In this document: piece after piece, positions 1 through 64,000 of the stretch
Numbering within the stretch: position 1 is the first letter of the stretch
How the letters are laid out: every line of letters begins with the position of its first letter
Translations under genes and position numbers: made by a program
The notes under the pieces: model-generated
The model's input: the letters and a program-made list of their open reading frames with translations, nothing else
Database searches by the model: none
What the model was told of the DNA's origin: nothing
Origin: Bacteroidota bacterium
GTDB lineage: Bacteria > Bacteroidota > Bacteroidia > Chitinophagales > Chitinophagaceae
DNA: 64,000 nucleotides
Assembly: GCA_005884665.1 (NCBI GenBank)
Contig: VBAT01000019.1
Span: 68,496 to 132,495, forward strand
Direction of reading: 5' to 3'

Positions 1-1656
1 CTCGATACAGATGGTGACGTTGACCAGGTTATCGGTCAGCAGGTCGGTTTCATCAGTTTTTTCGGGTCTGAACAACGAAGCAGATTCGAGATATTGATCT
101 TTACTGATGGTCAATGAAAGTTCGCGGTATATTCCCGAGCCGATCTCGAAAATAAAGTTTCCGTTATCATCAGTAGTGGTAGTCCAGTTTTTGCCCGACG
201 CATCTTTCAATACCACTTTCGCATAGGCAGCCGGCTGATTATCCTGGCAATCGTTGATGATTCCGGTAAGACGTTTGTTCTTTGGAGCCTTTGTTATTTT
301 ATACGATTCAAGACAGCAGCCACTGCCGCGGTCGGAACTGACGATCGCATTACTTAAGAGTGGCTCCTGCTCAGGAGCAAAAAAGTAAATATCATCTTTC
401 TGGGAGTTCACTGGATAACCCAGGTTCTCAGGATCTTTCCAGGTAAGCTCACTTCCTTTTGCGGAGAACAGGTCATAGCCGCCCATGCCTTCTCTTCCAT
501 TGGAAGAAAATACAAGCGTGTTGCTGCTGTTTTGATAGAAGGGAGCCTGCTCATCACTCTTTGTATTAATGACAGCACCGGCATTAACGGGCTCACCGGT
601 AGTTCCATCTTCTTTCAATGGTGCATACCAGATATCGAAGCCACCGGCTCCGCCAGGTCTGTCGGAAGCGAAATACAGGTACTTCCCATCAGGAGTGCAG
701 AAGGGTTGTTTGCTATTGGCAGCATCTGTATTGATCGATGGAACAAGAACAGGAGCGCTCCAGCCATTATCCTGTTTAGTAGAATAATAGATGGAAGATA
801 CAGTTTGTCCTTTTTCTTTTTTCCACTGGGAAAAATAAAGATATTTTCCATCAGCGCTAACTGTGCCGGCCCCCTGGTTGGTGATTGGACCTGCAGATGG
901 GATCGCAACCGGGATCAGGTTCTCAAGGCTCCCGTTGTTTAATGTTGCATAGAACAGGCGGGCATGGTAAGGATTCACGCCATTCACCTGTATCGAATCC
1001 GGTTGTGTGCTGCTAATCAAAAATTGATTGTCACTCACACGAACCGGGGCAAATGCACCTTTTTCATGGCTATCCGGTATTTCGATTTTTTGTGTTTTGA
1101 ATAAAACAGAATCAGGTCGCGCCAGCTGTTGCTGGATAAAATTCAGTGTTTGCAATTCTTTCTTCGCATCCTGGTAATATTGGGCACTTTCATCATTAAT
1201 ATTTAAATACTGCTCCAGGATCTCTTTCGCCGAAGCATAATGGCCGAGACTTCTCTCACATATTGCCTGCCAGTAAAGGGCACTGCTATATTTGGCTGGA
1301 TCTTTTTCAGCGCAAGCTTTATAAAGATCAGCTGCTTCCTGCCAGTAATTGGCCAAACGATAAGCCTCTGCCTGTTTAAAAAGAATATCCGTGCGGGACA
1401 TGCTGATATTGCCAGCCGTTGTCCTTCTCGATTTAACATTCAGGGGAAAATCGCTTTTCTCCATTTCCTTTTTTGGGTTGAGAAACTGACCATACAAATT
1501 AGCAGCGGTATAATATTCACCGGCCGCGAAATACTGGTCTCCCAACTGCAGTGCGTTCTTTTGCACGGGTTTCTTTGATTTCAGCAACTGGCTATGTGCA
1601 GGTATCCAGCAGGCGGACACCGCAATAGCTATTAAAAACCGGCTTATCACTTTCAT
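1..1656 (-). CDS. PorE-like OmpA-family protein with TPR, PD40 propeller and CRD-like domain (3' end outside window)
   Basis: This reading frame is absent from the ORF track because it runs off the window edge; I translated it from the reverse strand. The start ATG gives a signal peptide (MKVISRFLIAIAVSACW, cleavage near AHSQ). A TPR-like helical region follows (about residues 35-150), then WD40-like PD40 blades with repeated SADGKYLYFS / TPDGKYLYFASDRPGG motifs (about 200-430). Next is a carboxypeptidase-regulatory-like fold (RLTGIINDCQDNQPAAYAKV, from about 450). The frame stays open to base 1. TPR, beta-propeller, CRD and C-terminal OmpA is the order known for PorE, the peptidoglycan-anchoring T9SS component. 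The OmpA domain itself would lie outside the window and is inferred. It sits 32 bp downstream of the PorP/SprF gene on the same strand, probably in one operon. Function in T9SS secretion or anchoring is inferred from architecture and neighbours. Confidence 0.85.
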   Translation of the reverse strand, partial: MKVISRFLIAIAVSACWIPAHSQLLKSKKPVQKNALQLGDQYFAAGEYYTAANLYGQFLNPKKEMEKSDFPLNVKSRRTTAGNISMSRTDILFKQAEAYRLANYWQEAADLYKACAEKDPAKYSSALYWQAICERSLGHYASAKEILEQYLNINDESAQYYQDAKKELQTLNFIQQQLARPDSVLFKTQKIEIPDSHEKGAFAPVRVSDNQFLISSTQPDSIQVNGVNPYHARLFYATLNNGSLENLIPVAIPSAGPITNQGAGTVSADGKYLYFSQWKKEKGQTVSSIYYSTKQDNGWSAPVLVPSINTDAANSKQPFCTPDGKYLYFASDRPGGAGGFDIWYAPLKEDGTTGEPVNAGAVINTKSDEQAPFYQNSSNTLVFSSNGREGMGGYDLFSAKGSELTWKDPENLGYPVNSQKDDIYFFAPEQEPLLSNAIVSSDRGSGCCLESYKITKAPKNKRLTGIINDCQDNQPAAYAKVVLKDASGKNWTTTTDDNGNFIFEIGSGIYRELSLTISKDQYLESASLFRPEKTDETDLLTDNLVNVTICIE

Positions 1657-1688
1657 AGGAATATTCATTTAACGATGAATCATTTTTT

Positions 1689-2711
1689 TTAAAGTCTCGA
1701 GCAGCGGATAAAATCAAAGATGCTCTGCGAGCCGTTTCTCTTCACGTACGATATGCTTAGTTCGAAACTATTTACATGTTTTGCCATCGATCCCAGGTTC
1801 GATGTATTGGCATCATAGCTCAATCCCACGATAAAATTCCGGTAGTCAAACCCGATAAATGGGGCAAGCGCGTCTTTATGGCGGTAGTAGGCACCGATCA
1901 TTATATCTGTTTCAGGGTTGACATTATACTGCAGGTATGTTCCAAGCATCGCTTCGCTTGCAGTACCCTGGCGCATGTACATCACATGAGGAATAATGCT
2001 GAAACGATCCGACATATTGAAGCTTACACCACCATGAATAGTGTACCGCATTGGGATAGTATTAAGCTCTTCGCTTTGCGTGGAAATGATTGGATCCTTT
2101 GGACGATTGATATGATATACGGAGAACCCTCCAAACGCATTGATCTTTTTATCGGCACCTCCATCATAGTATAGAGCTCCTGCACCGACATCGAGAGTAG
2201 TTGAAGATGTCCTGGCAAAAGATTCTGTTGTCGGGTTGGATGCATTATAACCGGTTACAGGATTCCATTGTTCACCCCATTTGAATTTGGATTCGTCAAC
2301 CCTCCGGTTAATGATACCACCCTGCATTGCCAGAACGATGTGATGGTTATTATCTTTCCCAAATTTGACGCCTGTGTAAGCAACAGTGGCATAAGCGGTG
2401 AGATAATTGAAGCCGCCATCACCAGCTGACTGGTTTAGCAGGCTTGCACCCAGTGCAATGTTCTTATTGGTGCGTGTGTCAAACGATGCGCCGATCGTGC
2501 GGTAAGGGTTGCTGATGCTTCCCCATTGCGTACGATAGATAGCCGACACACGATATTCACCGTCGCTGCTGCCTGCCAGCGCCGGGTTGATATACATCGG
2601 GTAGGTATAGTTTTGTGTAAAGTGCGGATCTGTCTGGGCCATGGCGCGTGTTGCAAACGCCAGGATCAAACAGCTAAACCAACCGGATCTTTGCAGGGTT
2701 TTATTTTTCAT
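1689..2711 (-). CDS. PorP/SprF family type IX secretion system membrane protein
   Basis: A 340-residue protein with a signal peptide ending near ATRAMAQ. The hallmark PorP/SprF opening follows: DPHFTQNYTYPMYINPALAGS, then YRTQWGSI and a predicted outer-membrane barrel ending in alternating hydrophobic strands (FELSISYVK). The family's best known members are PorP of Porphyromonas and SprF of Flavobacterium johnsoniae. SprF is needed for export of the SprB adhesin and is encoded next to it. Here the gene lies 31 bp downstream of a giant protein with a T9SS sorting domain, so it is probably the dedicated partner of that cargo. The partner assignment is inference from gene order; the family call is firm. 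Confidence 0.93.
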   Translation of the reverse strand: MKNKTLQRSGWFSCLILAFATRAMAQTDPHFTQNYTYPMYINPALAGSSDGEYRVSAIYRTQWGSISNPYRTIGASFDTRTNKNIALGASLLNQSAGDGGFNYLTAYATVAYTGVKFGKDNNHHIVLAMQGGIINRRVDESKFKWGEQWNPVTGYNASNPTTESFARTSSTTLDVGAGALYYDGGADKKINAFGGFSVYHINRPKDPIISTQSEELNTIPMRYTIHGGVSFNMSDRFSIIPHVMYMRQGTASEAMLGTYLQYNVNPETDIMIGAYYRHKDALAPFIGFDYRNFIVGLSYDANTSNLGSMAKHVNSFELSISYVKRNGSQSIFDFIRCSRL

Positions 2712-2742
2712 TTTCTATAGGATATTAGATGAATAGTTTTGT

Positions 2743-5700
2743 TTATCGTACAAGGGTGATCGAACCTTTCAGGTCAACCGTTCTTCCATCGGATAAGGTC
2801 GCTTTCAGGATATAGACATACACACCCACCGGTTGGGCATTTCCTTTATGTCTTCCATCCCAGCCCTGTAACTTGTTAGTGATGCTCGCGATCTGTTGTC
2901 CCCATTGATTAAAGATGCGCATATCGAGTTTATCAATGTAGTTGCCATAGACATACAGGATATCGTTTTTGCCATCACCATTCGGTGAGAATACGTTGGG
3001 CACAAACACATCTTTGTTAAGCGGCAATACAGTAATACGGTATTGTTGTGCAAGACCGGAACATCCATTGATATTAGGTGTAGCCGTTATCACAGCCGTT
3101 TTAGGTGCGTTGGTCCGGTTGATCGCGATAAATGAAGGAACAGTACCGATACCTGGTTCGGTCAAACCGATAGAAGGGTCGGAATTGGTCCAATGAACCT
3201 GCGAACCCGGTGTTGAGATGAAATTATATTCGGGAACAGTTGCTCCATCATAAACTGTAGTATCTGCTCTCACGCTTGATGTCGGAACAATATTCACTTC
3301 AAGAATAAAGCTGGCGCTGTCGGCACATTGACCTGCGTCAGGGGTGAATACGTAGAAACCGTTGACCATATTGTCAATGACAGCCGGGTTCCATGTACCA
3401 GTGACTCCATTTGTTGATGTCAGTGGCAATGTGGGCACAGAAGACCCAACGCAAACTGATTGGAAAGTTCCAAAGTTGAAAGCAGGTTCGAGAATGGGAT
3501 TTACCGTTACCGTAAATGTGAACGGCAACACGCATCCGCCGCCTGCTGCGGTGAATACATAAGTTCCGTTGGTTTGATTGTTTACAACGGCAGGATTCCA
3601 TGTACCGTTTATTCCATTATCGGACGTGCCGGGAAGTGTTGGTACGATTCCACCGGCGCAAATTGATAATGTATTACCAAAACTAAATACCGGTATCAGG
3701 TTTGGAGTTACAGTTACAGTGAATGTCACAGGTCCCGTTACGCACTGACCCGCGGTCGGGGTGAATGTATATGTAGCCGGGTTTTGATTATCTACCACGG
3801 CCGGGCTCCATGTGCCCGTTATTCCATTCGTTGATGTTGTAGGCAGAGTTGGTACAGTTCCCCCTGCACAAATAGTAAGTGTTGTTCCAAAGCTGAACGC
3901 AGGAGTAAGATTTGGATTAACCGTAACATTAAATGTCGTCGGCAATGCGCAGACTCCCGATGTTGGTGTAAATGTATAAGTGCCGGAGTTTTGATCGTCT
4001 ACCACAGCCGGATTCCAGGTGCCAGTTATTCCATTCTGTGACGTACCGGGTAATACTGGTACAGATCCACCTGCACAAATGGTCAATGTAGTTCCAAAGC
4101 TGAATGTTGGTGTGATATTCGGATTAACGGTTACTGTAAATGTTATGGGTACTGCACATTGACCCGCTGTCGGGGTAAATGTATAAGTACCGGAATTTTG
4201 ATTATTAACTGTTGAAGGACTCCATGTACCTGTAATACCATTGTCAGATGGTGTATACAGGGTAGGTACCGAACCACCTGCACAAATGGTTAATGTAGTT
4301 CCGAAACTGAATGTCGGTGTAACGATCGGATTAACGGTTACTGTAAATGTTGTTGGTACTGCGCATTGACCTGCTGTTGGCGTAAATGTATATGTACCGG
4401 AATTCTGGTTATCTACTACAGATGGGCTCCAGGTTCCGTTTATGCCGTTTATGGATGTAGTGGGAAGGATCGGCACATTTCCACCGGTACAGATTGACAA
4501 TGTTGTCCCGAAACTGAATGTTGGTGTAAGGTTCGGGTTGACAGTTACCGTGAATGTTGCCGGCAAAGCACATTGGCCCGCTGTTGGTGTGAATGTATAA
4601 ACACCGGAATTCTGGTCGTCAACCACTGCGGGATTCCAGGTTCCCGTAATGCCATTCTGTGATGTACCAGGCAGTGTTGGAACGGTTCCGCCCGCACAAA
4701 TGGTCAATGTCGTTCCAAAACTGAATGAAGGTGTGATATTGGGGTTAACAGTCACCGTGAAACTAAATGGTAAAGCACATTGTCCCGCAGTCGGTGTGAA
4801 TGTATACGTACCAGTACTCGTGTTGCTTACTACCGAAGGACTCCATGTACCGGTGATACCATTATCGGATGTTGTGGGTAAGCCGGGTACTGAACCTCCC
4901 GAACAGATCGTCATGTCACCAAAGCTGAAGGTTGGAGTAACATTTGGATTAACGGTTACTGTAAATGTTACCGGCACTGCGCATTGACCTGCCGATGGCG
5001 TAAATGTATAAACGGCCGAGTTCTGGTTATCTACTGCCGAAGGACTCCAGGTTCCCGTGATACCATTCTGTGATGTGCCAACAAGAGTAGGAACGATTCC
5101 ACCCGCGCATATTGTCAATGTTGTTCCGAAACTGAATGTTGGTGTAATATTCGGGACGACAGTCACTGTAAATGTTGCTGGCAATGCACATTGGCCTGCA
5201 TCAGGAGTAAATGTGTATGTACCCGAGTTCTGATTATCTACCACGCCTGGATTCCAGGTGCCGGTGATACCATTAAGTGATGTGTTTGGTAAAACTGGAA
5301 CAGTTCCGCCCGCGCAAATGATCAATGATGTTCCAAAACTGAATGTCGGTGTTATTTTCGGGTTGACTGTTACAGTAAATGAAAAAGGCAACGCACAAAG
5401 ACCAGCGGTAGGAGTAAACGTGTATGTACCCGAACTGGTGTTGCTGACAACCGAAGGACTCCATGTGCCGGTAACGCCGTTATCAGATGTTGTTGGCAGG
5501 GTTGGCACCGAACCTCCTGAACAGATGGTCATATCTCCGAAGCTGAATGTGGGTATCACATTCGGGTTGACGGTTACGCTGAATGTTGTTGGCACCGCGC
5601 ATTGGCCTGCTCCCGGTGTAAATGTATAAGTACCCGAGTTCTGGTTATCTACAACAGAAGGGCTCCAGGTCCCGGTGATACCATTTTGCGATGTACCCGG

Positions 5701-7035
5701 TAATGTTGGAACATTGCCACCGGCGCAAATGATCAGTGTTGTACCAAAACTAAACGTTGGTGTGATATTCGGGTTGACGGTTACGGTAAACGTTGCCGGG
5801 TTTGCACATTGTCCCGCATTCGGTGTGAATGTATAAACGCCGGAATTATGATTGTCCACTACAGCCGGGTTCCAGGTTCCTGTAAAACCATTGGTCGAAG
5901 TGTTCGGCAGAGTTGGTACAGTTCCATTATCACATATTATGAGGCTTGTTCCAAATGGGAATGTAGGCGTCGCCCTTGGTATTACCGTTACAGTAATAGT
6001 GATGGGAAATCCGCACGTATTGGCGTCAGGTGTAAATGTATAAGTGCCGGTAGCATTATTGTTGATGACGGCCGGGTTCCAGGTTCCGGTCATGCCATTA
6101 TTCGATACAGATGGTAATAACGGGGCCGGTGTTCCCTGGCAGAATGGGGGGATCGGAGTGAATGTGGGCACGAATATCGGGTCTGATAAAATGATACCCG
6201 TAAACAGGTTGGTCGTACAACCGTTGATCACCAGCACAAAATTAGAATAGAACCCTTTGTTCAATCCTGTTAAAACGAGTTGACCTGAAGCATTAGCTGT
6301 CAATGTAAGCGGACCGACATTGACGCCATCGTCTGTATAGCTCAATTGATAAGTAAAACCGGGTACAAGACCACCGATCGTAATCGAACCTTCGTTCCCG
6401 AAACAGGAAGAAGGGTTAGTGCTTGAAAGATTAGGCGATTGAATAGAGAAATAAGCCTTGTAGTTGCCACCCCCATTATTATCTGTTACGATTTCATTGC
6501 AGAGTGATGTGCTTGACTGCGATCCTGAAGCTTCATAATAAACTTCCAGTACATAGTTCCCGGCAGCAAATGTTGTCAGGTTGATATTGGAATTGAGACG
6601 GTCCCATTTCTGGTCGCCATCCACGCAAGTTCCACCGGAAGGATAGGTACCACTTCCGCCATTGCAGGTTTCAAGGAGTGGCAGGTTAATCGAAGTAAAA
6701 GCGCCGGGAGCGCCACTTTGCAAATACACGCGGTAAAACATTCTTGCACTGCACGCACTCGAAGAAGCAGGGTTTTTAAATGTTTTGACCTGCGCGCCGC
6801 GAAGGATAAGTGAGCCCGAGTTTTGTGTATGGGCGCCAAAATTCGTATTGTTAAACACATTGCCGGAAGGCCCAATGAGATCAGCCGGGTTTCCTGATGT
6901 GTTGTAATAATTACTTTGATTGCAATCCGTGACCCATGCTGCTGTAGCTTTGATCCCAAATTGGGCTTGTGCATGGTTGCAGAAAAATAATAGCAGAGTA
7001 ATTCCTGCAAGGAAATTTCGGTAGGTGGCTTTCAT
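2743..7035 (-). CDS. Giant T9SS type B-sorted repeat protein (14 Ig-like modules, CHU_C C-terminus)
   Basis: A 1430-residue secreted protein. Residues 1-24 form a signal peptide (LLLFFCNHAQAQ). An N-terminal domain of about 200 residues follows, then a short linker domain. About 14 tandem modules of 68-70 residues fill residues ~288-1251, each with two cysteines (ICAGG and GQCA), a central GITGTW(S/N)P and ending FTVTVNPN. After a spacer, the C-terminal ~90 residues (DVFVPNVFSPNGDGKND ... NQWGQQI ... GVYVYILK) match the gliding-motility-associated CHU_C type B sorting domain. It is therefore probably exported by T9SS and held at or released from the cell surface. It heads an apparent operon with the PorP/SprF and PorE-like genes, resembling sprB-sprF. 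Adhesin function is inference; no catalytic domain was recognised. Confidence 0.92.
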   Translation of the reverse strand: MKATYRNFLAGITLLLFFCNHAQAQFGIKATAAWVTDCNQSNYYNTSGNPADLIGPSGNVFNNTNFGAHTQNSGSLILRGAQVKTFKNPASSSACSARMFYRVYLQSGAPGAFTSINLPLLETCNGGSGTYPSGGTCVDGDQKWDRLNSNINLTTFAAGNYVLEVYYEASGSQSSTSLCNEIVTDNNGGGNYKAYFSIQSPNLSSTNPSSCFGNEGSITIGGLVPGFTYQLSYTDDGVNVGPLTLTANASGQLVLTGLNKGFYSNFVLVINGCTTNLFTGIILSDPIFVPTFTPIPPFCQGTPAPLLPSVSNNGMTGTWNPAVINNNATGTYTFTPDANTCGFPITITVTVIPRATPTFPFGTSLIICDNGTVPTLPNTSTNGFTGTWNPAVVDNHNSGVYTFTPNAGQCANPATFTVTVNPNITPTFSFGTTLIICAGGNVPTLPGTSQNGITGTWSPSVVDNQNSGTYTFTPGAGQCAVPTTFSVTVNPNVIPTFSFGDMTICSGGSVPTLPTTSDNGVTGTWSPSVVSNTSSGTYTFTPTAGLCALPFSFTVTVNPKITPTFSFGTSLIICAGGTVPVLPNTSLNGITGTWNPGVVDNQNSGTYTFTPDAGQCALPATFTVTVVPNITPTFSFGTTLTICAGGIVPTLVGTSQNGITGTWSPSAVDNQNSAVYTFTPSAGQCAVPVTFTVTVNPNVTPTFSFGDMTICSGGSVPGLPTTSDNGITGTWSPSVVSNTSTGTYTFTPTAGQCALPFSFTVTVNPNITPSFSFGTTLTICAGGTVPTLPGTSQNGITGTWNPAVVDDQNSGVYTFTPTAGQCALPATFTVTVNPNLTPTFSFGTTLSICTGGNVPILPTTSINGINGTWSPSVVDNQNSGTYTFTPTAGQCAVPTTFTVTVNPIVTPTFSFGTTLTICAGGSVPTLYTPSDNGITGTWSPSTVNNQNSGTYTFTPTAGQCAVPITFTVTVNPNITPTFSFGTTLTICAGGSVPVLPGTSQNGITGTWNPAVVDDQNSGTYTFTPTSGVCALPTTFNVTVNPNLTPAFSFGTTLTICAGGTVPTLPTTSTNGITGTWSPAVVDNQNPATYTFTPTAGQCVTGPVTFTVTVTPNLIPVFSFGNTLSICAGGIVPTLPGTSDNGINGTWNPAVVNNQTNGTYVFTAAGGGCVLPFTFTVTVNPILEPAFNFGTFQSVCVGSSVPTLPLTSTNGVTGTWNPAVIDNMVNGFYVFTPDAGQCADSASFILEVNIVPTSSVRADTTVYDGATVPEYNFISTPGSQVHWTNSDPSIGLTEPGIGTVPSFIAINRTNAPKTAVITATPNINGCSGLAQQYRITVLPLNKDVFVPNVFSPNGDGKNDILYVYGNYIDKLDMRIFNQWGQQIASITNKLQGWDGRHKGNAQPVGVYVYILKATLSDGRTVDLKGSITLVR
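3283..6174 (-). repeat. Tandem ~207-bp coding repeats (14 units) within the giant T9SS protein
   Basis: Fourteen in-frame units of 204-210 bp encode the modules of residues ~288-1251. The internal twelve are the most alike; the first and last two are more divergent. Two units (4th and 7th) are one codon shorter and share FGDMTICSGG. The units differ at many synonymous sites, so the array is not freshly amplified. Module features recur with a period of three (see findings). Confidence 0.9.
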
Positions 7036-7296
7036 TTTACTATAGGATTATGGCTTTCATTCTGGTACAATTAGTTAGTCGGGCGACAACTTCGGCACCA
7101 GTTTAAACTCTATAAAAAAGCAGGAAGAAAATAGTGTACAATTTTTCATAGATGGTGGATGTTGGCTTATTTAATAACGAACACAAAATAAAAATTATTG
7201 AATACACCGTATAATCCACACGATAAATAAATGGTTATTGGATGGTAAAAAAGTATTTGTCCCTAGTAGTTACCCATTAAATGATAATTTGTGATA

Positions 7297-7815
7297 ATGA
7301 AAGTTGACATTTGTCTTGCAGAAAAGAAGGATGCAGCAGTAATCGCCGACCTCAGCAGGCAGACTTTTTTTGACACATTTGCCTCCCAAAACACAAAAGA
7401 GGACATGGAAAAGTTCATGAGCGAGCAATTCACGCGGGAAGCGCTAATGAACGAAGTAGGAGTTGAGGACCAGTTCTTTTATATCGCCCGGGTAAACGAG
7501 AGTTTAGCTGGTTATATAAAATTGCGGGAAGGAAAGGAAGTACCGGAGCTTAAAAACCGGCGATCGTTGGAGATAGCCAGGATATACGCGGTAAAAGAAA
7601 TGTTGGGCAAAGGAGTCGGCAGCGCCCTGATGCAGAAAGCAATAGACGTAGCCCGGGAAAGGAACAAAGAGATCCTCTGGCTGGGCGTATTTCAGGCGAA
7701 TAAAACCGCTATTGATTTTTATAAGCGATGGGGATTTGAAATTTTTGGGGAACAGAATTTTCTATTGGGAAACGATTTGCAGAAAGATTGGTTAATGCGC
7801 AGAGATGTTGACTAG
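7297..7815 (+). CDS. GNAT family N-acetyltransferase
   Basis: 172 residues from the ATG at 7297 (the track starts two codons earlier at a GTG; both are possible). The fold order fits GNAT: an N-terminal ADLSRQTFFDTFA segment, a central strand FFYIARVNESLAGYIKL, the acetyl-CoA pyrophosphate loop LGKGVGSALM, and the C-terminal WLGVFQANKTAIDFYKRWGF typical of the PaiA-like and related acetyltransferases. It transfers an acetyl group from acetyl-CoA to an amine; the substrate cannot be told. It stands alone, divergent from the T9SS operon, and is followed by a TrpF-like gene on the same strand after 53 bp. Confidence 0.88.
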   Translation: MKVDICLAEKKDAAVIADLSRQTFFDTFASQNTKEDMEKFMSEQFTREALMNEVGVEDQFFYIARVNESLAGYIKLREGKEVPELKNRRSLEIARIYAVKEMLGKGVGSALMQKAIDVARERNKEILWLGVFQANKTAIDFYKRWGFEIFGEQNFLLGNDLQKDWLMRRDVD

Positions 7816-7832
7816 ATGATTAGTTAATCGGT

Positions 7833-7868
7833 CTTAACCTCAACCTTAGCCTTAATCTCAGCCTCAAC
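7833..7868 (+). repeat. Six tandem hexamers CTYARY abutting the next start codon
   Basis: The 36 bases before the ATG at 7869 are exactly six units: CTTAAC, CTCAAC, CTTAGC, CTTAAT, CTCAGC, CTCAAC. The block fills the ribosome-binding region of the downstream gene. In frame it would encode alternating Leu-Asn/Ser, but an in-frame stop (7821-7823) and the lack of a start codon after it argue that it is untranslated leader. Confidence 0.85.
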
Positions 7869-8519
7869 ATGAAAACCCGGATCAAAATATGCTGTATCTC
7901 ATCCATAGAAGAAGCTAGGATTGCGATCAGACATGGTGCAGATGCTTTGGGACTTGTAGGCAAAATGCCAAGCGGGCCTGGTCCCATTGCCGATGAGTTG
8001 ATCGCAAGCATTGCCAAAATCATTCATCCGCCTATCGCTTCATTCCTGCTCACCAGCGAACAATCTTCTTCTGCCATTATTGAACATATCAGGCGTACCG
8101 GTGTCAACACTGTGCAGATAGTCGATGAATTATCTACGGGCAATTATGATCATATCCGCGAGGCATTACCACATGTAAGGATCGTGCAGGTGATTCATGT
8201 GATAGGAGAAGAGAGTATTAAGCAGGCTTTGGCTGTTCATCGGCAGGTCGATGCAATATTGCTCGACAGCGGTAATCCGAAAGCTGCTGTCAAGACGCTT
8301 GGAGGCACAGGTAACACGCACAACTGGAATATCAGTCGTGAATTGATCAAAGCGGTGGAGGTTCCTGTGTTTTTGGCAGGCGGGCTTAATCCGGGAAATG
8401 TAAGGGCAGCTATCGCAACGGCTCAACCTTTTGGAGTGGATATTTGCAGTGGAGTAAGAACAAACGGAAAACTGGATATTCAAAAACTTGAAGCATTTAT
8501 CTCAGCTGTTCATTCCTGA
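7869..8519 (+). CDS. Phosphoribosylanthranilate isomerase (TrpF)-like protein
   Basis: 216 residues with the TrpF barrel signature: KICCIS at the N-terminus (Cys8 corresponds to the catalytic cysteine of KICG; the usual Gly is Cys9 here), LLDS with Asp133 as the likely catalytic acid, GGTGNTHNW and AGGLNPGNV phosphate-binding loops, and GVDICSGVR near the end, where the usual SGVE has Arg instead of Glu. TrpF isomerises phosphoribosylanthranilate in tryptophan synthesis. No other trp gene is nearby, so this may be a stand-alone or second paralogue, and its substrate is not certain. The start codon is directly preceded by a hexamer repeat. Confidence 0.8.
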   Translation: MKTRIKICCISSIEEARIAIRHGADALGLVGKMPSGPGPIADELIASIAKIIHPPIASFLLTSEQSSSAIIEHIRRTGVNTVQIVDELSTGNYDHIREALPHVRIVQVIHVIGEESIKQALAVHRQVDAILLDSGNPKAAVKTLGGTGNTHNWNISRELIKAVEVPVFLAGGLNPGNVRAAIATAQPFGVDICSGVRTNGKLDIQKLEAFISAVHS

Positions 8520-8563
8520 CCGTCTTCTTTATTTCTCGCAACATCGCCACGGCGCAACGTGTG

Positions 8564-8581
8564 ACCCGCCCGTTGGCGGGA
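8564..8581. repeat. 18-bp palindrome of the CCCGCC-nnnn-GGCGGG class
   Basis: ACCCGCC-CGTT-GGCGGGA lies between two convergent genes. It has the same 7-4-7 layout as the palindromes at 10353, 13224, 29191 and 51532, with an A/A mismatch at the outer pair. The flanks ACGTGTG and GCGTGAG are weakly alike. Acting as a bidirectional terminator is possible, but no T-run follows. Confidence 0.6.
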
Positions 8582-8595
8582 TTGCGTGAGTTTAT

Positions 8596-9588
8596 TCAAC
8601 CTGAGACGCCACTTCGTCTTTGACTGATCGCCCGGGTAATTTTTATTGCATGCTCCCTGGAATTTTCGATAAAGAGCCGGTGTGTATTCATGCCGCCGCA
8701 AATAACACCAGCCAGGAAGATATTTTTTACATTGGTCTCATGCGTATGTTCGTCTATGAATGGAGTTCTTATTTCGTCTTCTGATAGTTGAACTCCCATT
8801 TGCTCCAGGAAATCCAGATTGGGCTGGTATCCTGTCATGGCAATCACCCAATCATTTTCGATCGTCTTCATTCCTTCCGGGGTTAAAATATCAACTTCAT
8901 GCTGCCTGATCTCTACGACAGTTGAATTGAAGTAGGCCTGGATGGAGTTTTCTTTGATCCTGTTGATGATATCCGGTCTTACCCAGTATTTTACCCGTTC
9001 TCCGACCTGGTGTTCTCTAATAACCATAGTTACTTCGGCCCCTTTTCGCCAGGTTTCCAGGGCTGCATCAACAGCGGAGTTCATTGCGCCAACAACGATC
9101 ACTTTTTGAAAGGCATACGAATGTGGTTCTTTATAATAGTGCGTCACCTTCGGAAGGTCTTCACCGTGAACGTTGAGTAAATAAGGAATATCGTAGAAAC
9201 CTGTGGCAACGATGATGTGATCAGCTGTATAAGTTGCTTTGCTGGTCACTACCGAAAACATTTGTTGCCGTGTACCTGGCTTTACCGCTATGACTTTTTC
9301 AAACAGGTGGATATTTATAGCATAACTGGTCGCTACTCGCCGGTAATACTCGAGGGCTTCGGGTCTTGTAGGCTTTGCACTTATCGAGACAAACGGCACT
9401 CCACCAATCTCCAGTCTTTCCGACGTGGAGAAAAATGTCATATTTACAGGATAATTGTATAAAGAATTGACAAGGCATCCTTTTTCAAGAATAAGATAAT
9501 TTAATCCTGCATTTTTTGCTTCGATGGCGCAAGCCATACCAATAGGTCCACCTCCGATAATAATGACCGGAAAATGCGTCTCGTTCAT
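8596..9588 (-). CDS. ypdA: YpdA family bacillithiol disulfide reductase-like flavoprotein
   Basis: 330 residues from the ATG at 9588. The track's longer start (9657) adds residues encoded by a dispersed intergenic repeat and is rejected. FAD-binding VIIIGGGPIGMACAIEA lies at the N-terminus, a second Rossmann motif VIVVGAMNSAVDAALE (GxxNSA type, characteristic of YpdA) in the middle, and the ATG-like IAMTGYQPN plus NIFLAGVI at the C-terminal end. YpdA reduces oxidised bacillithiol with NADPH in Bacillota, and the family is common in Bacteroidota that make bacillithiol. This implies a bacillithiol redox system in the cell. No bshABC gene is in the window. Confidence 0.88.
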   Translation of the reverse strand: MNETHFPVIIIGGGPIGMACAIEAKNAGLNYLILEKGCLVNSLYNYPVNMTFFSTSERLEIGGVPFVSISAKPTRPEALEYYRRVATSYAINIHLFEKVIAVKPGTRQQMFSVVTSKATYTADHIIVATGFYDIPYLLNVHGEDLPKVTHYYKEPHSYAFQKVIVVGAMNSAVDAALETWRKGAEVTMVIREHQVGERVKYWVRPDIINRIKENSIQAYFNSTVVEIRQHEVDILTPEGMKTIENDWVIAMTGYQPNLDFLEQMGVQLSEDEIRTPFIDEHTHETNVKNIFLAGVICGGMNTHRLFIENSREHAIKITRAISQRRSGVSG

Positions 9589-9626
9589 GTGGACAAATAT
9601 AACATTAAGCTGGTCGCCAGATACTG

Positions 9627-9724
9627 CGTCATTGCGAGGAGCGAAGCGACGACGCAACTGGAAGCTTGATCATAATAGGCAGCATCCAACGTCTAGAATC
9701 CAACATGCAGTAGCCAGCATCTAG
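9627..9724. repeat. Composite dispersed repeat: GCGAGGAGCGAAGCGAC motif plus CCAGCATC-type run
   Basis: CGTCATTGCGAGGAGCGAAGCGAC is followed by a degenerate run of AGCATCC / AACATGC / CCAGCATC units (the reverse of ATGCTGGAT). The same two parts occur together at 31439, 34673 and 38093. The GCGAAGC part resembles the REP-like sequences often mis-called as small proteins in Bacteroidota. Confidence 0.7.
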
Positions 9725-9747
9725 TGTTATGTTAAGCATATCTTGTC

Positions 9748-9875
9748 GCCACGGATTCACGGATAAAAAAGAAGGTCATCCTGGCATTGATTTGAGGTCC
9801 GTGATCATTCATCTGTTTATCAGTTATTTGTTAAACGGTTAAATGGTAAATCTCTTCGTCCGTGTGTATCCGTGG
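9748..9875. repeat. Inverted-repeat element with GCCACGGAT...ATCCGTGGC ends (copy 1)
   Basis: GCCACGGATTCACGGAT at the left is matched by GTCCGTGTGTATCCGTGGC at the right, enclosing about 95 bp that includes TTAAACGGTTAAATGG. Related elements occur at 22346-22467 and 42880-42927. No coding sequence lies inside. With the composite repeat before it, this accounts for most of the 378-bp gap between ypdA and the next gene. Confidence 0.7.
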
Positions 9876-9966
9876 CAATATAAATCATCGAATCATACTT
9901 AACTTAACACTAGTAGCTTACTATTCGCAGATTTATTTACTTTTATCTCCGTTCAAGTTTATCACG

Positions 9967-10341
9967 ATGAAAAGATCGCTAAATGTTCTATTGTTTTTTA
10001 TCCTAATCGCTGCCTGCAATTCCAAAAAAAATGCCGACAGGGCTAAGACAGGATCAGGAGTAGAAAATGCTACGGTACAAAGCGATTCTACGAATAAGAC
10101 CGTCAACACGCAATACAAATGGAACAAGACAGAACAGGATAAATTTTTAAGGGCCTGCCAGGCAGATTTTGCGGAAGATTTCAGCGGTAATGAACTCAAA
10201 GATGTTTGCAACTGCATATTGACCGAATCGCAGAAATATTATCCCAGCTATAGCCAGATGAAAAAAGTAATTAACGAAGATTTTGAAGGAAAGATCGCCA
10301 TGAGCTGTTTAGGAAAGTATCTCGATGAGAGCGACCGCTAA
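9967..10341 (+). CDS. Small putative lipoprotein, function unknown
   Basis: 124 residues from the ATG at 9967; the track's earlier start lies in the repeat-rich gap and lacks a signal peptide at its N-terminus. MKRSLNVLLFFILIAACNSK gives a lipoprotein signal with lipobox IAAC, so the mature protein would begin at the Cys of CNSKKN. A low-complexity linker rich in Lys, Ser and Thr follows, then a compact domain with two cysteines (DVCNCIL) and a third in SCLGKYL. Conserved-looking aromatic and helical residues suggest a small periplasmic-facing domain. I do not recognise the family. It is isolated between two repeat elements. Confidence 0.75.
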   Translation: MKRSLNVLLFFILIAACNSKKNADRAKTGSGVENATVQSDSTNKTVNTQYKWNKTEQDKFLRACQADFAEDFSGNELKDVCNCILTESQKYYPSYSQMKKVINEDFEGKIAMSCLGKYLDESDR

Positions 10342-10343
10342 TT

Positions 10344-10487
10344 AAGAACCAATCCCGCCAACTGGCGGGACAAGAAGCGAAGAACCAAAGAAACAACAAA
10401 TTCAAATATTTAAACAGAAGCTTCCAATTCCATGGTTTGAGTTTTTTGATTTGGAGCTTATTTGGTTCTTGGCATCTTGGTTCTTGG
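10344..10487 (-). repeat. TTGGTTCTTG interspersed element, copy A (with nested palindrome)
   Basis: Read on the reverse strand, this ~144-bp segment aligns with the copy at 29168-29303 over nearly its whole length (AAGCTCCAA...; GGAATTGGAAGCT; CTGTTTAA; TTTCTTTGGTTCTT). Both ends carry AAGAACCAA / TTGGTTCTTGG in inverted orientation, so the transcript could form a long imperfect hairpin. An 18-bp palindrome TCCCGCC-AACT-GGCGGGA (10353-10370) is nested in one arm, at the same place as in the copy at 51420. Confidence 0.8.
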
Positions 10488-10495
10488 GATTTCAT

Positions 10496-10503
10496 TACTT
10501 TTG
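10496..10503 (+). promoter_or_regulatory. -7 box TACTTTTG of the pdhB promoter
   Basis: A perfect TAnnTTTG element ends 23 bp before the pdhB ATG. No TTTG lies at the ideal 19-21 bp spacing; a CTTG (10476-10479) is 16 bp upstream. The box directly follows the interspersed element, so the element's right end may supply upstream promoter sequence. Confidence 0.45.
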
Positions 10504-10526
10504 CTCCTCTTAAAAGTCAATAAACA

Positions 10527-11516
10527 ATGGCAAGATCAATTGCATATCGTGAGGCGCTGCGTGAGGCAATGAATGAAGAAATGAGAAGAGATGACAGGGT
10601 ATTTTTAATGGGCGAAGAAGTGGCTGAGTATAATGGTGCGTATAAAGTAAGCCAGGGTATGCTGGCGGAGTTCGGCCCAAAGCGAGTGATCGATACCCCT
10701 ATTTCCGAGCTGGGTTTTGCCGCCGTTGGCGTTGGAGCAGCCCAGAATGGCCTCAGGCCGATCATTGAGTTCATGACCTGGAACTTCGCGGTGCTGGCCC
10801 TCGATCAAATTTTAAATACCGCTTCGAAAATGCTCGCAATGAGCGGCGGACAAATCGCCTGCCCCATCGTTTTCAGGGGGCCCAATGGTTCTGCCGGACA
10901 ATTAGGAGCACAACACTCAACCGCTTTTGAAAACCTCTATGCCAATATTCCCGGGATCAAACTCGTATCTCCCAGCAATGGGTATGATGCAAAAGGACTG
11001 TTGAAACAGTCGATCCGTTATGAACAGGACCCGGTGATCTTCATGGAAAGCGAGGTGATGTATGGTGATAAAAGCGATGTACCCAGCGAAGAATATTACA
11101 TAGAACTTGGAAAAGCCGATATTAAAAAAGCCGGCCGCGATGTAACGATCGTTTCGTTTAATAAAATGATGAAAGTCGCGTTGGGTGCGGCTGCAGAACT
11201 CGAAAAAGAAGATATCAGCGCTGAAGTGATCGATCTTAGGACGATCAGGCCTCTTGATATAAATACCATTTTGGAAAGTGTGAAAAAGACAAACCGCCTG
11301 GTTATCGTGGAAGAACAATGGCCTTTTGGTTCGGTGTCCTCAGAGATCACCTACCAGGTACAAAAAGAGGGCTTTGATTATCTGGATGCACCGATCCGTC
11401 GCATTACAGCTGCAGATGCACCTCTCCACTATGCACCAAACCTGGTTGCAGCAGCCCTGCCTGATGTACCACGAACAGTGAAACTTGTTAAAGAAGTAAT
11501 GTACTTACACAAATAA
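10527..11516 (+). CDS. pdhB: Pyruvate dehydrogenase E1 component, beta subunit
   Basis: 329 residues, the normal length for the E1 beta chain of the alpha2beta2 class. Recognisable stretches are FLMGEEVAEYNGAYKVS with the conserved Glu that contacts thiamine diphosphate, DTPISELGFAAVGVGAA, the RGPNGSAGQLGAQHS loop, and the transketolase C-terminal domain (VIDLRTIRPLD, VIVEEQWPFG). With E1 alpha it decarboxylates pyruvate and hands the acetyl group to E2. The alpha and E2 genes are not in this window, so the gene is stand-alone here, with its own promoter-like box and a strong terminator. Branched-chain E1 beta is the alternative, but the pattern favours pyruvate. Confidence 0.93.
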   Translation: MARSIAYREALREAMNEEMRRDDRVFLMGEEVAEYNGAYKVSQGMLAEFGPKRVIDTPISELGFAAVGVGAAQNGLRPIIEFMTWNFAVLALDQILNTASKMLAMSGGQIACPIVFRGPNGSAGQLGAQHSTAFENLYANIPGIKLVSPSNGYDAKGLLKQSIRYEQDPVIFMESEVMYGDKSDVPSEEYYIELGKADIKKAGRDVTIVSFNKMMKVALGAAAELEKEDISAEVIDLRTIRPLDINTILESVKKTNRLVIVEEQWPFGSVSSEITYQVQKEGFDYLDAPIRRITAADAPLHYAPNLVAAALPDVPRTVKLVKEVMYLHK

Positions 11517-11541
11517 CATTTTAAGTTAATATCTTAAAACG

Positions 11542-11570
11542 CCCGCCAGGACTGAGTTCTGGCGGGTTTC
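11542..11570 (+). terminator. Rho-independent terminator after pdhB
   Basis: CCCGCCAG - 9-nt loop - CTGGCGGG followed by TTTC, 25 bp after the pdhB stop. The stem is 8 perfect pairs with 7 G/C. Confidence 0.85.
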
Positions 11571-11686
11571 GTAATTTATTGACATACGTAAAAATACGAT
11601 GATAATTTTTTGGTCAACTATGCAGCTTTTTCCGATTAAAACATCATCTTTGTTATGGTTTTTCATAGGATATTGGATTTTAAAAC

Positions 11687-11720
11687 GAGGCTGGATTTCT
11701 ATCCGGCCTCCATTTTTTTA
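11687..11720 (+). terminator. Second strong hairpin with T-run, no gene before it
   Basis: GAGGCTGGAT - TTCT - ATCCGGCCTC (10 bp with one G-T pair) followed by CATTTTTTTAAA. The gap 11517-11979 holds no convincing protein gene. This orphan terminator lies about 120 bp after the pdhB terminator, so a short transcript could start between them. The rest of the gap down to the promoter at 11930 shows nothing I can name. Confidence 0.7.
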
Positions 11721-11929
11721 AAGACCATACTACTACCCACGTCGAATTAATTCTATATCTACCTCCCTCAGGGCTATTGTTTTCATCTCTTATTATTCAT
11801 CAATAAGTCTCACGCCACCGCAACGAAAATCCAAATGTTATAAATCCGTTGCATCGCCGTCCCGGACCATTGCGGATTGCGAGAACCCTTACGCAAGACA
11901 AAACCCGACACTGCCCAAAGATTGCATTA

Positions 11930-11959
11930 ATTGGGATTGGCTGTTTTCAGCTAAATTTG
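11930..11959 (+). promoter_or_regulatory. Bacteroidota-type promoter for the sigma-54 activator gene
   Basis: ATTG (11930-11933), 18 bp, then the perfect -7 box TAAATTTG (11952-11959). It lies 20 bp before the ATG at 11980, giving a short leader. Confidence 0.55.
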
Positions 11960-11979
11960 CCGACTAAACTCTGCGAGTA

Positions 11980-13140
11980 ATGGCTGAAATACTGATCATA
12001 GATGACGAAAAGGCGATCCGGAAGACATTAAGCGAGATCCTTTCATTCGAAGGGTACAAGATAGATGAGGCCTCTGACGGCGAAGAGGGGTTGAAGAAAT
12101 TCAAGGATAAGTCTTACGATGTCGTGCTCTGCGACATCAAGATGCCCAAGATAGATGGTATCGAATTCCTACAGAAAGCAGGTGAAAGTAATGGCGACAC
12201 TCCCATAATCATGATCTCGGGTCACGGCAATATAGAAACCGCCGTAGAAGCGGTTAAAAAAGGGGCCTATGATTTTATTTCCAAACCGCCGGACCTTAAC
12301 AGGTTGCTGATCACAATCCGCAACGCGATGGAGAAAAACAGCCTGGTCACCGAAGCCAAAGTACTGAAAAGAAAAGTGACAAGAGTGCAGGAAATGGTGG
12401 GCAACTCGGCGCCTATCGTAAAAATAAAGGACACTATTGACAAGGTCGCTGCTACTGATGCGCGGATTATGATCACCGGGGAAAACGGGGTGGGTAAAGA
12501 GCTTGTCGCCCGTTGGATACATGAGAAAAGCAACCGTAACACGGGTCCCCTGGTAGAGGTCAACTGCGCAGCTATCCCAACCGAGCTTATCGAAAGCGAA
12601 CTGTTCGGTCATGAAAAAGGGTCTTTTACTTCAGCTATCAAACAACGCATCGGCAAATTCGAACAGGCCAATGGAGGCACACTGTTCCTGGATGAGATAG
12701 GGGACATGAGCCTGAATGCCCAGGCAAAAGTGCTTCGCGCCCTGCAGGAAGGTAAGATCACAAGAGTAGGAGCGGATAAGGATATCAACGTGGATGTACG
12801 GGTTATTGCCGCAACCAATAAAGATCTTTTAAAGGAAGTGGATGCAAAAACATTTCGCCTTGACCTTTACCATCGTCTAAGCGTTATTATTATTCATGTG
12901 CCTTCGCTGAATGAGCGCCGCGATGATATCCCCATTCTTGTCGCACAGTTCCTGGAAGATATTTGCACGGAATATGGCATTGCCAAAAAAACGATGGATG
13001 AAGATGCGATCAATCTTTTAAAAGAATACAACTGGACAGGTAATATACGTGAGCTGAGAAATGTTGTGGAAAGACTGGTAATACTTTCCGCGAAGGAAAT
13101 TACAGCGGACGATGTGAGGAGTTATGTACTACCGAGATGA
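11980..13140 (+). CDS. Sigma-54 interacting response regulator without HTH domain
   Basis: 386 residues. Receiver domain (1-115) with acidic pair Asp8/Asp9, phospho-acceptor Asp52 (VVLCDIKMP) and Lys102 (FISKPPD). The AAA+ domain (about 140-365) has Walker A GENGVGKE (167-174), Walker B GGTLFLDEIGD and RLDLYHRLSV. The sigma-54 contact loop reads GSFTSA (214-219) instead of GAFTGA. After the AAA+ lid (NWTGNIRELRNVVERL) the protein ends at about residue 386 with no Fis-type helix-turn-helix. This layout (NtrC-like, no DNA-binding domain) is a known recurring type in Bacteroidota. It may act from solution or through a partner. No cognate histidine kinase is adjacent. Confidence 0.92.
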   Translation: MAEILIIDDEKAIRKTLSEILSFEGYKIDEASDGEEGLKKFKDKSYDVVLCDIKMPKIDGIEFLQKAGESNGDTPIIMISGHGNIETAVEAVKKGAYDFISKPPDLNRLLITIRNAMEKNSLVTEAKVLKRKVTRVQEMVGNSAPIVKIKDTIDKVAATDARIMITGENGVGKELVARWIHEKSNRNTGPLVEVNCAAIPTELIESELFGHEKGSFTSAIKQRIGKFEQANGGTLFLDEIGDMSLNAQAKVLRALQEGKITRVGADKDINVDVRVIAATNKDLLKEVDAKTFRLDLYHRLSVIIIHVPSLNERRDDIPILVAQFLEDICTEYGIAKKTMDEDAINLLKEYNWTGNIRELRNVVERLVILSAKEITADDVRSYVLPR

Positions 13141-13212
13141 ATTATTAATTAAGAATTGTAAATGAGGAAGGGTTTACAGTGTAGGGTTATTTTCAAACGT
13201 TGAGAGGTCATT

Positions 13213-13252
13213 CACCATTGACCTCCCGATAGCCGTCGGGACACCATTGACC
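13213..13252. repeat. 18-bp palindrome bounded by exact 11-bp direct repeats
   Basis: CACCATTGACC (13213-13223), then the palindrome TCCCGAT-AGCC-GTCGGGA (13224-13241), then CACCATTGACC again (13242-13252), with no spare base on either side. It lies in the gap between the sigma-54 activator and lepB. Confidence 0.9.
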
Positions 13253-13301
13253 GGGATTAAAGGACCGCCTGCCGTCTTTTGCAAAACTTTCCGATATATA
13301 A

Positions 13302-13332
13302 TTTCTACAAACAGATTATTCCGATAATTTTG
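13302..13332 (+). promoter_or_regulatory. Promoter of lepB
   Basis: TTTC (13302-13305), 19 bp, then the perfect -7 box TAATTTTG (13325-13332), 20 bp before the lepB ATG. Confidence 0.65.
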
Positions 13333-13352
13333 TCCGCTATAAAATAAGGCTC

Positions 13353-14891
13353 ATGCCATTACACGATTTACTCATTATCTATCTCATCGGTACTTTACTT
13401 GTTTTCCTTCCTTCGTTTGGACTGGCAAAGCTGTTTACCAGGGTAGGCGTGCCCGCCTGGAAAGCATACGTTCCTTTTTATAATACATGGGTGATGCAGG
13501 ATATTGCCAAAAGACCGAAACATTGGGTATTCTGGCAATTCATTCCCGTGGTTGGATGGTTTATTACCCCCGGTATATTTATTGAATTCGCCAAAGTGTT
13601 TGGTGTATTCTCGCTACGCCAGCATACAATGGCCTCCCTGTTTGCTTTCCTTTATTTTCCCTGGCTGGCAAGTAGACCAACAACCAAATTCATCGGTGCG
13701 GAGGCTGTGAAGAAACACAAGAAAAAAAGCTGGAGAGAATGGGTGGATGCAGCCATATTCGCCGTTGTTGCCGCCACCTTAATCCGGACATTTATTTTCG
13801 AGGCCTATACAATCCCTTCCGGCTCTATGGAAAAAACCCTGCTGATACGGGATTTTCTTTTTGTCAGCAAACTGAGCTACGGACCCAGGATACCGAATAC
13901 GCCTTTATCATTTCCTTTTGTTCATAATTATCTACCCATTGTAAATACTAAATCTTATTCTGAGCTGATCAAGCTTCCTTATGTCCGTTGGTTCCCCTCA
14001 TCGCCGAAACGTGGAGATGTTGTAGTATTCAATTTTCCCGCGGGAGATACAGTGATCCATGCCGAAAATTTTGAATCGCAGAATCCATATATAGATATCA
14101 AAAGAAGGGCCCTTAGAGGGTCCGCCGAAGACCAGGGTTACCTGGCCGATCCTGTCAACTATCCGATAGTCGTTCACCCGGTTGATAAAACGGATAATTA
14201 TATAAAACGCTGCGTCGGTGTTTCCGGTGACACTATCCAGGTAAAGGACGACGTGGTATATGCGAATGGCCAAAGACAGGAACTTGCTCCTTCCTCGGAA
14301 ATCAATTACCTGGTAACTGTATCCACGCAGTTCTTTGATCCTGATGTTATGAAAAAAGAATACGATGTGGATTTTGATAAAGGCGAATACGTGGGAATGG
14401 GAAACAATGTATACAGGATGTTGCTTACACGAACGGCAAAGGACAAAATGCTGGCCAACGGGTTTGCCAAAAACATTGTGGTAGATTCTACTTATATGGG
14501 CGGCGGCGGAGAGGTGTTCCCTTATGATAATGTCGGCGGTCATGAAAAATGGGGCCGCGAAAACTTCGGACCTGTATGGGTGCCCAGGAAAGGCGGTACT
14601 GTTGTATTGACACCCGAAAATTATGGTATCTACGAACGCGCGATTCGCATTTATGAGAAAAATGATTTCTACCAGGGCAATGGCAAATTCTACCTGAACG
14701 ACAAAGAAGTTACCCAATACACTTTCAAAATGGATTATTACTGGATGATGGGAGATAACAGGCAGGGATCACAGGACTCCAGGTATTGGGGTTTTGTCCC
14801 CGAAGACCGGATTGTAGGTAAAGCCTGGATGATCTGGTTCAGTTGGGATAAAGGACCGAGATGGAAAAGGCTTTTTAAGATCGTTAGATAA
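13353..14891 (+). CDS. lepB: Signal peptidase I with N-terminal membrane extension and large insert
   Basis: 512 residues, about twice the length of a basic Gram-positive SPase I. Residues 1-110 hold several hydrophobic segments of a DUF5684-like kind. The catalytic part starts with a further membrane helix (AIFAVVAATLIRTFIFEAY), the serine box IPSGSME (Ser158), the lysine box YIKRCVGVSGD (Lys285), and the C-terminal MGDNRQGSQDSRYWG (from 466). About 180 residues separate the lysine and GDNR boxes. Such insertions are familiar in Bacteroidota SPases. It removes signal peptides from exported proteins at the inner membrane and would serve the many secreted products encoded here. It ends 46 bp before cdd and may be cotranscribed with it. 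Confidence 0.95.
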   Translation: MPLHDLLIIYLIGTLLVFLPSFGLAKLFTRVGVPAWKAYVPFYNTWVMQDIAKRPKHWVFWQFIPVVGWFITPGIFIEFAKVFGVFSLRQHTMASLFAFLYFPWLASRPTTKFIGAEAVKKHKKKSWREWVDAAIFAVVAATLIRTFIFEAYTIPSGSMEKTLLIRDFLFVSKLSYGPRIPNTPLSFPFVHNYLPIVNTKSYSELIKLPYVRWFPSSPKRGDVVVFNFPAGDTVIHAENFESQNPYIDIKRRALRGSAEDQGYLADPVNYPIVVHPVDKTDNYIKRCVGVSGDTIQVKDDVVYANGQRQELAPSSEINYLVTVSTQFFDPDVMKKEYDVDFDKGEYVGMGNNVYRMLLTRTAKDKMLANGFAKNIVVDSTYMGGGGEVFPYDNVGGHEKWGRENFGPVWVPRKGGTVVLTPENYGIYERAIRIYEKNDFYQGNGKFYLNDKEVTQYTFKMDYYWMMGDNRQGSQDSRYWGFVPEDRIVGKAWMIWFSWDKGPRWKRLFKIVR

Positions 14892-14937
14892 TTACAGTGG
14901 CAGCATCACGATAATTATTGTTCAATAATTATTCATC

Positions 14938-15423
14938 ATGAAGGAAAACAAGTTTGAATTTCAATACGAAGTTTATAACGACATCTCCGAACTGACAAAA
15001 GAAGATGCTGACCTGCTTATTAATGCCAGGGCCACGACCAAACAGGCTTATGCTCCCTATTCCAATTTTTTTGTGGGTGCTGTCGCCCGGTTAACCAATG
15101 GTGAAACCGTCGCCGGAACCAACCAGGAGAATGCATCCTATCCTGTCGGGATATGTGCAGAAAGAGTTTTATTGGGAAATGCAGCGACAATTTACCCGGG
15201 AGTAAGCATCGATACGATTGCGATCAGCTATGATAGCAAAGAGGTGGCCAGTGATCATCCCATTTCTCCCTGCGGTATGTGCCGCCAGGCATTGCTGGAA
15301 TACGAAACGAGAACAGGAGCGCCTATCCGTTTATTGTTGGCAGGACAGCAAGGAAAAATATACATAGTAAAGACTGTCCGCTTCTTATTACCCTTTGCCT
15401 TCGACAGCAGCGAATTATTATGA
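14938..15423 (+). CDS. cdd: Cytidine deaminase
   Basis: 161 residues. Zinc-site motifs are clear: CAERVLLGNA (C-A-E with the catalytic Glu) and PCGMCRQALLEYE (PCxxC). The substrate-binding YAPYSNFFVGAV and NQENASYPVGICAE are typical of the tetrameric cytidine deaminase family. It hydrolyses cytidine and deoxycytidine to uridine products in pyrimidine salvage. The stop overlaps the next start as ATGA, so the downstream membrane protein is probably translationally coupled. Confidence 0.95.
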   Translation: MKENKFEFQYEVYNDISELTKEDADLLINARATTKQAYAPYSNFFVGAVARLTNGETVAGTNQENASYPVGICAERVLLGNAATIYPGVSIDTIAISYDSKEVASDHPISPCGMCRQALLEYETRTGAPIRLLLAGQQGKIYIVKTVRFLLPFAFDSSELL

Positions 15424-15827
15424 GTCTTTTTACCAGGAAACTTGCCTTTCATATCGTTCTTCCCCTGGCCGCCGGTGTGGCCATCTATATTTTCTTTCGT
15501 CAAAATACATGGTTCCATTATCATTTTCTTCCACCGGGCTTTCATCCTATTGTCCTTCCACGTTCCCCGTTGAATGATGTATTCATATTCAACGTCCCGG
15601 ATTTCTGCTGGGCCTACTCGCTTGCCTCTTCTTTATTTTACTGGGGAAGGATCGACCGGGTACGCAACAGGTTTTTCCCGGTATTCGTCCTGTTGCTAAT
15701 AGTTACGGCGGAGTCCCTGCAGTATTTTTTTTCTTCCCGGTTCACTTTTGACTGGATAGATCTCACTGCAGCGATACTGGCATTCCTCCTGTCTTTCCTG
15801 CTAAATGGCCGGCATGAAATTGCTTAA
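15420..15827 (+). CDS. Small VanZ-like membrane protein
   Basis: 135 residues from the ATG at 15420, which overlaps the cdd stop codon; the track's start at 15279 lies inside cdd and is rejected. About four hydrophobic segments are visible (LAFHIVLPLAAGVAIYIFF, FCWAYSLASSLFYWG, FFPVFVLLLIVTAESLQYFF, LTAAILAFLLSFLL). The pattern ESLQYFFSSRFTFDWIDL resembles the ExxQ...R...D...D core of the VanZ-like family, but the match is partial. The role is unknown; tight coupling to cdd may only reflect operon packing. Confidence 0.75.
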   Translation: MSLFTRKLAFHIVLPLAAGVAIYIFFRQNTWFHYHFLPPGFHPIVLPRSPLNDVFIFNVPDFCWAYSLASSLFYWGRIDRVRNRFFPVFVLLLIVTAESLQYFFSSRFTFDWIDLTAAILAFLLSFLLNGRHEIA

Positions 15828-16167
15828 GAAGTTTATACCCGCATTGATCATTATTGCATTTTCCTTCTTGTATATCGCGACCAGTAAAGTAGTTCCCTGC
15901 GATGATTATTGCCGCCAGCTCTACCGGCTGGATACGATGGTAATAAAAAACAGGAGCTATGTTGGATATGTAGGATCCTGTATTTCCGGCAAACCCAAAA
16001 ATGATACGCTTTGTATATCGATTTTTAATTCGCAGGGAATTGACTGGAACCTGTTCGCTGATACAGTTTGCACGTATGCCGCCCAAATCGGGATGACCGG
16101 CCAAACGATACTGGTTCTTAAATATGGTTCACCTCCAGATACGCTGGCAAAAAAACATTGTCCCTAA
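15814..16167 (+). CDS. Small exported or membrane-anchored protein, unknown function
   Basis: 117 residues from the ATG at 15814 (MKLLKKFIPALIIIAFSFLY), a better signal or anchor start than the ATG at 15805; both overlap the previous gene by a few codons. After the hydrophobic stretch come five cysteines (PCDDYC, GSC, TLC, TVC) and a further one at the end (KKHCP), suggesting an oxidised periplasmic domain. I do not recognise a family. It is third in the cdd operon and converges with ogt, overlapping its end by four bases. Confidence 0.7.
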   Translation: MKLLKKFIPALIIIAFSFLYIATSKVVPCDDYCRQLYRLDTMVIKNRSYVGYVGSCISGKPKNDTLCISIFNSQGIDWNLFADTVCTYAAQIGMTGQTILVLKYGSPPDTLAKKHCP

Positions 16168-16661
16168 AACAGGGTCTGTACACCGTGTGCAATCTTCATT
16201 TCATGCTCCAGCAGCCATTTCTTTCTCCACAAACCTCCGCCATATCCTACCAGGGTCCTGTCAGAACCGATAACGCGGTGACAGGGAACGATGATGGCGA
16301 TATTATTTTTTCCGTTGGCGCTTGCAACGGCGCGGGTCGCCCTGGGATCACCGGTTTTGATGGCCAGCTCAAGATAGCTGATCGTTTTGCCAAAGGGAAT
16401 TGACGTTAATATATTCCAGACCTGCTTTTGAAAGACAGTTCCTTCCTGGTTCAGGGGCAGATCAAAAAACCTGCGTTCACCATTGAAGTACTGGATAAGT
16501 TGTTCTATGCATTGAATGACCAGGGGAGGAAGTGTCTTTTTATTGCCACCACTTTTTTCGCTGATATCATGAAAGCTGACTTCTGAAATAAAATCTGTCG
16601 TGCCGCCAATCTTCAGCAGTCCCACGGGTGAGTGATAATATGCAGTAAAAGTTTCAGCCAA
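16164..16661 (-). CDS. ogt: Methylated-DNA--protein-cysteine S-methyltransferase
   Basis: 165 residues. The active-site motif IVPCHRVIGSDRTLVGYGGG contains the methyl-accepting Cys. The helix-turn-helix FGKTISYLELAIKTGDPRATRAVASANGKN precedes it, and the N-terminal YYHSPVGLLKIGG is typical of the Ogt/MGMT family. It repairs O6-alkylguanine by irreversible transfer to the Cys. It overlaps the upstream csaA-like gene by 8 bp, so the two are probably one transcript. Its 3' end overlaps the convergent small-protein gene by 4 bp. Confidence 0.95.
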   Translation of the reverse strand: MAETFTAYYHSPVGLLKIGGTTDFISEVSFHDISEKSGGNKKTLPPLVIQCIEQLIQYFNGERRFFDLPLNQEGTVFQKQVWNILTSIPFGKTISYLELAIKTGDPRATRAVASANGKNNIAIIVPCHRVIGSDRTLVGYGGGLWRKKWLLEHEMKIAHGVQTLF

Positions 16662-16986
16662 TTTTCATCCCATTTGTGACCGGCTTGCCGGGTTGCAATA
16701 AAATTACGTCTTTGTTGTCATCATAAACTCCCAGCACCAGGCATTCGCTGATAAAAGTAGCGATTTGCTTCGGTGGAAAGTTGACCACGGCGATTACCTG
16801 GCGGTTCAGCAAATCTGCCCTGGAATAGTGTACCGTTACCTGTGCTGACGATCGCTTAACACCCAACTCCCCAAAATCGATGACCATTTTATAAGCCGGC
16901 CTCCGCGCCTGCGGGAATTCCTCTACTTCTATGACAGTACCGACACGCATGTCGATTTTTTCGAAATCGCTCCAACTAATCTCCAT
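16654..16986 (-). CDS. csaA: CsaA-like tRNA-binding domain protein
   Basis: 110 residues, the length of stand-alone CsaA. The OB-fold EMAP/tRNA-binding pattern is clear: FEKIDMRVGTVIEVEEFPQAR, YKMVIDFGELGVKRSSAQVT, VIAVVNFPPKQIATFISECLVLG, ending in the IxLLQPGxxVxNGxKI pattern. CsaA is described as a secretion-related chaperone with tRNA-binding-like fold. It starts the csaA-ogt pair; the functional link between the two is unclear. Confidence 0.93.
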   Translation of the reverse strand: MEISWSDFEKIDMRVGTVIEVEEFPQARRPAYKMVIDFGELGVKRSSAQVTVHYSRADLLNRQVIAVVNFPPKQIATFISECLVLGVYDDNKDVILLQPGKPVTNGMKIG

Positions 16987-16994
16987 AATGCTGA

Positions 16995-17042
16995 ATTATG
17001 AACCTGCCTGTCGCCTGCCTCTCCGGCAGGCAGATTATGAAC
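16995..17042. repeat. GCCTGCC-TCTCC-GGCAGGC palindrome between 9-bp direct repeats
   Basis: ATTATGAAC (16995-17003) and ATTATGAAC (17034-17042) flank CTGCCTGTC plus the palindrome GCCTGCCTCTCCGGCAGGC (17013-17031). A relative, GCCTGC-TTACCG-GCAGGC, is at 49335-49352. Confidence 0.75.
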
Positions 17043-17120
17043 GCTTCCTAAAGTACGATTTTCCCAACCACTCACACCCCACATCTCACTTCTCACGTCT
17101 TTCAACCCCACCAAACTTTT

Positions 17121-17152
17121 TTTGATCATTAAACGGCTTGCCAGTAACTTTC
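17121..17152 (+). promoter_or_regulatory. Promoter of the Gfo/Idh/MocA gene
   Basis: TTTG (17121-17124), exactly 20 bp, then TAACTTTC (17145-17152; 7 of 8 matches to TAnnTTTG). It lies 15 bp before the ATG at 17168. Because it covers the track's earlier start (17138), it supports the later start. Confidence 0.7.
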
Positions 17153-17167
17153 TGCAAAGTTTGTCAT

Positions 17168-18607
17168 ATGAGTAATAAAAAACAATTCAGCGCCTCCCGC
17201 CGGCGGTTTATCCGTAACGCCTCAATTGCCGGGAGCGGTTTTTTCATCGTACCACGTCATGTACTGGGCCGCGGGTTTGTGGCGCCGAGCGATAAATTGA
17301 ATATAGCCGCCATCGGCGCAGGTGGAAAGGGCGGAGACGATATTTCAGAATTCTCCAAGAGTCCCAATGTAAATATTGTAGCGCTTTGCGACGTGGATGA
17401 CAGGCAGTCCGCAAAATCGAGAGAAAAATTTCCCAAAGCCAGTTATTACAAGGATTTCAGGGAAATGCTCAGCAAAGAAAAGAATAACATTGATGCCTGC
17501 TCCATCTCCACACCCGATCATACTCATGCTGTAGCTACATTAGCTGCCATGCAGCTGGGCAAACATGTGTATACGCAGAAACCTTTGACGCATGACATCT
17601 ATGAGGCAAGGATACTTGCACAGGCAGCTAAAAAGTATAAGGTAATAACGCAGATGGGCAACCAGGGCGGATCGGGGGACGGAGTGCGTGCCGCCAAGGA
17701 AATCTATGATTCGGGAATGATCGGCGATGTACACGAGGCACATGCCTGGACCAACCGGCCCGTTTGGCCGCAGGGAATAGCAACCCCCACGGGAAAATTT
17801 GATGTGCCCAAAGAACTGAATTGGGATCTTTGGCTGGGCACTGCAAAATGGATTGAATATAACCCCGCCTACCTTCCTTTTAACTGGCGCGGCTGGTGGG
17901 CATTTGGTACCGGCGCCCTGGGCGATATGGCCTGTCATATTATGGACCCGATCTATCGTATCCTTCCAATCGATTATCCTGATTCAGCCGAATGCAGTGT
18001 AACCAATGTCTGGAAGAATATGTGGGCCGAAGGGAATTACGTGGACAGTTGTCCGCCCGCATCGATCATTCACCTGAACTATCCAAGAAAAGATGGAAAA
18101 GGAAATATAAAGATCTCCTGGCATGACGGGGGACTATTGCCTGAACGCCCTGACGAATTGTTGCCGGAAGAAGAGTTTGGTAACTGGGATGGTGGGGTAT
18201 TGTTTGTAGGGACAAAGGGAAAGCTTCTATGCGATTGTTATGGCGCCAACCCCAGATTATTGCCTACGCGGCTAATGAAAGAAAAAACGCTACCGAAACC
18301 CACCCTGAAAAGAGTACCCGAAGGACACTATATTCAATGGGTAAATGCCTGTATCGCCGGTTATGGAAAAGGTGTGACAAGCTCCCCGTTTGAATACGCA
18401 GGACCATTTACGGAAAGCATCCTGATGGGTAACCTCGCGATAAGAAGCTGGATGATGCTAAATCCCAAGCTGAAAGACTGGGGAGATAAATATCTTGGCC
18501 GCAAAAAACTTTTGTGGGATGCAAAGAATATGAAGATCACCAATTTTGATGAAGCAAACCAGTTTGTGAAAAGAGAGTACAGAGATGGTTGGGGGTTGAT
18601 GTTGTAA
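17168..18607 (+). CDS. Gfo/Idh/MocA family oxidoreductase with Tat signal
   Basis: 479 residues from the ATG at 17168. A twin-arginine signal SRRRFIRNASIAGSGFF opens the protein. The Rossmann domain starts at KLNIAAIGAGGKGGDD, followed by IVALCDVDD, STPDHTHAVATLAAM and the EKP-like HVYTQKPLTHD where Glu is Gln. The C-terminal GFO/IDH/MocA domain includes WNLWLG-like LNWDLWLGTAKW and ALGDMACHIMD with the likely catalytic His. The family oxidises or reduces sugars and inositols with NAD(P); Tat export suggests a folded, cofactor-loaded periplasmic enzyme. The substrate is unknown. It stands alone. Confidence 0.92.
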   Translation: MSNKKQFSASRRRFIRNASIAGSGFFIVPRHVLGRGFVAPSDKLNIAAIGAGGKGGDDISEFSKSPNVNIVALCDVDDRQSAKSREKFPKASYYKDFREMLSKEKNNIDACSISTPDHTHAVATLAAMQLGKHVYTQKPLTHDIYEARILAQAAKKYKVITQMGNQGGSGDGVRAAKEIYDSGMIGDVHEAHAWTNRPVWPQGIATPTGKFDVPKELNWDLWLGTAKWIEYNPAYLPFNWRGWWAFGTGALGDMACHIMDPIYRILPIDYPDSAECSVTNVWKNMWAEGNYVDSCPPASIIHLNYPRKDGKGNIKISWHDGGLLPERPDELLPEEEFGNWDGGVLFVGTKGKLLCDCYGANPRLLPTRLMKEKTLPKPTLKRVPEGHYIQWVNACIAGYGKGVTSSPFEYAGPFTESILMGNLAIRSWMMLNPKLKDWGDKYLGRKKLLWDAKNMKITNFDEANQFVKREYRDGWGLML

Positions 18608-18692
18608 GGATGCTGGATTCCAGATGTTAGATGCTGGATGTTGAATAGTAGTAAGGCGCACCAGCGTCCAGTATCCCAGTATCCCGCATCAA
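18608..18692. repeat. Degenerate ATGCTGGAT / CCAGTATCC runs
   Basis: GGATGCTGGATTCCAGATG, TAGATGCTGGATGTTG and, in the opposite sense, CCAGCGTCCAGTATCCCAGTATCCCGCATC. The two orientations could pair into a hairpin between the two convergent genes. Confidence 0.6.
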
Positions 18693-18702
18693 ACGTCTCG
18701 CT

Positions 18703-19173
18703 CTACCGTAGGTAGCTTCTTAGCATCCACGCCATCTTCTCGTGTTGCTTCAAAAGCCCGGTAGCGAAATCGCTGCTCCCAATGTCTTTGTGCTTTTCGT
18801 CGAAATCCTTAATTAGTTTACGAAGACGGTTGATTATTGTTTCGTGATCCCCGATAAGATTAGCCAGTTGGGACGCCTGCTCGCTCGGTGGATCAGGTTC
18901 ATCGAGCTGTGCGAGTTTGATGATCTCTTTCAATCTTCCTTCTGCAAAATGCCCGATTGTGCGAATACGTTCGGCGATCTCATCTATCATCTCAGCAAGC
19001 TGGGTATACTGTCCTTCGTACAGTTTATGAAACTCCATAAAGCTGGGTCCTTCAACACTCCAGTGGTAATTCCTTGTCTTATTGTAGAGGATGTGTTCAT
19101 CGGCCAGCAGCTGGTTAAGCGCATACGCGACAGCCTGGCGGTTCTTGTCCGTTATTCCAATGTTTACTTTCAT
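18703..19173 (-). CDS. dps: Dps family DNA-protection ferritin
   Basis: 156 residues. The four-helix Dps pattern is clear: LNQLLADEHILYNKTRNYHWSVEG with the ferroxidase His, FMEFHKLYEGQYTQLAEMIDEIAERIRTIG with the conserved Asp/Glu residues, and a C-terminal helix KQHEKMAWMLRSYL. Dps oligomers store iron and protect DNA under starvation or peroxide. The gene is single, with a good -7 box 17 bp before the ATG. Confidence 0.95.
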   Translation of the reverse strand: MKVNIGITDKNRQAVAYALNQLLADEHILYNKTRNYHWSVEGPSFMEFHKLYEGQYTQLAEMIDEIAERIRTIGHFAEGRLKEIIKLAQLDEPDPPSEQASQLANLIGDHETIINRLRKLIKDFDEKHKDIGSSDFATGLLKQHEKMAWMLRSYLR

Positions 19174-19189
19174 ATTAGGATCATTTATA

Positions 19190-19197
19190 CAAAAGTA
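19190..19197 (-). promoter_or_regulatory. -7 box of the dps promoter
   Basis: CAAAAGTA on the plus strand reads TACTTTTG on the minus strand, a perfect TAnnTTTG. No clear -33 TTTG lies at 19-21 bp, which would fit a promoter needing an activator or another sigma factor. Confidence 0.5.
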
Positions 19198-19329
19198 ACA
19201 CCACTCGGAGGAAAAAAGGGGAGAATCTTGAAAGCTGACTTGTGGAACGCGGATTATTATGATCGTTAAGATATTCGCGGCTCTTTTATCACCGTCATCA
19301 TAATAATCTTAACAATCTGCGTTCCGGCT

Positions 19330-20196
19330 TTATTCGAGCAGTTTAGCTAATTCGAGCAGCTCATTTTTCTTATGCATTTCCTTGTCGTTTTCGAAGCAGC
19401 GGCTGAATTCTGTCAGCAGTTGCTTTATCACTTTTTTGTTCGACAGCGGTTTGAAATACGTGGCCTCAGGAGAAATTGCTACCCGTTTGAAATAATTATC
19501 TACGTCCTGGTGAGTAAATACCTGGCCGGAAGTGGGGTCAATGAAAAATTCAATCTTATGATAAGGATTCGGGATATTCTCATCTGAATACCCGGGTTTG
19601 AAATAGGCGATAATGAACTGCTTGGGTATGTTGATCGCTTTGACAGGAATATCCAGCAGTTCGCAAAGCATCAGGTAAAGAATACCGTTGCTGATCTGGT
19701 TGCCCCGTTTTGCTTCCAGGGTCTTATGCAACAGGAATTCGTTAGGGTCTTTATAGTTTGTTTCATTGCCTTTCAAACCATAGTAGCTGTACAAAATACT
19801 GGTGACGATATTGATCTGCTCGAGCGGAGTGAGGTAATTATTCAGCTCAAGCCAGATATTTCGCCGGATCTTTTCTATTTCCTGGAATACATTGGTAGTT
19901 GAAAGATCAGGGTACTGGAATTTACTTACGAGCAAGGCCCCGTTCATCAGGTCATGATGCCCCGATACATTCCATTGGCGGAGATCTTCCGTAAGATCGC
20001 GGTAATGCAGGCGATGGATCAGTAATTCGATGCGCTCCTGTGTATGCTCGTCAGGCGTTGTTTCCCATAAATGTTCGAGATTAGGAATGATGGGTTTGCC
20101 GTAATCAACGATCTTTTGTGATACCGCATCAAATACTTCCTGGTCGGGATCATCAATTAACAGGAAGAGAGCAGAGATTTCTTTGTTTGTTTCCAT
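19330..20196 (-). CDS. SirB1/transglutaminase-like domain protein
   Basis: 288 residues. The N-terminal ~90 residues form a helical HEAT-like part (SALFLLIDDPDQEVFDAVSQKI). The rest matches Transglut_core2: PLEQINIVTSILYSYYGLKGN, DPNEFLLHKTLEAKRGNQISNGILYLMLCELLDIPVKAINIPKQF and a HKIEFFIDP strand. SirB1-type proteins have a transglutaminase fold but their enzymatic role is largely unknown. The gene lies between Dps and a methyltransferase, both on the same strand but spaced by over 100 bp, so the operon status is unclear. Confidence 0.85.
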   Translation of the reverse strand: METNKEISALFLLIDDPDQEVFDAVSQKIVDYGKPIIPNLEHLWETTPDEHTQERIELLIHRLHYRDLTEDLRQWNVSGHHDLMNGALLVSKFQYPDLSTTNVFQEIEKIRRNIWLELNNYLTPLEQINIVTSILYSYYGLKGNETNYKDPNEFLLHKTLEAKRGNQISNGILYLMLCELLDIPVKAINIPKQFIIAYFKPGYSDENIPNPYHKIEFFIDPTSGQVFTHQDVDNYFKRVAISPEATYFKPLSNKKVIKQLLTEFSRCFENDKEMHKKNELLELAKLLE

Positions 20197-20404
20197 GGTG
20201 GTGATTCTTGTGCAATTTAGACGATTGGTGGTTAACCAAAATAGCTAAACTTTTCCACAGGTGGTAATATATCGCTGGTAAAATAGTCCTCAGGGCTCTA
20301 AATTGCCAGCTTGTAAAATTTCTGTTAAGGGCATGCCGTTATTTGAAATTGCCGGGTTGACGATTGGCAGAAAATTCACGGAGATCAATTAGCCAGGTCG
20401 TTAT

Positions 20405-21154
20405 TTATTTATTTTTTATTGCAGTCATCATCCAATCCCAGGGACGGGGCTGGTCGAGCCATTTGGGTGGTTTTAAAAATTCCGTGTTCCAGCCGTATTC
20501 AATTTTTTTGACTGCTGTTAATTCCATGTGTTCTTTCGATAACAGCAGGTGTAACTCTTCTTTTAAATAATGTTTGGTTGCAACGCTGTCTATTTCCACG
20601 TTGCCCTGCCGGATATCACGGTATCTTTTGACAGCTTCTATTCCAGGGAGGCGTTCGCTGAATAATTCTTTATCAATCTTCCATTGATGCTGGATGATCC
20701 GAGTAAGCAACCATGATTCTAATGAAGGAACGACCAGTATAAGATGCCCTCCTTTCTTAAGACAGGATGAAAGGTTATGAAAAAAAGCCTGTCGTTTTTT
20801 TAATGAAGCGCTCAATATCGCATTGATACAAACAATGACGTCGGCGGGCGGCAGTTTCAGTTTACCGGCAGACATATCAACCCGGCAGTATTCTATATTG
20901 GCAAGATGAACATGCGTTTTTTCAGCAATGGCCAGGTTCTTCGCGGAAATATCGGTCGCGATTACTTTTTTGAAAAGAGGAGAGAGAACAGGAAGCCATT
21001 TGCCAATTGCACAGCCCGCGTCGATGACAGTTTTGCGGGGTGATGCAATCCTTTTAATTGCTGAACGTATGATGGCTTTATCATCGTTTTGCAACACATC
21101 GAAGATCTCCTCGTTATAAGCAGGCGCGATTTTCTCCCAGTATTGTCGTTGCAT
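20405..21154 (-). CDS. Class I SAM-dependent methyltransferase
   Basis: 249 residues. Motif I VIDAGCAIGKWLPVL, the acidic end of strand 2 VIATDIS, motif with VDMSAGKLKLPPADVIVCINAI, and the post-motif LKKGGHLILVVPS mark a Rossmann methyltransferase. The N-terminal QYWEKIAPAYNEEIFDVL is typical of small-molecule methyltransferases. The substrate cannot be inferred. It is preceded by a 253-bp gap with no recognisable element. Confidence 0.88.
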   Translation of the reverse strand: MQRQYWEKIAPAYNEEIFDVLQNDDKAIIRSAIKRIASPRKTVIDAGCAIGKWLPVLSPLFKKVIATDISAKNLAIAEKTHVHLANIEYCRVDMSAGKLKLPPADVIVCINAILSASLKKRQAFFHNLSSCLKKGGHLILVVPSLESWLLTRIIQHQWKIDKELFSERLPGIEAVKRYRDIRQGNVEIDSVATKHYLKEELHLLLSKEHMELTAVKKIEYGWNTEFLKPPKWLDQPRPWDWMMTAIKNK

Positions 21155-21407
21155 AAGTGTAATGAATTAAATATACCAGTGTGACGATTGCGAGACGCAA
21201 CATGCAATGAAATGATTATTGCGCTGTCACGGAGAATTTTCTTTTCCCAAATAATTTTCGCAGTTGTGCATAAGTTTTTTTTGTAAATCAAAGTTTGGTG
21301 TACTTTCTGCAAGAGTGCGGCTGGTCCTATAAAAATTCTTCCCTTGCGCAAGCCCCCTGTGCATCAGTTCCACCACTATTGTATGAAAACTAAAAATCAC
21401 AATTACT

Positions 21408-22277
21408 ATGAGACGAGCTCCTCGTATATGCCTGTTCATTGGCATAATCTTAATCCCAATCCTTCTCATCATTTCTTGCAGAAAGGAAAAAACAGACAGT
21501 TCCATTCCTGATGGTCAACAGCGTGTCAGGATCAGGCTTTCCGATAATCCTGTAAACTTTGATGCCGTATATGTAGACATCCAGCAGGTAGCAGTGCAGA
21601 TCATTCCTGATAGTTGTCGCGGAAGAGGCGACAGGAACGGTAATGATTGTTTTGATGATGATGAGTTCCGTTGTTCAGTCTGGGACACCCTGGACATCCG
21701 GCCCGGCATCTATAACCTGCTTGATCTTTCCAATGGCGCCGACACTTTACTGGCAATGGGTCTTACGCTGCAGGGACGCATCAACAAAATCAAACTCGTT
21801 CTGGGGAACAGTAATTCTGTTGTGATTGATAGCGTCTCTTATCCGTTGAGTTTATGGAACAACAATCATACAGTTACCGTCCAGGTCAAAGGCCATGATA
21901 TAATTGAGATAACGCCGGGTGATCTGCAACTATGGCTGGATTTTGATGCAGGTGGGTCTATTGTCAGAGTAAGCAACAATCATTTTGTCCTGAAACCAAG
22001 ATTGAGAATATGGGTACCGGCGCAAACCTCATCCATTAAAGGAAAAGTTTTGCCGGGAACCGCCCATGCCGTTGTAGCCGCAATAGCTAATGGCGATACG
22101 CTTATCGCTATACCCAATCATTGGGATGGACGGTTCAAGATTCGTGGCCTGACCGGGTCAAGTGCCGGGATATTTATCAATGCAACGGCTAATGGTTACC
22201 AGGACACGACAATAACAAACATCGCTTTAACAAGGGGTGGGGAAACTGATATAGGTACCGTGCAACTACATCAATAA
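21408..22277 (+). CDS. DUF4382 domain lipoprotein
   Basis: 289 residues. Lipoprotein signal with IILIPILLIISCRK (lipobox IISC). Residues about 37-200 fit DUF4382: VRIRLSDNPVNFDAVYVDIQQVAVQI, the DIRPGIYNLLDLSNGADTLLAMGLTLQG segment and FVLKPRLRI. An acidic Asp-rich insert (DRNGNDCFDDDEF) looks like a calcium-type loop. The last ~80 residues (SSIKGKVLPGTAHAVVAAI ... GRFKIRGLTGSSAGIFINA) form a carboxypeptidase-regulatory-like domain. It is probably tethered to the outer membrane; no function is known. A strong terminator follows. Confidence 0.9.
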   Translation: MRRAPRICLFIGIILIPILLIISCRKEKTDSSIPDGQQRVRIRLSDNPVNFDAVYVDIQQVAVQIIPDSCRGRGDRNGNDCFDDDEFRCSVWDTLDIRPGIYNLLDLSNGADTLLAMGLTLQGRINKIKLVLGNSNSVVIDSVSYPLSLWNNNHTVTVQVKGHDIIEITPGDLQLWLDFDAGGSIVRVSNNHFVLKPRLRIWVPAQTSSIKGKVLPGTAHAVVAAIANGDTLIAIPNHWDGRFKIRGLTGSSAGIFINATANGYQDTTITNIALTRGGETDIGTVQLHQ

Positions 22278-22302
22278 TTTTTTGCCCTGTTTGAAAACGA
22301 CA

Positions 22303-22339
22303 AAGCCCTGTTCAACTGGACGGAACAGGGCTTCTCTTT
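22303..22339 (+). terminator. Terminator after the DUF4382 gene
   Basis: AAGCCCTGTTC - 9-nt loop - GAACAGGGCTT (11 perfect pairs) then CTCTTTG. Confidence 0.85.
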
Positions 22340-22345
22340 GTGATT

Positions 22346-22467
22346 GCCACGGATTCCTTTAGGTTAACAGGTTAATTAGTTAATCCGTTAATTGGCGATG
22401 TTGCCACGGATACCGGATTAAAATGAAGTCATCCCTGTATCCGTGGCAATCTTGTTGAACCGTGGCA
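22346..22467. repeat. GCCACGGAT inverted-repeat element (copy 2, with internal copies)
   Basis: GCCACGGATTCC (22346), GCCACGGATACCGG (22403), and the inverted GTATCCGTGGCA (22437-22447) and ACCGTGGCA. It is related to the elements at 9748 and 42880 and contains GGTTAATTAGTTAATCCGTTAAT runs. Confidence 0.65.
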
Positions 22468-22481
22468 AATCGCCCTGGTGC

Positions 22482-22512
22482 TTTGAAAGCCCGCGGGAAT
22501 AAATTATTTTTA
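22482..22512 (+). promoter_or_regulatory. Promoter of the lipoprotein gene at 22529
   Basis: TTTG (22482-22485), 19 bp, TATTTTTA (22505-22512; 7 of 8), 16 bp before the ATG. Confidence 0.6.
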
Positions 22513-22528
22513 TCTCCAAGCCTTTATT

Positions 22529-23452
22529 ATGAGAAATTGCCTGTACCTTTTTTTTCTTGTCATTCTTTTTTCAGCTTGTAAAAAGGACAAACCTCTGTCC
22601 GGTGAAAAACGGCTGGTCTCTACCACTACTTTTAGCAGCAACGGTCCGATATACCAGGACTTTCAATATGATGCCTTAGGGCGGTTGACGAAGCGTGTCA
22701 CCAGGCAGGACGGCGTGCTAACTGTAACTGCCGGGTTGAATTATACAGGCAATGAGGTCGCTATAACCTATCCTACTGAGCCATCGATCACGCAGCAAGA
22801 CACCCGGTATCAACTTGATGGATCACAGCGGCCGTCCAGGAGAATTTTTTCTCATTTTGAAGATTTTACCTCACCCCAGGGCTTTGGACCGGAAAAGCAT
22901 TTTGGAAGTGATACAACAAACTATGAGTATAACGCCAGTGGGTTCCTGTTCCGCTACAATGGTGTACTAAAAGATTCCTTCAGCTACTATCCAACCATCG
23001 GCGTATTACAAAATTCAACCAATACGGTTAGGTATACTGCAGTGTACGAAATGGAAGGCGGTAATCTCAAATCAATTAAACGCAGTTCAGTAAAAAATTA
23101 CTTCCAGGTCAACCAACCGCCGGGTACAACCTATAGTTCTCAACAAACGGAGGAAGAGACAACAGTTTTCTACTATGATAAAAACTATCCGAACAAATTT
23201 GATTTCAGGAACGCTTTCCTTTTGACGGAGTTGGATGTATTACCTTTCCACCAGTATACTCCCAATGCCGGCTTTTTGAATTTTCCTAATAAAGCCATCA
23301 CAACAAGAATAACAAAAAATACCGCTGGGAATATAATCTCTACGGATGTTGATACCCAGGAAGTAAATCTCGACTTTGATAAGGATGGATATATTTCAGG
23401 ATGGAATTTTGATCCCCAGGCAAAGCAGGCTTTTATTTACAGCAGATTTTAA
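22529..23452 (+). CDS. Putative lipoprotein with YD-repeat-like start, unknown function
   Basis: 307 residues. MRNCLYLFFLVILFSACKKDK is a lipoprotein signal with lipobox FSAC. The early part FQYDALGRLTKRVTR looks like one RHS/YD unit, and the body alternates beta strands (TNYEYNASGFLFRYN, VFYYDKNYPNKFDF), as in DUF4595-like Bacteroidota lipoproteins. It ends three bases before the convergent topA stop. The surface-exposed beta-rich fold is inferred; no function is known. Confidence 0.82.
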   Translation: MRNCLYLFFLVILFSACKKDKPLSGEKRLVSTTTFSSNGPIYQDFQYDALGRLTKRVTRQDGVLTVTAGLNYTGNEVAITYPTEPSITQQDTRYQLDGSQRPSRRIFSHFEDFTSPQGFGPEKHFGSDTTNYEYNASGFLFRYNGVLKDSFSYYPTIGVLQNSTNTVRYTAVYEMEGGNLKSIKRSSVKNYFQVNQPPGTTYSSQQTEEETTVFYYDKNYPNKFDFRNAFLLTELDVLPFHQYTPNAGFLNFPNKAITTRITKNTAGNIISTDVDTQEVNLDFDKDGYISGWNFDPQAKQAFIYSRF

Positions 23453-23455
23453 AAT

Positions 23456-26032
23456 CTATTTCTTTTTCTTCGCAGGTGTTTTTTTTGCAACCGCTTTTTC
23501 TTTTTTCTCAGCGGGCTTCTTTTCTTTCTTTTTCTTACCGAAAGCATTAGGTATTTGTGCCTCGATCCATTTCTTTATCTCATCAAGTGGAATTTCTTTC
23601 AGCTCATCGGCTGTGTACTTGGTCTCGTCAGCTTTCCTGGGAAGCTTGATGATCTTTTTTCCAAATTTCACTAAAGGACCCCAGCGTGCATTTTCAATCG
23701 AGATCTTTTGGTCCGGCCAGTTTTGAATATAGCGGTTTGCTTCTTTCTTTTCTTTAGCCGATATCAGTTCATCGATATCTGATTGCGGCAGGTCATCAAA
23801 ATTGTACCGCTTGGGTACGTTGATGAACATGCCTTCCCATTTGAGGTAAGGACCGAACCTGCCTTTTCCTTTCGTGACAGGTTTACCTTTGAACATTGCA
23901 ATTGGGGCATCGGCTACCTGTTTTTCTTTTATCAACTCGATAGCCCGGTCCATGTCTATCTCTAATGGATCTTCACCTCTTGGGATAGAAATGAATTGTT
24001 CCCCGAACTTTACATATGGGCCAAAACGACCTATTCCTACATACACTTGTTCACCTTCATATTCTCCCAGCGTCAACGGTAATTTGAAAAGATCCAGGGC
24101 TTCTTCCAACGTGATCGTTTCAATACTCTGTCCCTGTTTTAAAGCGGCGAAAAAAGGTTTGTCCTCTTCATTCGCTTCACCGATCTGTACCATTGGACCA
24201 TACCTTCCAATTCTTGCCACAATTCTTTTCCCGCTTACGGGATCGATTCCCAACTCACGTTCGCCTTTTGCTCTTTCAGCGGTTTCAATGGTTTTGTCTA
24301 CGTCCTTCTTAAACGGACTATAGAAATCATTGATCATCTCGTTCCATTTCATCCTTCCTTCAGCCACCTCATCAAATTCTTCCTCGATGCGGGCAGTGAA
24401 GCTGTAATCCATGATATCGTCAAAATATTTGCTCAGGAAATCAGTCACAACCAGCCCAAGATCGGAGGGGAACAATTTCGATTTCTCGGCCCCGGTATTC
24501 TCCTGTTCGGTTTGCAGGCTCACCTTGCTATCTTTTAAAAGCAGCACACGGTAGTCTCTTTTTATTCCTTCTTTATCCCTTTTTTCCACGTAGCCTCTCT
24601 TTAATATGGTAGAGATTGTCGGCGCATAAGTGGAGGGGCGGCCGATTCCGAGTTCTTCCAGCTTCTTAACCAGTGAAGCTTCCGTATACCTGGGCAGAGG
24701 CCGGCTGAACCTTTCAGTTGCCTTCATGGACACAAGGGGCAGTTGTTGTCCCACGGTAAGCGGGGGTAACATGCCTTCTGCCTGCTCTGCCTCAAGATCG
24801 TCATCGTCCCGGTCCTCCCGGTAGACCTTCAGGAATCCATCAAATTTCAGTACTTCACCGGTAGCAGTGAGCTCATCGCTATTAGTTGAAATAGAAATTT
24901 TTGCCGTTGTTTTCTCCAATTCCGCATCAGACATCTGGCTGGCCATTGTCCTTTTCCAGATCAGGTCATATAACCGTTTCCAGTCGTCTTCTTTCACCGT
25001 CGAATTGTTCATATAGGTCGGACGGATAGCTTCGTGAGCTTCCTGGGCGCTCTCATTTTTGTTCTTGTATTTCCGGAACTGGTGGTATTCCTCGCCATAC
25101 ATGCTTTTCACTGTATTAGTGATATCCCCCAGCGCCGTATTGCTGAGGTTAACGCTATCGGTACGCATATATGTAATGTATCCATTTTCATAAAGCTTCT
25201 GTGCGATCAGCATGGTACGCGATACACCATAGCCCAGTTTTCGGGCAGCCTCCTGTTGTAAAGTGGAAGTAGAGAAGGGTGGGGCAGGGGAGCGTTTCCC
25301 GGGTTTTACCTGGATGTCGGCGACTTTATAATCTGCACCGATACAACTTTCCAGGAATTGCTGGGCATCCTCCGCACTTGATTGTTTTTTTCCTTCGGCA
25401 ACGAATGTTACGTTCTTTTCCGAAATATCTTTTGCGCTGAATGATGCTTCTACTTTAAATGTACTGACGGGAGTAAAGGCATTGATCTCTCTTTCCCGTT
25501 CTACTATCAGCCTTACGGCCACGCTTTGAACCCTGCCGGCGCTGAGATTATTTCGCATGCTGATCTTGCGCCAGAGCACAGGACTCAACTCAAAACCAAC
25601 GATACGATCCAGTACCCGCCTGGCCTGTTGCGCCATGACGAGATTCATATCAAGCTTGCGGGGATTCGCAACTGCTTCTTTTATAGCCGGGGTGGTGATC
25701 TCGTGGAATACGATCCGTTTGGTTTTTTTCGGATCAAGTCCCAATACCTCGCAAAGATGCCAGCTTATCGCTTCTCCCTCACGGTCCTCATCCGTTGCAA
25801 GCCATACTTCACTTTTCTCGGATAATCTCTTTAATTCAGCAACGACTTTCTCCTTTTCTTCGGGGACAATGTAACGGGGCTTAAAATTTTTCTCGATGTC
25901 TATTCCCATGCCGGCCTTTTCCAGGTCGCGGATATGACCATAGCAGCTCTTTACCTGGAAGTCTTTTCCGAGTATCTTTTCAATGGTTTTCGCTTTCGCA
26001 GGGCTCTCGACTATCAATAGGTTTTTCGCCAT
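23456..26032 (-). CDS. topA: DNA topoisomerase I
   Basis: 858 residues. Toprim domain at the start (LLIVESPAKAKTIEKILG, ATDEDREGEAISWHL with the DxD metal site). The topoisomerase central domain has the active-site tyrosine region NGYITYMRTDSVNLS. The C-terminal third carries repeats of the FGPYVKFG / GRYGPMVQIG type, which replace zinc fingers in many Bacteroidota enzymes. The last ~35 residues are a Lys/Ala/Pro-rich tail (EKKPAEKKEKAVAKKTPA), probably disordered and DNA-binding. It relaxes negative supercoils. It converges on the lipoprotein gene at 22529 with a 3-bp gap, so antisense read-through is likely. Confidence 0.97.
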   Translation of the reverse strand: MAKNLLIVESPAKAKTIEKILGKDFQVKSCYGHIRDLEKAGMGIDIEKNFKPRYIVPEEKEKVVAELKRLSEKSEVWLATDEDREGEAISWHLCEVLGLDPKKTKRIVFHEITTPAIKEAVANPRKLDMNLVMAQQARRVLDRIVGFELSPVLWRKISMRNNLSAGRVQSVAVRLIVEREREINAFTPVSTFKVEASFSAKDISEKNVTFVAEGKKQSSAEDAQQFLESCIGADYKVADIQVKPGKRSPAPPFSTSTLQQEAARKLGYGVSRTMLIAQKLYENGYITYMRTDSVNLSNTALGDITNTVKSMYGEEYHQFRKYKNKNESAQEAHEAIRPTYMNNSTVKEDDWKRLYDLIWKRTMASQMSDAELEKTTAKISISTNSDELTATGEVLKFDGFLKVYREDRDDDDLEAEQAEGMLPPLTVGQQLPLVSMKATERFSRPLPRYTEASLVKKLEELGIGRPSTYAPTISTILKRGYVEKRDKEGIKRDYRVLLLKDSKVSLQTEQENTGAEKSKLFPSDLGLVVTDFLSKYFDDIMDYSFTARIEEEFDEVAEGRMKWNEMINDFYSPFKKDVDKTIETAERAKGERELGIDPVSGKRIVARIGRYGPMVQIGEANEEDKPFFAALKQGQSIETITLEEALDLFKLPLTLGEYEGEQVYVGIGRFGPYVKFGEQFISIPRGEDPLEIDMDRAIELIKEKQVADAPIAMFKGKPVTKGKGRFGPYLKWEGMFINVPKRYNFDDLPQSDIDELISAKEKKEANRYIQNWPDQKISIENARWGPLVKFGKKIIKLPRKADETKYTADELKEIPLDEIKKWIEAQIPNAFGKKKKEKKPAEKKEKAVAKKTPAKKKK

Positions 26033-26386
26033 ATTCTACACTTAATTGATCCGTTCGTTCATATTTTTCGGCCGCAAAATAAAACAAGAATAATAAATTT
26101 TCCTGTAACCGTCCTTTATACTTCCTTTCTGAGCCTCCCGGCTTCATACGCTTCATCGTCCCAAATGCTTGCCGGATAAGGGTTTTAAGGGAATAACAAC
26201 TGTTATTAAAACAATTCTAAGAAATTTTCGGAAAGCTGTAACGGGCTTTTATGATTTTTCTTGTACAAGTGTCAGCGCTTTTTCCCTGGGCGGGTAGTGA
26301 TGTTTTGACGATAAAATAACGTTGGATCTTTTGCCGGGTTGCTATTTTAATTCGAATTCATCCGAGGCAAATTATGCGCATACTAA
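26033..26386. other. 354-bp gap upstream of topA
   Basis: No convincing gene. A TTATTTTG (7 of 8 to the -7 box, minus strand) lies near the topA start. A perfect 10-bp palindrome CTTGTACAAG sits at 26260-26269 and could be an operator, but nothing else supports this. The short plus-strand frame at 26322 overlaps the hydrolase gene and looks like its shadow. Confidence 0.5.
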
Positions 26387-27106
26387 TTATTTGTCTGGAC
26401 TGTTTTTAAATACACTCGCCACCCATTCGGATGCAAGTCCTGCCCATTTTGCATATTCCTTCCCTGAAGGATGCAATCCATCCGCCGCCAGCAGCGAGGG
26501 ATCCCCGGTCGCCGCCCTTGTACTTTCTGTAATGTTTATGTAGTGTATCCCGTACTTTTTAGCGATCTCTTCATTTATCGAGTTATACTCATCGATTTCC
26601 CCAGCAATTTTCTGCCTGTCCCGTCCTTCGGCAAACGGAGTTACTCCCCAGTCAGGGATCGAAAGGACAATAACATGGTTCGGGTCATCTCCAGCAAACC
26701 CGATTGCGTTTTTCAACAATCGTTCAAATTCCGGCGCATAATCCTCCGCTTTCCGTCCCCGGTATTGATTATTGACGCCTATTAATAATGTAACGAGATC
26801 ATACCTGGTAGCATAGCGGGCAGTGTTGACCGCCGACTGCAGTTCATCAGTTGTCCAGCCGGTTTGAGCAATGATTTGAGGCGGATCAATTACAATTCCT
26901 TTTTTTTCCAACAGCATCCTTAGCTGGTTTGGAAAATTGTCCCGCGCCTCCACTTGTTCCCCGATCGTATAGGAATCCCCGAGGGCGAGATAATTGTATC
27001 CTTTGTCCGTTGGTTTTTTCATTGCTACGATAAAAATAGTAAGAAGAGTGAAAAAGACAGGTCTTATTGCCTTTAAAGCAAGAATATGAAGAAAGGTTGT
27101 GCGCAT
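26387..27106 (-). CDS. SGNH/GDSL-family hydrolase
   Basis: 239 residues with an N-terminal hydrophobic segment (PVFFTLLTIFIVAM) that may be a signal or anchor. SGNH blocks are visible: YLALGDSYTIGEQV (nucleophile Ser, GDSY instead of GDSL), LLIGVNNQYRG (Asn block) and LAADGLHPSGKEY (the Asp-x-x-His dyad). These enzymes hydrolyse esters, often of lipids or acetylated sugars; the substrate is open. It lies 14 bp downstream of an alpha/beta hydrolase on the same strand, so two esterase-like genes probably share a transcript. Confidence 0.9.
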   Translation of the reverse strand: MRTTFLHILALKAIRPVFFTLLTIFIVAMKKPTDKGYNYLALGDSYTIGEQVEARDNFPNQLRMLLEKKGIVIDPPQIIAQTGWTTDELQSAVNTARYATRYDLVTLLIGVNNQYRGRKAEDYAPEFERLLKNAIGFAGDDPNHVIVLSIPDWGVTPFAEGRDRQKIAGEIDEYNSINEEIAKKYGIHYINITESTRAATGDPSLLAADGLHPSGKEYAKWAGLASEWVASVFKNSPDK

Positions 27107-27120
27107 GTTGATCAGCAGGC

Positions 27121-27960
27121 CTATAAGAATTCGACGACCATCTTAATGACGTTTGGGTCGCGGTAGATACGGCTATGGCCCAGCCCCTTTGTACTTACGA
27201 ATTGGATATTGGAATGGTTTTCTGCTTTTACTTTTAATGCATCCTGGTAAGGAGTGACCTGGTCGCCCTCATCGTGTATCCAGAGTATCCTTGCGCGTAT
27301 ATCATTCATAGCGCGGCTAATCGAAAACCATGAAACGGGATGGCCGCTGATCGCTTCAATAAGTTTCTCGAATTCTTTTCTCACATTGCTGTCCAGACCA
27401 GTGAGTTGAAAAAAGTTGGTGATGGCCGTGCTTGTTTCAGCTGAGGGAGCGATAAAGACCGCCCGGTAATCTTCATCATGCGGCATTTCAGCAAGGGCAA
27501 GGCTCAATACAAAACCACCCAGTGAATGTCCCATATAGGATTTAACAGGGCCATAGTGGTTATGGACATATTTAATAAGATCCCTGTATACAATCGCTGT
27601 TATTTGCCGACCGCTACTATATCCATGTGCCGGCGCATCGAAGGCAAGAACCTCGTAATTCTTTTTGATGAATGGGTCGATATAACCTATAAAATTGGAT
27701 GCAGCTGACTCAAAACCGTGAAGGATCAGTACTTTCCGCGTTCCGCCTGCATTCCACCGGTAACCAGCCACATCATATCCCTCGAAATTGAACTGGATAT
27801 TCTCCGCAGTATTGAAAATGGGAGATGATTTTTTATCCCTTGTCGGAGGAGTACAAAACAATTGAAAAGCCTGCTGCGCAGCTTTCTTTTTGGAGATAGC
27901 AGAAAGAAATTTGAATTTTGTCCGGATGTAGGCTAATGCAAGACGCTGGCCAGGCTTCAT
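27121..27960 (-). CDS. Alpha/beta hydrolase
   Basis: 279 residues from the ATG at 27960; the longer start adds MIIILQV only. Oxyanion-hole strand KVLILHGFESAASNF, nucleophile elbow YMGHSLGGFVLS (Ser), acid DEGDQVTPYQDA and base GLGHSRIYRD form a complete triad. There is no signal peptide, so it is probably cytosolic. The substrate is unknown. It pairs with the SGNH hydrolase downstream and is divergent from the Rossmann-protein operon at 28031. Confidence 0.9.
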   Translation of the reverse strand: MKPGQRLALAYIRTKFKFLSAISKKKAAQQAFQLFCTPPTRDKKSSPIFNTAENIQFNFEGYDVAGYRWNAGGTRKVLILHGFESAASNFIGYIDPFIKKNYEVLAFDAPAHGYSSGRQITAIVYRDLIKYVHNHYGPVKSYMGHSLGGFVLSLALAEMPHDEDYRAVFIAPSAETSTAITNFFQLTGLDSNVRKEFEKLIEAISGHPVSWFSISRAMNDIRARILWIHDEGDQVTPYQDALKVKAENHSNIQFVSTKGLGHSRIYRDPNVIKMVVEFL

Positions 27961-28030
27961 AACCTGCAAAATAATAATCATTACTTATTAATCGGTAATT
28001 ATCGTCCGGGATTTGATCAACCTCACAACT

Positions 28031-28795
28031 ATGGACATAGTCATAATTGGTTCGGGAAATGTGGCGTCAGTGCTTGGCAGAAAATTCAAGGCAGCCGGTC
28101 ATCGCATATTGCAGGTGGTAAGCCGCAATGCATCGGCAGCCAGTAAGCTGGCATATGAATGGGATACCGAGTCCACCAACTACATCAGCCTGGTAAATAA
28201 GAAAGCGGATCTTTATCTGGTCGCAGTTCCTGACGACGCAATTCCGCACATTGTTTCTGAATTAAAACTCCCGGCAAAGAAGATCCTCGCACATACTGCG
28301 GCCTCTGTTTCAAAAGACGTGCTCAAGAATGTATCGGATCATTATGGCGTTTTTTACCCGCTGCAAAGCCTGCGAAAAGAAATGAAAGCATTACCCGAGG
28401 TGCCAGTGTTCTTTGACGGCAATGATGAAGTGGCCAGGAAAGCTCTCGAAAAGCTCGCTCATTCAATTGCTGAAGAAAAAGTGGAAGCTGCCGGCGATGA
28501 CGCGAGAATGAAATTGCACGTAGCAGCCGTTATCGTCAGCAATTTTACCAATCATCTATATGCACTGACCGAGGATTATTGCAAAAAAGAAGGACTCGAG
28601 TTCAAACAGCTGCTGCCGTTAATTGAAGAAACGGCATCCCGTATAAAATCCATGTCGCCAAAACAGGCGCAGACTGGCCCCGCGATCCGGCATGACAAAG
28701 AAACCCTCCAGAAACACATAGAGTTGCTGAAAGACCACCCACATTTAAAAAACATTTACGTGCTTCTAACGGAAAGTATACAGCAACTCAAATAG
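28031..28795 (+). CDS. DUF2520 Rossmann-like NAD(P)-binding protein
   Basis: 254 residues from the ATG at 28031 (the track starts at a TTG six codons earlier). The nucleotide-binding turn IVIIGSGNVASVLG opens a Rossmann domain; ADLYLVAVPDDAI and KKILAHTAASVSKDVL follow. The C-terminal helical part (KLHVAAVIVSNFTNHLYALTEDYC, TGPAIRHDKETLQKHIELL) matches the DUF2520 half found in 6-phosphogluconate-dehydrogenase-like proteins. The substrate is unknown. It starts a tight plus-strand run with a ferredoxin, KdsC-like, UbiA-like and Maf genes. Confidence 0.88.
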   Translation: MDIVIIGSGNVASVLGRKFKAAGHRILQVVSRNASAASKLAYEWDTESTNYISLVNKKADLYLVAVPDDAIPHIVSELKLPAKKILAHTAASVSKDVLKNVSDHYGVFYPLQSLRKEMKALPEVPVFFDGNDEVARKALEKLAHSIAEEKVEAAGDDARMKLHVAAVIVSNFTNHLYALTEDYCKKEGLEFKQLLPLIEETASRIKSMSPKQAQTGPAIRHDKETLQKHIELLKDHPHLKNIYVLLTESIQQLK

Positions 28796-28809
28796 TGTAA
28801 CCACAAAAC

Positions 28810-29163
28810 ATGTACAGGATCAGCTTTAGTTTTATTCAGCCGGGAATTAAGCCGGTTATGCTGGAGAATGTCGAACCGGGCCAGACATTGCTGGAAGTTG
28901 CATTGAAAAACGATATCGAACTGCATCATAATTGCGGTGGTGTCTGTTCCTGCACTACCTGCCACTTGTTTATCGAAAAGGGAATGGAATTTATTGACGA
29001 CATGAGTAAAAGAGAAAAAGATTTTGTAAAAACAGTCTTTGGTCACAAGGCAAACTCGAGATTGGGATGCCAGTCATTGTTGTTGGACGGAGAAGGCGAT
29101 GTGGAGATCACTGTTCCTGATCAAACACTATTGCCAGATGAATTCTATGGATTTGACTTTTAA
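28810..29163 (+). CDS. 2Fe-2S ferredoxin (adrenodoxin/Isc type)
   Basis: 117 residues. Cluster ligands fit C-x5-C-x2-C-xn-C: Cys42, Cys48, Cys51 (HHNCGGVCSCTTCHLF) and Cys87 (RLGCQSL). Cys46 is an extra cysteine inside the loop. The N-terminal beta-grasp part ends in GQTLLEVALKNDIELHH. It carries electrons for an oxygenase or for iron-sulfur assembly; no partner reductase is in the window. It lies 14 bp after the DUF2520 gene. Confidence 0.93.
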   Translation: MYRISFSFIQPGIKPVMLENVEPGQTLLEVALKNDIELHHNCGGVCSCTTCHLFIEKGMEFIDDMSKREKDFVKTVFGHKANSRLGCQSLLLDGEGDVEITVPDQTLLPDEFYGFDF

Positions 29164-29167
29164 ATTA

Positions 29168-29303
29168 CAAGAACCAGGAAACAAGAACCATCCCGATAGC
29201 TATCGGGAAAGCTCCAAGCAAAAAATCTAAAAATCGGAATTGGAAGCTCCTGTTTAAGTTTTATAATTTTTAATTTCTTTGGTTCTTGTATCTTGGTTCT
29301 TGG
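29168..29303 (+). repeat. TTGGTTCTTG interspersed element, copy B (with nested palindrome)
   Basis: Begins CAAGAACCAGG and ends TCTTGGTTCTTGG, so the ends are inverted. The middle GGAATTGGAAGCTCCTGTTTAAG matches copy A on its reverse strand. The nested palindrome TCCCGAT-AGCT-ATCGGGA (29191-29208) sits in the left arm here, between AAGAACCA and AAGCTCCA, whereas the other copies carry theirs in the opposite arm. It fills nearly the whole gap between the ferredoxin and KdsC genes. Confidence 0.85.
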
Positions 29304-29319
29304 ATCTTAATTTTGAACC

Positions 29320-29838
29320 ATGAGCGATGATCTTTTTAAAAATATAACCACTTTCTTTTTTGATATCGATGGCGTATTGACCGACGGTTCCGTTTTAGTG
29401 CTTGAAAACGGACTGCAGGCGAGACGTATGAGCATCAGGGACGGGTTTGCACTGCAATTGGCAGTAAAAACCGGTTATCGTGTCATCGCGGTTTCAGGCA
29501 GCAGCCCTTCGCCGGTGACAGACCGGCTGAATAAACTCGGCGTTGTGGATGTGCATATGGCCGTGCTGGACAAAGAAACATTTATTACTGGTTACATTGA
29601 AAAGAACAGGTTAAAAAAAGAGGAAGTGTTATATATGGGTGATGATCTGCCCGATCTCTCCGCGATGGCTGTAGTAGGACTAGCTGCATGTCCAGCCGAT
29701 GCGGCGCCCGAAATAACCAGTGTCGCAAAATATATATCTCCCTTCAATGGCGGATTTGGTTGCGTCCGCGATGTAATTGAACGGGTTTTGCGATCAAACG
29801 ATCATTGGCATTTCAGGGAAGATGTTGCTTCGCGTTAA
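29320..29838 (+). CDS. KdsC-family HAD phosphatase
   Basis: 172 residues. HAD motif I FFFDIDGVLTDGS with nucleophile Asp, motif II VIAVSGSS, motif III Lys in KLGVVDVHMAVLDKE and motif IV YMGDDLPDLSAM. Length and lack of cap domain fit C0-type KDO-8-phosphate phosphatase, which releases phosphate from KDO-8-P in lipopolysaccharide synthesis. No other Kdo gene is nearby, so a related sugar phosphate (sialic-acid type) remains possible. Confidence 0.88.
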   Translation: MSDDLFKNITTFFFDIDGVLTDGSVLVLENGLQARRMSIRDGFALQLAVKTGYRVIAVSGSSPSPVTDRLNKLGVVDVHMAVLDKETFITGYIEKNRLKKEEVLYMGDDLPDLSAMAVVGLAACPADAAPEITSVAKYISPFNGGFGCVRDVIERVLRSNDHWHFREDVASR

Positions 29839-29919
29839 CCAATAATAATGGTGTAAAACTCTTCTGATTTTGTTAAGTCCGGCTTCGCATTTCCTACTTA
29901 TCTTTCCAAAAATTTATTC

Positions 29920-30852
29920 ATGAGATTGGCTGCAGCATTTCTTAAACTGGTAAGACTGCCAAATCTCCTTTTTATTGCATTGTCGCAGGTCCTTTTTCAA
30001 TTCTGCGTTTATTATCCTTTGTACCGGGAAACACTACCACGCCATGACCTTTCTCATTTCATTTTCCTGGTTCTTGCGTCTTTATTCATTGCAGCGGCTG
30101 GCTATATCATCAATGATTATTTTGACATCAATATCGACGAGATCAACAAGCCGGACAAGATGGTAGTGGATAAACTCATTCACCGCCGTTGGGCCATTGC
30201 CTGGCATTTTATCCTCAGCTTTACCGGGCTGGTGTTTACTGTATTGGCGCTGCCGGTATTGGGCAAATGGTATCTGATCCTGGCCAATATCGCCTGCGTA
30301 GCCCTGTTATGGTTTTATTCCACCAATTTCAAGAAGAGCCTCCTTATCGGGAATATCGTCATCTCCCTGCTTACAGCCTGGGCTATATTGATCATATTTT
30401 TTTCGAAGGTATCGCCGGTCAATGCAATTGAGTTGGGCAACCATGCACAGCCCAAGTTTTTCCGGCTGGCCTTTCTATATGCCGGTTTCGCGTTTATCTG
30501 TTCACTGATACGGGAAGCTATCAAAGACATTGAAGATATAAAAGGCGATGAACGCTATGGCTCGCGTTCCATGCCAATCGCCTGGGGCATCAATGCCAGC
30601 AAAGTTTATATTGCCGTTTGGATGATTGTGCTCATCGTAATATTGATCACCCTGATGATCTACATCCTCCAGTTTCGCTGGTGGGGACTTGTAGCTTACG
30701 GGGTTTTGGTGATCATAGTTCCCCTGGTATTGATGTTCCGTAAATTGTTTAAAGCGTCAACAGCCGCGGACTACCATAGTTTAAGTACCGGTATCAAACT
30801 CGTTATGCTTGTTGGTATCCTTTCCATGATATTTTTCCATTTCTATTTATGA
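29920..30852 (+). CDS. UbiA-family prenyltransferase
   Basis: 310 residues with about nine hydrophobic segments. Both Asp-rich motifs are present: NDYFDINIDEINKPDK (motif 1) and DIEDIKGDERYGSRSMPI (motif 2). The family transfers prenyl groups to aromatic or glycerol-phosphate acceptors at the inner membrane. The spacing resembles the Bacteroidota proteins annotated as geranylgeranylglycerol-phosphate transferase-like, and the acceptor is not certain. Its stop overlaps the Maf start by four bases (ATGA), a sign of coupled translation. Confidence 0.93.
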   Translation: MRLAAAFLKLVRLPNLLFIALSQVLFQFCVYYPLYRETLPRHDLSHFIFLVLASLFIAAAGYIINDYFDINIDEINKPDKMVVDKLIHRRWAIAWHFILSFTGLVFTVLALPVLGKWYLILANIACVALLWFYSTNFKKSLLIGNIVISLLTAWAILIIFFSKVSPVNAIELGNHAQPKFFRLAFLYAGFAFICSLIREAIKDIEDIKGDERYGSRSMPIAWGINASKVYIAVWMIVLIVILITLMIYILQFRWWGLVAYGVLVIIVPLVLMFRKLFKASTAADYHSLSTGIKLVMLVGILSMIFFHFYL

Positions 30853-31415
30853 AAACAATCATCCTGGCATCACAATCGCCCCGGCGTAAACAACTATTAG
30901 AATGGGCCGAGGTGCCCTTTGAAGTGGTGGTGAAATCAACGGACGAAAAATTTCCACCGGGATTGAAGCCGGAAGAAGTAGCTGTTCATATCGCCCGTAA
31001 TAAGGCATTGGCTGTACAGCAAATCAGGAACAGCGATGAAATAATACTTGCCGCAGACACGATCGTAGTATTGAACGATAATATCATCGGAAAACCGGTC
31101 CATCGTGAAGAAGCCATCAGCATACTGATCGCTCTAGCAGGAGAAAAACATCGCGTAATAACCGGGGTTGTGATCCGTAAAGGAGAAAAGGAACGGGCTT
31201 TCGCAGATATAACAGAGGTAGAGTTTCATGAACTTACCGTAGAGCAAATAGAATTTTATGTCGACAAATACAAACCTTATGATAAGGCGGGAGCCTATGC
31301 CATCCAGGAATGGATCGGCGTAGTGGGCATTAAATCGGTAAACGGCGATTTTTATAATGTGATGGGGCTGCCGGTGAGCAGAGTAGTTAGAGAGTTGTTA
31401 GTCTTGAGTCGTTAA
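30849..31415 (+). CDS. maf: Maf family nucleotide pyrophosphatase
   Basis: 188 residues. The Maf signature ILASQSPRRKQLLEWA opens the protein; AADTIVVLNDNIIGKP and the Asp of KPYDKAGAYAIQEW give the catalytic region. Maf hydrolyses non-canonical nucleotides such as dTTP, UTP and modified forms to monophosphates. It overlaps UbiA, and is followed by a 286-bp gap with dispersed repeats. Confidence 0.94.
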   Translation: MKTIILASQSPRRKQLLEWAEVPFEVVVKSTDEKFPPGLKPEEVAVHIARNKALAVQQIRNSDEIILAADTIVVLNDNIIGKPVHREEAISILIALAGEKHRVITGVVIRKGEKERAFADITEVEFHELTVEQIEFYVDKYKPYDKAGAYAIQEWIGVVGIKSVNGDFYNVMGLPVSRVVRELLVLSR

Positions 31416-31438
31416 TCTATAGTACGAAGCCTTTGCGC

Positions 31439-31617
31439 GGATGCTGGATACTTGATGCTGGATGTCAGATGCGCGAGCGTAGCGAAGCAAGCAGAGGGAG
31501 ACAAAGAGGCAGATCAAAAATGTCGAATAGAGATGAGGTTGATGCGGCCCCTGTGAAGTTTGGCGGAACATCGCGGTATCGTCCCTCTCCTTTGGAGAGG
31601 GATAAGAGGGTGAGGCC
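31439..31617. repeat. Dispersed-repeat cluster after maf
   Basis: Three known motifs in order: ATGCTGGATACTTGATGCTGGATG, then GCGCGAGCGTAGCGAAGC, then CCCTCTCCTTTGGAGAGGG with AAGAGGGTGAGGCC (31583-31616). Each recurs at 38061-38324. The short frames through this stretch encode only low-complexity peptides. Confidence 0.7.
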
Positions 31618-31701
31618 GGTGATTTCAACACGAAATTTGCTTTTTTACCCATGGAGGACTGAATTGCCAGGAATATCTTAGGTATTCAATGTTCAACCTT
31701 C

Positions 31702-32955
31702 ATGACTGAACGGCTATTACAATTCATCTGGCAATTTCAATATTTTAATAAAAGCGAATTATCTGCGGTCACGGGTGAGACTGTGCAGGTCATTACCCCA
31801 GGTCAATACAATACCAACCAGGGACCTGACTTTGCCCAGGCTAAAATAAAAATTGGGGATACCACCTGGGCCGGTACAGTGGAATTGCATACGAGGACAT
31901 CTGAATGGAACAAGCATGATCATCATCATGACAGTAATTACAATAACGTGGTCCTTCACGTAGTTTGGGAAAATGATACAACGTCAAATAATATCCCTGT
32001 TATTGAACTAAGAGAAAGGGTTCCAAAGATCCTGTTGCAACGCTATGAAGAATTAATGAACTCGCCTGCCTTTATCGCCTGCGAAAAAAGTATTCAAACC
32101 GTCCAGGACATTACCTGGAAGAGTTGGAAAGAAAGATTGCTGGCCGAGCGGCTATTACGAAAGGCTAAAGCCGTTGACGATTACCTGCTGCAGAACAATT
32201 ACCACTGGGAAGAAACATTCTGGTGGCTTTTGGCCCGCAGTTTCGGGATGAAAGTAAATGCGGATGCTTTTGAAGCCATAGCCCGCTCAATTCCCCTGAC
32301 GATCCTGGCTAAACAAAAACATCAGATCCACCAGTTGGAGGCATTATTGCTTGGACAGGCGGGGTTGCTTGATAATAAATTTGAAGAAGATTATCCTAAA
32401 CTTCTACGCAAGGAGTATTATTTCCAGAAAAGCAAGCACAAGCTCAAGCCAAGCCCGGTTCCTGTTCTTTTTCTTCGTATGCGGCCGGGAAACTTTCCCA
32501 CGATCCGCCTCGTGCAGTTGGCTAAGCTTGTCCATGAGTCAGCACATTTGTTCTCTAAAATTAAGGATGCCGATTCATTAGAAGATGTTAAACAATGGCT
32601 GGATGTGACGGCGAATGACTACTGGCATTACCATTACCGGTTTGATGAGCTGTCATCCTTCAAGGAAAAGAAGCTGGGTATCTTCATGGTCGACAACATC
32701 ATTATAAATACCGTGGTGCCGGCGTTGTTTGCCTATGGCAGTTACTATGGCGAACAGAAATATAAGGACAAAGCCCTGCAATGGCTTGGGGAAAGCGCTT
32801 CAGAGAACAACTCCATCACCAGGGGATTTCATTCTATTGGCATTGAAAACAAAAATGCCTACGACTCACAGGCGCTGATTGAATTGAAAAATGAGTACTG
32901 TGATAAAAAGCGATGCCTCGACTGTTCAGCGGGGAACAGTATCCTGAGACATTGA
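31702..32955 (+). CDS. DUF2851 family protein
   Basis: 417 residues, normal for DUF2851. The diagnostic N-terminal stretch is LLQFIWQFQYFNKSELSAV, then NQGPDFAQAKIKIGDTTWAGTVELHTR and KHDHHHDSNYNNVVLHVVW. A cysteine cluster closes the protein (YCDKKRCLDCSAGNSIL). The spacing GPDF ... VELH loosely recalls the PD-(D/E)xK nuclease pattern, but this is my inference and not established. The family is nearly confined to Bacteroidota and has no known function. Confidence 0.9.
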   Translation: MTERLLQFIWQFQYFNKSELSAVTGETVQVITPGQYNTNQGPDFAQAKIKIGDTTWAGTVELHTRTSEWNKHDHHHDSNYNNVVLHVVWENDTTSNNIPVIELRERVPKILLQRYEELMNSPAFIACEKSIQTVQDITWKSWKERLLAERLLRKAKAVDDYLLQNNYHWEETFWWLLARSFGMKVNADAFEAIARSIPLTILAKQKHQIHQLEALLLGQAGLLDNKFEEDYPKLLRKEYYFQKSKHKLKPSPVPVLFLRMRPGNFPTIRLVQLAKLVHESAHLFSKIKDADSLEDVKQWLDVTANDYWHYHYRFDELSSFKEKKLGIFMVDNIIINTVVPALFAYGSYYGEQKYKDKALQWLGESASENNSITRGFHSIGIENKNAYDSQALIELKNEYCDKKRCLDCSAGNSILRH

Positions 32956-33051
32956 AACTGCGTTTAAAATTAAAGCCGGGGTAACTTATCGTTTTGAACC
33001 ACGAGGCATTCTGTTCCATCATCCTGCCTTCTCATTACCCCTGGCGTTAAT

Positions 33052-34422
33052 CTATCGTTTGAAAACCGTTTTTGCCACCACAGTTTTATCGGTTTGCAAA
33101 TGAATAATGTAAAGACCTGTTTGCAGTTTATCAAGCACATCCACTTCTACGGTCTGGTCCTGCGTATGAATAGCATGTTGGGTTTGTATCACCCTGCCAG
33201 TAACATCAGTCAATAATACCTGCACGGGGTGAGTTCCTTCCTGGTAATTGATGAAGAATTTGTTGTCGAAGGGAACAGGATAAATATTGAAGCCTACCAT
33301 GATCTCCGAGACAACTTTAACGATCTTGCTGGTCAGTATGTTTCCTGTTTGCCTGTTAGTAAACCTGATCATATAATAGTTTTTTCCGGGTAAAGGATTT
33401 TTGTCAATGTAGTTAAAGACTGGACCACCAGTCCCTGGCGATGAAAGGCTGTCCACCGCGTAAAAATTCTTTTCATCTCCCGATCGCATGATCTCGAAAA
33501 TGCCTGGCTGATTAGAGCCGGTCTCCCATTGTAGTTTATTGCTGCCATCGATCTCGCTTGCAATATTGAATGAAATAAACCCGGCAGGCAGCACTGCGAT
33601 TGCGGCACATCCCATGCAGTTTGTAAATACTTGCGCAGCTCCCCAAAAATTCGGGTGACAGCCAAAAGGAATACAGCCCGAATTAGAAGTATGCCCGCTT
33701 CCTGCACATACCAATACTGTTGGATTGGACGTAAGCTGTCCATAAAATTCTGAGGACTGGTACACATTTACACATGCATTACCACTCGGCGCCGCATAAG
33801 TATTATTGACTTTATTGATCAACACGGCCATTTTGGTAGCGCTGCCATTTCCCAGGCACACACAACCTGCAGTAGATTGGTTATCCGTGATGATACCCCA
33901 GAACTCTGCATTCCCATTATTAACAAACTTTGAAAAAGCATTGCTGATGACAAAGTACTGGTTCGACATTTTGAAAACGGAACTGTTGAGGGCATTGACA
34001 AAGATATTTGGAGTAGTCGCTGACGCGGGATTCTCCATCGTGAGATTGCGCTGCAATTCGAAGGTCCCGTAGTTGTATACGGCACAATCGCCTTTGAACT
34101 GCAGCCCTGCACCGATACCTGAGCCAATAACAAGACGTCCACCCTGCCTGACAAAGATCTTTCCCGTAGTCATGTAGAATTTATCTACGGTCAGGTTGCC
34201 ACATACAACCAGGGTGCCACCGTCGAGCGTAAGCGAATTGATTGTAGCTGTGACGCCATAATACCATTTGGTAGTTCCCCCGGCAATTGTTTCGCCATCT
34301 GCTATCAATGGCTCGGTTCCATTGCAATCTGGAGGTGGAAGGGAAGTAAGACATTGGGGGAAAGCGATAATTGAAGAAAAAAGAAATGAAAACAGGAAGA
34401 AGATGGTGGTGGTTTTATTCAT
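33052..34422 (-). CDS. Secreted protein with type A T9SS sorting domain
   Basis: 456 residues from the ATG at 34422, where the signal peptide MNKTTTIFFLFSFLFSS begins; the track's extension (to 34506) has no leader character. The middle is rich in Gly, Asn and short strands (LTLDGGTLVVCGNLTVDKFYMTTG), like the parallel beta-helix surface proteins common in T9SS cargo. Several paired cysteines occur (GCIPFGCHPN, NCMGCAAIA). The last ~80 residues (FNIYPVPFDNKFFINYQ ... DVTGRVIQT ... LQTGLYIIHLQ ... KTVFKR) form a type A C-terminal sorting domain. The cargo function is unknown. Confidence 0.9.
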   Translation of the reverse strand: MNKTTTIFFLFSFLFSSIIAFPQCLTSLPPPDCNGTEPLIADGETIAGGTTKWYYGVTATINSLTLDGGTLVVCGNLTVDKFYMTTGKIFVRQGGRLVIGSGIGAGLQFKGDCAVYNYGTFELQRNLTMENPASATTPNIFVNALNSSVFKMSNQYFVISNAFSKFVNNGNAEFWGIITDNQSTAGCVCLGNGSATKMAVLINKVNNTYAAPSGNACVNVYQSSEFYGQLTSNPTVLVCAGSGHTSNSGCIPFGCHPNFWGAAQVFTNCMGCAAIAVLPAGFISFNIASEIDGSNKLQWETGSNQPGIFEIMRSGDEKNFYAVDSLSSPGTGGPVFNYIDKNPLPGKNYYMIRFTNRQTGNILTSKIVKVVSEIMVGFNIYPVPFDNKFFINYQEGTHPVQVLLTDVTGRVIQTQHAIHTQDQTVEVDVLDKLQTGLYIIHLQTDKTVVAKTVFKR

Positions 34423-34863
34423 AGGGCCATTTTTTTTGTTAGGATCCCGCGCAAAAACCCTTTTACACAAGCCATTTTTATTGAAGGCCTGTTTTCTCAT
34501 GGACATGATATATCCGTTTTTCTGATATTCTTAAGCGTCCACCGCTTTTACCGGTTGATCTCTTATTGGATTTACTTCCACAAGCTATAATTCTTCTTTT
34601 CTCCGAACAATCGTTAATGAAGCAAGTAAACGAAATGCTGCATGAACTAACCGGAAAGCTGCACGAACTGAATGCTGGATGCTGGATGTCGTTACCGCGA
34701 GGAGCGAAGCGACGACCCAACCAGATACTGGATGTTGAATGATCCAAAATATCTTGCAGCTACCTACTGGTTTCGCAACTGCCGCGGATAGCAATGACGC
34801 CAGCATCACGCATCTGGCATCCGCTATCAACTATCGAATGGCAGGCAGGCTATCGACCCCGGC
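34423..34863. other. 441-bp gap with dispersed repeats
   Basis: No gene is supported. GCTGCATGAACT and GCTGCACGAACT form an imperfect direct repeat (about 34637-34671), followed by GCTGGATGCTGGATG, CGAGGAGCGAAGCGACGAC and AGATACTGGATGTTG. The 81- and 89-residue frames here are products of these repeats. Confidence 0.6.
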
Positions 34864-35580
34864 CTATTTGCCTAGCCACGCTTTGAAGGCGCTGCTCCTT
34901 TTTTTGCTAACAATAACTTCTTTACCTGCAGTGGGAGACAGGTATAGCTTCAGCCGATTGCCAAACCAGGCATGAATCTCTTTTACACTGGGGATGGAAA
35001 TGATAAACGACCGGTTTACCCGGAAAAAGATGGCAGGATCAAGCAACTCTTCCAGTTGTTCAACCCGGTAATCCAGTAAAAATTTCTGGTTGTCGAATGT
35101 TCTTAAAAAAATAAACCGCTCTTCAGAGAAGAAATAAGCAATTTGTTCTACAGGTATCGACAACAGTTTCTGCCCCTGCTTTACCAGGAACCGTTCTTTA
35201 AAAGATTCGGGCTGTCGCTGTTCTTCCGGGCGGAATGTCTCTGCTTTTACTGCGTCTATTGTACTTTTTGCATTGCCATCAATGCCGTTTAAAATACCTC
35301 TTATGGTTTTATAGCGGTAGGCACGCATATTCAACTCTTCTGTTTTGGTAGAAAAAGTGACCGTTGCTTTAATGTCCCTGCCGGCTTTTTTTTCCAATTC
35401 CGACATTACGTTATTATTGGCAAGAATAATATCCGGTACTTTATTTCGACCGAGCCATTCTTCAGCGGCAGGGATGTCATCGGTAATACCAACAACATGT
35501 ATTGATTCGTCCAGTACGTAGAGGATATCTTTGATACGGTTTGCAATGGCTTTTTCCTGCTCGATCACAAGTACATTCAT
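34864..35580 (-). CDS. LytTR-domain regulator with degenerate receiver
   Basis: 238 residues. The C-terminal LytTR DNA-binding domain is well kept (FLVKQGQKLLSIPVEQIAYF, RVNRSFIISIPSVKEIHAW, LKLYLSPTAGKEVIVSKKR). The N-terminal half has the receiver layout but not its chemistry: the acidic pair is Glu7-Gln8, the phospho-acceptor position reads ILAN55 instead of an Asp, and the conserved Lys region is ILNG. Phosphorelay by Asp is therefore unlikely. It is isolated, with no histidine kinase nearby. The targets are unknown. Confidence 0.88.
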   Translation of the reverse strand: MNVLVIEQEKAIANRIKDILYVLDESIHVVGITDDIPAAEEWLGRNKVPDIILANNNVMSELEKKAGRDIKATVTFSTKTEELNMRAYRYKTIRGILNGIDGNAKSTIDAVKAETFRPEEQRQPESFKERFLVKQGQKLLSIPVEQIAYFFSEERFIFLRTFDNQKFLLDYRVEQLEELLDPAIFFRVNRSFIISIPSVKEIHAWFGNRLKLYLSPTAGKEVIVSKKRSSAFKAWLGK

Positions 35581-35682
35581 AACGGGGGTTTGTTCTACAG
35601 GCCAAATTTTAGAAGAATGCTGTCGCCATCAAACATGCCGTAGAACCAATTGCTTAAACAGATGAATGAATTGCCTTAAAGA

Positions 35683-36096
35683 TCATGACCATTCTCCCCA
35701 GTCCAGTTTGATCGCTATGTCGGGGTGGAGACTTTTCATAACGGGGCAGGTTTCTCCCGTATTTTTAAGGATCGCTTTAGTTTTTTCGTCAATATCTTTT
35801 AGTGGACCGGGTATATGAAATGTTAATTCTATGCCGCCAATCCTGCGTGGATCGGATTTCATTATTTTTAGCACTTCTACTTTAATGTCGTTGAGATCAA
35901 AGCCCATTGTCCGGGCTTTAATGCCCATAACGGTCAGCATGCAGGTGGCCAGGCTGGTTGACGTAATATCTGTAGGAGAAAACCGTTCACCTTTTCCATG
36001 ATTGTCGGTCGGAGCGTCGGTTTCAAACGCAGAATTGCTTTTCAGATGAGTACAGGTGGTACGTAGATCACCATTATAAACTACGGTCGAGGTCAT
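35683..36096 (-). CDS. OsmC/YhfA family protein
   Basis: 137 residues. The family pattern is clear: YNGDLRTTCTHLKSNSAFETDAP, SPTDITSTSLATCMLTVMGI and GETCPVMKSL, with the two redox cysteines (one in each half). OsmC proteins reduce organic peroxides; the YhfA branch is less well studied. It is monocistronic, 102 bp upstream of the LytTR gene on the same strand. Confidence 0.93.
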   Translation of the reverse strand: MTSTVVYNGDLRTTCTHLKSNSAFETDAPTDNHGKGERFSPTDITSTSLATCMLTVMGIKARTMGFDLNDIKVEVLKIMKSDPRRIGGIELTFHIPGPLKDIDEKTKAILKNTGETCPVMKSLHPDIAIKLDWGEWS

Positions 36097-36237
36097 TTCA
36101 ATTTTTACGCTAAATTTACGTTATTAAGCAGGAGGGAAATAAAAAAAAGAGAACTACATTTTGTGAATTCAGGGTAATAAGGGCATCCATTTATTTTTTT
36201 ATCCCGTTTATATTATCATTAAAACCAGGAATACTTC

Positions 36238-37047
36238 GTGAAGAAATTAAATTTTATCGCTATCGTCCTTCTTTTGGTCATTGGAGCCGCGGCGCAGGAC
36301 AGCACCGCCGGCAAGAATCTGAGCAAGGAAGAGAAGAAAGAAGCCAAGCGTAGAAAGGTTGCCGACATGATGCGGCAGGCAGAAGAAGGAGTATTGGTCT
36401 ATTCGAAGCAAAGCGTCCTGGGTATTCAGCTTCGTACCACCGGGTACGGCATTTTTTATGAGTTGGGCAAAATGAAGACCAACAAGAAGACCAATATTTT
36501 CCGTATCGACATCGCCGAAACAAAAAGCCACAAGGAAGAAAAACTGCTCGGTAATAATTTCTTCGGAAATTCTTTCATCTATGGCAAAAAGAACTATTTC
36601 TACCCGGTAACCCTGGGTTTCGGTCAACAGGTCATGCTCGGGCAAAAAGGGAACAAAAATGGGGTAGCCGTATCAATGCTATATAACGGGGGGATTTCGA
36701 TTGGATTACTCCGTCCTTACTATGTAGCTGTCAACGACCCTGCTACTGGAGAAAACAGGACGATCAAATATACAGACCAGGACAGCGCTTTATTCCTGGG
36801 TCCGACCATCACTGGCGGTGGGGGATTAGGTAAAGGCTGGAGCGAAATGAAGGTTACACCGGGCGTCTTTGCAAAATATGCACTGCGTTTTGACTATGGC
36901 CGTTTCAACGAGTCCGTCAACGGGCTTGAGATCGGGGCCAGCGTAGAATTTTATGCTAAAAAGATTCCCATCATGCTGCTCCAGAAGACCGATAAACAGT
37001 TCTTCCTTCAATGTTATCTCGCCGTAATTTTCGGAAAGCGGAAATAA
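36238..37047 (+). CDS. Secreted outer-membrane-type beta-barrel protein, function unknown
   Basis: 269 residues starting at a GTG with signal MKKLNFIAIVLLLVIGAAA. A basic/acidic helical stretch (NLSKEEKKEAKRRKVADMMRQ) follows, then alternating strands with Gly/aromatic turns (IQLRTTGYGIFYELGKMK, NYFYPVTLGFGQQVM, LGLEIGASVEFYAKKI). This is like Bacteroidota outer-membrane barrels of unknown function. No ATG upstream fits; GTG is supported because the signal peptide starts at once. It lies upstream of lipA but the 101-bp gap suggests separate transcription. Confidence 0.75.
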   Translation: MKKLNFIAIVLLLVIGAAAQDSTAGKNLSKEEKKEAKRRKVADMMRQAEEGVLVYSKQSVLGIQLRTTGYGIFYELGKMKTNKKTNIFRIDIAETKSHKEEKLLGNNFFGNSFIYGKKNYFYPVTLGFGQQVMLGQKGNKNGVAVSMLYNGGISIGLLRPYYVAVNDPATGENRTIKYTDQDSALFLGPTITGGGGLGKGWSEMKVTPGVFAKYALRFDYGRFNESVNGLEIGASVEFYAKKIPIMLLQKTDKQFFLQCYLAVIFGKRK

Positions 37048-37136
37048 GCAGCATTCATAGTTTTATGGTGAAAAGGTTAAGGTGATTTTGCCCAGGGCTG
37101 GCTTGTTCAACGCTTCCAGTTTGAGCTCCAAAATCG

Positions 37137-37144
37137 TATTTTTG
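37137..37144 (+). promoter_or_regulatory. -7 box directly upstream of lipA
   Basis: TATTTTTG, a perfect TAnnTTTG, ends four bases before the lipA ATG at 37149. A start site at the usual distance would give a leaderless or nearly leaderless mRNA. No -33 TTTG lies at the right spacing, so the call is weak. Confidence 0.35.
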
Positions 37145-37148
37145 CAGA

Positions 37149-38060
37149 ATGTCAGAAGTTACTGCCGCCACATTCCCGGGCACGAAACCCAAAAAGCCCG
37201 ATTGGCTCAGGGTTAAACTGCCAATCGGTGAAAACTACAAGCACGTCCGCAATTTGGTTGATCAGCATAAGCTTCATACTATTTGTGAAAGTGGCAACTG
37301 CCCGAACATGGGCGAATGTTGGGGTGCCGGTACCGCCACATTTATGATCCTCGGTAATATTTGCACAAGAAGCTGCGGCTTTTGCGCCGTAGCAACCGGG
37401 AAGCCTACTGAACTGGACTGGGATGAACCACAAAGAGTAGCAGAAGCTATTCATTTGATGAAAGTGAAACATGCTGTCATTACTTCGGTGGATCGCGATG
37501 AATTGAAAGACGGTGGTTCAACGGTCTGGCATAATACCATCAAGGCGGTAAAAGCCCTAAACCCCGGTACAACCCTTGAAACATTGATCCCCGACTTCAA
37601 AGGGAAAAAAGAAGATATTCAACGAATCATTGATGCAGCGCCTGAAGTGGTCTCCCATAATATAGAAACGGTAGAGCGATTGACAAAGCAGGTCCGCATC
37701 CAGGCTAAATATTGGAGAAGCATGGAAGTGATCCGGATCCTGAAAGAAGGAGGCATGCGCACTAAAAGCGGTATCATGCTCGGTTTGGGCGAAAAGAAAG
37801 AAGAAGTAATTCAGACCATAAAGGACCTTCGTGATAATGGCTGTGACGTGATAACCATTGGACAATATCTTCAGCCTACGCAAAAGCATTTGGCCGTACA
37901 TCGTTTCGTTCATCCCGACGAGTTTGCCGAATACCGCGAAACAGGCTACCAGTTGGGATTGGATTATGTTGAAAGTGGTCCGTTGGTGCGATCATCGTAT
38001 CATAGCGAAAGGCATGTGTTTGCAGGATTGGGAAGAAAAGAGTGGGAGGGAAGTCAATAG
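37149..38060 (+). CDS. lipA: Lipoyl synthase
   Basis: 303 residues, full length. The auxiliary cluster motif [12 protein letters not shown] (Cys46, Cys51, Cys57) and the radical-SAM motif CTRSCGFC (Cys72, Cys76, Cys79) are intact, with the closing region [15 protein letters not shown]. It inserts two sulfur atoms into octanoyl groups on lipoyl domains, as needed by pyruvate dehydrogenase, whose E1 beta gene is in this window at 10527. Confidence 0.97.
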
Positions 38061-38324
38061 CCGGGAGTTGATTGTACGGAGACGCTGGACTGATGCGGGA
38101 TACTGGATGCTAAGATGCGGGATGCACCATACTGACATGTGTCATTGCGAGCGTAGCGAGCCACTTAAATGCTGGTTACCCGCCTTCTCCTTTTGGAGAG
38201 GGAGAAGGAGGGTGAGTCGGATGCCGCTAGCACGCCCTCGTCATTGCGAGCGAAGCGAAGCAATAAGATGATGTTTACTCTCCATGTCCTTTGGAGGGTG
38301 AGGCCGAAGCAACAAATTATTTTA
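38061..38324. repeat. Mosaic of five dispersed repeats
   Basis: In order: GATGCGGGATACTGGATGC run (38093-38128), CATTGCGAGCGTAGCGAG (38142-38160), CTTCTCCTTTTGGAGAGGGAGAAGGAGGGTGAG (38184-38216), CGTCATTGCGAGCGAAGCGAAGCAATA (38239-38265), and CTCCATGTCCTTTGGAGGGTGAGGCC (38279-38304). The region is non-coding; frames here give HCERSEA / SLRAKRSN artefact peptides. It immediately precedes a frameshifted gene. Confidence 0.75.
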
Positions 38325-39309
38325 ATGGTTATAAAACGTGTTCTTTTTTTAGTTGCCATAAAGCTTTTCCTCTTTCCCGTGTTCTCCTTTGCACAACTTA
38401 GATGGCAGAATGTTGATTCCATGTTTCAGCCGCTGCCTCGATCTGTTCACGTATATTTCACGAACGAAAAAATAGATACAGGTGCATTCACCGCCTATTA
38501 CCTGGTAAGACAAAAAATTAGAGTTTACTGTTGACACAACATTGGACAGGCGGCTGACACCGGCAAAATTTTACGAAAAAAACAACCAGCCCCTGGCTGT
38601 GGTCAACTGCACTTTCTTTTCTTTTGCGACCAACCGGAATTTAAACGCGGTAATAAAGAATGGATCGATGGTTGCATACAATAACCATACAATTGCACGA
38701 CGAGGCAAAGACACATTAACCTATTTCCATCCTCTGGCCAGCGCTATCGGCATTTCTAAAAAAAGAAAAGCGGATGTTGCCTGGATCTTTACCGATTCAT
38801 CTATAAAACACCCGATCGCATTTGAACGGGAACCCATGCTGGTCAAAGATTCTTACCAATGGGTATCCAAATTTGTTTTCGCGCCTGAACTTCATCATTT
38901 TCCAAGTCGAGAAAAAAGAAGAGGCATCAAAGAGACCTGGAAAATGAAAACCGCAGTTGGCGGCGGTCCTGTACTTATCAGGGATGGCGAAATCAAAATT
39001 ACGAACAACGAAGAATTGAAATTTCCAGGTAAAGCCATAAACGACAAACATCCTCGCACCGCGATGGGTTACACAAAGGATGGTAGGTTGATCATCCTGG
39101 TGATACAGGGAAGAAGCGAATCCAGCGGGGGAGCGACCCTGGTCCAGGAAGCTCAAATTCTGAAGGACCTGGGCTGTTGGGAAGCCTTGAACCTGGACGG
39201 GGGAGGGAGCAGCTGCCTTTTAGTAAACGGCAGGGAAACTATAAAACCGTCTGATAAAGAAGGTCAAAGACCCGTGCCCGCGGTTTTTTTTATAAGGGTT
39301 TGGCCCTAA
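38325..39309 (+). pseudogene. Phosphodiester glycosidase (NAGPA/DUF2233-like) gene with a frameshift
   Basis: The first part (38325-~38508) starts with a signal peptide (VLFLVAIKLFLFPVFSFAQ) and the expected N-terminal strand VHVYFTNEKIDTGAFTAYYLV, then hits TGA at 38532. The second part, one frame further, continues as DKKLEFTVDTTLDRRLTP from 38509 and runs to 39309 with the conserved core: FYEKNNQPLAVVNCTFFSF, KTAVGGGPVLIRDGE, RTAMGYTKDGRLIILVIQGR and LNLDGGGSSCLLVNG. Joining at 38508/38509 gives a plausible ~327-residue enzyme. The net shift is +1 (one extra base or two lost bases) beside an A6 run. It may be a recent mutation, a phase-variable site or a sequencing error. The family removes GlcNAc from phosphodiesters. 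Confidence 0.82.
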
Positions 39310-39322
39310 ACGAAAAATAATT

Positions 39323-39354
39323 TTTGTATTAAATTTTAGTTTGGCATAGTTTTG
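39323..39354 (+). promoter_or_regulatory. Consensus Bacteroidota promoter for the small secreted protein gene
   Basis: TTTG (39323-39326), exactly 20 bp, and TAGTTTTG (39347-39354), a full match to TTTG-N20-TAnnTTTG. It lies 24 bp before the ATG at 39379. It is the best promoter in the window and overlaps the track's upstream start (39352), supporting the later one. Confidence 0.8.
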
Positions 39355-39378
39355 ACGACAACTATCCAAATTTCTTAT

Positions 39379-39570
39379 ATGAAAAGGCCAGTAGCAACCC
39401 TGTCTCTTCTGTTTGTTTGCATTGCTTTTTCTTCTGTCGTCGTTTCCACTTCTATCGCGGGTTTATGCAGATCGTTCTACAAAAATGATGGTAAAGGCAT
39501 AAATGTAAAGACTGCACCTACCCAGCAGAAATCTAACGACGACTATAAACAGGCAAGTGTAAAGCTTTAA
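39379..39570 (+). CDS. Small secreted peptide, unknown function
   Basis: 63 residues. MKRPVATLSLLFVCIAFSSVVVSTSIAG is a signal peptide; the mature part would be only ~35 residues, Lys/Asn/Gln-rich (FYKNDGKGINVKTAPTQQK). The promoter is consensus and the start is well placed, so expression is likely, but no homologue family is recognised. Alternatively it is a short anchored peptide. It converges on the ROK kinase gene. Confidence 0.65.
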   Translation: MKRPVATLSLLFVCIAFSSVVVSTSIAGLCRSFYKNDGKGINVKTAPTQQKSNDDYKQASVKL

Positions 39571-39590
39571 GGGAGGCAATTGTTTTTCAG

Positions 39591-40577
39591 TTATTTCATT
39601 TCCCACACCAGTGCGCTGGCGCCCAGTATGGCCGCATCCGCTTCTTTCAAATGACTAACTAGTATTTTTACTTTATTCTGAAAAACCTGGATCAGGTTTT
39701 CCTCCATATGTTCTCTCGTAGGTTTAAGAATGAGATCCCCTGCCTTTGTAAGTCCCCCAAATAATACGATCGCCTCCGGGCTGGAAAACATCACTGCATT
39801 GGCCAATGCCAGTCCCAGGATTTTACCGGTAAACTCGAATATATCCAAAGCAAGCCGATCGCCTTGTATCGCCGCATCATATACCGCTTTTGAATCCAAT
39901 TTATCCTCCGGCACTTTCCTAAGTAAACTATCTTCCTTACTTTTCTTGAGCATTTCAATTGCAGTGAGTGTGACGCCAGTGGCTGAAGCATAACTTTCCA
40001 GCGACCCTTTTTTGCCGGTTCCTTTATGTATTCGTCCATCGGGTATCACAATGGTATGACCCAGTTCACCGGCGAAACCATCATGACCATAAATCAATTT
40101 ACCGTTGGCAACAATACCGCTACCCACACCTGTTCCCAATGTGATCATGATGAAATCCCTCATTCCTTTGGCAGCGCCATACATCATTTCCCCGATCGCG
40201 GCTGCATTTGCATCATTAGTTAGCGTAACCGGGAGTTTGAATTTATGTTCGATCATTTTCGCCAAAGGAATAATCCCTTTCCAGGGAAGATTAGGCGCAT
40301 ATTCGATAGTACCTGTGTAATAATTACCGTTGGGTGCGCCTACGCCCATACCTTTCATACGGCCGATACCACCAGCTTTATCGATCAGCTCGGATAAGGC
40401 ATCATGGAGTTCGTCGATGAACGTATTTACATCTGAATGTTTTTTAGTGGATATTTCGCCGGAGAAAAGAACATTGCCATCCCGGTCTACGATCCCAAAC
40501 TTGGTTCCCGTTCCACCAATATCTATTCCTATTGCAAGCGCTTGCCCGACATTTGATTTGGATGCAGCTTTAGCCAT
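39591..40577 (-). CDS. ROK family sugar kinase without the zinc-cysteine motif
   Basis: 328 residues. ATP-site IGIDIGGTGTKFGIVD, sugar-site NLPWKGI and TNDANAAAIGE (catalytic Asp), and GTGVGSGIV with ELGH (His174). The usual CxCGxxGCxE zinc motif is replaced by HKGTGKKGSLE (184-194): all three Cys are absent (Lys, Thr, Ser in their place). It probably phosphorylates glucose (or a polyphosphate-dependent variant), which would feed the nearby glgC-glgA-glgB set. It is preceded by the terminator of the sugar-permease gene, so it needs its own promoter, which I could not find. Confidence 0.9.
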   Translation of the reverse strand: MAKAASKSNVGQALAIGIDIGGTGTKFGIVDRDGNVLFSGEISTKKHSDVNTFIDELHDALSELIDKAGGIGRMKGMGVGAPNGNYYTGTIEYAPNLPWKGIIPLAKMIEHKFKLPVTLTNDANAAAIGEMMYGAAKGMRDFIMITLGTGVGSGIVANGKLIYGHDGFAGELGHTIVIPDGRIHKGTGKKGSLESYASATGVTLTAIEMLKKSKEDSLLRKVPEDKLDSKAVYDAAIQGDRLALDIFEFTGKILGLALANAVMFSSPEAIVLFGGLTKAGDLILKPTREHMEENLIQVFQNKVKILVSHLKEADAAILGASALVWEMK

Positions 40578-40591
40578 CGTTAGTTGTGTTT

Positions 40592-40618
40592 AAAAAATCC
40601 CGCTGCACACAGCGGGAT
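40592..40618 (-). terminator. Terminator of the FHS permease gene
   Basis: On the minus strand ATCCCGCT - GTGTGC - AGCGGGAT is followed by TTTTTTAAA. It sits between the permease stop (40679) and the ROK kinase start (40577) and would stop most read-through. Confidence 0.85.
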
Positions 40619-40678
40619 GATAAATGTACGAAGGAAACCAATTGAAACCCGGTCGTCAGATCATCTCAGCGGGGTTTC

Positions 40679-42688
40679 CTATTTCTCTACAACGTTTAAT
40701 GCTGATTCGGGTGAGGTTTCAAGCGGTTGAAGATCCTCGTCAACCTTGGCATCATAGTCAATGCCCTGTTTTTTCAGTACTCCTTTTACAGCAAATCCAA
40801 GAAACGCCAGGTAAGCAAAACAAAGAACAGGTACCCAGTAGGACTGGTGTATACCATAACCTGGAACTGTTGAGTTGGATTGTACATAGTCAGCGATCTT
40901 ACCCTGTATCGGTGGTATAATTCCTCCACCAAGGATCATCATAATAAGGAATGCCGAACCCTGCGTGGTGTATTTACCAAGACCAGCAATGGACAGGTTG
41001 AAAATGGCCGGCCACATAATGGAACAAAAGAGTCCCCCACTAAGGAAAGAATAGATAGCAACTGTTCCAGTCGTAAACAAACCAATAAGCATTGCTGCTA
41101 AACCGAGAACGCTGAAAAGTAATAGCGTCCGCGCAGGTTTGTCTTTACTCAGGTAAAAAGCCAGTATTTGCACCAGCACACAAAGAATATAGTAAAGCAA
41201 TGGTTTTACATTATAATCAGATGCTGCATTCACTCCTATGATGATTCCAAATGCAATGATTGGGACCAGTATCATCATTAATTGCCGCGTCGATCGTTTC
41301 AAATTAAATACAGAAATAGCGCCTGTCCATCGCCCGATCATCAGGCTGCCCCAATACATTGAAATGAAAGGTGCTGCCTGCGAAGACTGGTAACCTCCAA
41401 AATCGTGCTGCTTAAGCAGCTCACTAAGATTACTCACGATCGTCACCTCAACACCCACGTAAACAAAGATGCCCAACATACCAAGCACCAGTTGGGGATA
41501 TTGCATAGCTCCCCATCCGGCAGGCTTTCGTCTTGCACTAAAGTTGGATAATAGCAATACGATCACAACTGACGCAAGAGCTCCCAACAACCATTTCATT
41601 CGATATGTCTCCAGCGGGTGCTTTAAAGTGTTGATCTCTTTATTTTCTTCATCAATATTCTTTTTTGTATCGCGGGCAAAAGCTATCGCCGATGTCTGTC
41701 CGGCGCTGGTACTTGTTTGCGCCAGCGAATCCAACTGGTGGTTCAACTGTTCATCAGATTTGTTTTTAAGAAAATTCTTCGTAAAAGCGCTATCGGTGAC
41801 GCCGGTCAGGTTTACCTTCAGCGTGGAATCGACTGCCTTGTTCTGATCCCCGATCTGTTTTTCTATAGCTTCGATCCTTTTTTGTTCCGGTGAAGTATAG
41901 CTGCTAAATACAGGAACAAAGAGGATGATCAGTATTCCCGTCATGATCAGCAATGAATAAAGGGCTTTATTGGCATTCTCCGTTTTTTCCGGGGAAATAC
42001 CTGCCGGAACTTTCTTTGAAAAATAGAACAATGCTGCTGCCGCAATAAACAAAACGCCAACACCAGTATACAACACAATTACCTTGGTCAGTCCCAACGA
42101 TGCGATCTTTTCGTCATCAACCGCGGCGGTAGTTCCGAACAACGCAAATGCAACGACCAGCGGGCCGATCATCGTACCAAAAGAATTGACTCCACCACCC
42201 AGGTTCACACGGCTCATACCGGTAGACGGATCTCCCAGAGAGATGGAAAAAGGCTGGGCTGCTGTCTGCTGAAGAGAAAATCCAAGAGCAACAATAAAAA
42301 GACCTGCCAGCATCCCGGCAAACGTATTTGCATTGACGGCAATGATCATGGCAGCGGCCCCCAGTGCTGAAAACAATAAACCGTAAACAATACTTCTCTT
42401 ATAACCCCACTTGCCAACAAGGTCCTTACCCCCAAACGCGCCATAGACGAAAAGTACCAGCGCCCCGATATAGTATGCCGTGTAAAATGCGAAGTCTACC
42501 AGCTGGCTCTGGAACTGATCAAGATGAAAAAAATGCTTACAAAAAGGTATGAATACACTGTTTCCCGCAGCAATAAATCCCCAGAAGAAAAACACAATAA
42601 CTAAAGTACTCAGGGCACCATAGTTTGTCGGGATCTGACCCGAAGAAGATCTTGCTACCGGCCTGGTTGGTCCCATGGATGTTGCCAT
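40679..42688 (-). CDS. FHS-family sugar permease with a large central insert
   Basis: 669 residues, while FHS-type (fucose/glucose-galactose) permeases are usually near 420. The N-terminal half has [23 protein letters not shown], the central LQQTAAQPF region and [13 protein letters not shown]. Residues about 238-385 hold an extra helix ([17 protein letters not shown]), a hydrophilic Lys/Asp/Asn-rich ~100-residue segment with coiled-coil character, and another helix ([15 protein letters not shown]). The C-terminal half then resumes ([30 protein letters not shown]). It imports hexoses by proton symport. Upstream of the ROK kinase on the same strand, it probably supplies its substrate. Confidence 0.88.
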
Positions 42689-43026
42689 ATTGCAATCGTT
42701 TTAATTTAATGTCCAAAATAAACAGAATTCACCAATGCAAAAATTTATTATCAACTGAGTTCTTCACCCTTTTTACCACTAATGCACGGATAATTTGAAT
42801 GCCTTTTCTATTCATCAGTGACAATATTTGCGTTAGGTGGTTAGATCAATCGTCTCTAGGTTGCTCGACCATGAACTTTGCTACGAATTCACGGCTGACT
42901 CATTATCTTTTTCCGTGACTCCGTAGCAATCCCGTTTTAAAAAAGGCTTCGTGTCATTTCTCCTTTATATATCCGTAGCTTCAATTCAGAAAAAACTCCT
43001 TAATTTGAAGTTTTGAAACCTTGGCA
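42689..43026. other. 338-bp divergent gap between the sugar permease and glgA
   Basis: Carries a TTATTTTG box near the permease start (42714-42721, minus strand, 7 of 8), a TTAATTTG before glgA (7 of 8), and the GCTACGAATTCACGG element. No gene is seen. Being the divergent control region of the sugar uptake and glycogen genes, it is where a shared regulator would bind. Confidence 0.55.
42880..42927. repeat. Short GCCACGGAT-type element (copy 3)
   Basis: GCTACGAATTCACGG is matched by CCGTGACTCCGTAGC in inverted orientation, a decayed or shortened relative of the elements at 9748 and 22346. Confidence 0.5.
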
Positions 43027-44451
43027 ATGGAGATTATTCATGTATCGGCAGAATGTTATCCTGTAGCTAAAGCAGGCGGCTTGGGCGATGTAGTAGGTTC
43101 ATTACCTAAATACCAGGCGGCATTGGGTCACGTAGCCAAAGTCGTAATGCCCATGTACCGCACTAAATTCCTTTACGATAATCAATGGGAACTGGTCCAT
43201 GAAGGAGGACAGTTCCTGGGCGGCCAATGGTTTCATTACAGCGTGATCCGCGAAAAGACCAATAAACTAGGCTTCGATCTCTATCTTATCGATATCAATG
43301 GATTGCTTGACCGTGAGAAGATCTATGGTTACGACGACGACAATGAACGATTCGTCGCTTTCCAGATAGCCTTCTGCGACTGGCTCACCAAATGGCAACA
43401 TACACCCAACGTTATTCATTGCCACGATCATCATACCGGGCTCATTCCTTTTATGGTAAGGCATTGCCATGCTTTTCGCAGCCACCTTGCGAATGTGCCA
43501 ACCGTTTTCACCATACATAATGGACAATACCAGGGCTGGATCGGCTGGGACCATTATTACTATATCCCGGCATATGATAGCTGGAACTGGGGCCTGTTGG
43601 ACTGGAACAAAAACATTAACCCAATGGCGGCCGGAGTGAAATGCGCCTGGAAAGTTACAACGGTTAGTCATAGTTATCTTGATGAACTGAAATATGCAGC
43701 CAATGGTCTTGAGTCTCTTTTCCAGTATGAAAAAGGAAAGAGTTTCGGGATCCTCAACGGAATTGATACAGATGTTTGGAATCCCCAGACTGATAATTTC
43801 CTTGCAAGGAACTACGACAACGAGTTGGTGGATAAAGGCAAGAAGAAAAATAAAAAAGAAATTTGCGGGCAGTTCGGGCTCGACCCCGATAAACCGTTAG
43901 TCGCATTTATCGGCAGGCTGGTGGGAGAAAAAGCTGCGGACCTTTTACCGGATGCCATCAGCCAGTCTATTTACCAGCATCATGGCAAAGCGAATTTCCT
44001 TGTGCTGGGTTCCGGCGAACCACAACTGGAAGAACAACTGGATCAAATGAAACACCAGTTCAATGGTTATTTCAATTCTTATATTGGCTACAGCGAACCG
44101 TTGAGCCATATGATCTATGCCGGTTCTGATTTTTTGCTGATGCCGAGCCGCGTGGAACCCTGCGGGCTTAACCAGATGTATGCATTACGATATGGTACCG
44201 TTCCGATGGTAAGAAGCGTGGGCGGTTTGAAGGATACTATCAGGGATTTTGGAGATTACCAGGGATACGGGATACGGTTTGACCAGGCGAGTGTCGGTGA
44301 TATTACTTATTCTGTAGGGAGGGCTATTGACCTTTACAATAACAAACCCGATCTTTATACGTGGATGCGCAGCTACATGATGACACTTGATCATTCATGG
44401 GATTCTTCCGCGCAACAGTATATTGATATTTACCGCTCCTTGCAATCCTAG
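43027..44451 (+). CDS. glgA: Glycogen synthase (ADP-glucose type)
   Basis: 474 residues from the ATG at 43027 (the track begins two codons earlier at TTG). GT5 features: MEIIHVSAECYPVAKAGGLGDVVGSLP with the ADP-glucose loop KAGGLGDV, NVIHCHDHHTGLIP, LNGIDTDVWNP, FIGRLVGEKAADLL and the acceptor end PSRVEPCGLNQMYALRYGTVP. It extends alpha-1,4-glucan from ADP-glucose. It is followed by glgC after 74 bp. Confidence 0.95.
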   Translation: MEIIHVSAECYPVAKAGGLGDVVGSLPKYQAALGHVAKVVMPMYRTKFLYDNQWELVHEGGQFLGGQWFHYSVIREKTNKLGFDLYLIDINGLLDREKIYGYDDDNERFVAFQIAFCDWLTKWQHTPNVIHCHDHHTGLIPFMVRHCHAFRSHLANVPTVFTIHNGQYQGWIGWDHYYYIPAYDSWNWGLLDWNKNINPMAAGVKCAWKVTTVSHSYLDELKYAANGLESLFQYEKGKSFGILNGIDTDVWNPQTDNFLARNYDNELVDKGKKKNKKEICGQFGLDPDKPLVAFIGRLVGEKAADLLPDAISQSIYQHHGKANFLVLGSGEPQLEEQLDQMKHQFNGYFNSYIGYSEPLSHMIYAGSDFLLMPSRVEPCGLNQMYALRYGTVPMVRSVGGLKDTIRDFGDYQGYGIRFDQASVGDITYSVGRAIDLYNNKPDLYTWMRSYMMTLDHSWDSSAQQYIDIYRSLQS

Positions 44452-44525
44452 ATCTGTTGAAAAAACCAGCATACCTTTTGAAGGCATAACTAAATGTCGA
44501 TTGTTGTTATTTAAATCTGTTTACT

Positions 44526-45806
44526 ATGTCCATTTCTACTGAAGTGCTCAGCGTCATCCTCGGTGGAGGAGCTGGTTCAAGATTATATCCTTTAACTGCA
44601 GCCCGGTCCAAACCTGCCGTACCCATTGCCGGGAAATACCGTCTCGTGGATATTCCTATTTCAAATTGCATCAATTCTGGTATCAACAGGATGTTTGTAT
44701 TGACACAATTCAATTCGGCGTCGCTGAACCGGCATATTAAGAACACCTATCATTTTAGTGCATTCAGTTCAGCGTTTGTGGACATACTAGCTGCCGAACA
44801 AACTCCCGATAATCCGGCCTGGTACCAGGGAACGGCCGATGCGGTCCGGCAAAGTCTTAGGCATGTTGCTCCATTTGCCAGTGACTATGTACTTATTTTA
44901 TCCGGTGACCAGCTTTACCAGATGGATTTCCAGGAAATGCTGGATAACCATAAAAAGAAAGGGGCCGACATTTCTGTCGCTACCATACCGGTTGGGGACA
45001 GGGAAGCTCCGGAGTTCGGTATATTAAAAGAAAGTAAAGAGGGTTTTATTTCCTCCTTTATTGAAAAACCCAAAAAAGAAGTATTGAAAGACTGGACCAG
45101 CGATACCGGCGATGAGATGCGGAAAGCCGGCAAGGTTTATCTCGCCTCTATGGGTATTTACATATTCAACCGGCAACTGATGTTCGATTATCTACAAAAT
45201 GAATACCTGGAAGCAACTGATTTTGGTAAAGAGATAATTCCTCAATCGATCGGTAAATGCAAAGTGGCAAGTTACCAGTATGAAGGTTACTGGACGGACA
45301 TCGGGAACATTTATTCTTTTTTTGAAGCCAATCTCGGGCTGACTGCCGATCTCCCGGATTTTAATTTATTTGACAACAGCAATGCTATCTATACTCGTGC
45401 CCGCATGCTTCCGCCAGCCAAAGTAAGTGGCACCACGCTGGAAAAAACAGTCATAGCCGAAGGGTCCATTATTAATGCATCACGAATGGAGACAACAGTG
45501 GTGGGTATACGTTCGCGTATCGGCCACGGATCCACCATCATCAGCACATACATCATGGGTAGTGATTATTTCGAGACCCTTCAGGATATCGCGGTCGATC
45601 ATGCAAAAGGGATTCCTTTACTCGGTATCGGAAATCGTTGCTACATCAGGAATGCCATTATAGATAAGAATTGCCGGATCGGCGACGATGTACGTATCAA
45701 TGGCGGCCCTCATCTTGAAAATGCAGATCATTCGCTTTATACGATTAAAGATGGAATAGTGGTAGTGAAGAAGGGCGCTATTATTCCAAATGGATATGTT
45801 ATATAG
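44526..45806 (+). CDS. glgC: Glucose-1-phosphate adenylyltransferase
   Basis: 426 residues. The pyrophosphorylase loop is SVILGGGAGSRLYPLTAARSKPAVP, with WYQGTADAVRQSLRHV, LILSGDQLYQMD and a sugar-binding IEKPK. The C-terminal left-handed beta-helix carries hexapeptide-like repeats (NASRMETTVVGIRSRIGHGS, NAIIDKNCRIGDDVRIN). It makes ADP-glucose from glucose-1-phosphate and ATP, the committed step of glycogen synthesis, normally under allosteric control. Confidence 0.96.
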   Translation: MSISTEVLSVILGGGAGSRLYPLTAARSKPAVPIAGKYRLVDIPISNCINSGINRMFVLTQFNSASLNRHIKNTYHFSAFSSAFVDILAAEQTPDNPAWYQGTADAVRQSLRHVAPFASDYVLILSGDQLYQMDFQEMLDNHKKKGADISVATIPVGDREAPEFGILKESKEGFISSFIEKPKKEVLKDWTSDTGDEMRKAGKVYLASMGIYIFNRQLMFDYLQNEYLEATDFGKEIIPQSIGKCKVASYQYEGYWTDIGNIYSFFEANLGLTADLPDFNLFDNSNAIYTRARMLPPAKVSGTTLEKTVIAEGSIINASRMETTVVGIRSRIGHGSTIISTYIMGSDYFETLQDIAVDHAKGIPLLGIGNRCYIRNAIIDKNCRIGDDVRINGGPHLENADHSLYTIKDGIVVVKKGAIIPNGYVI

Positions 45807-45875
45807 AAATTCGAATCTTTAATTTCGAAATCCGAAATACCACGCAGGTCGCCTATTGCATGTTTTCGGGTTTCG

Positions 45876-45893
45876 TTCCGATAGCTATCGGAA
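45876..45893. repeat. 18-bp palindrome TTCCGATAGCTATCGGAA
   Basis: A perfect inverted repeat in the glgC-transporter gap, equal to the 29191 palindrome except for the second and seventeenth bases. It lies amid AATTTCGAAATCCGAAAT runs and GGATTTTAGGATC. Confidence 0.75.
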
Positions 45894-45972
45894 TCTACTC
45901 CGGATTTTAGGATCTACATCTACATAATCTTCCTATCTTCCCGTTTCTACTGCTGATTTAAACAACTTGCTT

Positions 45973-47352
45973 ATGTCATCTTCTGCCTACACGGGTGTAA
46001 AGCCAAAACTCGGGCTGAGCGAAATAATAAATATGAGCGTGGGCTTTTTCGGGATCCAGTTTGGCTGGGATCTGCAAAGGGCAAATATGGGCGTTATTTA
46101 TAACAACCTTGGTGCACATGCGGATAAAATCCCTTACCTCTTTCTGGCAGCTCCTTTAACAGGATTGATTGTTCAACCTATTATCGGTTATTTAAGCGAT
46201 AGAACCTGGCATCCAAAGTTTGGAAGACGCCGACCCTACTTTTTTATAGGAGCCCTGTTGAGTTCAATCGCCCTCATCATTATGCCTCACAGCGGGGCAA
46301 TTTGGATGGCAGCTGGATTGTTATGGGTGCTGGATGTTTTTGGAAATGTGGCTATGGAGCCTTTCAGGGCGTTTGTAACAGACAAACTTCCGGACAGCCA
46401 GATCAACAGGGGATTTATTATGCAGAGCCTGATGATTGGGTTAGGCGGTATGATTGCTTCTGCATTGCCCTATGCCCTGAACAATATTTTTGATGTTCAC
46501 AATGTTGCCGCAAAGGGCATAATTGCGGATAATGTCAAATTCTCTTTTTATATAGGTGCTTTCTTTTTCTTTTTTGCCGTGCTTTACACTGTTCTCACAA
46601 CAAAAGAATACCCGCCATCTGACGTCGATTATAAAGACAAGTTAAAAGCATCAAACAAAGGTTTTGCCGGAGGGTTTAGGGAAGTCCTTTCCGCCATGCG
46701 AAACATGCCCCGAAGAATGAAAATTATTGCACTCGTACAATTTTTTACCTGGCCCGGTTTATTTTTAATGTGGTTTTATTACGCACTATCAGTCGCCTAT
46801 CATGTCTTCGGTGCAAAGAGTGATACTGACCCCGCCTTCGGTGACGGAAAGGATTTCGCCGGATTAACATTGGCTTATTATAGCGTAGTCACGTTTTTGT
46901 TTTCCTTTATTCTTCCGGTCATTGCAGATAAACTTGGCAGAAAACTGACTCATTCTTTGTGCCTGATTATTGGTGCCATTGGTTTGATCTCTGTCGCATT
47001 TGTTACCGAAAAAAACACATTATTTATATGCATGACCGGGGTTGGCATAGCCTGGACAAGTATCCTGTCGATGCCTTATGCAATGCTTAGCGGCGTACTA
47101 CCGAAAGACAAGGTTGGTATATACATGGGCATTTTTAATTTCTTTATCGTATTACCGGAAATTATCGCCTCATTTTGTTATCCCTGGTTGATGAAGCATG
47201 TATTGAACAACAATATGCTAGCCGCCGTGCAATCCGGAGGGGTACTGATGATAATTGCCGCTATTATTTGTTTCTTATTCATCAAAGAACCAAAGAAAGT
47301 GGATGAAATAGAAACCATCAAACTTGAAATCGAAGGAGAAAGATCTGTATAA
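45973..47352 (+). CDS. MFS transporter (SLC45-like disaccharide type)
   Basis: 459 residues from the ATG at 45973. About 12 hydrophobic segments. The region YLSDRTWHPKFGRRRPYFFIGALLSS matches the RxGRRRP loop of SLC45 and plant sucrose carriers. FGIQFGWDLQRANMGVIY is the typical first helix. Together with the downstream GH13 enzyme it suggests uptake of maltose or maltodextrins. Its stop (47350-47352) is one base before the next ATG, so the two are translated in close succession. Confidence 0.9.
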   Translation: MSSSAYTGVKPKLGLSEIINMSVGFFGIQFGWDLQRANMGVIYNNLGAHADKIPYLFLAAPLTGLIVQPIIGYLSDRTWHPKFGRRRPYFFIGALLSSIALIIMPHSGAIWMAAGLLWVLDVFGNVAMEPFRAFVTDKLPDSQINRGFIMQSLMIGLGGMIASALPYALNNIFDVHNVAAKGIIADNVKFSFYIGAFFFFFAVLYTVLTTKEYPPSDVDYKDKLKASNKGFAGGFREVLSAMRNMPRRMKIIALVQFFTWPGLFLMWFYYALSVAYHVFGAKSDTDPAFGDGKDFAGLTLAYYSVVTFLFSFILPVIADKLGRKLTHSLCLIIGAIGLISVAFVTEKNTLFICMTGVGIAWTSILSMPYAMLSGVLPKDKVGIYMGIFNFFIVLPEIIASFCYPWLMKHVLNNNMLAAVQSGGVLMIIAAIICFLFIKEPKKVDEIETIKLEIEGERSV

Positions 47353-47353
47353 T

Positions 47354-49246
47354 ATGAAAAGGATTATTGTTTTCTTATTTATCATCACGACGCTGCAGGC
47401 CAGTGCGAATGATTCCCTGATGAGTGTCTATCCATCCAACTGGTGGGTTGGTATGAAGAACCGGAACCTGCAGTTGATGATCCGGTCAAAGAACATAGCC
47501 GAAATCATTCCCGTATACAAACTCTCTGCAAATGGAATTCCCCTGGCCGATGGAATTACTCTAAAGTCCGTTCATCACGTAGAGAATCCCAATTATGTAT
47601 TCCTTGACCTTGTTATTGCAGCTAATGCAAAACCAGGTATACGTGTACTGGAATTCGTTGTACCGGGATATCATCTACGGATCCAGTATGAATTGATGGC
47701 GAAAAGCAAAGAAGATTGTAAAACAAGAGCACTGGGGATTACCTCCAAAGATTTTCTTTACCTGATGATACCAGACCGTTTTTCAAACGGGGACCCTTCC
47801 AATGACGTCGTGCCCGGCTATCGCGACCAGACCAGCGACAGGACAAATATGTGGGCCCGCCATGGAGGAGATTTCAAGGGTATCGAAAACCATTTAGATT
47901 ATTTTAAGCAACTGGGTGTGACTGCTCTTTGGCTGACCCCGATCATTGAGAACAACACGGACAGGATGGAGGAGGGCGGAAATAAAATAGCGGGTTACCA
48001 TGGATACTGGTTCACCGATCACTACGAAGTGGACAAACGCCTTGGAGGTGACAGCGGGTATCTCGCATTCTGCAATGCAGCTCATAAGAAGGGCATCAAG
48101 GTCGTCCAGGATGCAATCTATAATCATATCAGCAAAGAACATTTTTTTGCTACAGATCCACCCACAAGCGATTGGATCAACAACTGGCCGAAGTTTACTC
48201 CCCCAAACCACCGGGAAGAAACTTTATTTGACCCTTACGGTTCTGCTTATGATAAAAAGGTCATGCTGGATGGCTGGTTTACCGATCATTTGCCGGACCT
48301 GAATCAACGCAACCCGTTCCTGGCTACATTTCTTATTCAACATGCCATCTGGTCAACGGAATATTTTGGAGTAGATGGCTGGAGAGTGGATACCTATAAA
48401 TATTGCGATGAACAATTTTTAAATAACGTCAACGCTGCGTTAGAAAAAGAATTTCCCGGCATAACAATCTTTGGCGAAGCCTGGGTTAATTCGGTTATCG
48501 GCAATGCCTATTTTACGCAAAACACTATGGGCGCTGCTTTTAAACATAATGCAAACAGTGTAATAGATTTTCAAACCTGCTTTGCTATCCTCAGTGGCAT
48601 GGGTCTTTCCCAGGGATGGACAGAAGGAGTAAATAAACTTTATATGACCATGGCGCAGGACCTGGTGTATAAAAATCCGTTGCGCAATTGCATCTTTATG
48701 GACAATCATGATATGGACCGGGTATATTCGGTGGTGGATGAAGACCTGGACCGCCTCAAATTGGGATTGACATGGCTGCTTACCCTGCGTGGCATTCCCC
48801 AATTGTATTATGGTACCGAGGTTTTGATGAAAAACAAAAAGACCAATACTGATGCAACGGTCAGGGAAGATTTCCCTGGGGGATGGAAAGGTGATCCCGT
48901 GAATCGGTTCACCACTGCAGGAAGAACAGCGCAGGAAAACGAGGCATTCAATTACGTCAGCACACTCGCCAATTATAGAAAAAACTCTTCTGCATTGACG
49001 ACAGGCAAGACAACGCAATTTATTCCCTTCAGGGGCTTGTATACCTATTTCCGTTATGACAACAGGCAAACGATCATCGTCATAGCTAATACCGGGAACA
49101 ATTCCGCCAAACCAAGATGGAATACCTATACGGAACGAACAGCAGGATTCACAAAATTGAAAAATGTAATCACGGGGCAGACACTCACATTTGATGAAAT
49201 TGAATTGAAACCGAAGGAATGCCTGGTGGGAGAGTTGGTGAATTGA
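47354..49246 (+). CDS. Exported GH13 alpha-amylase family enzyme (cyclomaltodextrinase/neopullulanase-like)
   Basis: 630 residues from the ATG at 47354 with signal peptide MKRIIVFLFIITTLQASA. An N-terminal beta domain (about 25-120) is of the cyclomaltodextrinase N-type. The catalytic barrel has MIPDRFSNGDPSND, VVQDAIYNH, FGVDGWRVDTYKY (nucleophile Asp346), IFGEAW (acid/base Glu375) and FMDNHDMDR (Asp450). The C-terminal beta domain ends LKPKECLVGELV. It cleaves alpha-1,4 and perhaps alpha-1,6 glucans in the periplasm, like SusA. The coupled MFS transporter would take up the products. Confidence 0.94.
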   Translation: MKRIIVFLFIITTLQASANDSLMSVYPSNWWVGMKNRNLQLMIRSKNIAEIIPVYKLSANGIPLADGITLKSVHHVENPNYVFLDLVIAANAKPGIRVLEFVVPGYHLRIQYELMAKSKEDCKTRALGITSKDFLYLMIPDRFSNGDPSNDVVPGYRDQTSDRTNMWARHGGDFKGIENHLDYFKQLGVTALWLTPIIENNTDRMEEGGNKIAGYHGYWFTDHYEVDKRLGGDSGYLAFCNAAHKKGIKVVQDAIYNHISKEHFFATDPPTSDWINNWPKFTPPNHREETLFDPYGSAYDKKVMLDGWFTDHLPDLNQRNPFLATFLIQHAIWSTEYFGVDGWRVDTYKYCDEQFLNNVNAALEKEFPGITIFGEAWVNSVIGNAYFTQNTMGAAFKHNANSVIDFQTCFAILSGMGLSQGWTEGVNKLYMTMAQDLVYKNPLRNCIFMDNHDMDRVYSVVDEDLDRLKLGLTWLLTLRGIPQLYYGTEVLMKNKKTNTDATVREDFPGGWKGDPVNRFTTAGRTAQENEAFNYVSTLANYRKNSSALTTGKTTQFIPFRGLYTYFRYDNRQTIIVIANTGNNSAKPRWNTYTERTAGFTKLKNVITGQTLTFDEIELKPKECLVGELVN

Positions 49247-49380
49247 GTTTAAAGTTTAGAATTGAGAGTTTAAAGTAAGACTATTGAATATTGCCTACTG
49301 CCAGTTGCACATTGGCTATTGACCGTCATTATGAGCCTGCTTACCGGCAGGCAGGCGAAGCGAAGCAACGTCACTGTCGG
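49247..49380. repeat. Short-repeat gap with nested palindrome
   Basis: GAGTTTAAAGTTTAGAATT and GAGAGTTTAAAGT form a direct repeat; TTGCCTACTGCCAGTTGCACATTGGC is a TTGCC-type run. GTCATTATGA-GCCTGCTTACCGGCAGGC-AGGCGAAGCGAAGC shows a palindrome (49335-49352) sitting inside a GTCATT...GCGAAGCGAAGC element. Confidence 0.65.
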
Positions 49381-50034
49381 TCAGTTCAGTTTAATTAGCT
49401 TGATCGCGTGCATCTCCATTTTTGAATCATGGTATTGCAGCGTATAAGTCCCCGGGATCAGTTCATTTACCGATAGTTTGATAAAGTTTGTGCCTTTGGA
49501 AAGATGCGCGGTAAATTTTTTCATCAGCCGGCCGGTGATGTCATGTAAAATGAACTCGCCGTTGGTCTCGCTGCTGGCGAACGTCGTAATGCGGGCCGTT
49601 CCATCCGTTACCGGGTTGGCAAGAAGCGAAAAATCGCCGGGATTTATCCCCGGGCGGATGCTTAGAATTTTTGAGTAAGCACTACGTCCGTCGATATCCA
49701 CGATCCTCAGGCGGAAAAAAGAAGGTTCATCGATTCTTGTTGAAAAACTGTAAGAGGATGCGTTGTTTAGCGCCATTACCTCACCGACCGGCTCAAAAGA
49801 ACCTGTTCCATTGCTTTTCTCAATTACAATTTTATTTACATTCTCCTCATACTCCGTGGTCCATTTCAGGAGCACATCTGTGCCTGTAGCGGACACGGTA
49901 AATATGCCAAGCCGGACTGGCACTAGCCGGCAGGAAGTGTAGTTATTACTTAGTGCTACTGATCCGAAATTTGCAGCAGCTGGCAGCACACACAGCACGC
50001 AAAACAAAAGCCATACACGATAATTCATATACAC
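49381..50034 (-). CDS. Small type A T9SS-sorted secreted protein
   Basis: 217 residues with signal peptide VWLLFCVLCVLPAAA. The middle (FTVSATGTDVLLKWTTEYEENVNKIVIEKS) is fibronectin-III-like. The C-terminal ~80 residues (FSLLANPVTDGTARITT ... DITGRLMKKF ... GTYTLQYHDSKMEMHAIKLIKLN) form a type A sorting domain. With little else in the chain it could be a small surface or released protein. It lies convergent with the GH13 gene, without evident functional link. Confidence 0.85.
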   Translation of the reverse strand: MYMNYRVWLLFCVLCVLPAAANFGSVALSNNYTSCRLVPVRLGIFTVSATGTDVLLKWTTEYEENVNKIVIEKSNGTGSFEPVGEVMALNNASSYSFSTRIDEPSFFRLRIVDIDGRSAYSKILSIRPGINPGDFSLLANPVTDGTARITTFASSETNGEFILHDITGRLMKKFTAHLSKGTNFIKLSVNELIPGTYTLQYHDSKMEMHAIKLIKLN

Positions 50035-50282
50035 TGTTTTATGTTGAATTCCACGAACAAAATGGTAAGACCTAAATGTCCCTTAATTCAGTGCTGAATA
50101 AAATTATTTACCATCCTGACGGGACAATAATTATAATTTGTTGCAGTTTTATATCCTCTGTGCAGGTGAGAATTGCGTAATTTCAGAAACGTGAGTTCAT
50201 TATACCTTCCAGTTCCTTAATTGGAATCCCTGCTAGGGAAGTATGTATTGGTCAGGGTTTTCGCATCCGCTAAAAAAAACAC

Positions 50283-51416
50283 ATGAAGACCTTATCACTT
50301 CTTATCATCGCCTTCTTTTCGTGGCTGCCATTTTCTTTTGCCCAGGCTGAAAAATTGAAAGCCCTTTACGAACAGCAGAAATATGATGAAGTGATCAAAT
50401 ACAAACCGGGAGCTAACGAGGATCTTTCGGCCAAATCATTTTATTATATCGGGATGGCTTATTACATGAAAGAGGATGACAGGAATGCATTGAAGTATCT
50501 GGACCAGGCTATCGCCAAAGGCCCTGCCGATCATGACATGTATTTTTATAAAGGGATGATCCTGTTCTTTATGAAAAAATACGAGGAAGCATTACCCTTT
50601 GTTGACAATGCCATTGCATTGTTGCCCGAGGAACCGGATTTCTATGGTGCAAAGGGAGAAATACTGAACCTCCTCAAACGCACCGATTCAGCTATTGTCT
50701 ACCTGACAAAGGCAACCAGCTACCAACGATGCAAGCCAAGATATTACCTCACGCTAGCTGATATTTACCAAAGTTTGGATAGGAATGTAGATGCGCTGGT
50801 TGTTTTTAAGACCGCCGCCGAACGCTTACCGGTGGGAGAGACCGATCACCAAACATTTTCCTATAACACGGGCCTGATGCAGCAGTTGACCGGTGATAGT
50901 ATAGCAGCCAGGGCTAGTTTTGAAAAGCATATCGTCCAGTATCCGGATGATTACCGGGCGATCGCCAAACTGATACAGGTTTATTATTCTCTTGAAGAGT
51001 ATGAAAAAGCAAAGCCGCTAAAAGCTGCTCTTTATGGTGCACACAAAAAAAATGTCCTGCCCGAGGGAATGGAAAAAATGTTCTGTTTTCACCAGTTTTA
51101 CTGGAAAGGCAAAAAGATAATGGCATTCGAACATTTTGATGAGCCGGGGCAAGAGCCCATTTTCGTCAAACATAATTTTTATGTGATGAAAGATGATGGA
51201 ACGGTAGATTACCAGGTCCGCTCGGAATCAAGCGCTGCTGTTCGCATGACCCCAAACGGCAAATATGTTCTTTGCCTTGTCAGGAACAGTTCTTTCTCTA
51301 CTTTCTGGAATTATATTTTCACTGATGACTATAAATACCCGGAGCTGAAAAAAGCTGTGTTGGATATCCTCAATAAGGCAGTGCAACCTTCAGCGAAGAC
51401 AACGATAAATAATTAG
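50283..51416 (+). CDS. Secreted TPR protein
   Basis: 377 residues with signal LSLLIIAFFSWLPFSFAQ. Several TPR-like units are visible (YYIGMAYYMKEDDRNALKYLDQAIAKG, MYFYKGMILFFMKKYEEALPFVDNAIALLP, DFYGAKGEILNLLKRTDSAIVYLTKAT). The last ~110 residues are not TPR and may be a separate domain (FVKHNFYVMKDDGTVDYQVRSE). TPR domains mediate protein contacts; here in the periplasm. The role is unknown, although TPR proteins are frequent T9SS accessories. A TTGGTTCTTG element follows. Confidence 0.85.
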   Translation: MKTLSLLIIAFFSWLPFSFAQAEKLKALYEQQKYDEVIKYKPGANEDLSAKSFYYIGMAYYMKEDDRNALKYLDQAIAKGPADHDMYFYKGMILFFMKKYEEALPFVDNAIALLPEEPDFYGAKGEILNLLKRTDSAIVYLTKATSYQRCKPRYYLTLADIYQSLDRNVDALVVFKTAAERLPVGETDHQTFSYNTGLMQQLTGDSIAARASFEKHIVQYPDDYRAIAKLIQVYYSLEEYEKAKPLKAALYGAHKKNVLPEGMEKMFCFHQFYWKGKKIMAFEHFDEPGQEPIFVKHNFYVMKDDGTVDYQVRSESSAAVRMTPNGKYVLCLVRNSSFSTFWNYIFTDDYKYPELKKAVLDILNKAVQPSAKTTINN

Positions 51417-51419
51417 AGA

Positions 51420-51561
51420 AAGAACCAAGAACCAAAAAAGCTTCAAATCAGAAACTAAAGTCAAAAAGTTGTATCGGAGGACTCAGTTTTTGAGTATTGT
51501 GATTTATAATTTTTATTTTATTTGGTTATTGTCCCGCCAGTTGGCGGGATTGGTTCTCTTG
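51420..51561 (+). repeat. TTGGTTCTTG interspersed element, copy C (with nested palindrome)
   Basis: Begins AAAGAACCAAGAACCAA and ends TTGGTTATTG-TCCCGCC-AGTT-GGCGGGA-TTGGTTCTCTTG. The palindrome (51532-51549) is identical to that in copy A read on the reverse strand and occupies the same place in the element. The middle is more diverged than copies A and B but keeps AAGCTTCAAATCA and ATTTATAATTTTTATTTTATTTGG. Confidence 0.8.
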
Positions 51562-51602
51562 CTAATATCGGAGCCAAATGAAAAGAACCAAAACAACTCA
51601 TA

Positions 51603-52346
51603 TCACACAAAAAAAGCCAGCACCATTTTCCGTCCCCACTCTTCCCATGCTTTCATGATGCGGTCAAGTGATTCGAGCATGGACTTGCGGGTAACATTTT
51701 TGCCCTTCGTAGCAGGTGCCAGTGTTTTGGGGCTGATATTATCTGCCATTGATACTTTTGTAGCAAACCAGGTGGTATGAAGCCTTGGAATACCAGCACC
51801 GAGTATCATACCCGGTAACCCGTTGATACCTTCCGGACCACCGCTAATAGCGATCTCATCTGTATAAAAAGCAAAAATAGCGACTGTGTCATACAGTATC
51901 CCGATAGCCTTACGACATTCGAAACCAGCAATAACTCGTGTGTCGGCTGTTATCTTCCATTTTATCTTCAACAGGCTGTCTTTGACCAAAAAAGTCTCTT
52001 CGTAGATTGGCTTCTGAGAAATACTTGTGCCGCTGGTGTAATCGTTGTAGACGACATTATTGTCGGCAAAAGGTTGGAACCACATGTTTTTGGGTATTTC
52101 CGCCTCTTTGGTGCGTTTGAAAATTGAGCGGCTGCCATCACTGGTGAAGTTAAAATAGCTCACGGTTTCTTTCGGCATGTGATCCTTCCCGTCCTCAAAC
52201 CACTGGGGGTCGAGTTCTTTGATCAGCGGCCATACAGCTACCGTCTTTGCATAATCAACACTTACCTTATCCAGGAAGATTTGTTGTGCTTTAATGACCA
52301 GGTTCGATATAAGGCAAGCGCCTAACAGGATTAATTGTCTTTTCAT
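51603..52346 (-). CDS. GLPGLI family protein
   Basis: 247 residues from the ATG at 52346, where a signal peptide (MKRQLILLGACLISNLVIKA) begins. The track's longer start lies in the barrel gene. The family's namesake motif is INGLPGMILGAG, preceded by GFECRKAIG and followed by VSMADN. Members are secreted or periplasmic Bacteroidota proteins of unknown function, often next to an outer-membrane carboxypeptidase-regulatory/barrel protein, as here: only 4 bp follow the barrel gene's stop. Confidence 0.92.
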   Translation of the reverse strand: MKRQLILLGACLISNLVIKAQQIFLDKVSVDYAKTVAVWPLIKELDPQWFEDGKDHMPKETVSYFNFTSDGSRSIFKRTKEAEIPKNMWFQPFADNNVVYNDYTSGTSISQKPIYEETFLVKDSLLKIKWKITADTRVIAGFECRKAIGILYDTVAIFAFYTDEIAISGGPEGINGLPGMILGAGIPRLHTTWFATKVSMADNISPKTLAPATKGKNVTRKSMLESLDRIMKAWEEWGRKMVLAFFV

Positions 52347-52350
52347 GTCA

Positions 52351-55113
52351 TTAATTTTTGCCGGGCATTTTATTGAATGTCCAGGAAAGCGTAAGCAGGA
52401 AGTATCTCGCGAGCCTGTCATATCGCTCTTCGTTAATAAAATTACTGTTAATGGTCCTGTTGAAGCCAATATTCTGGTTCAATATATCATGTGCAGATAC
52501 CGCAACTTTCAAAGCCTTTTCTTTTCCAAATTTCCTGTTGAACTCCGCATTCCAGACCACTATATTCGCATTGTTGGCGAAGGCATCTGTCTTTTGCTGC
52601 AGGTTGGCATCCACATCGGAATTCAACTCCCAGTTCTTGAATAGCTTTACATAAAACTCGGCCCGGCCTCCGTAACTCCAGTAGTTATTGTTAGCAGTTG
52701 GCCGCAAAGACGATTTGGACAGGTTTCTTTTGATCATAGGTCCGATATTCCAGCTATACTTATCGGTCACGGAGTAGCGCAAGCGGTAGGTCAGGCTGAA
52801 ATACGCATAGGTATTGGTATTTCTATGGCCATTGATATAATTGCGGATACGACCGCCGTTAGCCTGTGGTTGGATCTCGGAAAGAAGTTTTTTATCACCC
52901 TGCCCTGAATTCCACACACCCCACCAGAACCAGTTATAGTTCCCGTTGACATTGACAGGCATGTATGTTGTCTTGCCAAACGAATCCACGAGGCTAAAAT
53001 TGGTGATCGCATTCCGTTGAAAGGTGAACGAGAAATTGGTAAACATATAGCGTCCCTTGAGCACTTTGAAATCATTAAACGATGCGCTCATGCTATGATT
53101 GAACCCTACTCTCAGGTTGGGATTGCCTATGTAGATACTTAGAGGATCCGAATTGTTCCGTAATGGTTGTAATTGCGTCAGGCTGGGCTGAACCGTATTG
53201 CCGCGGTAGGAAAGAGAAAAACCGGTCTGGGGTTTCATTTTATATCCTATCTGCGCCTGCGGGGTGAAACCAGTGAACCGGTATTTCTTTTGCGCCTTCA
53301 GATCCAGGTCATTCAGGTGAAGTAAAATGGATGAAAGACCGGAACCCATAGCCATCCGCAATTTCGATCCCTGGTAGCGGGCCGTGATCGTACCGCTGTT
53401 GGATGTTGCATCCAAATCAAAATTGTTACTGTAGAGGTCGTTATGGTCAGTGTATTCCTTGTTGCGGTCTTTATCATCATAGCTGTTGCGGTAAGATGTG
53501 GATTTGTTCACATTCAGGCTGTATTCGGTCACCAGGTTCCATTTGCTGCTCAAAGGCTCATTAAACGTGATCTTGGTGCCAAAGGTTTTGGAGCTGCCAC
53601 TATAAATTTTTAGCTGATCGATTAACTCGGTTGAATCCCTGAGACCGTTTTTGTAATAGTTGGTTATCGACGTCAGTTTTGCATCCTGGTTATCGTCAAT
53701 AAGACCAAGCCTGAAGGTGGCGATCAGCTGCCGGTTCTTTTTGCGAAAAAGACGATTATAGGTAAGCACATTGTCCAATTGTCTTTTCGTCGAGGTGGCA
53801 TCGTTTGTCCGGATGTTTGCGTTCAGGGAATCATCATTTCCGGTCAGTGCTACGCTGGCGCTTTCGGTGTGCGTGGTTTTGAGATTGTATTTTCCGCTTA
53901 CCGTATACTTGATCGTGGAAAAAGAATCGATCTTCCACTCGTATTTGCCGCTGATAGTATGGCGTTGGGAAAGGCCACTGCTCTTTGATATTGAATTGGT
54001 GGAAAATGTTGTATCCTTCAACAGCGTCTGTGAAATGGTCCGGGTAGTATTCTCGGTTCCAAGCCGGTTATAGAGATAAGAAAGGTTGAACTTGTTTTTG
54101 TCTTCATTCCATTTGTCGCTGTACAGGGCGCCGGCTGTATAGGCATCGGGTATCCCGCGGAGGTTCCAATCATTAAACTCATTGTCGAAATCTCCATAGC
54201 TCATGTAGAAGCCAGTGATCTCATCATATTCGTAGTCGTTGTTTTCGAGTCCAAGTTTATCCCTGTCTTCCCATCCCAGGCTACCGGTATTTGTATTGCT
54301 CTTGGTGCCGTAAACAGACATCTTCTTTGTACTCCTGAATTTATTGTACATCACCTTCGCGTTCGCAATCTTGTCGAAATCTGTACCGCCCTCCAGCTTG
54401 CCGAAATAACCCTTCTTGGCGCTTTCCTTCAATTTTATATTGATCGTTTTATTGCCTTCGCCGGCGTTGCCGATCCCCTTTAACTGGTCCTGTTCGGTTT
54501 TTGTATCAAACACCTGCACCTTGTCTACGGCTTTGGCCCCGATGTTTTGCGTGGCAATCGTTGGGTCGGCCCCAAAAAACTCTTCCCCGTCTACCAGTAC
54601 CTTGTCCACTGTTTTTCCCTGAGCCGTTATCTCTCCCTTGCTGTTGACCTGCATGCCGGGCAATTGTTTGAGTAGATCTTCAACAGTCGCTCCTTCCTTT
54701 ACCTTAAAACTATCGGCTGCAAATTCCGTGGTATCGCCTTTAATATTGATGGCCCGGTTGTTCCTGATAACCACCTCCTGTAAAAGCAAACTTTTAGGTG
54801 TCAGTGGGACGATGCCAAGATCGAGGGGAGAGGCAGGCAGTTTAATCTTGTCCGCATAGTCCGCAAACTTGGGATAAGTGATCATTAATATATACTCGCC
54901 TTCTAAAAGATCAGGGATTTCGAAACTGCCCTGGCTATTGGTGCGGGTAAATTTTACTAAAACAGAATCTGAACTTCGGAGAAGCGATACGACCGCATGA
55001 GACAGGTTTTTCTTTTCGGCGGTATCGCGGATAATGCCTTTCAATGAACCCATCTGTCCGGAAGCACCAAGGGAAATGCCGGCCAGTAGAAGGAAATACA
55101 ACAATTTTCTCAT
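52351..55113 (-). CDS. Outer-membrane beta-barrel protein with CarboxypepD-reg-like and plug domains (TonB-receptor-like)
   Basis: 920 residues with signal LLYFLLLAGISLGASG. A carboxypeptidase-regulatory-like domain (SLKGIIRDTAEKKNLSHAVV) leads to a plug-like region (TVEDLLKQLPGMQVNSKGEI, VDKVLVDGEEFFGADP), then a long barrel of strands with Asn/Thr/Ser loops ending in ARYFLLTLSWTFNKMPGKN. No TonB box was identified. The layout matches the outer-membrane barrel family seen next to GLPGLI genes. The substrate is unknown; an exporter or surface-complex role is as plausible as nutrient import. Confidence 0.9.
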   Translation of the reverse strand: MRKLLYFLLLAGISLGASGQMGSLKGIIRDTAEKKNLSHAVVSLLRSSDSVLVKFTRTNSQGSFEIPDLLEGEYILMITYPKFADYADKIKLPASPLDLGIVPLTPKSLLLQEVVIRNNRAINIKGDTTEFAADSFKVKEGATVEDLLKQLPGMQVNSKGEITAQGKTVDKVLVDGEEFFGADPTIATQNIGAKAVDKVQVFDTKTEQDQLKGIGNAGEGNKTINIKLKESAKKGYFGKLEGGTDFDKIANAKVMYNKFRSTKKMSVYGTKSNTNTGSLGWEDRDKLGLENNDYEYDEITGFYMSYGDFDNEFNDWNLRGIPDAYTAGALYSDKWNEDKNKFNLSYLYNRLGTENTTRTISQTLLKDTTFSTNSISKSSGLSQRHTISGKYEWKIDSFSTIKYTVSGKYNLKTTHTESASVALTGNDDSLNANIRTNDATSTKRQLDNVLTYNRLFRKKNRQLIATFRLGLIDDNQDAKLTSITNYYKNGLRDSTELIDQLKIYSGSSKTFGTKITFNEPLSSKWNLVTEYSLNVNKSTSYRNSYDDKDRNKEYTDHNDLYSNNFDLDATSNSGTITARYQGSKLRMAMGSGLSSILLHLNDLDLKAQKKYRFTGFTPQAQIGYKMKPQTGFSLSYRGNTVQPSLTQLQPLRNNSDPLSIYIGNPNLRVGFNHSMSASFNDFKVLKGRYMFTNFSFTFQRNAITNFSLVDSFGKTTYMPVNVNGNYNWFWWGVWNSGQGDKKLLSEIQPQANGGRIRNYINGHRNTNTYAYFSLTYRLRYSVTDKYSWNIGPMIKRNLSKSSLRPTANNNYWSYGGRAEFYVKLFKNWELNSDVDANLQQKTDAFANNANIVVWNAEFNRKFGKEKALKVAVSAHDILNQNIGFNRTINSNFINEERYDRLARYFLLTLSWTFNKMPGKN

Positions 55114-55394
55114 AGCGGTGAATGGTTACGATTAGGGGCTGAAATGTAAACCTTGTGCCCCATTAAAATGGCTACATTTTTAAGACCGGTACAAAAATCC
55201 TTCTTTGCGGCAATAAACCATGTCAATTTCTTCATCCCTGCTGTTAATTTTTCAATAAAAAGCTGTAAGTTGGATAAGATACCGGGACATGGAAATTCCA
55301 TAATCCCGCATATCAAAAAAGATATTTGAGATTTTAAAACTGGCTAAAACCGAAAAAGATCAAGACGATATTCATTTCAATTAAAACCTAATTA

Positions 55395-57347
55395 ATGCCC
55401 GAAACGGTTCCAAAATACGAGGAGAAGAATTTTGTTGATACCAGTAACCGCGTCTGGAACTATTCATTGCTGACTGACGAGGATGTAAAAAACTACCAAC
55501 AGGGCACACATTATACTTTATACAAAAAATTTGGATCCCACTCCCTGCAGGTAAATGGAAAATGGGGCATGTATTTCTGTGTATGGGCGCCAAACGGCAC
55601 TTCGGTATCGGTAATTGGCAATTTTAACGATTGGAACAAGGGCGAATATAAATTGTATCCAAGATGGGATAACAGTGGTATTTGGGAAGGATTCATTCCC
55701 GGGTTTAAACTGGGTGAAGCTTACAAATACCACATCGTCGGTTATCACGGCAGGGAAACGGACAAAGGAGATCCGTTTGCGCATTTTTGGGAGCGAAGAC
55801 CACAAACCGCAACCATCACCTGGGACCTGTATTATGAATGGAAGGACCAGGAATGGATGAAGGACCGCAAGAAACACAATTCGCTCGATGCTCCCTGGAG
55901 CATATATGAAGTGCATCTTACCAGTTGGATGCGTCCGGATAAACATGATGAAGAAAGCTATAACAGCTATGACCAGATAAGAGCGCGCCTGGTACCCTAC
56001 GTCAAAGAAATGGGATTTACGCATGTCGAGTTCATGCCTGTTATGGAACACCCATTTGACGGCAGCTGGGGTTACCAGTGCACAGGTTTCTTTGCGCCTA
56101 CTTCGCGTTTCGGTGACCCGCAGGGATTGATGAGGTTGATTGAAGCATTCCACAAAGAAAACATAGGTGTGATCCTTGATTGGGTGCCCTCGCATTTTCC
56201 TTATGATGCCCATGGTTTGTTCATGTTCGATGGTACTCATACTTACGAATACGCGGATATGCGTAAAGGGTTCCATCCGGACTGGAACAGTTATATTTTT
56301 AATTATAAAAGGGGAGAAGTAAAATCGTTCCTGATCAGCAGCGCAAGATTTTGGTTCGATGTTTTTCATATAGATGGCATTCGCGTAGACGCAGTAAGCT
56401 CGATGCTTAAGCTTAATTATTCAAGGGATGAAGGTGAATGGGAGCCCAACGAGCATGGTGGCGATGGCAACCTTGAAGCGATCGCTTTCATCAGGGACCT
56501 GAATGAAACTATCTACCGCGATTTCCCGGATGTACAAACAATTGCTGAAGAAGCTACAGACTGGCCAGGCGTTTCCAGGCCCACGGTTGGCGATGGTCTC
56601 GGGTTTGGCATGAAATGGATGATGGGCTGGATGCATGATACGCTGGATTATTTCGAACTGGATCCCGTTGAAAGAAAATTTCAGCAGGATAAATTTACGT
56701 TTAGCATCATGTATTATTATGATGAAAACTTTATGCTCCCTTTGAGTCATGACGAAGTTGTACATGGCAAAAGCCCGATGCTCTTCAAAATGCCAGGGGA
56801 TGAATGGCAGAAAGCAGCCAACCTTCGCCTCCTCTATACTTATATGTGGACACATCCTGGCGGAAAATTGCTCTTCATGGGTAATGAATTCGGCCAGACG
56901 CATGAATGGAATTACAAATCAGAACTGGCCTGGGAACTGTTACGGCACGATAAACATCTCAAGCTGAAAAATTGCGTAGCAGACCTTAACAAGTTGCTGA
57001 CTGAACAGCCGGCTTTGTATGAAAACCAGTTTAACATATACGGATTTGAATGGGTGGATGTAAATCATCGCGAAGAATCGGTAGTTGCATTTCGCAGGAA
57101 AGGAAAGGAAAAACAGGATGACCTTCTGGTTATTCTTAATATGACACCTGTAGTGCGGAATGACTGGCAGCTTTATGTAAGGGGAAAAACTTACGAAAAA
57201 GAGATTTTCAACAGTGACAAAACAATATATTGGGGAACTGGCGACGTTTATAATCCGGACATCCGGTCGGAGCTGGTTGATAGCGAGCAGGAAATCTACC
57301 GCATCGTGTTAAATTTGCCGCCGCTGGCTGGGTTAGTCCTGAAATAA
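55395..57347 (+). CDS. glgB: 1,4-alpha-glucan branching enzyme
   Basis: 650 residues. N-terminal CBM48 (WGMYFCVWAPNGTSVSVIGNFNDW) and GH13 barrel with MPVMEHPFDGSWGYQCTGFFAP, FHIDGIRVDAVSSML (nucleophile Asp), TIAEEATDWPG (Glu) and LPLSHDEVVHGK (Asp). It transfers glucan segments to make alpha-1,6 branches in glycogen. It is separated from glgA/glgC by about 10 kb of other genes, so it is not in the same operon, but is probably in the same pathway. Confidence 0.96.
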   Translation: MPETVPKYEEKNFVDTSNRVWNYSLLTDEDVKNYQQGTHYTLYKKFGSHSLQVNGKWGMYFCVWAPNGTSVSVIGNFNDWNKGEYKLYPRWDNSGIWEGFIPGFKLGEAYKYHIVGYHGRETDKGDPFAHFWERRPQTATITWDLYYEWKDQEWMKDRKKHNSLDAPWSIYEVHLTSWMRPDKHDEESYNSYDQIRARLVPYVKEMGFTHVEFMPVMEHPFDGSWGYQCTGFFAPTSRFGDPQGLMRLIEAFHKENIGVILDWVPSHFPYDAHGLFMFDGTHTYEYADMRKGFHPDWNSYIFNYKRGEVKSFLISSARFWFDVFHIDGIRVDAVSSMLKLNYSRDEGEWEPNEHGGDGNLEAIAFIRDLNETIYRDFPDVQTIAEEATDWPGVSRPTVGDGLGFGMKWMMGWMHDTLDYFELDPVERKFQQDKFTFSIMYYYDENFMLPLSHDEVVHGKSPMLFKMPGDEWQKAANLRLLYTYMWTHPGGKLLFMGNEFGQTHEWNYKSELAWELLRHDKHLKLKNCVADLNKLLTEQPALYENQFNIYGFEWVDVNHREESVVAFRRKGKEKQDDLLVILNMTPVVRNDWQLYVRGKTYEKEIFNSDKTIYWGTGDVYNPDIRSELVDSEQEIYRIVLNLPPLAGLVLK

Positions 57348-57409
57348 TTTGTATTTTAGACGGTATTGTATCTGATATCCTTGATTTAAAACGTTGAAAA
57401 CTAAGCCCA

Positions 57410-58474
57410 ATGTCTATCCTGTTTAAAACTCATCCAAAGAAAAACCCTATGATGCGTGCCCTTGTGGCTGGTTCCTTTCTTTTATCCGCTTTCGCATCTT
57501 ATTCCCAGCAAGACAGTGCCAACTATTATCTCCAAAAAGGTTTGTTGGAAAAACAGAATGGCCGTCGTCTTGAATCATTAAAGCAATTTGAAAAATCCCT
57601 GAAATATGATGGCTCCTCCAGAACTCTCCTGAATGAATTAGCCTCAGCTTACATGGATCTTCGTAAATATGACCAGGCGATAACTACTTATAAAAAACTG
57701 GTCGAGATGGGTGATGCATCAACCGCTGTTTACAAGCAACTGCTCCAGCTTTCCTTTAATTATAAAAACTATGACGACGTTCTTCTGTATGCACAGAAAT
57801 TAAAACAGGCTGATCCTTCCGAGAAGGTGAGCTATTATATTGGTAAAATGCATTACGAAAAAGATAATTATGGTGAGGCCATTGAATCGTTGGATGCTGC
57901 GGCCAAAGAGGATCCAGGCAACGCAGAAGTTCCGTATATGGTCGCCCATTGCTATGCCGATATGCAGAACTATAAGCAGGCGATCCCTTATTTTCAAAAG
58001 GCGATTCAGCTGGATGCTACTAAACCCTACTGGATCTATGAAATGGGATTGATCTATTACGCAATGAATGACAATAAGAATTCATTAAAATATATCAAGG
58101 AAGCCGGTGACAAGGGGCTGAATAAGGACAATGACTACATGGAAAACCTTGGCATTGCTTATATCAATGCTGGCGAACTTGACAACGGTGTAGCGATCCT
58201 AAAAGATATATTGAAAAGAAAACCCAGCGATATCAATATCCTGAACATGGTAGCCGAAGGTTACTATGATAAAGCCAAATACGACGACGCCATTTATTAC
58301 TGGGACAAGATCCTGAACTACGATAAACAAAATGCTTCCGCCCTTTATATGATCGGCCTGAGCTTCCAGAAAAAAGGGGAGAAGGAGAAGGGCCAGTTGC
58401 TCTGCGATAAAGCTATTCAAATGGATCCCAGCCTGAGCAGTTTGAAGACAGAGAAGAAGTTGCCGGGAATGTAA
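57410..58474 (+). CDS. TPR repeat protein, secreted
   Basis: 354 residues. The hydrophobic signal is MRALVAGSFLLSAFASYSQ, starting about 14 residues after the ATG used (an ATG at 57449 or 57452 is also possible). At least eight TPR units run through the chain (ANYYLQKGLLEKQNGRRLESLKQFEKSL, AEVPYMVAHCYADMQNYKQAIPYFQKAI, ASALYMIGLSFQKKGEKEKGQLLCDKAI). The C-terminus is short. It is the second secreted TPR protein in the neighbourhood; partners are unknown. It follows glgB by 62 bp on the same strand. Confidence 0.87.
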   Translation: MSILFKTHPKKNPMMRALVAGSFLLSAFASYSQQDSANYYLQKGLLEKQNGRRLESLKQFEKSLKYDGSSRTLLNELASAYMDLRKYDQAITTYKKLVEMGDASTAVYKQLLQLSFNYKNYDDVLLYAQKLKQADPSEKVSYYIGKMHYEKDNYGEAIESLDAAAKEDPGNAEVPYMVAHCYADMQNYKQAIPYFQKAIQLDATKPYWIYEMGLIYYAMNDNKNSLKYIKEAGDKGLNKDNDYMENLGIAYINAGELDNGVAILKDILKRKPSDINILNMVAEGYYDKAKYDDAIYYWDKILNYDKQNASALYMIGLSFQKKGEKEKGQLLCDKAIQMDPSLSSLKTEKKLPGM

Positions 58475-58480
58475 AGACGC

Positions 58481-58508
58481 CGTCATTGCGGGCGAAGCAA
58501 AGTAATTC
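58481..58508. repeat. GTCATTGCGGGCGAAGC dispersed motif
   Basis: CGTCATTGCGGGCGAAGCAAAGTAATTC, a variant of the GCGAAGC family at 9627, 34689 and 38239, located between the TPR gene and the next hydrolase. Confidence 0.5.
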
Positions 58509-58550
58509 AATTGACAGGCAAAAAAGCATGCCGATCTAGTATAACCCACG

Positions 58551-59498
58551 ATGACCATCAAACGTAAAAAACTGCTTAAGCGAACCGGCTGGACTCTTCT
58601 TGTATTTTTTATATTGATGAACATCGTCGCTTACTTTCATGCCTATAAATTCACCCATTTTTCTCATACTACCGGAGCGAAAACGAAATCAGGCAGTCTA
58701 TCGTTTGGAGGAAAAATGAAAGCGCTTTTTTTTGGGATCAGTAACCCAAGACCGGAAAACAAAACACAACCCAAACGACCTTTCGAAACTGTCGTTCTTC
58801 AAAGCAACAAAAAAATCGAATGTTGGTATATAGCTACGGATAGCGCTAAAGGCACTGTGATATTGTTTCATGGCTATGGAGGCGAAAAATCGTCTATGCT
58901 TCGCCAGGCAGATGAATTCCTGGCTCTTGGTTACAATACGCTGCTGGTGGACTTTATGGGTTCGGGCGGTTCCGAAGGCAACCAGACCACAATTGGCTTC
59001 AAAGAAGCACAGGAAGTAAAATCCTGTTTCGATTATATCCAGTCAAAAGGCGAAAAGTCTATTTACCTGTTTGGTACTTCCCTGGGAGCCTCGGCTATTT
59101 TGAAATCTCTTAACGATTACTCGCTAATGCCTTCGGGTATTATGATTGAATGTCCTTTTGGCTCGCTGTACAAAACGACCTGTGCGAGGTTCCGGTCAAT
59201 GGGAGTTCCTTCATTCCCGATGGCCTGCCTTTTGGATTTTTGGGGCGGATTGCAGAACGGGTTCTGGGCTTTTGGTTACAAGCCGGAGGAATATGCAAAG
59301 AAAGTAAACTGCCGGGCGCTGTTGCTGTATGGAGAGAAAGATGAGAAGGTGAGCCGTAGTGAAATCGATATTATTTATTCGAACCTGCAGGGAAAAAAAT
59401 ACCTGAAGACCTTTCCACTTGCTGGACACGAAGACTATCTCGTGAAGTATAAAGAAGAATGGATAAATGAAATTAAGACGTTTCTCAGCAGTCAATAA
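58551..59498 (+). CDS. Membrane-anchored alpha/beta hydrolase
   Basis: 315 residues. An N-terminal helix (TLLVFFILMNIVAYFHAY) anchors it. GTVILFHGYGGEKSSMLR, the nucleophile elbow LFGTSLGASAILK, YGEKDEKVSRSE (Asp) and LAGHEDYLVKY (His) give a full triad. It resembles BEM46/YqkD-type serine hydrolases. The substrate is unknown. It stands alone on the plus strand. Confidence 0.9.
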   Translation: MTIKRKKLLKRTGWTLLVFFILMNIVAYFHAYKFTHFSHTTGAKTKSGSLSFGGKMKALFFGISNPRPENKTQPKRPFETVVLQSNKKIECWYIATDSAKGTVILFHGYGGEKSSMLRQADEFLALGYNTLLVDFMGSGGSEGNQTTIGFKEAQEVKSCFDYIQSKGEKSIYLFGTSLGASAILKSLNDYSLMPSGIMIECPFGSLYKTTCARFRSMGVPSFPMACLLDFWGGLQNGFWAFGYKPEEYAKKVNCRALLLYGEKDEKVSRSEIDIIYSNLQGKKYLKTFPLAGHEDYLVKYKEEWINEIKTFLSSQ

Positions 59499-59830
59499 CC
59501 GGACGGACTATCGTCATTTAAACACAGGAACTTGTTTATCGAAACAATCATTGGTTGTTTTTTTCGCATGAGTTCGCGTCTTTTTCTCATGGTGCTGATT
59601 TCACCGCAAAGGATATTTGTATAGAAGTTTACTTCTTAGTTAGATAATCTGATTTTGATAATCCGAACCTGACGAATTAATTTGCTAAAACAGCTAGCGG
59701 CTTACGTATTTAGGATTTAATAATCTTATTGCAGCTGCGATGATGTCCTGTTGCAGGGTAACTGCGATAGGGCAGGGTGGTGGAGGCGGGGACGGGGCGG
59801 GCCCCGAGAGGGGTGATGCCGACGACAAGA
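59499..59830. other. 332-bp gap with a G-rich island
   Basis: No gene is supported. AACAATCATTGGTTGTTTTTTT near 59542-59564 is a weak hairpin plus T-run that could end the hydrolase transcript. Bases 59770-59813 are strikingly G-rich (runs GGG, GGG, GGGG, GGGG, GGG, GGGG on the plus strand) and contain GGGGCGGGCCCC. This stands out against the A/T-rich gap around it. Confidence 0.6.
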
Positions 59831-60034
59831 TCAAAGTTTAAATAGCACACTCAATACTTCCGATATTGGATAAAGCAATCCAACAAAACCCAGGACGACC
59901 AACCAACGCCCGTTCTTTTCCAAAAATTCCGACCTTTTTTTGAGTTTTACTTTCCCAGAAAAAATCAACAGGCAATATAATATTAACACGAAACTAATAC
60001 CTGCTTCGACCAGCTTTGCATTATCCGCGCTCAT
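59831..60034 (-). CDS. Small two-helix membrane protein
   Basis: 67 residues. Two hydrophobic segments (AGISFVLILYCLLIFSG and WLVVLGFVGLLYPISEVLSVLF) with a basic loop KVKLKKRSEFLEKNGR between them. No family is recognised; small, real-looking composition and position directly upstream of argS on the same strand (in the read direction it follows argS by 31 bp) support it as a gene. It may be cotranscribed with argS. Confidence 0.6.
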   Translation of the reverse strand: MSADNAKLVEAGISFVLILYCLLIFSGKVKLKKRSEFLEKNGRWLVVLGFVGLLYPISEVLSVLFKL

Positions 60035-60065
60035 GACGTTTATTTAATAAATAAATTTAACGGCT

Positions 60066-61847
60066 CTACATTCTTTCAGGCACTTTAATTCCTAACAAAT
60101 TCATCGAAGATGCTATAATATTCGACGTAAGTTCTGAAAGCTGGAGGCGCAACTGTTTCTTTTCTTCCGATTCAGCATTCATCACGGAATGTTCAGTATA
60201 GAAAGTGTTGAAGGTTTTGGCAGTATTAAATGCGTAAATAGCCAGTACAGAAGGATTATGTTCCTCCAGCGACTGGTCTAATACTGTTCCATATTGTTCA
60301 AGCAAAACAAGAAGCTCCTTTTCCTTTGGCAACAATTGACTGTGGACGGTTGATGGATGAGTGGCCGACGGCTTTTCTTTTCTCAATATCGATTTAATCC
60401 TTGCATGAGTATATTGCACAAACGGGCCGGTGAACCCATGAAAATCGATACTTTCTTCCGGGTTAAAAACCATTCTCTTTTTAGGATCCACCCGCAACAG
60501 GAAAAATTTCAATGCACCTATTGCGATAGTCTCATATAGCTCATTCAACTCACCAGGGTTAAAATCCTTGACCTTTCCCAATTCCTCGGTCTTCAATTTT
60601 GCGACGTTCTTTAGTTCCTCGATTATATCATCGGCATCCACCACCGTGCCTTCCCTTGTTTTCATTCTGCCGGTCGGTAATTCAACCAATCCATAGCTCA
60701 AATGATAAATACCTTCAGCATAGGGCTTCTTCAACCTTTGGAGGATCAGCTTCAGCACTTTCATATGATAATTCTGTTCATCCGCAATGATGTAAAAGCT
60801 TTGGTCATAATGAAATTGTTCATACTTCTTATCGGCCAAACCAAGATCCTGGGTAATATAGATCGATGTCCCATCTTTACGCAATACCAGTTTCTCATCC
60901 AACCCATCCGCGGTAAGGTCGATCCAGGTGCTTCCATCATCTTTTTTGAAAAAGACGTTTTTGGCCAGACCATCTTCCACAATTTCCTTTCCCATCAGAT
61001 AAGTCTCACTCTCAAAATAATTTTTGTCGAAATCGCTGCCGATCTTTTTATATGTTTCATTAAAACCTTCGTATACCCACGAATTCATTTTTTGCCACAA
61101 TGCCCGTACGCCGGGGTCGCCGTTTTCCCAATCCACCAACATTTTCTGCGCCGCCAGCATGATAGGAGTATTTTTCTCTGCCTCTTCCTTGCTCATTCCA
61201 TCAGCGACCAGGACTTCCACCTGTTTTTTATGTTCTACTCCAAAAAGTACATAATAATCTCCTACAAAATGATCGCCCTTGGTACCGGTGGAATCGGGCG
61301 TAGCCCCGTTTCCAAACTGCAGCCAGGTCACCATGGACTTGCAGATGTGGATGCCGCGGTCGTTATAGATGCATGTCTTAATAACTTTGTGCCCGGTAGT
61401 TTTCAATATTTCCGCGACGCTCCACCCTAGGAAATTATTTCGGAGATGGCCAAGATGCAGCGGTTTGTTAGTATTGGGGGAAGAATATTCGACAATGATC
61501 GTTTTGTCATTCGCCGGGCGGAGACCTATCCGTTTATCCGCATAATTGGTTTGTAAAAAATATAGCCAGTAAGCATCACCGATGCCAAGATTCAAAAACC
61601 CTTTGATCACATTGAATGAAGAGAATAATGCCGGTTCAGTCTTCAGCAGGGCTTCGCCGATCTCTTTGCCCAGCTGCTCCGGTGATTTTTTGAATTGTTT
61701 GACAAATGAAAAAAGTACAAGGGTATAGTCACCTTCAAACTCCGGCTTGGTGATATTAATGGTAAGATCATCTTCCCTAAAATCCTGGCTGTATAACTCC
61801 TTCAAAACTTTTACAACTAATGGCTTTAACCGGCTTACAATGCTCAT
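60066..61847 (-). CDS. argS: Arginyl-tRNA synthetase
   Basis: 593 residues. N-terminal additive domain, then YSSPNTNKPLHLGHLRNNFLG with the HIGH-like HLGH motif; GRMKTREGTVVDADD stands at the KMSK position (as in many ArgRS, which lack a strict KMSK). The DALR anticodon-binding end is FTGPFVQYTHARIKSILR ... SSMNLLGIKVPERM. It charges tRNA-Arg. It is divergent from gtrA. Confidence 0.97.
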   Translation of the reverse strand: MSIVSRLKPLVVKVLKELYSQDFREDDLTINITKPEFEGDYTLVLFSFVKQFKKSPEQLGKEIGEALLKTEPALFSSFNVIKGFLNLGIGDAYWLYFLQTNYADKRIGLRPANDKTIIVEYSSPNTNKPLHLGHLRNNFLGWSVAEILKTTGHKVIKTCIYNDRGIHICKSMVTWLQFGNGATPDSTGTKGDHFVGDYYVLFGVEHKKQVEVLVADGMSKEEAEKNTPIMLAAQKMLVDWENGDPGVRALWQKMNSWVYEGFNETYKKIGSDFDKNYFESETYLMGKEIVEDGLAKNVFFKKDDGSTWIDLTADGLDEKLVLRKDGTSIYITQDLGLADKKYEQFHYDQSFYIIADEQNYHMKVLKLILQRLKKPYAEGIYHLSYGLVELPTGRMKTREGTVVDADDIIEELKNVAKLKTEELGKVKDFNPGELNELYETIAIGALKFFLLRVDPKKRMVFNPEESIDFHGFTGPFVQYTHARIKSILRKEKPSATHPSTVHSQLLPKEKELLVLLEQYGTVLDQSLEEHNPSVLAIYAFNTAKTFNTFYTEHSVMNAESEEKKQLRLQLSELTSNIIASSMNLLGIKVPERM

Positions 61848-61922
61848 CCTTCGCTATTTTGGTTGCGAAATTACGGAACCCCATCCATCGGCCAGCTATT
61901 AACCCATTCGAGGTAATGTAAA

Positions 61923-61955
61923 TTTCAAACGGCCACGTGGATTTAAATATATTTG
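61923..61955 (+). promoter_or_regulatory. Promoter of the GtrA-family gene (leaderless type)
   Basis: TTTC (61923-61926), 21 bp, then the perfect -7 box TATATTTG (61948-61955). The ATG at 61963 begins 8 bases after the box, so the transcript would start at or next to the start codon. Confidence 0.55.
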
Positions 61956-61962
61956 CGCCGCT

Positions 61963-62478
61963 ATGCGAAGGCACATTCATAACGCCAGGGACCTGATTCT
62001 ACCGATCATCGATTTTTTTTACCCGCCGTTCCGCCGAGTCATGAACCTGCAGACATTCCGTTATGCCGCCTCAGGCGGGGCCAATACTTTGCTGGGATTT
62101 GTTATTTATTTTATCAGTTACGAATATGTCCTTCACAAAAAGGATCTGGATTTTTCGTTTTATGCTTTTAAAGCGCACAGTGCGGCGTTATTTATATCCT
62201 TCTGCGTAACCTTTCCTATTGGCTTCTTTATGGCAAAATATGTTGTGTTCAGTGATTCGACCATGAAAGGGCGGGTGCAACTGTTCCGCTACTTCATGAT
62301 ATGCATGTTCAACCTGGCGCTGAATTTTATCCTGCTAAAGATACTGGTTGAGAAAGCACATATTTATCCAGTCCTGGCGCAAGTCCTCACGACTACTATT
62401 GTTATCCTGTTCAGCTATCTTGCCCAGCGCCATTTCTCATTTAAGGCCGGGGCGGAGGAGGAAGAATCTACAGGCTGA
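61963..62478 (+). CDS. GtrA family membrane protein
   Basis: 171 residues with four helices in the C-terminal 130 residues. LQTFRYAASGGANTLLGFVIYF is the family's first helix; AQRHFSFKAG closes it. GtrA-like proteins are thought to help flip undecaprenyl-linked sugars. The extra ~26 N-terminal residues (LPIIDFFYPPFRRV) before the internal Met at 62041 look like those of other Bacteroidota members, so I keep the first ATG. Its end overlaps the convergent DUF4403 gene by 11 bp. Confidence 0.88.
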   Translation: MRRHIHNARDLILPIIDFFYPPFRRVMNLQTFRYAASGGANTLLGFVIYFISYEYVLHKKDLDFSFYAFKAHSAALFISFCVTFPIGFFMAKYVVFSDSTMKGRVQLFRYFMICMFNLALNFILLKILVEKAHIYPVLAQVLTTTIVILFSYLAQRHFSFKAGAEEEESTG

Positions 62479-63898
62479 AGTCCACTGATTCTACATCAAC
62501 AGAAAGACGTCCGCTGCAATTGCTGCGAATGACGAGGTACTGACTCAAGGGGAAAATATTGATCAGCCTGATATCGTCGATATTACCGTAGCTGCGAACA
62601 CCCTTTATCCACTCTTTGTTCAGTTGCTGGTTGATACCCGCCCTGGCAGTATCAATGTAAGAGGTGAGATCATATCGCGTGTATTGGCTTATCTCAGTAA
62701 GTATTCGTTTGCTGAATAGCCATTCAGCTGTTTTTAACAGCGCATTTTTTGATTTTATATCAAAATCAATATCTTTTACTTCCAGGATGCGGGTATCCTT
62801 GTTATATACCGGTTTGCCCGTAAGATAAAATGTGCCTTCATTGCTCCCGGCAAAATTCACCTTGATGATCAGCTTCTCATTGCCTTCCCCTATCAGCTTG
62901 CAATCGCGGAAAATAAATTTCTTTTTTACCGGGCCTTTATTGATGTCAAATTCCTGGTTCGCCAGTTTCTGGTTGAGGATATTGCTCAGCGAATCATAAT
63001 TCAGAACAGCATCCAGGAAAATGGAAAAGCCCTGCCGCTGGCTGAACTCGCGAATTGTTGGGATTACCGTGATCACGTCGTTGGGTTTCTCAAAAGTGAT
63101 AACGGGTTTGGCCGATAAACCGAGATAGACATATAATGAATCATTTCTTGCAAACAAATTATTGATCCGGATGCGCTGGGGGTTAATCTGCAGCCAACCC
63201 ATTCCATAGATATTGAAGGCCCTGCAAAGCTGCGACCATAGCTGTTGGAATTTAGGTTGAAGATCAACCAGTCCATAGTTTTTATCCATTTCCGCTTTGG
63301 ATGCATCCAGTTCCGCCTTTAATCCATTCATCACCTGCTTCGTGATGTCCTGTCCCCAGAAACATACCTCGCATTTATCCAGTGCTTGCGGTTCATTTCG
63401 ACGGATGGTCAGCCTTACCTTGTAATCGGGAAGGATTGCCAGTGAATTGGTGAAGGAAACATTTACTTTTCGCTCTCCCTCATCAAAACCACAGCGGCAG
63501 GGTGGAGTCCAGGGAGAAACGGCAGCGCCCATCACGCATACTCGCGAAGACCCGATGATCTTATAATAACCGGTGAACCCAAGGTTCATCGTTGTACCGC
63601 TGGCTTTCATCTGTAAGGGGCCACGACGGAAAATATATTTATATCGCATGTCACAACCTTCCTGTACCCATCCATCGGGATAACCCACAGAGGTAAAAAG
63701 AGTGTCTACATTTTTTTCGGCCATGGCGTACACCGGCTTCAGGTTTATTTGCACAGGAATGTTGATCTCTGAAACGGGAAGAGAGTCCAGGTTAAAGTTT
63801 GTCTGTCCCAGCGATGGTCGTTCCGCTGCAATCTTATGCGAGCAGGAAGAAAACAGGATGATACCGATTGCTAAAAAAAATATCCCTTTCCCTTTCAT
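62468..63898 (-). CDS. DUF4403 family lipoprotein
   Basis: 476 residues from the ATG at 63898, where a lipoprotein signal begins (MKGKGIFFLAIGIILFSSCSHK, lipobox FSSC); the longer start at 63919 adds MTYVSSN only. The body (INIPVQINLKPVYAMAEKNVD, GYKIIGSSRVCVMG-like strands, VFLDAVLNYDSLSNIL) matches DUF4403, a family of predicted BPI/tube-like beta domains. It is probably attached to the outer membrane; no function is known. Confidence 0.88.
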   Translation of the reverse strand: MKGKGIFFLAIGIILFSSCSHKIAAERPSLGQTNFNLDSLPVSEINIPVQINLKPVYAMAEKNVDTLFTSVGYPDGWVQEGCDMRYKYIFRRGPLQMKASGTTMNLGFTGYYKIIGSSRVCVMGAAVSPWTPPCRCGFDEGERKVNVSFTNSLAILPDYKVRLTIRRNEPQALDKCEVCFWGQDITKQVMNGLKAELDASKAEMDKNYGLVDLQPKFQQLWSQLCRAFNIYGMGWLQINPQRIRINNLFARNDSLYVYLGLSAKPVITFEKPNDVITVIPTIREFSQRQGFSIFLDAVLNYDSLSNILNQKLANQEFDINKGPVKKKFIFRDCKLIGEGNEKLIIKVNFAGSNEGTFYLTGKPVYNKDTRILEVKDIDFDIKSKNALLKTAEWLFSKRILTEISQYTRYDLTSYIDTARAGINQQLNKEWIKGVRSYGNIDDIRLINIFPLSQYLVIRSNCSGRLSVDVESVDFSL

Positions 63899-64000
63899 GT
63901 TGCTGGAAACGTACGTCATGCTTTAAAAGTATGGTATACATCTTAAAAATCGCAAAAGAAATGGTAAAGAAATTACGAAGCTATTTCCACAGGGAAATTA

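Follow-up and report, generated by a model that had tools for sequence, protein, structure and literature searches.

The nearest described counterparts of the 18-nt hairpin family reported here are presumably the small dispersed repeats (SDR) that cyanobacteria carry in heptameric arrays. In Nostoc, as Elhai et al. are said to have described in 2008, SDR are very short, hairpin-forming and dispersed, often lie within heptameric tandem repeats and were inferred to be mobile; cyanobacterial SDR reportedly measure 21-27 nt and fall into eight sequence families. A tiny hairpin in heptameric repeats is also what we find here, in the form of an excess at offset 10/11 and of arrays of period 7 and 14, but in another phylum and with another sequence, the element being 18 nt long and its named carriers Bacteroidota. 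The palindromic elements of Rickettsia are likewise short dispersed palindromes, of about 100-150 bp, known for their insertion in coding genes; the present hairpin differs from them in measuring 18 bp and in residing mostly in non-coding DNA.

Two papers cite SDR as possibly mobile repeats of ~20 bp (PMC2884548; PMC3116915). REP and REPIN sequences with RAYT (TnpA_REP) include a Bacteroidetes subclass, 2.6, with atypical REPs (PMC6006769), and resemble the family studied here in being high-copy intergenic palindromes; the latter, however, has neither a tag tetranucleotide nor, in the genome under study, an association with Y1 genes, and its flanks display a loss of 3 nt. Another likeness is to the GC clusters of yeast mitochondria, which are short, GC-rich, palindromic mobile elements with no known mobiliser and have a fixed AG or ACT direct repeat at their flanks (PMC4478555), whereas most of the hairpin sites outside arrays have lost 3-4 nt. 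Finally, heptameric simple sequence repeats form over-represented intergenic arrays in Xanthomonas and Nostoc, and the accessible part of that study reports no hairpin element inside them (PMC4692102). The exact 18-mer had no match in the open literature searched.

The 18-mer considered here is probably one copy of an ultra-short, high-copy, non-autonomous, mobile-like hairpin element of Bacteroidota that typically replaces 3 bp, and sometimes 4, of its target. Such an element would have no gene of its own, and its entry would swap out the 3 (or 4) target bases for a net gain of 15 (or 14) bp. The site lies at positions 13213-13252 of the window, by which we mean the whole 64-kb stretch of DNA analysed, in the following surroundings.

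10353-10370, no strand given: family member TCCCGCCAACTGGCGGGA, in AAGAACC-like heptads, with flanks CAA/CAA
11980-13140, + strand: NtrC-like response regulator (Response_reg and Sigma54_activat), the upstream neighbour
13208-13223, + strand: period-7 array TCATTCACCATTGACC, left of the hairpin
13208-13251, + strand: composite unit of 44 bp, consisting of the hairpin with heptads on both sides and recurring in the same genome at G000:C15:184382 and C5:2859 (89% identity)
13213-13223, + strand: left direct repeat CACCATTGACC, corresponding to 4+7 bases of the heptad array
13224-13241, no strand given: 18-bp hairpin element TCCCGATAGCCGTCGGGA, with six perfect pairs, a seventh T/G pair and a 4-nt loop
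13242-13252, + strand: right direct repeat CACCATTGACC, whose TTGACC(G) aligns to a genus-conserved TTNACCG-like motif
13271-13290, + strand: conserved block GCCGTCTTTTGCAAAACTTT upstream of lepB, undisrupted in 6/6 genus relatives
13353-14891, + strand: signal peptidase I (lepB; Peptidase_S26), the downstream neighbour
29191-29208, no strand given: family member TCCCGATAGCTATCGGGA, in AAGAACC-like heptads
51532-51549, no strand given: family member TCCCGCCAGTTGGCGGGA, with flanks TTG/TTG

An earlier note on this DNA had described an 18-bp palindrome abutted by exact direct repeats of 11 bp with no spare base on either side, and the order repeat, 18-mer, repeat is precisely what the sequence holds; CACCATTGACC is absent from the rest of the window. 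The 7-4-7 form ascribed to the palindrome stands for the outer 6+6 bases, which pair perfectly, but the seventh pair is T/G, a G-U wobble in RNA, and the palindrome is thus imperfect. In its RNA form the hairpin is stable. The tally of four other such 18-mers in the window proved one too high, as TCCCG-N8-CGGGA occurs four times with the present copy included (10353, 13224, 29191 and 51532; 0.03 expected from shuffles), leaving three others. That the palindrome is not a one-off was nonetheless amply borne out by the genome at large (5.70 Mb in 124 contigs), with 135 copies of TCCCG-N8-CGGGA against one for the reversed control. Two cores, TCCCGATAGCTATCGGGA and TCCCGCCAATTGGCGGGA-like, dominated among the copies read. 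Only 8 of 59 copies lay inside open reading frames of 150 or more residues, compared to 82% of random positions. Non-coding DNA holds most of the family, and tandem repeats, namely heptad arrays and partial tRNA-gene duplicates, are strongly over-represented among its sites.

The genome is rich in arrays, period-7 runs numbering 42 and period-14 runs 57 against 2 and 3, respectively, in a Markov control. The window also harbors, at 3746-5877, a 207-bp tandem repeat of ~10 copies with 69% identity that is possibly coding. Flanking repeats were scored over 2.05 of the 5.70 Mb, a portion in which 66 of the 135 TCCCG-N8-CGGGA copies were read. Around the 87 family copies therein, exact direct repeats were in excess, as a comparison proposed in the earlier note had anticipated, at lengths of 3 bp (14 vs 3.2 expected), 4 bp (4 vs 0.7), 10 bp (3 vs 0.09 with re-paired flanks) and 11 bp (1 vs 0.02), and none was found at 7 nt. 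Similarly, array-like flanks were seen at offset 10/11 in 8 cases (0.95 expected) and at offset 7/14 in none. The window shuffles, the genome count against its control and this excess of flanking repeats together rule out a chance origin.

An excess at 3, 4, 10 and 11 with none at 7 indicates that the 11-bp repeat is to be read as 4+7 and the 10-bp repeat as 3+7. The same 4+7 register recurs with unrelated heptads in two 11-bp cases, TCACGACTCAC in Lacibacter cauensis and GAAAGATGAAA in a Saprospiraceae MAG. Judging from the bases themselves, the 11-bp repeats of our site are units of a period-7/14 array (CACCATTGACC-ATT) in which the hairpin appears to stand for one ATT. The target would have been an array of (CACCATTGACC-ATT)n heptads that precedes lepB; with one ATT replaced, the leftover units on either side would appear as exact 11-bp direct repeats. 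We infer that this 3-nt replacement took place at the site itself. Taken alone, the site is explained equally well by the duplication of 4 bp, by that of one ancestral unit (11 bp) and by the loss of 3 bp. In arrays of heptads, losing 3 nt looks the same as duplicating 4 nt (7-3=4), so that array sites mimic target duplications.

Because heptad arrays cannot tell the two apart, hairpin-free copies of the flanks of each hairpin were sought within 4 kb and read as ancestral sequence. Such local copies existed for 22 of 135 hairpins in named Bacteroidota (null, 3/675) and for 14 of 66 in the genome under study (null, 6/330). The bases present in the hairpin-free copy and missing from the filled site numbered 3 in 12 cases and 4 in 6, and a gap of 0, as expected of plain insertion, was never encountered among the hairpin-free local copies. 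In six cases, several of which lay in repeat arrays, the gap was negative (-1 to -4), and some pairs displayed losses of 5-10 nt or more, making 3 nt the mode rather than a law. A relative with a single-contig genome (G263) yielded replacements of the same kind, the bases replaced being GGC, GCT, GCA and TGC. Plain insertion with neither loss nor duplication was rejected on account of the absence of gap-0 pairs and of flank repeats at offset 7 or 14.

Comparison with six genus relatives provided a second view of the locus. Both the hairpin and the extra heptads were absent in 6/6, and the block TTNACCG...TTTTRCAAAACTTT downstream of the hairpin site was conserved. The relatives thus supply what the earlier note had suggested looking for, sites with a single flank and no palindrome, in that all six carry the downstream motif singly. 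Upstream of lepB, members of the genus possess two TTCACCG-like motifs ~22 bp apart followed by TTTTRCAAAACTTT (window 13246-13290; L046-L051), a pair that is possibly a regulator site. The hairpin and its heptads may have reached the site together as the 44-bp composite unit, of which partial or shorter matches were also found at C72:105724, C5:41961, C72:30653, C15:91058 and C51:95684. Hairpin copies that share a composite unit were not regarded as independent events.

Many of the hairpin-free counterparts turned out to be tRNA-gene duplicates. Partial tRNA copies bearing the hairpin adjoin intact tRNA-Ala, -Lys, -Arg, -Val, -Cys, -Asn, -Phe and -Thr genes, with the replaced bases falling in the D-loop, anticodon arm or T-loop (for instance TAGCTC[AGT -> hairpin]TGG); read by eye, some replacements exceeded 4 nt, reaching 9-17 nt in anticodon arms. 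Ten hairpins had a tRNA gene no more than 300 bp away (0.43 expected). At one locus (L036, G000:C15:80001-100000; 13466-13883), three copies in tandem come after a tRNA-Val gene; their anticodon arm is TCCCGACTACCAGTCGGGA, ARAGORN names them tRNA-Gly, and they look like tRNA-Val duplicates with the hairpin as anticodon arm. Another (L040, 8490-8580, - strand) has the 18-mer in a duplicate of tRNA-Phe, alongside a second and longer hairpin element (CCGTAGTTTTTCAACAC...GTGTTAGAAAAACAAGG). The tRNA-Pro locus of G263 contains a 98-bp duplicate carrying the hairpin. In two genomes that match G263 with 94-95% identity at another locus (G087 and G219), the alignment coordinates place one subject stretch against both tRNA-Pro copies of G263, a pattern that accords with one tRNA at their site and no duplicate and suggests that duplicate and hairpin were gained in the G263 lineage.

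Small GIY-YIG nuclease reading frames were noted between an intact tRNA gene and a hairpin-bearing 3' partial tRNA copy at two loci (L026, 11790-12380, - strand; L142, 12700-13200, - strand), with similar neighbors in L231, L267, L168 and L243. Near hairpins at tRNA loci, GIY-YIG genes numbered 4 against 0.25 expected and 6 against 1.45 expected. None was present in the 208 kb of G263 examined, which hold 30 hairpins. The nuclease was rejected as mobiliser, since it clusters at tRNA genes just as the hairpins do and is absent from these 208 kb. Among the Y1 and GIY-YIG candidates examined, no mobilising gene was found.

Within the bacterial family, 79 of 399 genomes carried exact TCCCGATAGCTATCGGGA, as did 33 of the 104 genera sampled, and the reversed control gave zero matches; copies per genome ranged from 0 to 100, with a wide spread inside single genera. 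Beyond the family, at least 118 stretches of GTDB genomes carry it. The 80 matches listed were all from Bacteroidota, bar one titled only 'uncultured bacterium', and included isolates of Flavobacterium, Mucilaginibacter, Algoriphagus, Aequorivita and Lacibacter. Among IMG/VR viral contigs, 37 stretches (L339-L375) likewise carry the exact 18-mer, which makes such contigs a possible vehicle for its spread. In a Cyclobacteriaceae MAG, one exact TCCCGATAGCTATCGGGA lies within an RNase P RNA (246 bits) that is complete in other respects (L178, 4440-4846, - strand).

How the hairpin arrives at its sites may be explained in several ways. Insertion by a conventional transposase with true target-site duplication, the length of which would be 4 bp for TTCACC heptads, 3 bp for CAAGAAC ones or 11 bp at our site, would account for the excess of 3- and 4-bp flanking repeats and for the single downstream motif of the relatives; it is unlikely, however, as readable ancestral sites lose 3-4 nt, the length of the duplication would need to vary by heptad, and the 4-nt copy is inseparable from a 3-nt loss in 7-nt arrays. 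The fixed-length duplication by which conventional transposons and MITEs are recognized was not found, the 18-mer mostly taking the place of 3-4 nt. The earlier note had offered two options, of which the second, an inserted palindrome dividing a tandem repeat, comes close to the evidence and the first, ordinary target duplication, lacks support as a general rule. A template switch, in which polymerase slippage in repeats would in a single event give rise to tandem duplicates (of heptads or tRNA genes) and bring a hairpin copied from another place into the new unit, would fit the co-occurrence of hairpin and tandem duplicate at many tRNA loci, the lack of both at the aligned sites of G263's relatives, and the restriction of both extra heptads and hairpin to the genome under study at our own site. 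The coupling of the hairpin with local duplication leaves room for this route, but we hold it to be a minority prospect, given that boundaries fixed at 18 bp and a loss with a mode of 3 nt throughout the phylum are more regular than one would expect of random switching. The same two regularities suggest a fixed-geometry enzyme acting on a hairpin intermediate, and we infer that an enzyme with a fixed geometry of ~3 nt performs the replacement.

A REP-like nature of the family, with movement by a REP-associated tyrosine (Y1) transposase, appears improbable. The family does consist of high-copy, mainly intergenic palindromes, the genome under study has three Y1 genes, and Y1 genes weakly track hairpin copy number, occurring in 27/29 high-copy vs 18/27 zero-copy genomes. 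Yet no family copy lies within 1.5 kb on either side of the three Y1 loci, the bases adjoining the 18-mer vary with no fixed tag of the GTAG/GTGG or CGTC type at a foot, two high-copy genomes (72% and 83% complete) lack a Y1 match, and many Y1 matches occur in each of several zero-copy genomes. Membership of the REP/RAYT class was rejected, two of its defining features, the foot tag and a cognate Y1 gene flanked by copies, being absent. More improbable still is a selected, non-mobile regulatory or RNA-processing hairpin (terminator, attenuator or protein-binding site): the exact 18-mer is conserved phylum-wide, its RNA form is stable and one copy lies in the transcript of an RNase P RNA, but copy number is sporadic within genera (0 to 100) and the contexts are diverse and unrelated. 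An intrinsic terminator is further countered at our site by the lack of a T-run after the hairpin, which is followed by CACCATTGACCGGG. No Rfam family reached its gathering score at the site, the sole sub-threshold match being elsewhere in the window.

The mobile-like element that typically replaces three bases is thus the reading we favor. A bolder and more speculative version of it, on which we would not yet rely, is that an unrecognised Bacteroidota activity substitutes the 18-nt hairpin for exactly three bases in a manner coupled to local tandem duplication of the target, so that throughout the phylum many tRNA genes come to have a duplicate interrupted by the hairpin beside them, and heptad arrays come to be divided by it. 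If the replacement of three bases by eighteen holds, the hairpin would rank among the smallest mobile-like elements known, and the loss of target bases would be an unusual signature pointing to a specific enzyme geometry. It would also explain a type of intergenic sequence that is widespread in Bacteroidota and tends to be overlooked, and the filled and empty sites, together with the tRNA duplicates, would provide a clear assay for finding the mobiliser.
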